From the IMG/VR virus record IMGVR_UViG_3300006790_000065, positions 1 through 32,375 of that record: a DNA stretch of 32,375 bases; one strand, written 5' to 3'. This DNA comes from a virus. Positions 1 through 32,375 of the stretch are shown one piece after another. The translations under genes and the position numbers were made by a program. How positions within the stretch are numbered: the stretch's first letter is position 1; every line of letters begins with the position of its first letter. The notes under the pieces were generated by a model that worked only from the letters and a program-made list of their open reading frames with translations, was not told the origin of the DNA and did not search any database.

Positions 1-534
1 ACCTTTAGGGTTAAACGCATAACGTACAGATGTATCGCCCTCAAAATAAGGCATATTTAACCAACTACCTATATCACCACGGTCAACTAATACTTCACGC
101 TGTTTAGGAAATATTTCTACACCACCATAGCCTAATCCTGCTGCGAGCTCTCTTAACTTATCTTGCATATCACCAGCTTTTATCCAATCAGTGGTGAAAC
201 AAAAGACATGAGCTCCTCCACTTTTACTTCTACAAACTATGAGGGGTAGTTTAAAACTCTCTATTTTCTTAACTAAGGCAGGAATATCAAGAGAGTATGT
301 ATCAATATCTATAACTCCCCATTTAACTAAATTATCTTCATTGATAGGTATGATACCTATACCTGTTTTACCCTCAAGATGGGCTTCCCAGTTTTGTAAT
401 GTAGCTCCTACAGTTTTTATAGTTTTAGCTACACCTTGTTGTTTTTGACCGTTATTATGTTCGTTTATATCAAAGATGCCATGTGCACGTTTAGAGCCTT
501 CAAAAATTTCGCTAAACTGTTTGGCAAGTTCCAA
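1..534 (-). CDS. Archaeo-eukaryotic-type (TOTE-like) primase, C-terminal part cut off
   Basis: The 178 visible residues look like the catalytic domain of an archaeo-eukaryotic primase of the kind annotated in phages as TOTE-system primase domain. The hallmarks are the metal-binding pair in VIDID (Asp76 and Asp78), the SGGAH motif (Ser105 to His109) and EIFPKQ (residues 140-145). Such enzymes make primers for DNA replication and some also polymerise DNA. The reading frame runs off the left edge, so any C-terminal helicase or zinc domain is not visible. The frame has no ATG before the conserved core; a TTG at 534 sits 5 bases after a perfect AGGAGG, so TTG is the chosen start. It is the last visible gene of the minus-strand replication operon, downstream of the SSB-like gene. 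Family assignment is from motifs; the role in phage replication is inference. Confidence 0.8.
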   Translation of the reverse strand, partial: MELAKQFSEIFEGSKRAHGIFDINEHNNGQKQQGVAKTIKTVGATLQNWEAHLEGKTGIGIIPINEDNLVKWGVIDIDTYSLDIPALVKKIESFKLPLIVCRSKSGGAHVFCFTTDWIKAGDMQDKLRELAAGLGYGGVEIFPKQREVLVDRGDIGSWLNMPYFEGDTSVRYAFNPKG

Positions 535-554
535 TATGACCTCCTATAAAAGAA

Positions 555-571
555 GGGGGCATAAAGCCCCC
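555..571 (-). terminator. Short GC-rich hairpin between the SSB-like gene and the primase gene
   Basis: A six-base-pair stem GGGGGC/GCCCCC with a five-base loop lies 5 bases after the SSB-like stop codon. On the minus strand it is followed by TTCTTTT, then by the primase ribosome binding site. It resembles a weak Rho-independent terminator, but the broken T tract and close downstream gene also fit an RNA-processing or 3'-end stability hairpin that lowers primase expression relative to SSB. Confidence 0.5.
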
Positions 572-576
572 AAGAA

Positions 577-1356
577 TTAAAACGGTGTATCTTCTGATGA
601 AGAATCACCACCGCCACTAGTAGTAGAAAGATTTATGTCACCTACAGTGGTAGCAAAGTCTTTTGCAGCCTCATAGTAGAACATCTCATCTTCACTCAAT
701 GGTCCAAGGTTAGTTATATTCCAACCAAACCATGTACCACGGTCATTAGACTCTTGTACAGTCTTCATGCTATACTTATGGCTAAAGCTAGGTGGGGTAA
801 ATACCTTGTCACCTGACCTTAGTTTGATACTAGCCATCACTGAGTTCCAAGTTCTAGACTTCTTAAGCTGTGTACCAGCCATAGGAATCATAGCTTGGTC
901 ATAACTACCGTCGCTATTTACTACTAGAACAAAGTGATTAGCAGAGGTTTGAATATAGTTACCATTTTCCAACATATCTTGACCTATTTGATTCTTAGTA
1001 GTTTTACTAAGTATCGCTTGGTCTTCATGTTGAGCAACTAAACCACCGCCACTTTCACGTGGTTGCCACTCTAAAAATAAACGCTTATAACTAACAGGTA
1101 AAACTACCAGCTCGTTATCCTCGTTATATAGTTTACTGGTCACCGTATTTATGGCATCACCAGCAGAAGCACCGTCCACGTATTTACCATCTCGTTTATT
1201 TACTTCTGGGCTTAACGCTTGAAGTATTTTTATACGAGGTATGGTAAGATCCTCGGAGGTTATATTTTCTAAACCACTATTAGCATCTTCTGCAAAGGCA
1301 GACGCAACAGCTAATTCAGTATTTTTCTTTTCACTTATTTCAGTTTTCTCGTTCAT
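577..1356 (-). CDS. Probable phage single-stranded-DNA-binding protein
   Basis: The 259-residue protein has an acidic, disordered N terminus, then a compact region with IPRIKILQALSPEV near residues 40-53, and ends in a Gly/Ser/Asp/Glu-rich tail terminating EDTPF. That ending closely resembles the DIPF-type acidic tip with which bacterial SSB recruits partner proteins; T7 gp2.5 also carries an acidic tail ending in Phe. I do not see a clear OB-fold signature by eye, so the SSB role rests on the tail, the size and its place directly upstream of a primase. It overlaps the upstream gene by four bases (ATGA), so translation is probably coupled. An alternative is a recombination-associated protein of unknown fold. 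Confidence 0.55.
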   Translation of the reverse strand: MNEKTEISEKKNTELAVASAFAEDANSGLENITSEDLTIPRIKILQALSPEVNKRDGKYVDGASAGDAINTVTSKLYNEDNELVVLPVSYKRLFLEWQPRESGGGLVAQHEDQAILSKTTKNQIGQDMLENGNYIQTSANHFVLVVNSDGSYDQAMIPMAGTQLKKSRTWNSVMASIKLRSGDKVFTPPSFSHKYSMKTVQESNDRGTWFGWNITNLGPLSEDEMFYYEAAKDFATTVGDINLSTTSGGGDSSSEDTPF

Positions 1357-1886
1357 TTTTTAATTATCCTTGTTTTTTGACCTACATAAACATTAAAGGT
1401 TTCTAAGGGCAGGTCGGAACCCTTTTCTACCTGTTCCCGTACAAAAGCCTTGAGTGTCATAGGCTCTACCCACTGCTTTTGGGCAGTAGTATAGCCATTA
1501 TCCTCTAGGCTGTCCACGAGCTTTTTCGCAGAGTCGTCTTCGTCTCTACCAAAACTTACAGAAACTGTATTTTTAATAATATCGGCGAAACCATTAGTAC
1601 CTAACCATTGAAAAGCTTCATCACGTTTATCTTCACTAATACGTGCTGAGTAATAAGTGGTTGTACTAATTTTATTACCATTAGCTAAAGTAATCTCAGA
1701 TAGTCCTAGCTCACTTAACATACTAGGTATGTCAACTTCACTAAGTTCTCTGTACTTTGCTTTATGTTTGCCTAACTCTTCTTCTATTTCCTTAATTTTA
1801 TTATCAAGTTCTTGAAGTTCATTTGACTTATCTGATAACGCTTTTAGGGAAGCGTCGCCCATCGGTTTATCTTCTGGTTCAAACAT
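1353..1886 (-). CDS. Conserved phage replication-cluster protein with N-terminal coiled coil
   Basis: The 177-residue protein has a charged helical N terminus (about residues 15-50, heptad-like Leu/Ile) followed by a mixed domain containing SEITLANGNKIS, then AFQWLGTNGFADIIKNTVSVSFGR near residues 90-115 and LKAFVREQVEKG with DLPLETFNVYVG at the C terminus. I recognise this pattern as a widespread phage protein of unknown function, possibly the family called DUF7173, usually found in early or replication clusters. The coiled coil suggests it oligomerises or binds a partner. It overlaps the upstream gene by 8 bases and the downstream SSB-like gene by 4, so the three are one translationally coupled operon. 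No catalytic motif is visible. Confidence 0.75.
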   Translation of the reverse strand: MFEPEDKPMGDASLKALSDKSNELQELDNKIKEIEEELGKHKAKYRELSEVDIPSMLSELGLSEITLANGNKISTTTYYSARISEDKRDEAFQWLGTNGFADIIKNTVSVSFGRDEDDSAKKLVDSLEDNGYTTAQKQWVEPMTLKAFVREQVEKGSDLPLETFNVYVGQKTRIIKK

Positions 1887-2190
1887 GTGTGTTTACCTCT
1901 AAGTTATAATAAATGAATTCACGGTTATCCCATTTAAGTAAGTTAGCCTTACCTCCATTATTAAGTAAAGCATAATGTACACAAATACCTATCACGGCAG
2001 GATCACCAATTAAAAGCAGATAGTCGTCGTCACTAAAACTTTGTAGCTTCTTACGTATTTTGGCAATGGTAGGTACAGGACTAAACATTAGATCAGGTTT
2101 GTGATCTAATATAAGTTCAAAGTCACCATACTTTGCAGCCGAAACAATGTTTTTCTTGCTATCTGGTTTTTGTACTACGTATACTGTCAT
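1879..2190 (-). CDS. Hypothetical small protein, first gene of the minus-strand replication operon
   Basis: The 103-residue protein begins MTVYVVQ and carries a hydrophobic segment DYLLLIGDPAVIGICVHYAL near residues 56-75, followed by KANLLKWDN. It reads like a small alpha/beta protein, with a buried beta strand and a GDP turn, rather than a membrane protein. I do not recognise a named family. It is the leader gene of the operon that ends in SSB-like and primase genes, and follows a hairpin-containing leader at 2216-2237. The start ATG at 2190 lacks a strong Shine-Dalgarno sequence (only AACAAGAAACAAG precedes it). Confidence 0.7.
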   Translation of the reverse strand: MTVYVVQKPDSKKNIVSAAKYGDFELILDHKPDLMFSPVPTIAKIRKKLQSFSDDDYLLLIGDPAVIGICVHYALLNNGGKANLLKWDNREFIYYNLEVNTHV

Positions 2191-2533
2191 CTTGTTTCTT
2201 GTTTCTAAAAACTGTGGCTACCACCTAAGTAGTAGCCCCAGCCAATAGGAGAGTAATAAAATATGAATAATACTTTAACTACTAGCCTTATATTAAACCC
2301 TTATTAATAAAAAATAAACCTATATCTTTATTGGGCTTTAAAAATTAAAAAAACTTTTTTTAATAAAAGTTTTAAATTAGCTAATAGCGTCAATAGGAAA
2401 GCTCAAAACTATAGATATTAAAAGGCTAAATACGTATTGGCTAAACGTATTGGTAGGCTATTGGCATAAAACGTGCAATAAACTTTTATTTTTAGTTGAA
2501 GTAATTTATTATTACCTATAAGAGACGAGACTA
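2191..2533. promoter_or_regulatory. Divergent control region with TATTGG/CCAATA repeats (candidate origin)
   Basis: This very AT-rich gap separates the plus-strand helicase from the minus-strand replication operon, so it should hold promoters in both directions. It contains TATTGG or its complement at 2242-2247, 2329-2334, 2391-2395 (partial, CAATA), 2435-2440, 2448-2453 and 2459-2464. ACGTATTGG occurs twice with 13-base spacing (2432 and 2445), and GCCAATAG at 2241-2248 is inverted relative to CTATTGGC at 2458-2465. AAAACTTTT (2350-2358) and AAAAGTTTT (2365-2373) form an AT-rich inverted repeat. TATAAG at 2517-2522, with TTGAAG 15 bases before it, is a weak plus-strand promoter candidate. 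No convincing gene is present. Confidence 0.5.
2216..2237 (-). promoter_or_regulatory. Leader hairpin upstream of the replication operon (possible attenuator)
   Basis: On the minus strand GGCTACTAC and GTGGTAGCC form a nine-base-pair stem (one G-U pair) closed by the loop TTAG, followed four bases later by a TTTTT run. It lies 26 bases before the first gene of the operon. The G-U pair makes the stem complete only in minus-strand RNA; in plus-strand RNA it would be a C-A mismatch. Position and T run suit an attenuator or a protein-binding operator in the mRNA leader; no ligand is implied. Confidence 0.45.
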
Positions 2534-3979
2534 ATGACACAGTTTAATTTTAAGACTAAACCGTATGACCATCAATTAGAGGCATTAAATACTTCTCATG
2601 ATAAAGATGAGTATGCTCTTTTTATGGAGATGGGTTGTGGTAAATCAAAAGTAATTATTGATAACATAGCCTATCTGTATGGACAAGGTAAAATCTACAA
2701 CGCACTTATAGTGGCACCCAAAGGTGTTTACGATAATTGGGTCAGTAAAGAGATACCTACACACTTACCTGAATCTATTCAAGTAGATATTGTTAAATGG
2801 CAAAGTAACCATACTAAAACTTTTGAAAAACAACTAAATAAACTATATAAGATTGACCATAACTTAAAAATACTTGTTATGAATATAGAAGCATTTAGCA
2901 CTAAGAAAGGTGTTAAGTTTGCTAGTATGTTTATACAGCAAAATAAAACTATGTTTATAGTAGACGAAAGTACCACGATTAAAAATCCAGAGGCTAAAAG
3001 GACTGCCAGTTGTGTACGACTAGGTAAGTACGCTTATTACAGAAGAATACTTACTGGCTCACCTGTTACTAAAAGCCCATTAGATTTATATAGTCAGTGT
3101 ATGTTTTTAAATCCTGCCCTTTTAGGGTTTAGTAGTTTTTACAGTTTCCGTGCACGTTATGCTGACCTAGTAGAAAAACGTGGGCAAGGTAGAACCTATA
3201 AATTTGTGACTGGTTATAAAAATATGGATGAGTTGAATGAAACTCTTAATAAGTTTAGTCATAGAGTTTTGAAAAAAGACTGCCTTGATTTACCAGAGAA
3301 AGTATATATCAAGAGAAATATAGAAATGACTACAGAACAGTCAAAAGCATATAAAGAATTACAACGTTTTGCTGTAACTTTTTTAAAGAATCAAAAGAGT
3401 GTTACTATAAATCATGTGATAACTCAAATAATACGATTACATCAAATATCGTGTGGATTCACAGTTACAGATGACGGAGTTACTACCGAAATACCTTCAC
3501 AAAGGCTCTCAGAATTGTCCTCTATTTTAGATGAAACAGACGGAAAAGTAATCATTTGGGCTAATTACAGATATGACATCCAACGCATCGTAAATATGTT
3601 AAGAGAGGACTATGGGTATGATTCGGTGGGAGCTTACTACGGTGGAGTAGAACAAAATGAACGTGAAAGAGTAATTGATGAGTTTCAAAACCCAGATAGT
3701 GAACTACGCTTCTTTGTTGGTAACACACAAACTGGTGGCTATGGTATAACTTTAACTGCAGCAAACACTGTTATCTATTATAGTAATAACTATGACCTTG
3801 AAAAACGTTTACAATCAGAAGACCGTGCACACCGCATAGGTCAAACTAATAAAGTAACTTACATTGATATAGTATGTGAACGTACAGTTGACGAAAAGAT
3901 AGTCAAAGCTCTACGTAAAAAACAATCTATTGCTAACTTAGTATTAGGGGAAGAAACGTTTAAGGATTGGCTAAAGTAG
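2534..3979 (+). CDS. SNF2-family (superfamily 2) helicase/translocase
   Basis: The 481-residue protein has both RecA-like halves of an SNF2-type motor. Motif I is MGCGKS (33-38), motif II is DES at 144-146 within VDESTTIKNP, motif III is LTGSP (173-177), motif V is GGYGITLTAA (401-410) and motif VI is QSEDRAHRIGQ (427-437). It should hydrolyse ATP to move along or remodel DNA. No nuclease, bromodomain or primase fusion is visible, and the length is close to a minimal motor. It is the only plus-strand gene I can support here. Its position opposite an operon encoding a primase and an SSB-like protein suggests that it supplies helicase activity for phage DNA replication or recombination (inference). 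The 3' end overlaps the opposing late gene by nine bases. The start ATG follows a weak GAGACGAG sequence. Confidence 0.93.
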   Translation: MTQFNFKTKPYDHQLEALNTSHDKDEYALFMEMGCGKSKVIIDNIAYLYGQGKIYNALIVAPKGVYDNWVSKEIPTHLPESIQVDIVKWQSNHTKTFEKQLNKLYKIDHNLKILVMNIEAFSTKKGVKFASMFIQQNKTMFIVDESTTIKNPEAKRTASCVRLGKYAYYRRILTGSPVTKSPLDLYSQCMFLNPALLGFSSFYSFRARYADLVEKRGQGRTYKFVTGYKNMDELNETLNKFSHRVLKKDCLDLPEKVYIKRNIEMTTEQSKAYKELQRFAVTFLKNQKSVTINHVITQIIRLHQISCGFTVTDDGVTTEIPSQRLSELSSILDETDGKVIIWANYRYDIQRIVNMLREDYGYDSVGAYYGGVEQNERERVIDEFQNPDSELRFFVGNTQTGGYGITLTAANTVIYYSNNYDLEKRLQSEDRAHRIGQTNKVTYIDIVCERTVDEKIVKALRKKQSIANLVLGEETFKDWLK

Positions 3980-5062
3980 TCCCATAGAAAGTTTAGCTAT
4001 TTCCTCTTGTGGAACTAAACTAGTGATACCAGAAAAGTCAGGAAAAACTAACCCACCGTAAGCATCACCGAATCCTGAATTAAAATAATTATCCATTGGT
4101 CCACGTGCTATGAGTTGCGGACTAGGAACACCAAACATTTGATTAGTGGGAAACTGTATACCAGTAGGCAAATTATAAATTCCTTGGTTATTAAACAAAT
4201 TACGTGATCCTCTATCTTCAAAAGGTTGATAAGCTTCACCAACTATCCCTGAACCACCTTCACCGCCTCCCCTTCTTATTTCTGTTTGAGGCTCAGTTTG
4301 AGGTTGAGGTTGTACTAAGAAATTTCTAAAACTTTCACGTTGTAACTGTAAAAGTTTGTCCATATCTGTGGTGGCTTGTGGTGTGTATCCAGGATTTACT
4401 ATTTGATTTATTTGTGGAGTAGTGAAGTAACTTCCTAACCCAGTCAAACTTTCTTGTGGTACGTTTACTAGTGGAGTGTTTAAAGGTATCTCTTGACCAG
4501 TAACTACATCAGTGACTGGAGTTGGTGTTGGTGTTGCACTAGGAGCTATGGCTTGTTCTGCCTCTGATATCATTGATGGTGGTGGGGGTGGTGTGTACTG
4601 TTCAATGACCGTACCTGCTGGTCCGTCTCCGCCACCAACTACAACACCCTCTGGTAAATCTTCTTCATCCTCATAAACTTGACCTGTACTAGGATCAAGT
4701 ATACCTAAATCATAAGTGTTGTCACCTACGTCTTCCATAACTTCTTGACTAGCACCTGTATCTTCTAAGTTAGTTTCAACAGGCTCAACTTGTGGGGTTA
4801 TGGCTGGGGGTCTAAATCCAAAAACAGTGGGATCAAGCCCAGCTAACGCTTGGTTTATTTGTTCTAGATTTATCTGTGGCATAGGGATAGTACCTAAACC
4901 GCCACCTAAATTTATAGTAGTAGTATTGGTAGGAAACACTGCAGGAGGTGGTATAGGTGTTCTTTCAGAAGCAAGCCTATTAAGTAAATTACTGCTAGGC
5001 TTAGTAAACTCACGTTCATCCATACGTCCTAAGTCAGACATTAATCTATCATAAATACTCAT
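3971..5062 (-). CDS. Proline-rich probable virion protein, last late gene
   Basis: The 363-residue protein is dominated by proline, threonine, glutamine and glycine, with runs such as TPPPPPSM and APSATPTPTPVTD in the middle and a Gly/Arg-rich segment RRGGGEGGSG near residue 265. The C terminus is more ordered and hydrophobic. It has no catalytic motif I can name. It directly follows three large likely internal virion proteins, with one base between genes, and is the last gene of the long late block. It is therefore probably an ejected or internal virion protein or a flexible linker in the tail (inference). Its stop overlaps the helicase 3' end. Confidence 0.6.
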   Translation of the reverse strand: MSIYDRLMSDLGRMDEREFTKPSSNLLNRLASERTPIPPPAVFPTNTTTINLGGGLGTIPMPQINLEQINQALAGLDPTVFGFRPPAITPQVEPVETNLEDTGASQEVMEDVGDNTYDLGILDPSTGQVYEDEEDLPEGVVVGGGDGPAGTVIEQYTPPPPPSMISEAEQAIAPSATPTPTPVTDVVTGQEIPLNTPLVNVPQESLTGLGSYFTTPQINQIVNPGYTPQATTDMDKLLQLQRESFRNFLVQPQPQTEPQTEIRRGGGEGGSGIVGEAYQPFEDRGSRNLFNNQGIYNLPTGIQFPTNQMFGVPSPQLIARGPMDNYFNSGFGDAYGGLVFPDFSGITSLVPQEEIAKLSMGLL

Positions 5063-5063
5063 A

Positions 5064-7193
5064 CTAGTATTTTAACTCCATTAATGGGATTCCGCCTCTT
5101 CTAAGTTTTACTTCTTCTAAGCCTTCTGTTAGGTCGGGTGTATCTACTGGTATCGCTGTAGGTTGATCAACTTCTGCTCTGTCAACTACTTCTTCTTGTC
5201 CATATGCTCTACCTATAGCTCTAGCTAGTGTTTGATTAGCTTCATTTTTAAAGAACTCACCTCTTTTGATTCTTTCATAAAGTCTATCTGGGTTGAGTAT
5301 CATGTCCTCAAAACTACCTTTTCTAATATTTTCAGTAACTTGTCCACCAGCAGTGATAAACCTACCTGGACGTGTAAAGATACCAACATATGCTCTAACT
5401 AAACCTGTAACGATTTGTTGAAACTTGCTGGATGGTAAGCCTTCAGCACCTGCTAATACTGTAACATCATCTATAATTTTATTGTAACCATTTAAACCTT
5501 TTACAAAGTCTTCACCGTACCAAATCTTAAGTTTTTCACCATGGTCTGCTAAGTACTTTTTAACAGCTGTAGGATTCTTACCTGTTTTATCAATAAAGTC
5601 TCTATAGATAAGTTGTTTAAAGTCTGATATAGCTTCATCAGGGATATAATCAAACAACACTTGAGAGTTACTAACTTCACGTGGTTGCCAAAATTCTTTA
5701 AATAAATTTTCTGGCTTGTTTGTATCTTCTAAATTTTTTAGTTTGGTGAACAGTGCACCTTTAGCTTTATCGGTAGTTTTACCTGAAGTGTCTATAGCGT
5801 TTAATATTCTATTACCAAGATTAGCATTAACCGTTGATAAGTCATCAACACTAAAAATTATAGGGTCTATACCTGTTTCCTCAAACAAAACGTTGTACCC
5901 CTGCTCTTTGGCTTCTGCTTGTTTTGCTAATCTAACTTCAACGTCAGGTCTAGCTTTAGCGGAAAGTTCAGCTTCTTTTTGTAGTACTCCTCTAACTCCT
6001 GGAGTAGTTTCATCAGCCATTTGTAATATTTCAGGAGTGGTTATGTTTTCTAGTGCTTTCTTTTCAGCAGCACTGCCTGTTTCTTTTATCCCTTGAACTT
6101 TTTCGTAAGCTCTAATAAAAGAATCTTCATCAATACCTATTTTTATAGGGTTGGCTGTGACAAACTGACCTAGCGTTCTAAAAGCAGCATTACCGCCTAA
6201 ACCTAAAAGCCCCACTATACCTGCATCTTTTATAGCAGTTTCTAATATTTTATCGTTAGTGTAAGTTTCATCGAGTATGCCACGGTCTTTGAGCCCTCGT
6301 AAGTTTTGGTATCTCCACATAAAATGCCCCATACCTTCACCTAAAGCAGTAAACGTAACAGGTGCACTTAGAGCACCAGCTGTGGCTCCTGCTGCAGTTC
6401 CTAGTGCCTGAAAGAATGGGCTATCGGTAAGTTGTGCAGTATAGGCTAAACCTCCTGCTCCTCCTACTCCGCCACCTACAAGTGGTCCAGCTGTAAGACC
6501 AGCTTTTAAACCAAGTAAACCTGTAGCTAATTCTAAAGCTACTGGCTCCATAATAGCTTGCACGTCTGCTCTATCAACTCCTGGAGGGTTTATATATTGT
6601 TTATTACCGCTCTCAGGATCTTTATAAATAAGTCGGTTAGTACGTGGTTCTACTTTTAAATCAAAGTCTTGTATGGGTACTTCGGGGTAGTATTCTTTTA
6701 ATAATAACCTAACACCTCTGTCTCGTTGGTCAGCAGGTAAATATTCTGCATCTTTCATTACTTGTAAAGGTGCACCCATTTCAACATCAATACCTGCAGC
6801 TCTAGCTCTACGTACTTCAGGACTATTAGGGCTTACTAGTTCACGTAAATTTAAACCAAAAGGTTGTTGACCTTCGCCTAAAGGTTGTCTTCCAGGAATA
6901 CTAAACCTAGCTATGTCTCTTAGAGCATCAATAGGGTTTAGATTTATAAACCTGTCTTTAAATCCGTAAGGCTTTCCTAATACTGAATCTATAATACTAG
7001 GAGAGATATTTAATTTTTCTACTAAAAAATTTTTAAAGTCTGCTGGTACTAAATCACCAGATTTTTGTGTATAGATTTTATCCGCTACTGGTGTGCCCAT
7101 AGTTGTAATGGTTGTTGTATCTAAAGGCTGAGTTAATAAAAGCTCTTCCTCTGGTAACAACTGGTCAATATCTATAATGTCACTTTTAGCCAT
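5064..7193 (-). CDS. Large probable internal virion (DNA-ejection) protein
   Basis: The 709-residue protein has an N-terminal charged region, a conserved-looking stretch EYYPEVPIQDFDLKVEPRTN around residues 168-187, then Gly/Ala-rich hydrophobic segments between about 215 and 350 (for example LVGGGVGGAGGLAY, GTAAGATAGALSAP and GIVGLLGLGG). The C-terminal half is helical and charged. Gly/Ala-rich amphipathic or membrane-inserting segments in a large late protein next to other large proteins are typical of podovirus ejection proteins, which form the conduit for DNA across the cell envelope. That role is inferred from composition and place, not from a recognised domain. The start codon overlaps the stop of the upstream gene. 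Confidence 0.55.
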   Translation of the reverse strand: MAKSDIIDIDQLLPEEELLLTQPLDTTTITTMGTPVADKIYTQKSGDLVPADFKNFLVEKLNISPSIIDSVLGKPYGFKDRFINLNPIDALRDIARFSIPGRQPLGEGQQPFGLNLRELVSPNSPEVRRARAAGIDVEMGAPLQVMKDAEYLPADQRDRGVRLLLKEYYPEVPIQDFDLKVEPRTNRLIYKDPESGNKQYINPPGVDRADVQAIMEPVALELATGLLGLKAGLTAGPLVGGGVGGAGGLAYTAQLTDSPFFQALGTAAGATAGALSAPVTFTALGEGMGHFMWRYQNLRGLKDRGILDETYTNDKILETAIKDAGIVGLLGLGGNAAFRTLGQFVTANPIKIGIDEDSFIRAYEKVQGIKETGSAAEKKALENITTPEILQMADETTPGVRGVLQKEAELSAKARPDVEVRLAKQAEAKEQGYNVLFEETGIDPIIFSVDDLSTVNANLGNRILNAIDTSGKTTDKAKGALFTKLKNLEDTNKPENLFKEFWQPREVSNSQVLFDYIPDEAISDFKQLIYRDFIDKTGKNPTAVKKYLADHGEKLKIWYGEDFVKGLNGYNKIIDDVTVLAGAEGLPSSKFQQIVTGLVRAYVGIFTRPGRFITAGGQVTENIRKGSFEDMILNPDRLYERIKRGEFFKNEANQTLARAIGRAYGQEEVVDRAEVDQPTAIPVDTPDLTEGLEEVKLRRGGIPLMELKY

Positions 7194-9619
7194 TATTTAC
7201 CTTGCCTTTCTGCTTCTAGTAAAAATAATCTAAAAGCAACCATTTCCTCTTCTGAAAGGTTTGCGTTTAAATTATCTACTAAAGTAGTAAATTGTGCGGG
7301 ATTACTTTGTTGTAAAGCAGTGTACTTGTTTAATATTTCTCTAAAAGTACCTTCTTTTTCTGTTGAGTCATCAAGTAAATAACCTTTTTGAAACTGATAA
7401 TTTAAAACAGGCACATTTAAACCTGCAGGTATCTCTGCGTTAAAACCAATTACGTTTGGATTATCAGGGTCGATAGTTTTATCCCCTACATAAAATTTTC
7501 TAGTGACTACAGGTGAACCACGACCGAAAGTGTAAGACTCTTGATACTCACTTTCGTAATCATCAAGTTTTTTAAGCATGCTTTCAACATCACTAGTAAG
7601 TGCATCGGTTTTAGTTGTATCCTGTTTACCGTCAGCATCTGTAATTCTTAATAAATTAGTAGGACGTATTTGTTGTCTTAAAAAGTTTCTGTTTCTGTTT
7701 ATAAGGTTTCTAGCAAAATTGTTACGTATTTCTAAAAAGGCTGAGAGGCTAGATGCTTGCCCACCTTGTCCTATTAAAAACAATCTAGTTTCGTAATCAC
7801 TGATAGCACGTAAATCTACACCACCCTTATTGGGTGAGTAACTTGCAGCACCTTGCATAGCTAAATCAAAAAACGTTGCTTCAAGTGCCTGACCTACTAC
7901 ACCGTTATCTTTAAAAAATTGAGCTAAAGGGCTGTTAAGTGCTTCTTTAAATTCATCACTATTTACAATATTATTTTTATATACATCAAAGTCTACTGGC
8001 TTACCGTCAGGACCATAGAATGTGTAACCGCCTTTAGTTTTGTCTGAGGTTGCTAAATCAGAAAATGCTTTTAAGTTTATTCTAAGTCCGTCAACAAATT
8101 TAACTGCTCTTCCTGCAAGATTATTGAACGGTAAATCTTCAGCTCCAGGATTGGCTTCTAAAAAGTCTTTTATTAATTTGTCTTGTGCTTGTGATGAAAT
8201 AAAATAATTATCTACCGCAGTTTCTGTGGCGTTGACTGTTTCAAGTATATCGTCATAAGCTACTTGACCTCTTCTTTTATCAGCACGAGCCATACCAGCA
8301 GAGCCTTGAGACACATCGATGCTTCCGTCTGCTCCTACGCTAAAGTTAAAACCGCTATCGTCAAGATATGCGTCACGGTTAGCTAATATCTCTGCGTCAG
8401 TGACCCATGTGCCTTCATTATTGTCTTTACGAATTACAAAACGTGGTTTACCTGCTCCTGTAATTTGAGTCATTTTTTCACCTTGACCTTCTCTAAAATT
8501 ATATTGAGCAGGTGAAAGCCACTTAGTGCCTAAGTCTTCACCATCAGCACCAGCTATAGAATATAGTTTTAAATTACTTGCCTCACTATGACCTTTACGT
8601 AATATAGCTCCGCCTTTTTCCGCAGGGTCAAATGCGTTGACTTCATCTTGGTCCATCCAAACGTTGAGTAACCCACCGTCTTTACTTATAAGTGAGTATG
8701 CCTCATTATCTTGGTTTTTTGATTCACGGATATTGCCTGGAAACTTTTTAGCATAATAACTAAAACTTGGTTCGTCTAAAAATACTGTCTCTTTATCTGT
8801 AAAATCACCCGAGTTACTTATATCATATGCTTTAGGTGCTTCTAGTTGACTTTTTTGTAAGGCTAGGTTGAGTGCAGCTTTATTTTTATAATCTAATAAA
8901 CTAAACTGCATAACTAAATCATTAATTTTTTCTTGTTTTTTCAAGCCTACAGTTTTTAAGGCTTTTTCATAAGATCTTTCATCTTTACGTTTATTAAAGA
9001 AATATTTGAGAGTAGCTTGACTTAAAGCTGTTGGCCAATCGTCTCCTTTAGTTCCTGCTTCTGCTAAACTTAAACCGAATAACATAATCGGTAATTTTTT
9101 ATCAGGCTCTTGTATAAACTGTTCGTAGTCTAAATCATAAACTTGTTTTGCTGCTTGACCGAAGACTCTTTTTAAATCATCATCAGTAAAGCCCATCTCA
9201 TCTGTAAGTTTTTGTACTTCTAATAATTTTTCTGCACCCTCAGTGTCCTCTTGATTTTGTGACATCCATGCAGCATTTGATGCGTTAAACATCTGACGTA
9301 TACTTAAATTACCGTCGTTATCTGTACCGTCAAAACCTAGTTCACCTGTAACATAGTCAGCTATATCTGTTCCTAAGTTTGTATCTGGTTTAGGCATACT
9401 TTTTGAATCAAAAGCTAAAGTTTGTATACCTTGAGGGGATATCATAGGTGTAGTAGGTCTGTCTATATTTATTTGGCTATTAACTAAATCAGTTACTAAG
9501 TTTCTTGGTAGTCCAGTTTGTTGTATTATGGTTTCAATAGGTGTGTTTTGACCTATTAGCTGAGTAGCTAAATCAATACTTTGTTGTTGATCTCTTAACT
9601 GAGCTGGGTTCATTACCAT
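7193..9619 (-). CDS. Largest probable internal virion protein
   Basis: The 808-residue protein is hydrophilic, with no signal peptide or membrane segment, and is rich in Asn, Asp, Gln and Lys. The N terminus (about residues 1-60) is Gln/Ile-rich and helical. The middle contains many short mixed alpha/beta stretches, and the C terminus is helical, ending in LSEEEMVAFRLFLLEAERQGK-like sequence. I do not recognise a named domain and see no lysozyme or transglycosylase motif. Start and stop overlap both neighbours by one base, so it belongs to a tightly packed set with the 401- and 709-residue proteins. By size and context it is likely an ejection or internal core protein. Confidence 0.55.
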   Translation of the reverse strand: MVMNPAQLRDQQQSIDLATQLIGQNTPIETIIQQTGLPRNLVTDLVNSQINIDRPTTPMISPQGIQTLAFDSKSMPKPDTNLGTDIADYVTGELGFDGTDNDGNLSIRQMFNASNAAWMSQNQEDTEGAEKLLEVQKLTDEMGFTDDDLKRVFGQAAKQVYDLDYEQFIQEPDKKLPIMLFGLSLAEAGTKGDDWPTALSQATLKYFFNKRKDERSYEKALKTVGLKKQEKINDLVMQFSLLDYKNKAALNLALQKSQLEAPKAYDISNSGDFTDKETVFLDEPSFSYYAKKFPGNIRESKNQDNEAYSLISKDGGLLNVWMDQDEVNAFDPAEKGGAILRKGHSEASNLKLYSIAGADGEDLGTKWLSPAQYNFREGQGEKMTQITGAGKPRFVIRKDNNEGTWVTDAEILANRDAYLDDSGFNFSVGADGSIDVSQGSAGMARADKRRGQVAYDDILETVNATETAVDNYFISSQAQDKLIKDFLEANPGAEDLPFNNLAGRAVKFVDGLRINLKAFSDLATSDKTKGGYTFYGPDGKPVDFDVYKNNIVNSDEFKEALNSPLAQFFKDNGVVGQALEATFFDLAMQGAASYSPNKGGVDLRAISDYETRLFLIGQGGQASSLSAFLEIRNNFARNLINRNRNFLRQQIRPTNLLRITDADGKQDTTKTDALTSDVESMLKKLDDYESEYQESYTFGRGSPVVTRKFYVGDKTIDPDNPNVIGFNAEIPAGLNVPVLNYQFQKGYLLDDSTEKEGTFREILNKYTALQQSNPAQFTTLVDNLNANLSEEEMVAFRLFLLEAERQGK

Positions 9620-10824
9620 TATGAAATTGCCCCATATGCAGCAATCGCTGTGCCTAGTCCTTGCATCAAGCTATTACTAGGCTGACTAGATGAACTTTGT
9701 GTAATAGTTTGTCCACCAAGAGCTGGGGCGAAGCCTGCAGCAATCTGACCTATTTGTCCAAAGGTTTGTAAAGGTAAGTTGTATTGACCTAAGAAGTTTT
9801 GGTAAGCTAAGTCTAGTCCAGCTTGTTCCTGTCCTCTCTGCATACCGCCTACTCCTAAGAGTCTATTAATATCTGTACCTACTAAACCACTGATACCTTG
9901 TCCTAGTCCTGCCATCTGTTGACCTACGTTAGCACCGAACTGACCTAGACGTAAACCGCTAGTAGAAATATCTCTACCGACTCCGCCGAGGATATTACTT
10001 AAACCTGTACCTAAACTACCTAAACCACCAGCCACGTTACCTTGCTGACCTGCTAAGTTACCGTAAAGTTGGCTAGTTTGTAGTTGTCTACGTTGCTGTT
10101 GTTCAAAAGCATTCTGTGCCTGTTGTTGAGCTTGACTAAACCCTCTACTTCTTATATTGGCTAAAGCGTCTGTGGCACCTCGACCGAAACTTTCAGCTAA
10201 ATCTTCTTGACGTAATCTACCACGTGAACCACCGTAAGCTCCGCTTCTAACTTGTGCTGCTCTATCTGCGATAGACGCTTGATTAAACTGTTTATTTAAG
10301 TCTTCAAGAGTTTGTGCTACTACTTGCTCCTCAAAAGGATTATAAAATCCACCTGCCATTCTTGGGTCAAAAGCTCCTATACCCCCTAAAGCTATATCTT
10401 GGGCTAAATTAAATTGTCCAGGAAGACCACGAAGTATTCCTGCTGCTTCACGAACAGCACCTGCTCCTTCACGTCCAGCTTGTTGTAAGTAATCTGTACC
10501 TAAATCTGTGCTTCTGCGTACATCACCTAAAGATTGTTCACTTAACTGTTCCGCTCTACGTATAAAAGGTAGATAAGAACCAGAACTTTCACCTGCTAGC
10601 CTAAAGGCTTGTTGCTCTGCAGGAGTAAAACCTGCTATACGGTCACCAGTATAAGTGTAAGGTGTAGCACCTTCAACACCCATACCCATTAACCTATTAA
10701 CGAGCTCTTGATTTAATAGAGGTAAAATCCCAGGAATATTAGCTCCTGGAACACCAGCAAAAAATTGTTGTAAAAATGCTGGTGGTAAACTCTCTACTCT
10801 TGCAAACTGTTCTTGTGTAGCCAT
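9619..10824 (-). CDS. Gln/Gly-rich probable ejection protein
   Basis: The 401-residue protein opens with a segment containing LPPAFLQQFFAG, then YTGDRIAGFTPAEQQAFRLAGE near residues 58-79, a type of sequence I associate with virion proteins of marine phages. The rest is Ala/Gln/Gly-rich and helical, with AQQQAQNAFEQQQRRQLQ near 230-247, then repeated LGxGLSNILGGVG-like glycine turns. This low-complexity, helix-breaking pattern fits a protein that leaves the capsid unfolded and refolds in the envelope, as P22 gp7, gp16 and gp20 do. No enzymatic motif is visible. One-base overlaps link it to both neighbours. Confidence 0.6.
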   Translation of the reverse strand: MATQEQFARVESLPPAFLQQFFAGVPGANIPGILPLLNQELVNRLMGMGVEGATPYTYTGDRIAGFTPAEQQAFRLAGESSGSYLPFIRRAEQLSEQSLGDVRRSTDLGTDYLQQAGREGAGAVREAAGILRGLPGQFNLAQDIALGGIGAFDPRMAGGFYNPFEEQVVAQTLEDLNKQFNQASIADRAAQVRSGAYGGSRGRLRQEDLAESFGRGATDALANIRSRGFSQAQQQAQNAFEQQQRRQLQTSQLYGNLAGQQGNVAGGLGSLGTGLSNILGGVGRDISTSGLRLGQFGANVGQQMAGLGQGISGLVGTDINRLLGVGGMQRGQEQAGLDLAYQNFLGQYNLPLQTFGQIGQIAAGFAPALGGQTITQSSSSQPSNSLMQGLGTAIAAYGAIS

Positions 10825-11771
10825 TATGCTTTACCTATCCCCATACGTTGTGCTTTCTTTTCATTATTGTCCATCATAGCGTATAGCATAGCTATACCTT
10901 TATCGTGATTACCGTTGCCCATACCTGTTACTGCTTGTTTTGTCATTACGAACTCACCGTCGGCGAGCAGTGCTGGAATAGTATCCTTATTACCTGACCC
11001 CATAGGATCACTTAGATCACCTCCTGACTGTCGTAAATCTACTTCTGGCATTGCTCCGCCGTCAGCGAGTCTAGCTATACCTCCATTTTTAGAGGCTAAT
11101 ACTTGACTTTGTTGAAAGGTGGGGAAAGCGATATCACCGTAATCTTCTTGACCTCCTCTAGCTAACAGCTCTAAATATGTTTGTGATACAGGATCCATAT
11201 TCCCTCCTGGCATACTTGTACTAGCCATAGGTATACCCCCTGTTCCGTACACATCACTTAATACAGCAGGTCGTAATCCTTGAGTAAAATAACCGCTTGA
11301 AGATGCTGGCATTTGTACACTGCCTGTTTCCATAGGGTCAAAAGCTCCTAAACCTGCTAAGCCAGTTCCTATAACTCCTGCTTTTTGTAACATACCTAAA
11401 TCACCATAGGAAGTTGCAAGTGTGCCTTCTTTACCAAATACATCAGCAAACGTCGCGTCACCACCTATAATATTTCTAGCTCCAGCACCGATGTCTTTGA
11501 AAAATCCACCTACATCGCCTTGTCCTGCCTGAGCACCACCAAAACCAATACGAGGATTTGATAAAGTGCCTCCTTGTAAACCTGCACCAGCAGCAATATT
11601 TGCGCCACCATAAACTTTGGCAGCACTAGTTAGTGATTGACCTAAGTCTCTACCTTCAGCTGTTGAACCTATACCTTGTCCTATCGCAGCACCTGCAGGT
11701 CCTCCTACAGCAAAACCTACAACTGTGGCTATATCTCTTAAATTTTTCTTAAAAAACTTTTTAATACCCAT
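10824..11771 (-). CDS. Gly-rich virion protein with DGEFVM motif
   Basis: The 315-residue protein starts with a basic helix (MGIKKFFKKNLRDIATV) followed by a Gly/Ala hydrophobic stretch FAVGGPAGAAIGQGIGS, a membrane-seeking design. Near the C terminus is a motif running from MGSGNKDTIPALLADGEFVM to VTGMGNGNHDKG, which I recognise as recurrent in marine phage virion proteins, often annotated as tail or structural. Its biochemical role is unknown to me. It sits between the three-helix holin and the internal-protein genes, so either an ejection protein or a tail component is possible; I favour the former. Confidence 0.6.
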   Translation of the reverse strand: MGIKKFFKKNLRDIATVVGFAVGGPAGAAIGQGIGSTAEGRDLGQSLTSAAKVYGGANIAAGAGLQGGTLSNPRIGFGGAQAGQGDVGGFFKDIGAGARNIIGGDATFADVFGKEGTLATSYGDLGMLQKAGVIGTGLAGLGAFDPMETGSVQMPASSSGYFTQGLRPAVLSDVYGTGGIPMASTSMPGGNMDPVSQTYLELLARGGQEDYGDIAFPTFQQSQVLASKNGGIARLADGGAMPEVDLRQSGGDLSDPMGSGNKDTIPALLADGEFVMTKQAVTGMGNGNHDKGIAMLYAMMDNNEKKAQRMGIGKA

Positions 11772-12160
11772 TAGTTACCTTTCGTTACTCTTTTCATTTT
11801 TTCAAATGTACGTAAGCCACCTAAACCGAGCATGCCCATTAGGATGGTGCTGAGTTGAGCAAATTCAAACTCAGGTAAAGTTATAGTATAACCTGAAAGT
11901 GTCAAGATAGTAGCCAAAATAGGACTTAAAATGAAGTGATAGCCTAGTGCTATAGCACATATCCATCCTACCATAGGTCGCCAACCAGCTACAAACTTGC
12001 TTGGATGTTGAGCTTCTGCTTTGTTTAACTCTATTTGTGCTAAGTTAGCATTGTGTAAAGACATCTCCATCTCATGTTTAAGTGTAGCTTGTAAGTCTTT
12101 ATCAACTACAAATTTATCTACTACACCGCCTACTGCACTTATTAATTTATCTGGTATCAT
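11771..12160 (-). CDS. Holin of the three-transmembrane gene-transfer-release type
   Basis: The 129-residue protein has an N-terminal amphipathic and charged region (1-58), the signature FVAGWRPMVGW (56-66), and three hydrophobic segments at roughly 63-77, 78-91 and 103-117, ending with GMLGLGGLRTFEK. This matches the family named holin of 3TMs for gene-transfer release (PF11351). Holins collect in the cytoplasmic membrane and open holes that let the endolysin reach the cell wall. It lies about 3.5 kb from the M15 endolysin, with tail and small genes between them, so the lysis genes are not one cassette. The start ATG at 12160 follows a purine-rich AAGAGAAAAAAG. Confidence 0.88.
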   Translation of the reverse strand: MIPDKLISAVGGVVDKFVVDKDLQATLKHEMEMSLHNANLAQIELNKAEAQHPSKFVAGWRPMVGWICAIALGYHFILSPILATILTLSGYTITLPEFEFAQLSTILMGMLGLGGLRTFEKMKRVTKGN

Positions 12161-12281
12161 CTTTTTTCTCTTTTAATTTTCTTTCTTGCATGAGTAACTT
12201 TAACTCATGCCATCTATAAAAACGTTTATTAATGTGATCCCAGTACCATCCAGGATTATCTTTTTTATTTTCTGCCAACAT
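12147..12281 (-). CDS. Possible 44-residue charged small protein
   Basis: A short frame starts at ATG 12279-12281 inside the 3' end of the upstream membrane-protein gene and stops at 12147-12149, just inside the holin gene. It would encode a hydrophilic peptide with NPGWYWDHINKRFYRWHEL near residues 9-27 and a lysine-rich C-terminal helix. It fills the otherwise empty 104-base gap exactly, overlapping both neighbours by 17 and 14 bases, as is usual for coupled phage genes. There is no clear ribosome binding site, so its translation would rely on coupling. Function unknown. Confidence 0.5.
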   Translation of the reverse strand: MLAENKKDNPGWYWDHINKRFYRWHELKLLMQERKLKEKKDDTR

Positions 12282-12522
12282 ATAAACCAAACCATGCTGC
12301 ACCTGCACCCACTATAACTGATACAAAAGCACTTTGTGCATTCGTTGGGTCAGGTAACGTCATAAACCATTCAGTAGTTCTATAAAACGCTATACCGTAT
12401 AACGTAATTAATAATCTAGGAAACACTCTCCATTTATCAAAGCCTTCTGCTAGATTATACCAAGTTTTATGTTCACTCACTTCTAACTTATGAGCTTGTT
12501 CCATTTGTTCATCAATAGTCAT
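12265..12522 (-). CDS. Small membrane protein with two predicted helices
   Basis: The 85-residue protein has a charged N-terminal half (1-33) and two hydrophobic segments, about 34-55 (PRLLITLYGIAFYR) and 62-82 (AFVSVIVGAGAAWFGLYVG). I do not recognise a named family. Its place one gene upstream of the three-helix holin makes an accessory lysis role, such as pinholin, holin partner or antiholin, reasonable, but any phage membrane protein would look like this. Two bases separate it from the upstream basic-protein gene, and the start ATG is plausible. Confidence 0.7.
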   Translation of the reverse strand: MTIDEQMEQAHKLEVSEHKTWYNLAEGFDKWRVFPRLLITLYGIAFYRTTEWFMTLPDPTNAQSAFVSVIVGAGAAWFGLYVGRK

Positions 12523-12524
12523 AG

Positions 12525-12869
12525 TTAAGAATATTTAGTTGTTTTACGTCTTTCGGGCAGTACAGCTCCACAACCTCTGTGTTTTGATTTAGTGCGTAAA
12601 GGTCTTACAACACCACCAGCTACTTTTTTAAGTAAATCACTGTCTGCTTTCCGTGCACCGCCTTTACCTGTAGCGAAACTACGTACTCGACCGCATGCCC
12701 AACTATGAGAACTTTGTCCTGGACGAGAGCCAGAACTAAAATATGCACCTTGTCCACGTTTGTAGACTTTCATTAGCTTACCAGTGCTAAACTTGCTACT
12801 TTTTGCGTACTTTTTTACGCACGCTGGTACGCTTCCTTTTGACTTGCTTTTTGACTTTTTTCTTGGCAT
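12525..12869 (-). CDS. Basic protein resembling DUF5824
   Basis: The 114-residue protein begins with a Lys/Ser run, then VPACVKKYAKSS, a GAYFSSGSRPGQSSHSWACGRVRSF block around residues 41-65, and ends basic. The pattern of G-x-AY-x-SG-x-RPGQ-x(3)-SW followed by a Gly/Lys stretch is what I recall of the DUF5824 family of phage proteins, whose function is not known to me. The high charge suggests DNA or RNA binding, perhaps inside the virion. Its first 25 codons overlap the 3' end of the preceding basic-protein gene in another frame by 74 bases, an unusually long overlap for this genome. Confidence 0.65.
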   Translation of the reverse strand: MPRKKSKSKSKGSVPACVKKYAKSSKFSTGKLMKVYKRGQGAYFSSGSRPGQSSHSWACGRVRSFATGKGGARKADSDLLKKVAGGVVRPLRTKSKHRGCGAVLPERRKTTKYS

Positions 12870-13047
12870 CCTTCGCTCGCGATTTTTCTACTGCCTCATA
12901 ATCTTTTGAGGTCATTTTACCTGAGAGATATTTCTTACGTGTTCTCAGTATTTCTCTTTCACGTGCAGAAGGATTTTTAGCACCCTTTAAATAGGCTTTG
13001 GGTACACCCTTTCTGGATTTTTTTACTTTAGGAAATTTCCTAGCCAT
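12796..13047 (-). CDS. Highly basic small protein
   Basis: The 83-residue protein is about one third Lys plus Arg. It starts MARKFPKVKKSRKGVPKAYL, includes SAREREILRTRKKYLSGKMTS (about 27-47), and ends in a polybasic tail KRKRTSVRKKVRKK. There is no hydrophobic core segment of note. It resembles small virion-associated or nucleic-acid-condensing proteins seen in other phages, but I assign no function. Its polybasic tail is encoded in the segment that also encodes the basic N terminus of the next gene. It overlaps the HNH gene upstream by eight bases. Confidence 0.65.
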   Translation of the reverse strand: MARKFPKVKKSRKGVPKAYLKGAKNPSAREREILRTRKKYLSGKMTSKDYEAVEKSRAKDAKKKVKKQVKRKRTSVRKKVRKK

Positions 13048-13510
13048 TTGTATTATTGTATATTAATTTTATCAATTTGATAAATTTTTCTTGTGGTAAA
13101 TCATGTTTTAAAAAGTTTACACTTTTAGCTATAAGTTGTATATTTTCTATATAATAGCCTACAGTGGGGTCTATACGGTCTATAGAGATGTTGAAATCAT
13201 ACTCTTCCTCGCTACTTCTTTTAAAAGTAAGTTCTTGACCAGTAAGAGCACATTTACCCTCTTGTTCAGCGTAAAGTTTATATAATTGTTGAGGTGTGAT
13301 TTCCCAAGGAATACCTTGTTTTTTACGGACATACCTCAGTTGTACGTACAAGTTTTGTATGTAGTTTAGTGGGTTACTACTAATTCTATCATTACGTCTT
13401 TCTGATTTACATGTATTACACTGACGGCTGTTCGATTTACTCAGGTCAAACTCATCAAGAGGTTTTTTAATTCCACAAAAGTTGCACTTACGAGATCGTG
13501 ACGGTGACAC
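13040..13510 (-). CDS. HNH-type (homing-like) endonuclease
   Basis: Read from a GTG at 13510 the protein has 156 residues. An N-terminal zinc-binding knuckle uses Cys9, Cys12, Cys31 and Cys34. The C-terminal part carries GKCALTGQELT (85-95) and the core SIDRIDPTVGYYIENIQLI (109-127), a pattern found in HNH endonucleases of marine phages; the first catalytic His of the classic HNH triad is replaced in this subtype. It should nick or cut DNA. It lies between structural genes and overlaps the 3' end of the upstream tail gene by 23 bases. An AGGGG nine bases before the GTG supports this start; the alternatives ATG at 13552 and ATG at 13591 would increase the overlap and lack a ribosome site. Confidence 0.8.
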   Translation of the reverse strand: MSPSRSRKCNFCGIKKPLDEFDLSKSNSRQCNTCKSERRNDRISSNPLNYIQNLYVQLRYVRKKQGIPWEITPQQLYKLYAEQEGKCALTGQELTFKRSSEEEYDFNISIDRIDPTVGYYIENIQLIAKSVNFLKHDLPQEKFIKLIKLIYNNTNG

Positions 13511-13808
13511 TTCCAAGTTCCCCTGTAACTGAGTAACCAGAAGCAGTGGCATAAAACTGTGATGTAAAACAATCACGCCACTGTGTACCATCCCAACACT
13601 GCAGAGTATTGGTGTTAGTATTAAATATCAACGCTCCTGGATTGGGTATATTTTCTTGATCTCTTTGTGCGGTAGTTGCTTGACGTGTATTATCAGGATC
13701 AACTGTAGCTAAGTTTAGTTCTAATATTCTAATTAATCTGTTGTATACTCCAGCGTCAACAGGAGTGTCATAACTTATGGGTAGTCTTGTAGGCAGTAAT
13801 TTACTCAT
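13488..13808 (-). CDS. Small tail-region structural protein
   Basis: The 106-residue protein has a helical N terminus (PVDAGVYNRLIRILELNL, 16-33) and a beta-rich C-terminal half with NPGALIFNTNTNTLQCWDGTQWRD, resembling the beta-hairpin repeats of tail-fibre attachment proteins. It ends GSVTVTIS, similar to the C terminus of the zinc-ribbon protein at 23109-23468. The start ATG overlaps the stop of the stabilisation protein gene. The context suggests a tail-tip or hub accessory protein. The HNH gene begins within its last codons. Confidence 0.6.
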   Translation of the reverse strand: MSKLLPTRLPISYDTPVDAGVYNRLIRILELNLATVDPDNTRQATTAQRDQENIPNPGALIFNTNTNTLQCWDGTQWRDCFTSQFYATASGYSVTGELGSVTVTIS

Positions 13809-15679
13809 CTTCTACCATCAGGTCTTATGTCTATCCTAGTTGCTCCTAGTCTCCAGCCTGTATCATCGTTACCTGTACCTGAGGCATCATCATCTGATTC
13901 TATTCTTAGTACAGCCTGTCTTGACCGTGAGCGTACAAAAACCTGTTGTGAAGTGCTTCCTATAGAACTTGTACTGTTAGTTGTTAGTGAGTCTCCTGGA
14001 AAATCTCTAGTTTTTAAAACTATGTTTACTTTACCAGCAGAAGTATTATTTAAAAATCTCATATCAGGCACTATCCTATTTATAAAACTGAAACTTTCAC
14101 CGTCTCCTATATCAAAGTCTGCACTCTCAATAAACACTCCAGTCATAGGTGAACCGTCATCATTGTAGCCAAACTCATGTTCATATAAATAATTACTACC
14201 AGTTGCTCTTGGGTAGTTCACTATATTTCTATCTAACCAAGCAGTTCTACTAAGATTACCGTACGACCATGCTTGCTCAACATAGTTGTACGTAATGTAT
14301 CTATCTATAACTGTTTCACCATCAGAACAATAAAACCAACCTACTTCGTTAAACTCATTATTTGTGAATGCAAAAAACTGGAAGGATTGACCTATATTCA
14401 TATCCTCAAAAACATAACTTTGAACAGGACAAGGCACTTTTTGTACAGCACCGTTATAAACGTAAAAGCTGTCATAACCCATCCAAAAAACTCCATTAGG
14501 AGCAGTAATCGCAGCATTTGGTCCAATTAAACCTGTATTTTTATTAATTAAATTTAAACCGAAGGTAAAAGGTGGTCCTATAAACTGCATTGAATATATA
14601 GCTGTGTCCGTCCAAACAAGTATTTCTTGTCTAGATTTTACAGCACCGACTATAATTGAACCTTCAGATAACCTTAGACTTCCAGCTGTATTAGTGTTTT
14701 GTGGTTCAAACTCTAATTCATTTTCTTGATCACTAAATGCTATAAGCATAGGGTCACTTGTTCCTGTTCTAGCTGTACCTGCATCGTTAAGTGGGTCAGC
14801 ACCAAACACTATAACATGTCTATCTGTTTCAGAAACTAAAGTTTGTAGTCCTACTGTGGGCACTAAATTAGCTCCTGTTTTTAAACTAAGCTGGACTGCT
14901 CTTGTTGAGACACCGTCAGTAGCATCCCAGTAAAATATAGATCCATTCCTAGGATTTATAATCAGGTCTTCACCAAAATTATCTGCTGACCAAAGCCTGA
15001 GTTGATTAGTAAAACTTAAACCAGTAGTAGAACCATATGGTCCTGCTCCCCAAGTACCTACACTCCAACCTGTGCTTGATGAATAAACATTCAATCCAAC
15101 ATTTATTTGATATGTACCTACTGTAGAACTTCCGCCATTACCACTGTCTGAAGCATTAGCTGTTACAGTGCTGCCTCCTGTGTCTTTAGCCTCAATAGTA
15201 TAACTATTAGCATTTACTATGGTTGCTATCTGATATTCTTGATTTAAAACTGCTGCAGTGATATTGCCACCTAAAGTTGCAGCACTGCTAAAAGTAACAA
15301 AGTCGTTCTGTACTGCACCGTGTGCTGTGTCTGTTACAGTTATGGTGGCGTCCCCATTAGTAGCTGAAAAAGTAACATCTCCTGCACCAGTGGTTCTACG
15401 TATAGGTGTGATATCGTTATACCCTCCACCTTGTATAATGTAGTACTTTTCATTAGTACCTAGTCCTAGTTCTTGAGTACCATTTAATAAAACCCAGTTA
15501 TGTAAATGTCTTCCTGTTCCTTCAAAAGCTGAACTAATTTCTTTTCGCCAACCACCTATCTTTTCTGGTCGACCAAAGTTGAAACGCACTAAATTACAAT
15601 CAAACCAACCTCCCTCACTATCGTATGAAGTTCCTTCTCTAAAAATCCCAGGTTTGAAAATAAATTTATTAAGTGGCAT
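13805..15679 (-). CDS. P22 gp10-like tail hub / packaged-DNA stabilisation protein
   Basis: The 624-residue, beta-rich protein has at its N terminus the signature PGIFREGTSYDSEGGWFDCN (11-30) followed by LVRFNFGRPEKIGGWRKE, which I associate with phage stabilisation proteins (P22 gp10-like) and their marine relatives. Downstream are many short beta strands with Trp/Tyr/Gly repeats, as expected of a propeller-like tail hub. P22 gp10 joins the portal-bound gp4 ring and plugs the tail to keep packaged DNA inside. Its partner gp4-like protein is at 23468-24139. The gene is preceded by the endolysin, with 20 bases between. Confidence is good for the family, moderate for the exact orthology. Confidence 0.7.
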   Translation of the reverse strand: MPLNKFIFKPGIFREGTSYDSEGGWFDCNLVRFNFGRPEKIGGWRKEISSAFEGTGRHLHNWVLLNGTQELGLGTNEKYYIIQGGGYNDITPIRRTTGAGDVTFSATNGDATITVTDTAHGAVQNDFVTFSSAATLGGNITAAVLNQEYQIATIVNANSYTIEAKDTGGSTVTANASDSGNGGSSTVGTYQINVGLNVYSSSTGWSVGTWGAGPYGSTTGLSFTNQLRLWSADNFGEDLIINPRNGSIFYWDATDGVSTRAVQLSLKTGANLVPTVGLQTLVSETDRHVIVFGADPLNDAGTARTGTSDPMLIAFSDQENELEFEPQNTNTAGSLRLSEGSIIVGAVKSRQEILVWTDTAIYSMQFIGPPFTFGLNLINKNTGLIGPNAAITAPNGVFWMGYDSFYVYNGAVQKVPCPVQSYVFEDMNIGQSFQFFAFTNNEFNEVGWFYCSDGETVIDRYITYNYVEQAWSYGNLSRTAWLDRNIVNYPRATGSNYLYEHEFGYNDDGSPMTGVFIESADFDIGDGESFSFINRIVPDMRFLNNTSAGKVNIVLKTRDFPGDSLTTNSTSSIGSTSQQVFVRSRSRQAVLRIESDDDASGTGNDDTGWRLGATRIDIRPDGRR

Positions 15680-15699
15680 AACACTAATATTTTATAGTA

Positions 15700-16167
15700 T
15701 TATTCAAGAATTTTATATTGTTTCCCATCAAAGATCAGTGCTCGTTTACGATTATTATTTTCTACATAAGAGACATGCACCCACCCACTTGATGGTATAC
15801 CTTCTTTGTAAAACTCTAAAAGGACTGTGTCGTATTCACAGTTGTCACGGATCCATACCCCAAGGTCGTAATTGGAGATGGTCGGGAGTTCAATATCTGC
15901 TGCCTGACCGTGTACATGCTGGCTGTTGTCGGACGAGCCAAGTCGCCTATTAAGGTCAAGGCAACGATAACCAGAGTTAGGTGAAAAAGGGACGCCATAA
16001 TAACTACGTACTGGCTCAAGGACATTTTCGCAAAGTAGTTGTAGATTTTTATAGACCGTTTCATCTTTTACTGTATTATCTATTCCATAACGTTCCGCTA
16101 TCTGGGAACGTTCAAGTTCTCTTAGTTTAAAATGAGGAGAAAGTCTCTCGTTCGAGTTGTAAGCCAT
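15700..16167 (-). CDS. Peptidase M15 endolysin (D-Ala-D-Ala carboxypeptidase-like)
   Basis: The 155-residue protein is a single peptidase M15-type domain. The zinc site is SQHVHGQAAD, giving His84 and Asp91, completed by His131 in GWVHVSY. SGYRCLDLN (65-73) is the usual preceding signature. These enzymes cut the peptide cross-links of peptidoglycan. The N terminus FKLRELERS is also typical. There is no signal peptide, so release depends on a holin; three small membrane-protein genes lie directly upstream. The start ATG at 16167 overlaps no neighbour, with 2 bases to the preceding stop. Confidence 0.92.
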   Translation of the reverse strand: MAYNSNERLSPHFKLRELERSQIAERYGIDNTVKDETVYKNLQLLCENVLEPVRSYYGVPFSPNSGYRCLDLNRRLGSSDNSQHVHGQAADIELPTISNYDLGVWIRDNCEYDTVLLEFYKEGIPSSGWVHVSYVENNNRKRALIFDGKQYKILE

Positions 16168-16169
16168 AA

Positions 16170-16394
16170 CTAAACTATAGTGATAACAGTCACAAATAAT
16201 GAAACTAGGGCAGTTGCCAGTAAGCCAACCATTCCTATAATAAAGTTTTTTAATGAGTTATTAATTTCTTGAACACTTTCTTCTATAGAGTCGAAACGAT
16301 TGAAAGCAGTTTTCCATCTTTCCGCACACTGCACCTCGTGTTTAGCTAGGTCGTGAGCCACATCTGCAGTTGTTTTTCTTGGTTTACTAGCCAT
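16170..16394 (-). CDS. XhlA/holin-like protein with C-terminal membrane helix
   Basis: The 74-residue protein has a charged amphipathic region (about 1-50, heptad-like around FNRFDSIEESVQEINNSL) and a single C-terminal hydrophobic segment at 51-74. That layout resembles haemolysin XhlA-type phage proteins, which assist holins. It lies immediately upstream of the M15 endolysin (2 bases), which supports a lysis role. A simple membrane anchor of unrelated function cannot be excluded. Confidence 0.65.
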   Translation of the reverse strand: MASKPRKTTADVAHDLAKHEVQCAERWKTAFNRFDSIEESVQEINNSLKNFIIGMVGLLATALVSLFVTVITIV

Positions 16395-16425
16395 ATGCTA
16401 ATGATATATTAATACTTGAAAAAAG

Positions 16426-16707
16426 TTAATCCTTACGTGTGTCTTTTTTACCGTCGGATCTTGCTATCCTATCTGTATCGGGCGGTACTTTTAATACTGC
16501 CCTTACCATAGTGTCGATACGAATCATATCATTATCCATCTGACGTATGCGATCTATAAGTGCAACAATCATACCGTGTTGCGTGTCTAGTTTTTTGTGT
16601 ATATCTGCTATTAGCGATTTAAAAAGTGTCCAAACTAAGTAACCTAGACCTACCGCACCTGCTGCTGGTATGCCAATAGTTTCAATAGCTTGAAGTATTT
16701 CATTCAC
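16426..16707 (-). CDS. Small protein with N-terminal membrane helix, lysis region
   Basis: The 93-residue protein has one hydrophobic segment near residues 10-33 (IGIPAAGAVGLGYLVWTLF), then a coiled-coil-like region MIVALIDRIRQMDNDMIRIDTMVRAVL, and a basic tail. It starts with GTG at 16707, which overlaps the TGA of the 35-residue upstream gene (GTGA). The architecture is close to a bitopic inner-membrane protein such as an inner spanin or holin partner, but no family is recognised. It belongs to a run of three short membrane genes ahead of the endolysin. Confidence 0.65.
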   Translation of the reverse strand: MNEILQAIETIGIPAAGAVGLGYLVWTLFKSLIADIHKKLDTQHGMIVALIDRIRQMDNDMIRIDTMVRAVLKVPPDTDRIARSDGKKDTRKD

Positions 16708-16811
16708 TTTTTAGGTAGTAAAGACTTAACTTTATCTATCCATTCAGGTTTGTATTTATGTACAAGAACACTTGCTACTATTAATACTAATATTAAAGCT
16801 AACCATTCCAT
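16704..16811 (-). CDS. 35-residue single-helix membrane peptide
   Basis: A short frame from ATG 16809-16811 to TGA 16704-16706 encodes a peptide with a hydrophobic helix MEWLALILVLIVASVLV and a basic C-terminal tail. AGAGGT-like sequence lies upstream across the stop of the preceding gene, and its stop overlaps the GTG start of the next gene. That perfect fit between neighbours argues it is real. Size and layout fit a holin-regulating peptide or a small membrane protein; function is not proven. Confidence 0.65.
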   Translation of the reverse strand: MEWLALILVLIVASVLVHKYKPEWIDKVKSLLPKK

Positions 16812-16812
16812 G

Positions 16813-17052
16813 TTAGTTTACCTCTTGATTTAAAGTTTTAGTTTCAGTTTCTACTTCTGGGTTTCTGTAAGACTGTGTCAAAGCATTTTCAAAAACAGTA
16901 TAAGAAGCATTAACTTGATCTATATCAAATTTAAGTTTCATCTGTTTATTTTTTAAGTCAAGTAATTGTTGATAATAATATTGTTGGTCTTCAGTAAGCT
17001 CACTTACTTTAACCTCTTTATTATCTATCATTATTACGTTTTCTTTAGTCAT
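16813..17052 (-). CDS. Small helical protein resembling DUF6447
   Basis: The 79-residue protein opens with a short strand MIDNKEVKVSELTEDQ and continues as a long helix rich in Gln, Lys and Leu with DLKNKQMKLKFDIDQVNASYTVFENAL. This resembles a small phage family I recall as DUF6447, in which a short beta hairpin precedes a coiled coil. It is found in tail-fibre neighbourhoods. It may be a trimeric assembly factor for fibres, but this is inference. Start ATG 17052 has GGAG in the preceding stop region. Confidence 0.6.
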   Translation of the reverse strand: MTKENVIMIDNKEVKVSELTEDQQYYYQQLLDLKNKQMKLKFDIDQVNASYTVFENALTQSYRNPEVETETKTLNQEVN

Positions 17053-17053
17053 A

Positions 17054-17401
17054 CTATGCTCCTATAATTTTAGTTTCTGATGTTGGAGTTACTCTTTCTG
17101 TAAGTTGTTCATCAATAATTGATTTTAACCTTGCAACTTCTTCGCTACCCAAAACTGATTCTACCCACCCTTGAACAGCAGATGCATTAACAGAGTTGAA
17201 AGCTGTAAAGCTAGATAAATCTGATACATCTAAGTTAACAACTCCAGTAAGACCACATAATTGTGGATTACCATTTTCATCATTATTGACGTCATCTTCG
17301 CCAACTAATCTCCAATGAACTGTATGAATTACATCAACTTGACCGCCATGAGAAGGATAAGTTTCTACCGTATTAACATCCCATGTATAATTTATCGCCA
17401 T
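17054..17401 (-). CDS. Tail-fibre-associated protein, paralogue B
   Basis: The 115-residue protein begins with NYTWDVNTVETYP, then VDVIHTVHWRLVGED, a central insert rich in Asn/Asp, and LSSFTAFNSVNASAVQGWVESVLG. It is clearly homologous to the adjacent 114-residue protein across its whole length, so the two arose by tandem duplication. The family is common beside tail-fibre genes of marine myoviruses and podoviruses, with unknown function as far as I know. Probably a fibre accessory or assembly protein. Confidence 0.7.
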   Translation of the reverse strand: MAINYTWDVNTVETYPSHGGQVDVIHTVHWRLVGEDDVNNDENGNPQLCGLTGVVNLDVSDLSSFTAFNSVNASAVQGWVESVLGSEEVARLKSIIDEQLTERVTPTSETKIIGA

Positions 17402-17402
17402 A

Positions 17403-17747
17403 CTATTCTCCTAGTTCTCTAAGCTCTCTTGTTGGTGTTTTTTGTTCAGTTATATTTTCTTCAACTTTACCTTTAAAATATGTAACTTTGTCACTACCCA
17501 TAGTTGATTCAACCCAGTCTTGAACTTCTGATGCAGTGACAGAATCAAAATCTGTAAAGCTAGATAAGTCTGTCGTATCTAAATCAATTGCACCATAAAC
17601 AGTGCTTTCATAAGAACCGTCTACACCTTTGAGAACCCAATGCACATTAAAAATTACATCACTTCTAGTGTTAGGGGGATCTTGTTGATCAGTGTAACTG
17701 ATATAAGTGTTTACGGTATTTACATCCCAAGTATATGTGACTGCCAT
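17403..17747 (-). CDS. Tail-fibre-associated protein, paralogue A
   Basis: The 114-residue protein shares TYTWDVNTVNTY at the N terminus, FNVHWVLKG in the middle and DLSSFTDFDSVTASEVQDWVES with its neighbour. The differences concentrate in the middle, where this copy carries DQQDPPNTRSD and the other a different insert. Its start ATG overlaps the stop of the tail fibre by one base, which suggests translational coupling to the fibre. No enzyme motif is visible. Confidence 0.7.
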   Translation of the reverse strand: MAVTYTWDVNTVNTYISYTDQQDPPNTRSDVIFNVHWVLKGVDGSYESTVYGAIDLDTTDLSSFTDFDSVTASEVQDWVESTMGSDKVTYFKGKVEENITEQKTPTRELRELGE

Positions 17748-19873
17748 TATGCGTTCTCCAACTCAGTGATACGTGCTTTTGCTGCATCTAATTCTGCTTT
17801 AAGCTCTTGCACTGCTTTTACTAATACAGGTGTAAGTTTACCATAATCAGCCTGCCAAGGGTCTGTATGTGGATCATCGCCACCTGATTGTACTGCCCAA
17901 GGATATTGATTATTTAATTCTTGTGCTAAAAAACCTCTTGATTCATTACCACCTTTTTTCTCATCCCAAGTAAATTTTACAGGATTCATAGCCAGAACTT
18001 CAGTCAAGCCTTCAGGTATAGTTTCAACATTATTTTTTAATCTTGAGTCAGAAGCAGAAGCATAAGTCATAGTTCCACTTACATCTTTAATTGTTCCTGT
18101 TACTGCATTTTCATCTGTTCTAAAGTCTATATAAAAACCATTTGATGAGTTTTCGTGCCTACATCTAATAACAGGTACAGTGGTTGTAGTGCTACCTTGT
18201 GCGAATCTACAAACTGGTATTGTGCTACTATTAATGAAAGCATTAAGTATCGCTTGGTTGATATCAGCAGAGTGAGCTACTGCACCTAAATTTAAACGAC
18301 CATTGCTATCAACACGGAATCTTTCCGTGCCACCTGTATTAAACTGCATATAGTCGCTATTAAGGTTATAAGCTATTTCACCTTTGTTACCATCAGAGGT
18401 AGTACCCATAACGATATTTAGTACACCTGTACCATTACCATTAACCATGCCTATAGCTATAGCACCAGCACTTGTACCAGAAACTAAAAGCTGTGTACCT
18501 GATATCATGTCGTTGTGTGCTGTATCGCCTACATGAAGTTTTGTTGCATTAGGACTTGTGGTTCCTATTCCTACGGCTGTATTAGAGCCTTGTATATAAA
18601 TTGCGTTTTGACCCAAAGACAAATTAGTATAGTGACCATTGGTTCTGTCGTATGAGTATATAGCGAATTTATCGTCACTACTAAAAGCCTCAAAAGATAA
18701 TTTTATAGTTTCACCACCTTGGTCTGGGTCAGATACATTAAATATTTTATTCGTGGTGCTTGTTCCCACACCCACATGACCATCACCTGTTATAGTCATG
18801 GCTGTTGTAGCAACATCTCCAACTACAAAGTTCATCTTTTGACTTGCTGCTGTAGTGTTGTGATCGTAAACGATTCGACCTCTACCACTTGTTCCTGATG
18901 TAAATTCAAGAGTAGAATCGTGAGTTTCATCTGCGTCTGAACTAATTTGAAGTGACATATCATTATCAGATGAACGGAATCTTGCCTCTCCTGATCCTGT
19001 GGTTTGTAAATTAAATGCGTGTGTTGGAGCTACTCCTATACCCACTTGTTGACTTTCATTAACCACTATAGCTGGATTCGTCCCTACGGTTGATCCAACA
19101 CCGATAACTAAGTCATCAGCACTGTCGTCTAAACCAACATAAAAATCCTGTGCGTTGCCATCAAAAACTATTTTAGTGTCTTCTGCTCCAGCGTCTCCTA
19201 TAGTAAGAGTTGGAGTAGTTCCTGTTAAAGTTACTCCTGCGTGGAACGTTGCAAGTTGGTTTTCATCTACAGACATAGCAGGTGTTGTACCTACTGTTGA
19301 TCCTAGACCGATAACTAAATCATCAGCCGAGTCATCAAGACCTACATAAAAGTCTTGTGCATTACCATCAAATACTAACTTTGTGTCTTCTGCTGTACCG
19401 TCACCTACAGTTAGGGTAGTACCGTTGATTGACAGTGTGTCAGTTACTTGTAGATCAGTAAGTGCGTCTGTTACTGCTGCACCTGAACCTGCTCCGTCTA
19501 GTTGTACGACTGCTACTTTTCCTGGAGCGATCGTTACGTTAGAACCAGAGCCTTGAGAAATAATAATATTTTGAGAACCACTAGTAGCGTTTTCTATAAT
19601 TTGTACACGCTTCATAGTGTTAGGACTAATCGTGATAGTACAAGCTGAATCTAATGTACCTGTGTATTTAAGGTAAAAAGCTCGACCAGCATCTGCGGCA
19701 CCGTCTGCTACTACAGTGTCGTGCGTATTAGCATTAGTAGTAATAGCTTCAGTTCCTACACCTAAAGCCTCTCCGATAAGCTCTAAATTAGTATTAGTGC
19801 TATCCCCCCAAGTACCTGACTCATCACCTGTAGCGATCTCTTTGAGTCTTAAATTATTTACGTAAGTTGCCAT
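17747..19873 (-). CDS. Tail fibre with C-terminal S74 intramolecular chaperone
   Basis: The 708-residue protein has a conserved-looking N-terminal module (MATYVNNLRLKEIATGDESG, likely virion attachment), a long beta-rich shaft, and a C-terminal peptidase S74 domain. Two shaft segments at about 154-204 and 223-272 are near-identical copies 69 residues apart (LVFDGNAQDFYVGLDDSADD in the first). The S74 motif is SDSRLK: Ser608 and Lys613 match the Ser911/Lys916 dyad of the endosialidase chaperone, so the chaperone probably trimerises the fibre and then cuts itself off before Ser608. The final 25 residues form a coiled coil. It likely recognises the host surface. Confidence 0.85.
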   Translation of the reverse strand: MATYVNNLRLKEIATGDESGTWGDSTNTNLELIGEALGVGTEAITTNANTHDTVVADGAADAGRAFYLKYTGTLDSACTITISPNTMKRVQIIENATSGSQNIIISQGSGSNVTIAPGKVAVVQLDGAGSGAAVTDALTDLQVTDTLSINGTTLTVGDGTAEDTKLVFDGNAQDFYVGLDDSADDLVIGLGSTVGTTPAMSVDENQLATFHAGVTLTGTTPTLTIGDAGAEDTKIVFDGNAQDFYVGLDDSADDLVIGVGSTVGTNPAIVVNESQQVGIGVAPTHAFNLQTTGSGEARFRSSDNDMSLQISSDADETHDSTLEFTSGTSGRGRIVYDHNTTAASQKMNFVVGDVATTAMTITGDGHVGVGTSTTNKIFNVSDPDQGGETIKLSFEAFSSDDKFAIYSYDRTNGHYTNLSLGQNAIYIQGSNTAVGIGTTSPNATKLHVGDTAHNDMISGTQLLVSGTSAGAIAIGMVNGNGTGVLNIVMGTTSDGNKGEIAYNLNSDYMQFNTGGTERFRVDSNGRLNLGAVAHSADINQAILNAFINSSTIPVCRFAQGSTTTTVPVIRCRHENSSNGFYIDFRTDENAVTGTIKDVSGTMTYASASDSRLKNNVETIPEGLTEVLAMNPVKFTWDEKKGGNESRGFLAQELNNQYPWAVQSGGDDPHTDPWQADYGKLTPVLVKAVQELKAELDAAKARITELENA

Positions 19874-19893
19874 ATTTAAATCCTGTAGTTATA

Positions 19894-19916
19894 TGATATA
19901 TCAAAAATCATGATTT
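19894..19916. promoter_or_regulatory. Two adjacent palindromes between repeat protein and tail fibre genes
   Basis: TGATATATCA (19894-19903) and AAATCATGATTT (19905-19916) are both perfect palindromes and fall in the only real gap between these two genes. They may be an operator, a promoter region or a transcription-processing signal. A T run is not present, so a classic terminator is unlikely. On the minus strand TTGATA and TATAAC lie within them, but the spacing is not convincing for a sigma-70 promoter. Confidence 0.35.
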
Positions 19917-19926
19917 ATTAATCATT

Positions 19927-20997
19927 TTATGCAGCTATTTCATCCCAATTAGGAGTTTGGCTGTTACTTACACCAGACCAACTAGGAGTCTGGCTAGTAT
20001 CTATTTCGCCCCAAACTAATACTGCTGGGGTGCCAGTTGTACCTACTTGTCCTGTAGGAGTAACGTTAGCTTTACCGATAGTGCTAACAGTGCCTAAAGC
20101 ACTTGTTGCAGCAAAACCTGTGACTGTTATGTTGTTATCACATCTTAGGGTAACAGTCCCTAAAGCTGATGTACCGACTTGACCTGTAGGAGTAACATTA
20201 GCTTCAGCATCAACACTTACTGTGACTGTACCTAAACTTGAAATTAAAGAAGGTAGGGCAACTACCGCCTGTCCATTAACACCAACGCCACCTAAAGCAG
20301 ATGTACCTACTTGTCCTGCAGGAGTTACATTTGCTTTAGCTATAGTTGTGGCAGTGCCTAGTGCAGAGGTTGAAGCTAGTCCGCTTACAGATACGTTAGC
20401 TTCTGCGTCAGTAGTAGCACTACCAAGTGCAGAGGTTCCGCTAAGACCTGTTAAAGTTATATTCGCTTCAGCATCTATACTTACAGTGCCTAGAGCGGAA
20501 GTACCTACTTGTCCTGTTGGAGTTACATTAGCTTCTGCGTCAGTTGTTACTGTAGGAGTGCCTAAAGAAGACACTAAAGTTGGTAGAGCAACTACTGCTT
20601 TACCGTTTACCCCTACTCCACCTAAAGCAGAAGTAGAAGATTGACCTGTAGGAGTTACATTAGCGTCAGCTACTACATAACTATGTGCGGTAGGATCAGT
20701 TGTGCTTGCAGTTGCGGATAGACCAGATACTGTAACGTTAGCTTCAGCATCGGTTAATACTGTAGGAGTGCCTACACTAGAAACTAAAGTAGGTAAAGCA
20801 ACAACTGCTTTACCATTGACACCTACACCACCTAGAGCTGATGTTCCAGCTTGTCCGCTAGGAACTACATTAGCTTCAGCATCAACTGTACTAGTGCCTA
20901 ACGCACTAGTCGCCTGTAGTCCTGTGACATCTACAAGTGTTGCTGCTGGTTGCCCCCAAGGACCGTTGCCCCAAGTGCTTCTTCCCCAACCTGCCAT
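19927..20997 (-). CDS. Mosaic beta-repeat structural protein
   Basis: The 356-residue protein starts MAGWGRSTWGNGPWG and ends QTPNWDEIAA, bounding a region built from two repeat types. Unit A (ANVTPTGQVGTSALGTV) contains TSALG nine times in all; unit B (NGKAVVALPTLVSSLGTPTV) is present in three copies at intervals. Each unit A is about 20 residues, likely one turn of beta structure. DNA repeats are diverged but recognisable. The composition (Thr, Val, Ala, Gly) suggests a fibrous or adhesin-like shaft, and it precedes the tail fibre gene. No enzymatic domain is visible. Function as fibre-tip or head decoration is open. Confidence 0.75.
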   Translation of the reverse strand: MAGWGRSTWGNGPWGQPAATLVDVTGLQATSALGTSTVDAEANVVPSGQAGTSALGGVGVNGKAVVALPTLVSSVGTPTVLTDAEANVTVSGLSATASTTDPTAHSYVVADANVTPTGQSSTSALGGVGVNGKAVVALPTLVSSLGTPTVTTDAEANVTPTGQVGTSALGTVSIDAEANITLTGLSGTSALGSATTDAEANVSVSGLASTSALGTATTIAKANVTPAGQVGTSALGGVGVNGQAVVALPSLISSLGTVTVSVDAEANVTPTGQVGTSALGTVTLRCDNNITVTGFAATSALGTVSTIGKANVTPTGQVGTTGTPAVLVWGEIDTSQTPSWSGVSNSQTPNWDEIAA

Positions 20998-21009
20998 AAC
21001 AGGCTCCTA

Positions 21010-21438
21010 TTAAGCTATTCTAATAATAGCTGTCGATGCTGCTGCTGCTGGGAATACGACTGTAAAATCACCTGCTGTTGAAGTTTTATCTCCACCAAAG
21101 TCAATGGTTGCTACTGATGCATTAGTTGCTGAAGAGTTGTAAATCATACAACCTCTTGCGGTAATAGTAGCTGTACCAAAAGTCAGGTCATTAAAGTCTG
21201 TAAAAGCAGTTGTACCACTTGAAGTAGGATTAACATTAGTTAAATTAGCTCCACCAGAAGTATAGTTAGTACCACTTGCTTGACCTGTTGTGGTGAAAGC
21301 TGTAGTAGTCGCACCTAAAGTTGCTGATGAAGTATACAAGGCTAGTTTAAAAGTGTTACCACCACTAGCTTTGAAGTTATGTACCGCTTCAAGTAGTTGC
21401 TTCTTAAAACTTGTTGTAAGTGTTGATGTAATTGCCAT
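21010..21438 (-). CDS. Conserved small structural protein
   Basis: The 142-residue protein opens with an amphipathic helix (TSFKKQLLEAVHNFKASGG) and continues with beta-rich, Thr/Ala/Gly segments such as FKLALYTSSATLG and FTTTGQASGTNYTSGGANL. It resembles a family of phage proteins that I associate with marine podoviruses and myoviruses. It lies between the adaptor-region genes and the repeat protein, so a neck, tail or fibre-attachment role is likely. Start ATG 21438 is preceded by AGGAG. Confidence 0.65.
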   Translation of the reverse strand: MAITSTLTTSFKKQLLEAVHNFKASGGNTFKLALYTSSATLGATTTAFTTTGQASGTNYTSGGANLTNVNPTSSGTTAFTDFNDLTFGTATITARGCMIYNSSATNASVATIDFGGDKTSTAGDFTVVFPAAAASTAIIRIA

Positions 21439-21729
21439 TTAAAGCTCCTTTAAAATTTTAGCTAAATTTTCATGTCCTTGCGATTTAAGTAAGTTAGCCA
21501 TTGTGCATCGCTCACTATTGATCGCCTGTTTAATATGATAAAGTATTGTGTTGTAAATAGCTACCTTAAAAGCCTCTGCTTGTTGTCTTATATGTGGTGC
21601 TGCAGTGTCACTAATACCCACTATTCTTTCAGTAAGTCTTTCTGCCCACCACTCAGCAGGATGTCCTCTATTTTCCTCAGCTTGTACTGTGATAAGCCCT
21701 AAATCGGTTGTACCTAAATCATCAAGCAT
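21439..21729 (-). CDS. Small helical conserved phage protein
   Basis: From the ATG at 21729 the protein has 96 residues: MLDDLGTTDLGLITVQAEENRGHPAEWWAERLTER in part, then a helical part through IKQAINSERC and ending LAKILKEL. The start was moved from an upstream in-frame codon at 21759 because AGAGGT lies just ahead of 21729 and the upstream gene stops at 21731. The family appears often in marine phages near tail genes, with no known role that I can cite. The EEN-RGHPAEWWAERLTERIV segment is the most conserved-looking part. Confidence 0.65.
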   Translation of the reverse strand: MLDDLGTTDLGLITVQAEENRGHPAEWWAERLTERIVGISDTAAPHIRQQAEAFKVAIYNTILYHIKQAINSERCTMANLLKSQGHENLAKILKEL

Positions 21730-21730
21730 T

Positions 21731-22465
21731 TTAATACCTCTTAGCCTCTGGAGGACCATCCATAACTGTACGCACCTCCGTGATATTTTTAAGTTGTTCC
21801 TCTCTTACCATAGCATTGTACTTAGATAGCTTTATTTGATGATATTTTTCAGTATCGTCCACCACTAATATATCAGGATCGTCAAGTCTGTGATAACCAT
21901 ACAGCCTTTCTTCTAAAGGCACATCAGTATCAAGTAGACCTGACCGTGCACCTACTTTTACTAGCATACCATTTTCTACACACTTGGCTAACCAATACTC
22001 ACAACATGACCTGCCTGCCTCAGCAAAGTGTAAATTACCTTTATAAGTAAAATCAATACCAAATAAATTTATACTTCTTACTTTATTGTAAAGAGCAAAA
22101 GCAAAAGAAAAAGGTACAGTATTGTTTAAATATGCACAGTTAGCGTACTGCACTACCTCTTCAAGAGGGTATAAAACTGCTGAGGGACACCTTTCATCTA
22201 ACTCACAGGTATAGATAGGGCAATCAGCTACTGGTAGCCATCTCCTCATAACATCTGTTTGTGTGCCAGCGTCATCAGTATCCATAAATCTACTTACAGG
22301 GTCTAACATAAACACTCTATCACATTTAGTGATAGCACCCATACAGTTTATGCCCCATACTTCATCGTATGTTTTTGAATGTACTAAACTAAGGTGAAAG
22401 TCTAGCTGACTCTCGCCCATAGCAACTATGGCAATATCCTTGCCCTCGAGTTCTTTTATTCTCAT
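21731..22465 (-). CDS. Rossmann-like protein (MptE/DUF115- or sialyltransferase-like)
   Basis: The 244-residue protein starts with a glycine-poor Rossmann strand-turn, IAIVAMGESQLDF (11-23), then VWGINCMGAITKCDRVFMLDP, a sheet-turn series, and INLFGIDFTYKGNLHFAEAGRSCCEYWLAKC near 152-182. This layout resembles phage proteins often named morphogenetic or DUF115/MptE-like, and has a glycosyltransferase-like look. Six cysteines occur, which is notable. It starts in an ATGA overlap with the adaptor gene upstream, so it belongs to the connector operon. It may modify a virion or host glycan, or be a catalytically inert tail factor; which one is open. Confidence 0.6.
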   Translation of the reverse strand: MRIKELEGKDIAIVAMGESQLDFHLSLVHSKTYDEVWGINCMGAITKCDRVFMLDPVSRFMDTDDAGTQTDVMRRWLPVADCPIYTCELDERCPSAVLYPLEEVVQYANCAYLNNTVPFSFAFALYNKVRSINLFGIDFTYKGNLHFAEAGRSCCEYWLAKCVENGMLVKVGARSGLLDTDVPLEERLYGYHRLDDPDILVVDDTEKYHQIKLSKYNAMVREEQLKNITEVRTVMDGPPEAKRY

Positions 22466-23112
22466 GCTTGTGGTTCTCTCCGTATCTCGTCGTACCTATA
22501 TTGGTCTCTAGTTGATTTAGCCTCACCTAGATTTTTCAATCCTAGTAAAGCCTCCTGAAACTTAGATTCATAAACTGGTAATGTTTCGTAATTCTTGAGA
22601 TACATGCTACCTTCTACTAGACTTCCATAAAGCATAGCGTTAGGAGCATTTTCGGACAACCATGTGGTTGAGCTTCCTGATGTTGTGGTTAGTGATGCTG
22701 GTCTATAATAGTAGTGCAGTTCCATATTGTAAGCGGAATCTGGTGTAGGTGCGAGAATAAAAGAGCTCTCGTTGAACTCTGCAAAATACTTTGGTAATCC
22801 AGTAGTGGATGCATTAGGGGTAAAATCCCTAATGAAAGAAACTTGTTTTAGTAATAAAAAATGATACTTACTATTGCTGTCTATTACTGCTAAACTAAAC
22901 GGTGCTAAAAAGTCAGAGGGCATAGTCAAGTAGGTATTAGACGCAGTTACGTTACCTGTAACATTTTTTCTAAACTCATCTAATTGTACGTTTTTTAAAA
23001 TACGCTCTTCAGTAGCTTCTATTATGTTATCTAAATTAGAAACAAAAGTAGACTCTGTACTTTCAAGATAGTCTTGTACTGCTGATTTTAAGGTAGCTAA
23101 AGTCCAACTCAT
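22462..23112 (-). CDS. SU10-type phage adaptor (head-tail connector) protein
   Basis: The 216-residue protein has an N-terminal helical part (LATLKSAVQDYLESTE..., with IIEATEERILKN near 28-39), then LTMPSDFLAPFSLAVID, LPKYFAEFNESSFILAPTPDS and MELHYYYRPASL, and ends in a helix. This pattern of MP-x-DFL, a strand with APTP, and YYYRP is typical of the adaptor proteins that form a ring below the portal in SU10- and related podoviruses. It overlaps both neighbours (ATGA), and lies beside the gp4-like gene, which supports a neck assignment. Confidence 0.78.
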   Translation of the reverse strand: MSWTLATLKSAVQDYLESTESTFVSNLDNIIEATEERILKNVQLDEFRKNVTGNVTASNTYLTMPSDFLAPFSLAVIDSNSKYHFLLLKQVSFIRDFTPNASTTGLPKYFAEFNESSFILAPTPDSAYNMELHYYYRPASLTTTSGSSTTWLSENAPNAMLYGSLVEGSMYLKNYETLPVYESKFQEALLGLKNLGEAKSTRDQYRYDEIRREPQA

Positions 23113-23468
23113 ACTGTCACCGTTACTGTGCCTAAACTTGCACTTGCTTTATCTACTAAATACATAGAACCTATTGTATCACTATTTTGTGCCCACATGA
23201 TAGGGGAACTTACTCCATTACTATCTTTAGGGTTAGAAACTCTTACAAAACCTTGTTGTCCTACAGGAGCAGAGACAGTTGGTCTTGGTTGATACAAAGC
23301 CTCGGGATCACTTACGTTGTGAGTAGGTTCTAATTGTGGATGTTTAGGTTCATAACACTCACCGCAAACTTTAAAACCTGTCCACTCTTTACGTAAATCG
23401 AGATAGGGGTAATCAAAGCCACACCTATCACATATTGCTCTCGAGTATTTACCGTGTGCGTAAGCCAT
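23109..23468 (-). CDS. Zinc-ribbon virion protein of the connector region
   Basis: The 119-residue protein has a probable zinc ribbon at the N terminus: Cys13-x2-Cys16 and Cys35-x2-Cys38 around a DLRKEWTGFK segment, followed by EPKHPQLEP. The C-terminal part is beta-like and ends ASLGTVTVTV, close to the TSALGTVTV repeat of the protein at 19927-20997. The zinc ribbon probably holds a small domain in the neck or tail; a nucleic-acid role is also possible. It sits between the gp4-like connector and the adaptor. I recognise the type from marine phages but not a name. Confidence 0.65.
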   Translation of the reverse strand: MAYAHGKYSRAICDRCGFDYPYLDLRKEWTGFKVCGECYEPKHPQLEPTHNVSDPEALYQPRPTVSAPVGQQGFVRVSNPKDSNGVSSPIMWAQNSDTIGSMYLVDKASASLGTVTVTV

Positions 23469-24139
23469 TAATAAAATCTGCGTGAAGGAGTAAGCATCAA
23501 CGATGCTCTATTTCTATCTTCATCTGCAGCTAATTTAAAATCTTGTTCGTATTGTTGTTTTAATAATCCTGCTTTTTGAGGATTCTTTTTCAAAGCTATG
23601 TAATAAGCCAACCCACTTACCATACAAGGCATAAATCTTGATGGTACTTCTGGATCTTCTGCTGAAGTCAATACATCGTCTATCCTTTGTATTCTGTAAG
23701 ATACTAGTTTATAGTTGCTAGTGTCAGGTGTTGGCCACAGCTTTACTACAGGAGTTATTTGTCTATCAACAAAAAACTGCGTAGGTCTTGCCTCTGTAGT
23801 TTTAGTAGGTATGTTTAAATATTCTTGTCTACCTATCCTATCTATTTCAATATCTAATACTGGGCTTTTGCTTGTATCTCTTATGACAGCTGATAATATA
23901 TCTATATCATAACCGTTCATGGTATAACTAGCTGTGCCTTTAGTTAAATCAGTAGTTACTTGTTCTATAGTCCACAGATTGACACCTCTATTAGCCCAGT
24001 CTGCAAACATGATGTTCATAGAACGTCTAGCAGTCCTAGCATCGTACCCAGTACGTTGTTCTAGTCCTGCTAGTTCGTATGCCTCTTCTATAGTTTCTGC
24101 TATATCTAACGCAAACGTCTTAGTTCCAGAAGTCGCCAT
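23468..24139 (-). CDS. P22 gp4-like head-to-tail connector (tail accessory factor)
   Basis: The 223-residue protein has an N-terminal helical bundle with AYELAGLEQRTGYDARTARRSMNIMFADWANRGVNLWTIEQ in its first 60 residues, a central beta part with SKSPVLDIEIDRIGRQEYLNIPTKTTEARPTQFFVDR, then KLWPTPD and a helical C terminus (LKQQYEQDFKLAADEDR). This is the pattern of P22 gp4-like proteins, which form a dodecameric ring under the portal. The C-terminal helices normally insert between portal subunits. It overlaps its upstream neighbour by one base. Some gp4 relatives have muramidase activity; I see no clear active site. Confidence 0.8.
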   Translation of the reverse strand: MATSGTKTFALDIAETIEEAYELAGLEQRTGYDARTARRSMNIMFADWANRGVNLWTIEQVTTDLTKGTASYTMNGYDIDILSAVIRDTSKSPVLDIEIDRIGRQEYLNIPTKTTEARPTQFFVDRQITPVVKLWPTPDTSNYKLVSYRIQRIDDVLTSAEDPEVPSRFMPCMVSGLAYYIALKKNPQKAGLLKQQYEQDFKLAADEDRNRASLMLTPSRRFY

Positions 24140-24549
24140 TACTCATAATCCTTTATACAATGTAAGACTATAAGGTATGTATCACCTGAACTATGACCAG
24201 TAGTTGTAAGCACTATGTCACCTGTTTTACCAGAACCAGCAGTACTTTGTAGTCCACCAAAAGGTGAAAAATCTAAAATACCGTCAGCACTAGGGTTAAG
24301 CTCCATACAAAGTGTGTTACTTGTAGCATCCCAGAATAAACCTATTTTAGTAAAACCTAAAATAGAATAATAAACTTTAGTAAGTTTAACTCCTGTACAT
24401 GCTGCTCCATCACTTTTTCTAGTAGCTAGTGAACTTACATCTACTTTAGCGACGGCACTTTCACCAGTACCGTCACTAACGTTAGTTAGCTGAACTATAA
24501 AATCCTTATCGCCATCTAAAATGGTTGTTGAAGTTACTGCGTCAGCCAT
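24139..24549 (-). CDS. Probable small head or neck structural protein
   Basis: The 136-residue protein is beta-rich, with VDVSSL, CTGVKLTKVYYSILGFTKIGLFWD (around 58-81), LCMELNPSADGILDFSPFGGLQ and a C-terminal TGDIVLTTTGHSSGDTYLIVL. It has no charged helices and no enzyme motif. I associate this type with capsid or neck accessory proteins of marine phages. It lies between the capsid decoration candidate and the gp4 connector. RBS GGAGAATAAC precedes ATG. Confidence 0.6.
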   Translation of the reverse strand: MADAVTSTTILDGDKDFIVQLTNVSDGTGESAVAKVDVSSLATRKSDGAACTGVKLTKVYYSILGFTKIGLFWDATSNTLCMELNPSADGILDFSPFGGLQSTAGSGKTGDIVLTTTGHSSGDTYLIVLHCIKDYE

Positions 24550-24563
24550 GTTATTCTCCTAAA

Positions 24564-25070
24564 TTACGCGTCAGCAAAAGGAGTAACCAAAGTACCAGAA
24601 CCAAGAGTGATTCCTTCTACAGCATATTTAGCACTAGCTATAGCGTGTACTTTAATAATACTTCCTGCTAATCCGCCCTTGGTTGAACCGTTGAGTGTAA
24701 TAACATCATTGGATGCACCTGAGATAAAAGTTTTACCAGTTGCATCACTTACACCAGTATATAAACCACCTACAAACTTATCTGTACCGTCTGTTTTAAT
24801 ATCAAGGTCAGTGGCTGCAGTTACAATCACAAAAGTGAATGAAGCACCTAAGTTATTAAGTTGGTTTGGGTCTGTAGGGTCACTAGGCTCAGTAGTAACG
24901 ATTGAAGGCAAAGTAAATTTACCATCAGCGTCATTACATAAAAGTATTTTACCTGCATGAGCATCTACTGTTATTGAAGTGTCAGCTGTTAAGCTAACTA
25001 CCGCAGTGTTACCTGCAGAAATAAAACCAGATAAAGATTTAACTGGTCCTGAAAAAGTTGATTTAGCCAT
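24564..25070 (-). CDS. Probable head decoration protein downstream of major capsid
   Basis: The 168-residue protein is rich in Ala, Thr, Asp and Gly, with TFSGPVKSLSGFISAGNTAVVSLTADTSI at the start, a beta-like middle and a C-terminal GSIIKVHAIASAKYAVEGITLGSG segment. This layout is like the small trimeric decoration proteins or neck proteins coded next to capsid genes. It is the first gene after the capsid terminator and starts from a strong AGGAG at seven bases. It could carry its own promoter in the 113 bases between. Confidence 0.6.
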   Translation of the reverse strand: MAKSTFSGPVKSLSGFISAGNTAVVSLTADTSITVDAHAGKILLCNDADGKFTLPSIVTTEPSDPTDPNQLNNLGASFTFVIVTAATDLDIKTDGTDKFVGGLYTGVSDATGKTFISGASNDVITLNGSTKGGLAGSIIKVHAIASAKYAVEGITLGSGTLVTPFADA

Positions 25071-25183
25071 TATTTTCTCCTAACTAAATACGTTGTCTCA
25101 TCTATGGAGATAGTCTGCCGAGCCAGTTGAAACAACAATTAATCTCGGTTTAGTTTATTGTAAAGTAGGAATGTTAAAAAAGA

Positions 25184-25207
25184 AAGGGGAACTATTAAGT
25201 TCCCCTT
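25184..25207 (-). terminator. Strong Rho-independent terminator after the major capsid gene
   Basis: A ten-base-pair perfect stem (AAGGGGAACT/AGTTCCCCTT) with a four-base loop is followed on the minus strand by TCTTTTTT. It lies 34 bases after the major capsid stop codon. A second stem, GGATAC/GTATCC, occurs at 25211-25228 just before it. It is the clearest terminator in the window and would cut most capsid mRNA, making head and neck genes downstream depend on read-through or a second promoter. Confidence 0.85.
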
Positions 25208-25241
25208 AAAGGATACAACCTAGTATCCCACCCCGAAAGGA

Positions 25242-26150
25242 TTAGGCTCCTGGTGAACCATACATTCCACGCCAGTCACTAAAGCCGAAAGAATATCTTT
25301 CTCTAGCTTTGTATCTTACGTTTCCTGTCTCGAAGTCACCTTCCATGCCAGTTGACATTGGTGATCTTACGAAGTGTTTCATACCGTTAGGAGCGTCAGT
25401 CTTGATGAAGAATGCATCAGTATCTGTTAGATAATGGTTGACAACGTAACCTTCTGGGAACATACCCATGTTTTTCATTGCGTTGATATCATTATCAGAA
25501 GTTGATACTCTTCCTGGAGACTGAAGTACTCTCTCAGCTACAAACTGAAGTTGAGGTGGTACAATCAATTTTCTAGCTTGAACATTGATCTTAATACCTC
25601 TTTCGTCTTTAAACTGAGAAATATCAATCAGAGCATTCTCCAATGAAGTTTCATTCAAGTCCGCAGCAGTTGAAGGCTCATTTGACTGATCCCCACCAGT
25701 TAAGGTTGGGTGGTCTGTAGCAAACAACTCTTTTCCGTCTCCACCTGGGAAGTTGGAATTAAATCCGTTGTTTAATACGTTTGCAGCCTTGACCTGCTTT
25801 GTGTTAGCCATTGAACGTGCTAAAGCTCTAGTATATCTAGAAGATAGGCTATCGTAGAGGTTATCTTCGATTGCTTCTTCTGTCAATGAGAAAGCTAAAG
25901 CTACAGTTTCATGGGTGTAACGAGATGTGAAAGTTTCTTGAGCTGTATCATAACTAACTGCAGCACCTTCTCCTTTAACTGGAGCTTGTGCGAAGCCAGC
26001 CAACATTACTTCCTCTTCGAAAGCTCTGTCAGAATTTTCAGTATCAAAAATTTCAGCATGTTCGTTTTCATAACGATCGTACTCTAAACCAAAAAGTGCG
26101 TTCAGTCCTGGTTCGAGTTCTTTTACTAATTGAGCTCTATTAATTGCCAT
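25242..26150 (-). CDS. Major capsid protein (HK97-fold, Mu gpT-like)
   Basis: The 302-residue protein matches the Mu gpT-like class of HK97-fold capsid proteins. It has a helical N-terminal arm (about 1-60), then EEVMLAGFAQAPVKGEGAAVSYD (45-67), YTHETVALAFSLTEEAIEDNLYD, NVLNNGFN, GGDGKELFATDHPTLTGGDQSN, and VPPQLQFVAERVLQS with NDINAMK. It forms the icosahedral shell. The gene is followed by a strong terminator and preceded by a 20-base leader identical to that of the upstream 179-residue gene. RBS AAAGGTG lies 9 bases upstream of the ATG. Confidence 0.92.
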   Translation of the reverse strand: MAINRAQLVKELEPGLNALFGLEYDRYENEHAEIFDTENSDRAFEEEVMLAGFAQAPVKGEGAAVSYDTAQETFTSRYTHETVALAFSLTEEAIEDNLYDSLSSRYTRALARSMANTKQVKAANVLNNGFNSNFPGGDGKELFATDHPTLTGGDQSNEPSTAADLNETSLENALIDISQFKDERGIKINVQARKLIVPPQLQFVAERVLQSPGRVSTSDNDINAMKNMGMFPEGYVVNHYLTDTDAFFIKTDAPNGMKHFVRSPMSTGMEGDFETGNVRYKARERYSFGFSDWRGMYGSPGA

Positions 26151-26165
26151 TTATATCACCTTTTA
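26146..26165 (-). repeat. 20-base translation-initiation repeat, capsid copy
   Basis: The plus-strand text GCCATTTATATCACCTTTTA is identical to 26698-26717. In minus orientation it is TAAAAGGTGATATAAATGGC: stop or spacer, Shine-Dalgarno AAAGGTG, spacer and ATG start. Here it spans the TAA of the upstream gene and the ATG of the major capsid gene. Confidence 0.85.
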
Positions 26166-26702
26166 GTCGTTACCGAAAGTAGAAGCTGGGAATATGAAGT
26201 AACCTCTAGCATATTGCCCAATAGAGTTGTCAGGTCTGTCGACGAAGCCAACTTGTTTAGCAATACCACTAGCTGTTGTAGTAGTCACACCTTCTTTCGA
26301 ACGGTTGTTGTTAGTATCACCTGCAGTTGTAGAGATAGTATGTACTTTACCGACATCTGCTTGAGTAGGAGTACCAGTGTACTGCGCCTCATATACAATG
26401 TCAGGATCAGCATATACATATGCTTTAGCATCTGCAGAACCTAGAGTTGTGGTAGCACTTGGCCATTTTCTTGACCATACAGGTGTACCATCTGTCGCTG
26501 TGTATTGTACACCTTGGAACACACCTAGTGGTGCATCGGTAGCACCAGCCTGAAGAACGTAACCACTAGCAAGTTTCACTACATCGCCTGAAAAAATATC
26601 ACCTGTAGCTCCACTTTGGATTGCGAACTCGGATGGTCTAATTGTGCCCCCACTTATGTGGTATGCTGGTGTAAATCCATTAGGATCATTTACATTAGCC
26701 AT
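26163..26702 (-). CDS. Probable capsid decoration or head-stabilising protein
   Basis: The 179-residue protein is beta-rich and Gly/Thr/Ala-rich. It begins MANVNDPNGFTPAYHISGG and includes SGDVVKLASGYVLQAGATDAPLGVFQGVQYTAT with a C-terminal GYFIFPAS. Placement directly before a gpT-like capsid gene is normal for a decoration or head-stabilising protein; sequences of this NGF-x-P...G(A/T)..D type are common in that position in marine phages. Both genes carry the same leader. No catalytic motif is visible. Confidence 0.68.
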   Translation of the reverse strand: MANVNDPNGFTPAYHISGGTIRPSEFAIQSGATGDIFSGDVVKLASGYVLQAGATDAPLGVFQGVQYTATDGTPVWSRKWPSATTTLGSADAKAYVYADPDIVYEAQYTGTPTQADVGKVHTISTTAGDTNNNRSKEGVTTTTASGIAKQVGFVDRPDNSIGQYARGYFIFPASTFGND

Positions 26703-26717
26703 TTATATCACCTTTTA
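26698..26717 (-). repeat. 20-base translation-initiation repeat, decoration copy
   Basis: Identical to 26146-26165. It supplies the Shine-Dalgarno sequence and start codon of the 179-residue decoration candidate. Matching leaders would give matched translation rates for the capsid and its partner protein. Confidence 0.85.
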
Positions 26718-26740
26718 TGTTAATATAAGTTCAAATTATA

Positions 26741-26765
26741 GTTCTAAAGAACTAGCCTTTAGAAC
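26741..26765 (-). promoter_or_regulatory. Hairpin covering a stop codon before the capsid pair
   Basis: GTTCTAAAG and CTTTAGAAC form a perfect nine-base-pair stem around a seven-base loop that contains the TAG stop of the upstream gene (26752-26754). On the minus strand TATAATTTG follows it, with no T run. It could be an RNA-processing or stability element protecting the capsid mRNA 5' end; TATAAT could instead be a promoter -10 box, with no good -35. Confidence 0.5.
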
Positions 26766-27234
26766 CTCCACTTCCAAAAGTAACCTTAGTAGACCTATTG
26801 GGTTGATCAATAGGCATAATAGGATTACTCTCTCGCATAAGATTGTGGTCCACTGCATCCATCTGGTCGTTAGCAAGTTGGGCATAATATTGCCTTCTTT
26901 CTGCAACCGTCTCGGTAGGCATCTTTGCGAGGATTAAGCCACCAACTCCTATGACACCAGCATGTTTACCCTCATCAATAGATGGTGCTTCAAAATCTGG
27001 ATGGTCTTTAGCCATAACTGGCTCCCAACCTTCCCGAATACGTTTTGACATATTCGCCTGATCTTGTTGCCCAACCATTGACTCACGTATCCATCTGTAT
27101 ACATAGCCCTCTGGTGGGGTAGGTGCGTCAAGTAATGACGGTGGACTCCATGGTTTTCTACGAGCTGTTTTCTCTCGACTTTCTGCAGATCTGGAGCTTC
27201 GATCTGTTTTAGTAGTATTTTTATCTTCTACCAT
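26752..27234 (-). CDS. Conserved head-module protein of unknown function
   Basis: The 160-residue protein has a basic Ser/Arg/Lys-rich N terminus (1-30), then PPEGYVYRWIRESMVGQQDQ (40-59), REGWEPVMAKDHPDF and KHAGVIGVGGLILAKMPTE (87-105), and a helical Gln-rich part. I recognise this as a phage protein frequently placed between scaffold and capsid genes, but know no function. A capsid-assembly or internal head role is likely. Its start uses a good AAGGAG that overlaps the stop of the scaffold gene. Confidence 0.68.
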   Translation of the reverse strand: MVEDKNTTKTDRSSRSAESREKTARRKPWSPPSLLDAPTPPEGYVYRWIRESMVGQQDQANMSKRIREGWEPVMAKDHPDFEAPSIDEGKHAGVIGVGGLILAKMPTETVAERRQYYAQLANDQMDAVDHNLMRESNPIMPIDQPNRSTKVTFGSGGSKG

Positions 27235-27236
27235 TT

Positions 27237-28148
27237 TTACTCCTTAATATGCTTAGCATATTCTTCTAGTGGCACACCTAATCTTTTTGCTATTGCTACT
27301 TGACTCGGTGTGAGTTGTACTTTTCTACGTGAACGTGTTCTTGCTGTAGTAGACCCTCTACTTGAACCAGCTACAACCTCGTTCACAGTGTTCTGTTGAG
27401 TTTTTCCTAATTTATGAGGAAAAGCCTCAGCCATTCTTTTATCCACTTCTGTATAATAATCATCAGAAGTAGGATCGTAACCTTCCTGTTCTACTAACTG
27501 CCTATGAAAAGCAAAGGCACTAGTAGTCATAGCTACGTCAGAGCCGAACCAATCGTTCTTTTTAGCCCATTCCTGAGCTTTAGGATCTACCTGTGCTTGA
27601 GGCTGTTGTTGAGGTTGTATTTGAGATTGTATCTCTTTTTCAACATCAACAGTAGCTTCTTCTACTTCAGGTTCTTCCTTCGCTTTGACTCTTTTAAGGC
27701 TTTCCTCTTCTACTGCTAATTTAGCAATATCTTTTTGAGCTTCGAGCATGGCGTCTGTATCGCCACTTTCATATGCCTTTTTATAACGGTCTTGAGCGTA
27801 CTGAAGTTCAGATCCAACTCTGCCTTTATACTCATCATATAGGTTTTGATCAGTTTTTGAAAGTTTATTTTTAGTTTTATTAAGTTCGTCTTGAACAGAC
27901 TTAGCATAATCTACTGCTGCCTGTTCACGTCTTTCAGCTTCCCGAATCTTATAAGTAAGTTTAGCGATACGTTTTTTAACACCCTCGCTGTAATCTTCTA
28001 TCTCATCAGATTCTTTTTTATCTTCTTCTGGTTTAGATTCTTCTTGAGGTTGATCGTCTTCTACAACTTCTTCCTCTTGATCCTCTTCAGTTTCTGGAAG
28101 TTCTACTTCCGTCAACTCTTCTTCTTGTTGCAAGGCTTCTTCTGCCAT
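27237..28148 (-). CDS. Capsid scaffolding protein
   Basis: The 303-residue protein has a strongly acidic N terminus (long Glu/Asp stretch to about residue 55), a coiled-coil middle (KKRIAKLTYKIREAERREQAAV...), a Gln/Pro-rich linker and a basic C terminus with TTARTRSRRKVQLTPSQVA near 275 and IAKRLGVPLEEYAKH. Long helices plus a basic C-terminal capsid-binding helix, directly upstream of capsid genes, are characteristic of phage scaffolds. It should drive prohead assembly and then leave. AAGGAG precedes the ATG. Confidence 0.8.
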   Translation of the reverse strand: MAEEALQQEEELTEVELPETEEDQEEEVVEDDQPQEESKPEEDKKESDEIEDYSEGVKKRIAKLTYKIREAERREQAAVDYAKSVQDELNKTKNKLSKTDQNLYDEYKGRVGSELQYAQDRYKKAYESGDTDAMLEAQKDIAKLAVEEESLKRVKAKEEPEVEEATVDVEKEIQSQIQPQQQPQAQVDPKAQEWAKKNDWFGSDVAMTTSAFAFHRQLVEQEGYDPTSDDYYTEVDKRMAEAFPHKLGKTQQNTVNEVVAGSSRGSTTARTRSRRKVQLTPSQVAIAKRLGVPLEEYAKHIKE

Positions 28149-28177
28149 GTTTTGCTCCTTTAGTTGCGTGATTTATA

Positions 28178-28657
28178 TTAACCTGCTACTACGTCTTCGG
28201 GATCCGTAATAACTGCTAATACATCATCATCGTTTAATAATCGCAAGTCGCCACCCTCAATTTTGATTCGTGCTCCTGCGTACCTGCCGAATATCACCCA
28301 GTCACCTTCTTGACACCATGCACCTCCAGGATATCTATCCTTATCAGCGTATGCGTCTGGACCAAGTGATACTACGTATCCTACATTAGTGGCTATACGT
28401 TCTTTCTCTAATGTTTCATTAGCTAAATATAAACCACCTTTAGTTTTTTGCTTTCTACTGAAAGGTAGAACTAATAGTCTGTAGCCTGTGGGGGTAGGGA
28501 GTTGTTCTTTTAGACTAGCGTCATCTTGAACAGAGTCAGGGGTAAATTTTAAGTCTTCCTTTTCTTGTACAACTTCTGGTTCTTTGTTTTCAAAACGGTC
28601 AACTGTGGATGGTATAGGCTCGCCACCTGTACCAAAAGCCTTCACTTCTTTAGTCAT
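28178..28657 (-). CDS. GroES-like co-chaperonin
   Basis: The 159-residue protein has an acidic 50-residue N-terminal extension and a GroES (Cpn10) core at about 54-152: PTGYRLLVLPF, then KTKGGLYLAN (71-80), GYVVSLGPDAY, PGGAWCQEGDWVIFGRYAGARIKIEGG and a C-terminal DDDVLAVI. The LYL in GGLYL occupies the place of the IVL tripeptide of the GroES mobile loop, which binds GroEL. It probably lets host GroEL fold the phage capsid protein, as T4 gp31 does. No GroEL partner is encoded here. It starts within the last codons of the upstream gene. Confidence 0.85.
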   Translation of the reverse strand: MTKEVKAFGTGGEPIPSTVDRFENKEPEVVQEKEDLKFTPDSVQDDASLKEQLPTPTGYRLLVLPFSRKQKTKGGLYLANETLEKERIATNVGYVVSLGPDAYADKDRYPGGAWCQEGDWVIFGRYAGARIKIEGGDLRLLNDDDVLAVITDPEDVVAG

Positions 28658-28829
28658 CTTCTATATCCTTATGCAGGTCGCTAATTAAAAACTCCGTAAA
28701 CGACAGACCTGATATTTCGCCTACGACTTTTTGATAGTCTTCATAGTTTTGAATACTACCACTCGCTAGAGTTTGTATGAGTTGTTCTTTTCTTTCTGCT
28801 ATCTGCTTCTTTAATTTATCTATCAGCAT
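28650..28829 (-). CDS. Small helical protein of the head module
   Basis: The start is placed at ATG 28829, not the TTG six bases upstream, because GGGATTGGGG lies just ahead of it and this ATG overlaps the upstream stop (ATGCTGA). The 59-residue product is helical: LIDKLKKQIAERKEQLIQTLASGS, then NYEDYQKVVGEISGL. The middle pattern (DYxxYxxxxGxIxGL) recurs in many podovirus and myovirus small proteins next to the head genes. Function unknown; perhaps a portal or terminase accessory. Confidence 0.7.
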   Translation of the reverse strand: MLIDKLKKQIAERKEQLIQTLASGSIQNYEDYQKVVGEISGLSFTEFLISDLHKDIEDD

Positions 28830-29089
28830 CCCCAATCCCTTCGTGCCCAGTAATTAGCTTTAGTTCTATCACTTCCTAAACCTTTACTCCGTGCACAATA
28901 GGATTTTTTACGCTTCTTATTCTCTTTGTGCATACCTAGTTTTTTGTCACCAAAAGTGATTCGTTTAACTCTGCCTGTTTTAGGGTCTTTAACAAAAACT
29001 TCTTTACGTTTTTTACCATATCCAGTACTCCCTTTAGGTATGGCTCTGGGAGTATTTAGTTTAACTTTTTTGCCTCTATATTCAGCCAT
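28823..29089 (-). CDS. Basic Cys-containing small phage protein
   Basis: The 88-residue protein has a basic beta-like N-terminal half (KKVKLNTPRAIPKGSTGYGKK, then KVFVKDPKTGRVKRITFGD-like) and a conserved-looking C terminus with KSYCARSKGLG and ANYWARRDWGC. The block SYCARS...YWARRxWxC is recurrent in marine phage head clusters, function unknown. It may fold as a small zinc-free ribbon. It overlaps the following gene by seven bases. Confidence 0.7.
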   Translation of the reverse strand: MAEYRGKKVKLNTPRAIPKGSTGYGKKRKEVFVKDPKTGRVKRITFGDKKLGMHKENKKRKKSYCARSKGLGSDRTKANYWARRDWGC

Positions 29090-29107
29090 GTAAAAATTAT
29101 AACTGAT

Positions 29108-29302
29108 TTAAGATAATTTAGTAACCTTCTTTCTACTAACTTTACCTTGACCTTTACACACCACACTATCAGAACCACCACCATGCATCATTTTCTTTTT
29201 GCCTGAACCCAGTGATTTTAAATCTGCACCAGTGATCTTGTTGCGTGGAGGCTCGACTGCAGCTAACTTTTTTTGTTTTGGGGAATAGTCTTCAAAAGGC
29301 AT
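29108..29302 (-). CDS. Small basic protein, head cluster
   Basis: Start is placed at ATG 29302 (MPFEDYSPKQKKL), because this ATG overlaps the TAA of the upstream gene in a TAATG junction and GGGAAAGAG precedes it; an upstream TTG at 29320 is less likely. The 64-residue product is Lys/Ser/Gly-rich with GSGKKKMMHGGGSDSVVCKGQGKVSRKKV at the end. No family recognised. Part of a run of four basic mini-proteins. Confidence 0.6.
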   Translation of the reverse strand: MPFEDYSPKQKKLAAVEPPRNKITGADLKSLGSGKKKMMHGGGSDSVVCKGQGKVSRKKVTKLS

Positions 29303-29472
29303 TACTCTTTCCCGCTCCAACTTGCGTTGTGTTGTGTACCTTGTGTTGCGGCACCTGTCCCTTGAGTTTTAACTTTACCCTGACCAAATACGTTTTTGAA
29401 TAAAACATCTTTTACTCGTACTGGTTTTGATAAGTCAATTCTATTAGGACCTTTTACTTTTACTTCTTTCAT
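29302..29472 (-). CDS. 56-residue small protein, head cluster
   Basis: A short frame from ATG 29470-29472 to TAA 29302-29304 starts MKEVKVKGPNRIDLSKPVRV and continues with VLFKNVFGQGKVKTQGTGAATQ. It has GAGG five bases ahead of the ATG (within the upstream stop region) and a TAATG junction with the following gene, so it is well placed to be translated. It has a beta-like N terminus and a Gln/Thr/Gly-rich end. No function is known. Confidence 0.7.
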   Translation of the reverse strand: MKEVKVKGPNRIDLSKPVRVKDVLFKNVFGQGKVKTQGTGAATQGTQHNASWSGKE

Positions 29473-29473
29473 G

Positions 29474-29680
29474 TTAACCTCGCTTCATAGCTTTTTTCTT
29501 TTTCTTCTTTTTACCAGCTCCGCCACGTTTCATAGCAACTCTTTTCATTTCGTCCATAGCACCACCACCGCCACGTTTCTTAGCTTTACCAGTAACTGAT
29601 TCAGCGTCAATACGTCTACGGTTGGCATTACCAGCTACGAAAGACGAACTAGCTTTACCTCTGTTTTTTGCTCTAGGCAT
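29474..29680 (-). CDS. Very basic mini-protein next to the portal
   Basis: The 68-residue protein begins MPRAKNRGKASSSFVAGNAN and ends GGAGKKKKKKKAMKRG. It is about a quarter Lys/Arg with glycine runs and few hydrophobic residues, so it is probably disordered and nucleic-acid-binding or a virion packing protein. AAGGAG ahead of the ATG is strong and its start follows the portal stop by one base, so the two genes are coupled. Confidence 0.65.
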   Translation of the reverse strand: MPRAKNRGKASSSFVAGNANRRRIDAESVTGKAKKRGGGGAMDEMKRVAMKRGGAGKKKKKKKAMKRG

Positions 29681-29681
29681 T

Positions 29682-32078
29682 TTAAACTCCTTTATTAATT
29701 GTATCTGATTGCCTAATTTCTTTTAGGATATCAGCATAAGTTTTACGTATGTTTTCCTGTTCTTTTAACAGAGTTTCCTCTCTGTCTTGAGCTATCTTCA
29801 TTTCTGCGATAGCTTCATTAGATTCTATTTTAGCTAAATCTACTTGAGATTTTAATAGGTCAGTCTGTGCTTTTTGTGCTAATTCTTGTTGTTTTAGTTC
29901 AACAATAGGATTAGTTTGAGCTTGAGCCATAGCTTGTGCCATTGCTTGTGCCTGACCAGTTACTACCTGTGTAGCTTGAGCTGCAAGTAGAGCTAACTCA
30001 TTCATCACTTGAGGAGGAATGTTATTACCTAGTTCTGGTAGTTGTTGCCCTAATACTTGTTCTATTTGTTGTTTATATAACATAGCTTGGTGCTCTTGTA
30101 TGTTGGCACCTACAGCTAGTTGTGCTGTTTGATTTTGTGCTACCATAGGATTCTGTAAGAAAGCACTATGCGCAGCAATGTATGCATCGTGATTTTGGAA
30201 CTCAAAAGCCTTAATAGGTTGCCCTGTCATGGCTGCTTGTTGTTCACTGATTGGGTCACGAGGCGGTATCTCTTGTACAGGAGGGAGTATAGCGTCAATG
30301 TTTTTAACTTCAAGAGCTTCGTACATACGCTTATAGGCTTCACGTAAATCATGTATCTGCGGTGCTGCCTGTGCCATCTGTAATTCTTGTTGAGCTAACA
30401 TCACTCTTTGTGCCATACTAAATATGTTAGGGTCACTAACTGGTAGAATATCTACTTTTTCATCAAAGTCAGTTATTTTTATTTCACGTGTTGCTCCTGG
30501 AACATCGTATGGGTATATAGGGGGTAAACTTTTACTAAAAATATTAGCTAATAACCTAAACTCTTTCCTTTGAGCAAAGTGTAAACGTTTATGTATAGCG
30601 GACATAACCTTAGTACCACGCTCTAACATGGCTACAGTAGTACCTACAGGCAGTTGTTGACTACCTATATCACCTACTTGCATGTCTGCTATGCTGGCAA
30701 ACCTTCTACCTGAGTCAATAATGACTCCTAATAGCTGAGCCAGTACATTACTAGGCTCTTTATAAGGTAAAGGCATTAATGCATCACGGATTGTGCCTCC
30801 TGGCACGTCAACATCCCTAAATTCTCCTGGACGTAGTGGTTCATCCTCACCTTGGACTCTCATACCACGTGCTTTAAACCCTGCAGGTAGATTTGAGAGT
30901 GTACCAGCGTCAATTAATTGACGTAAAACGGATGTAGCGGACTTAGTAAGCCCTCCAATCATGTGAATTAGCCCAAAACCGTAAAAACCTAGTCCTGGAA
31001 GGAACTTATAGTGTACAAAATACTCTTTTTTACGGAATAATTCGTCAGTTTGCTCCCAGTTACGTCTTATAGATAGTATTTCACCACTATCTTCAAGGAT
31101 CGTTACTATATAAGGCACCGCAAAACCATAATTATCTATGTCGGGTAGCTCTAAATTGACGTGAAACTCTAAAACTGAGTACTCAGTATAGTCTGCTAAA
31201 GGTGGTTGTATGCCTTGAAGCTCATCAATCTTCTCTTTAGCCTCACTGTATTCTAAATCTACACTAGCTTCACCTATTTGTACGTCTCTATACGTACCGT
31301 TCATCTGTAATTTCTTTAAATCATTACCAGTCATACTAATAACATGAGTAAATCTAGGGCTAGTTTCTAAATCTGTAGTTTCGTACGAGACTACTAAGTC
31401 TTCTGCTTTAACTAATCTACTGGTAGCTCTACCTAAAAGGTTGTCATAATAAATCTTTTTAAATGCAGAACCAGCTAAAGGTAGATAAAACAGTAAACTA
31501 TCCATCTCTGGGTCGTACTCTTGCATGACCTCAGTGATTTGATAGTTCATAAATTCTTTTACACGTTGACTTTGTGCGTTTACTTCTGGGCTTTCATTAC
31601 CCATGATACGTGTTTTTACAGGACCTCCACTGGGCAGTAGTTCTTTATAGGCTTGAGCCTGAAACTGTGTTACCGCTTCACTTAATAGTGGATGATGTAC
31701 ACCTGTTGCTCCTGGAAAAGGCTCTTCACGTTCCTCAGTTTTTATACCTAGTAGATCTAAACCTTTAGTAAATACATCAAGCCAATCTTTACGTGAATCT
31801 TTATCAGACTCATACGCATCTAAAAGTTCGCTTGATAAACTACCTAATGAATCATTATCTATAACTTCAGCTAAATTAACTTGATGCTCAGTTATAATTA
31901 TTTCTTCTTGTTCAAATAAAGGCACTAAGTTACCTGCAGGGTCAACTTCAAAAGCTGAAGTCTGCTCCCCTTGTATATTCATCTCCTCAGGTAGCTCTAC
32001 TTCTAGAGTCTCCTCAATTTGATCTTGTACTTCTTCAGGTAAGCCACCCTCTTGGAATTTTTGTCTTTCTATTGCCAT
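29682..32078 (-). CDS. Portal protein (SU10/P22-type podovirus portal)
   Basis: The 798-residue protein contains PFPGATGVHHPLLSEAVTQF (123-142), LPLAGSAFKKIYYDNLLGRA and EDLVVSYETTDLETSPRFTHV in the first third; the middle has LPGLGFYGFGLIHMIGGLTKSATSVLRQLIDAGTL, and the C-terminal 200 residues are Gln/Ala-rich helices (a barrel region). This matches large portal proteins of SU10- and P22-like podoviruses, which form the dodecameric gate for DNA packaging and docking of connectors. No clear Shine-Dalgarno precedes the ATG, which is three bases after the terminase stop, so coupling is likely. Confidence 0.85.
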   Translation of the reverse strand: MAIERQKFQEGGLPEEVQDQIEETLEVELPEEMNIQGEQTSAFEVDPAGNLVPLFEQEEIIITEHQVNLAEVIDNDSLGSLSSELLDAYESDKDSRKDWLDVFTKGLDLLGIKTEEREEPFPGATGVHHPLLSEAVTQFQAQAYKELLPSGGPVKTRIMGNESPEVNAQSQRVKEFMNYQITEVMQEYDPEMDSLLFYLPLAGSAFKKIYYDNLLGRATSRLVKAEDLVVSYETTDLETSPRFTHVISMTGNDLKKLQMNGTYRDVQIGEASVDLEYSEAKEKIDELQGIQPPLADYTEYSVLEFHVNLELPDIDNYGFAVPYIVTILEDSGEILSIRRNWEQTDELFRKKEYFVHYKFLPGLGFYGFGLIHMIGGLTKSATSVLRQLIDAGTLSNLPAGFKARGMRVQGEDEPLRPGEFRDVDVPGGTIRDALMPLPYKEPSNVLAQLLGVIIDSGRRFASIADMQVGDIGSQQLPVGTTVAMLERGTKVMSAIHKRLHFAQRKEFRLLANIFSKSLPPIYPYDVPGATREIKITDFDEKVDILPVSDPNIFSMAQRVMLAQQELQMAQAAPQIHDLREAYKRMYEALEVKNIDAILPPVQEIPPRDPISEQQAAMTGQPIKAFEFQNHDAYIAAHSAFLQNPMVAQNQTAQLAVGANIQEHQAMLYKQQIEQVLGQQLPELGNNIPPQVMNELALLAAQATQVVTGQAQAMAQAMAQAQTNPIVELKQQELAQKAQTDLLKSQVDLAKIESNEAIAEMKIAQDREETLLKEQENIRKTYADILKEIRQSDTINKGV

Positions 32079-32081
32079 GCG

Positions 32082-32375
32082 TTAATAATAACTTATTTTT
32101 CGTTTGGGATATAGCTCTTCGTCTTCATAGTCACTAGGTAGTTTTACAAAACCACCTTGCCTAAAACGTAATAATGCTTGTGTTGTTGAGTCGACTAAAT
32201 CATCGTGATCACCAGCAGGGAACATAGCACATTCTTCTATGACTTCATTCGCCCACTTAGTATCAGGTGCCCAAACCATTCCCGACTCAAATAAAGGTGC
32301 ACTTGCATTTACTCTAGCTACTTTATCATTCCCTTTGCTTGGAGTAAAGTTCTGGACAGGTATACCTATGTTACG
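32082..32375 (-). CDS. Terminase large subunit, C-terminal end only
   Basis: The frame stays open from the window edge and encodes the last 97 residues. It contains NFTPSKGNDKVARVNASAP, then MVWAPDTKWANEVIEECAMFP, then GDHDDLVDSTTQALLRFRQG, the last typical of the nuclease domain of phage large terminases, with Asp residues in GDHDDLVDS that belong to the metal site. The ATPase part lies beyond the window. It packages DNA into the prohead together with the portal coded just downstream. An internal ATG at 32279 is not a real start because the homology continues upstream. Confidence 0.88.
   Translation of the reverse strand, partial: RNIGIPVQNFTPSKGNDKVARVNASAPLFESGMVWAPDTKWANEVIEECAMFPAGDHDDLVDSTTQALLRFRQGGFVKLPSDYEDEELYPKRKISYY

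Follow-up and report, generated by a model that had tools for sequence, protein, structure and literature searches.

The divergent gap between a leftward replication operon and a rightward SNF2 helicase gene in this viral DNA carries an array of five short sites, arranged as two inverted copies followed by three direct copies, whose spacing is almost invariant in related gaps and which has a second copy elsewhere in the genomes of relatives. We tentatively read the gap array as one of a pair of initiator-bound phage replication origins, comparable to oriL and oriR of phage SPP1, and give this reading slightly less than an even chance. It is our first choice because a unit of fixed geometry, lying beside a melting-prone stretch and present twice per genome, is the organisation of the SPP1 origins. 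Control of transcription by the same arrays fits almost as well, because they lie upstream of SNF2 and of the late genes, have promoter-like boxes nearby and co-occur with a helix-turn-helix (HTH) protein; both readings may hold.

The window analysed here is an entire virus record of 32,375 bases; terminal repeats are absent and it is probably a fragment of the genome of an ocean phage. Its SNF2 protein shares 58% identity with that of 023Pt_psg01, 52.5% with DSL-LC04, 51% with Pelagibacter phage HTVC027P and 46% with HTVC023P. These four genomes are 58–62 kb in size and have a common gene order: replication operon, terminase, head/tail genes and then an oppositely oriented SNF2 gene. In the window, the leftward operon (genes at 1879–2190, 1353–1886 and 577–1356, with the primase below 537) starts with Pam3 gp32-, gp33- and gp34-like genes and an AEP-type primase. 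The first-pass annotation had correctly described a 343-bp AT-rich gap (27% G+C) between the SNF2 helicase and this operon, but was wrong to call it the only strand reversal in the window: it is the only divergent junction, and the SNF2 gene converges with a 363-aa gene at 3971–3979 (open reading frame list). The features of the region are as follows.

1879–2190, minus strand: first gene of the leftward operon, Pam3 gp32-like (Pfam PF23992, E 2.2e-24)
2191–2533, no strand: divergent gap separating the replication operon (leftward) from the SNF2 helicase (rightward) (open reading frame list)
2212–2241, minus strand: terminator-like stem-loop with a T run in the leader of the leftward operon (scan; fold of 2196–2250, z = -4.65)
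2322–2381, no strand: least stable 60 bp, a candidate unwinding element adjoining the inverted pair (85% A+T; nearest-neighbour profile)
2382–2395, minus strand: inverted pair, i1 TAATA at 2382–2386 and i2 CAATA at 2391–2395, 9 bases apart (49 gaps, spacing 8 or 9)
2435–2462, plus strand: direct triple, d1 at 2435, d2 at 2448 and d3 at 2459, with TATT cores in CGTATTGG, CGTATTGG and CTATTGG (conserved spacing)
2466–2475, plus strand: conserved box ATAAAACGTG (TAAARCRTG), just after d3 (alignment of relatives; sole box match in the window)
2498–2525, plus strand: promoter-like stretch with TTTATTATTACCTATAAGAGA, before the SNF2 start (alignment; sigma-70 score at chance level)
2534–3979, plus strand: SNF2-type helicase (Pfam SNF2-rel_dom and Helicase_C)

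Attention had initially been drawn to the gap by five TATTGG motifs and one partial copy. All are present, at 2242 (minus), 2329, 2435, 2448 and 2459 (plus), with the partial TATTGA at 2390 (minus), but the copies at 2242 and 2329 are not conserved in relatives. The repeated ACGTATTGG was recovered at 2432 and 2445, 13 bases apart, as was the AT-rich inverted repeat at 2350–2373 (12-base arms, 92%). The 8-base inverted pair formed by GCCAATAG (2241–2248) and CTATTGGC (2458–2465) also exists, but its left arm is not kept in relatives and the pair was dropped as a key element. Over the whole window TATTGG is found 16 times against 17.8 expected, and is therefore not enriched; 5 of the 16 copies fall inside the 343-bp gap. 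Among 5000 first-order Markov versions of the gap not one reached five TATTGG, while some 6-mer of at least three letters attained five copies in 26% of them, so the count alone is weak evidence. Counting was rejected in favour of the conserved layout, given the chance frequency of the motif in the window and the two unconserved gap copies; it is conservation, rather than motif number, that makes the observation real.

Scanned with the SNF2 protein, viral contigs yielded 80 loci, about 50 of which share the divergent gap (289–470 bp). Alignment of the gaps defines a conserved block at 2378–2480, which reaches relatives down to 62% SNF2 identity. Within it, the window array occupies 2382–2462 and consists of two inverted YAATA sites followed by three direct TATT sites, starting at 2382, 2391, 2435, 2448 and 2459; the sites conserved in relatives are those at 2435, 2448 and 2459, the 'partial' one near 2390 and one at 2382 that had not been listed before. 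The layout is YAATA, 3/4 bases, YAATA, about 40 bases, TATT, 8/9 bases, TATT, 7 bases, TATT, with start-to-start spacings of 8/9, 43–49, 12/13 and 11 bases and a first-to-last site distance of 76–80 bases (77–79 in most). The comparison of motif spacing in related phages that the first-pass annotation had proposed thus revealed near-fixed spacing in 49 gaps, and the regularly spaced copies of a short site that mark an iteron-type origin are present as five sites in each. A class-II profile, made only from relatives with at most 70% SNF2 identity and excluding the window, has its best match in the window at 2379–2474 (E 1.2e-7, 26.6 bits), compared with at most 10.3 bits on 40 shuffled windows. 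The window has one match to the layout itself, and each of five near-complete genomes with arrays has exactly two; there is no match in four genomes without arrays, and shuffled sequence gives 0.003 matches per 32 kb. Because its internal spacing is rigid, whereas the promoter-like box follows at anything from 9 to 77 bases, the array is an independent unit. Positions 2300–2533 gave no blastn match in an annotated phage collection, and the papers searched contain no description of the array, none of them pairing HTVC023P-type phages with intergenic regions. The array is unreported in the annotated phages and literature searched, and the paired arrangement on opposite strands is new here.

The second copy was found with the block profile, on the opposite strand, in each of the five near-complete relatives. 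A pattern scan for this second array (array 2) returned 35 loci with five sites at near-invariant spacing, 34 of which are second arrays; their spacings are as in array 1, they sit upstream of the late operon and in the same direction, and wherever terminase genes can be placed, the small terminase gene lies upstream and the large terminase gene downstream. By layout pattern, 13 related records (G001, G002, G003, G005, G006, G007, G008, G010, G011, G012, G014, G020 and G027) carry exactly two arrays on opposite strands, 18–25 kb apart, a separation that holds for G003 and G010 if these contigs are read as circular. Two arrays are present in 10 of the 12 records of at least 50 kb; of the other two, G004 has one array and G009 matches only a looser layout at its gap. 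The backward-read control pattern gave no record with two arrays, and the layout scan found no array in eight contigs of more distant relatives or in four database genomes. The pair brackets the replication/early module, each array pointing its direct triple away from the module, one toward SNF2 and the other toward the late genes. With two such sites per genome, sequence alone suffices to orient contigs and to mark out the early module. Array 1 of several relatives is recovered by the array-2 profile (E down to 6e-10), but the window's own array scores weakly (4.5 bits); the link of the window array to array 2 runs through other relatives. As in SPP1, 13 related records have two sites organised alike in one genome, while the window holds one; its own phage would have the second array outside this record. 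The shared layout suggests a common function for both arrays.

Adjacent DNA of low stability, a further mark of iteron-type origins, is found by composition and calculated stability at both arrays. In the window the AT-rich flank reaches 95% A+T at 2338–2377. In the neighbourhood examined for either array, the 60 bp immediately upstream of the inverted pair have on average the highest A+T content and the lowest stability, with a mean A+T of about 81% at array 1 and 73% at array 2, on the same side of each. The initial proposal of a phage origin or an initiator-bound operator is borne out in so far as the kept spacing, the AT-rich flank and the second copy support an array bound by an initiator or regulator; these features do not separate origin from switch.

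For a paired origin, the following sequence of events can be envisaged. A DNA-binding protein encoded by the phage would bind at all five (C/G)TATT(A/G) sites, two inverted and three direct, and the near-constant layout of 77–79 bases, with steps of roughly one helical turn, suggests a single wrapped nucleoprotein complex. This complex would open the adjacent AT-rich stretch at 2322–2381, allowing the primase and helicase of the neighbouring operon to load. The second array, on the other strand at a distance of 18–25 kb, would serve as its partner (a late or fork-arrest origin), as oriR does for oriL, and the array may also influence transcription on both sides. SPP1 has two gp38-bound sites per genome, oriL and oriR, one beside replication genes and the other in the late region, with repeats adjoining an AT-rich stretch (PMC6316719). 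The arrays resemble these in number, in their replication-gene and late-region positions and in the placing of repeats beside AT-rich DNA. They differ in repeat sequence, in the combination of two inverted with three direct sites and in the opposite orientation of the two copies; in addition, oriL lies inside the initiator gene, whereas no initiator was found near the array here. The origins of lambda and lambdoid phages likewise place several iterons next to AT-rich DNA and close to replication genes, but the lambda iterons are longer and lie within the initiator gene O, in contrast to the short sites in a non-coding divergent gap seen here.

Other properties of the genomes bear on a role in replication. 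The array is missing from four database genomes whose primase, helicase and PolA genes are the same, which counts against an origin and makes the array a feature of a lineage rather than a general need of this replisome. Cumulative GC skew, proposed earlier as a check, does have an extreme at the gap in four database genomes, but gene direction switches at that point; skew follows gene orientation and was discarded as origin evidence. No consistent shift is seen in fourfold-site skew, nor any skew extreme at the gap when five array-bearing genomes are rotated to bring it to the centre. DnaA boxes (TTWTNCACA), by which a DnaA-dependent origin would be recognised, number zero in the window against 4.7 expected.

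As had been remarked at first, no initiator was recognised, either among the first operon genes or elsewhere near the array, and no helicase loader was recognised there. Gene families were compared between five array-bearing and four array-less genomes, among which relatedness confounds co-occurrence. Those confined to array-bearing genomes include an HTH protein resembling sigma region 4 or Mor, which is encoded next to PolA, and a small basic family. Matches of the former to Sigma70_r4 and Mor are weak and below curated cut-offs; of 31 records in the array-bearing group 26 encode it, whereas 8 contigs without arrays do not. As a universal array binder it was rejected, being absent from the near-complete array-bearing genomes G002 and G003. 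Members of the small basic family are encoded about 0.3–1.5 kb from array 2, and their structure model (mean pLDDT 83) has no informative match in the PDB, matching only uncharacterised viral proteins. Both are candidate array binders. The small basic genes beside array 2 (L122, L113, L136 and others) can lie on either strand, with several copies to a genome, and GGTCCGTGG-type words are repeated in the non-coding DNA around them. A separate block of genes (32088–36453 in G001, and its equivalents) is common to the array-bearing genomes compared and absent from the four array-less genomes; it includes thymidylate-synthase-like and T4 endonuclease V-like Pyr_excise proteins, among others, and may, at a guess, be concerned with thymine hypermodification.

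If the arrays were instead operators or activator sites of a transcription switch, a regulator on array 1 would control SNF2 and the replication operon, and on array 2 the late operon; we consider this a real possibility, if short of an even one. The location of array 2 between the terminase genes, upstream of the late operon, suits such control and counts against the origin reading. On the side opposite the AT-rich flank, both arrays are followed by conserved, non-consensus boxes, first TAAARCRTG-like and then CTATATA-like, which would mark promoters and are 45–49 bases apart in most array-2 loci. Against this, the array-to-box distance is variable and some loci have no box, sigma-70 promoter-like sites in the gap are not above chance in a consensus scan, and the AT-rich flank lies away from the boxes. 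A combined TAAARCRTG...TATA pattern, tried as a general phage promoter, was not found consistently. The distribution of the HTH protein favours a switch, but is weakened by its absence from G002 and G003 and by relatedness. Mor of phage Mu and Alt of lactococcal phages are repeat-bound activators of middle or late promoters, and share with the present case an array upstream of a late operon and, in array-bearing phages, a weakly Mor/sigma-region-4-like HTH protein; the variable array-to-box distance, the AT-rich flank on the far side and a second site facing SNF2 set it apart. In lambda, the multi-site arrays OL and OR flank a module with outward promoters. Here, too, two multi-site arrays flank one module, but the sites are shorter and of mixed orientation, the arrays are 18–25 kb apart and no lysogeny regulator was identified.

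Two opposed copies bracketing one module, one of them between terminase genes, could also be sites of another DNA transaction used twice per genome, such as packaging, partition or nucleoid organisation. We regard this as improbable: packaging sites are expected once per genome unit, and a partial search revealed no terminase cut site or partition gene. That the words arose by chance in AT-rich DNA and have no function finds some basis in the five-copy 6-mers of the Markov gap copies, but is scarcely credible given a second copy that matches and spacing that holds in relatives with as little as 62% SNF2 identity.

The paired-origin reading can be extended, more speculatively. Through looping, or as a pair of origins, the opposed arrays might act together in HTVC023P-related phages as a single control system that starts replication and times late expression, driven by an undescribed family of DNA-binding proteins; we think this rather unlikely as a whole. 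The two sites per genome provide two short fragments of DNA on which assays of protein binding, of melting and of origin activity are feasible.

Further elements were observed around the array. The leader stem of the leftward operon occurs at the same position in several relatives, with a different sequence and without the T run; no Rfam family was found in the window or the relatives searched, where there was one weak sub-threshold match. In class-II relatives, the replication operon is preceded by a leader RNA with an H-type pseudoknot fold (AGGUAG/CUGCCU with GACGGUG/CACCGUC) on the minus strand of the gap, at loci L023, L025–L027, L029–L031, L036, L041–L043, L045, L048, L050 and L051 (for example, L023:5639–5726). 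It has no Rfam match and its model has no match in the window or in class-I relatives; 88.7% of cells are paired, and 18 cells are changed on both sides, compared with 5.1 in shuffles. Between the array and the SNF2 start, L004, L006, L008 and L009 share an insert of ~74 bp whose ends are inverted (GTAAAGGT...ACCTTTAC) and which hardly differs between them although the rest of the gap has diverged, while L007 and L057 carry different inserts there. Rfam gave no match in the insert-bearing L004, L006, L009 and L057; the ~74-bp insert is possibly a small mobile or structured element. Finally, GGAG followed by ATGAATAA at 2249–2270 of the window (plus strand) is conserved in most close (class-I) relatives; often opening no more than a few codons, it is perhaps a minimal leader open reading frame or part of a leftward promoter.
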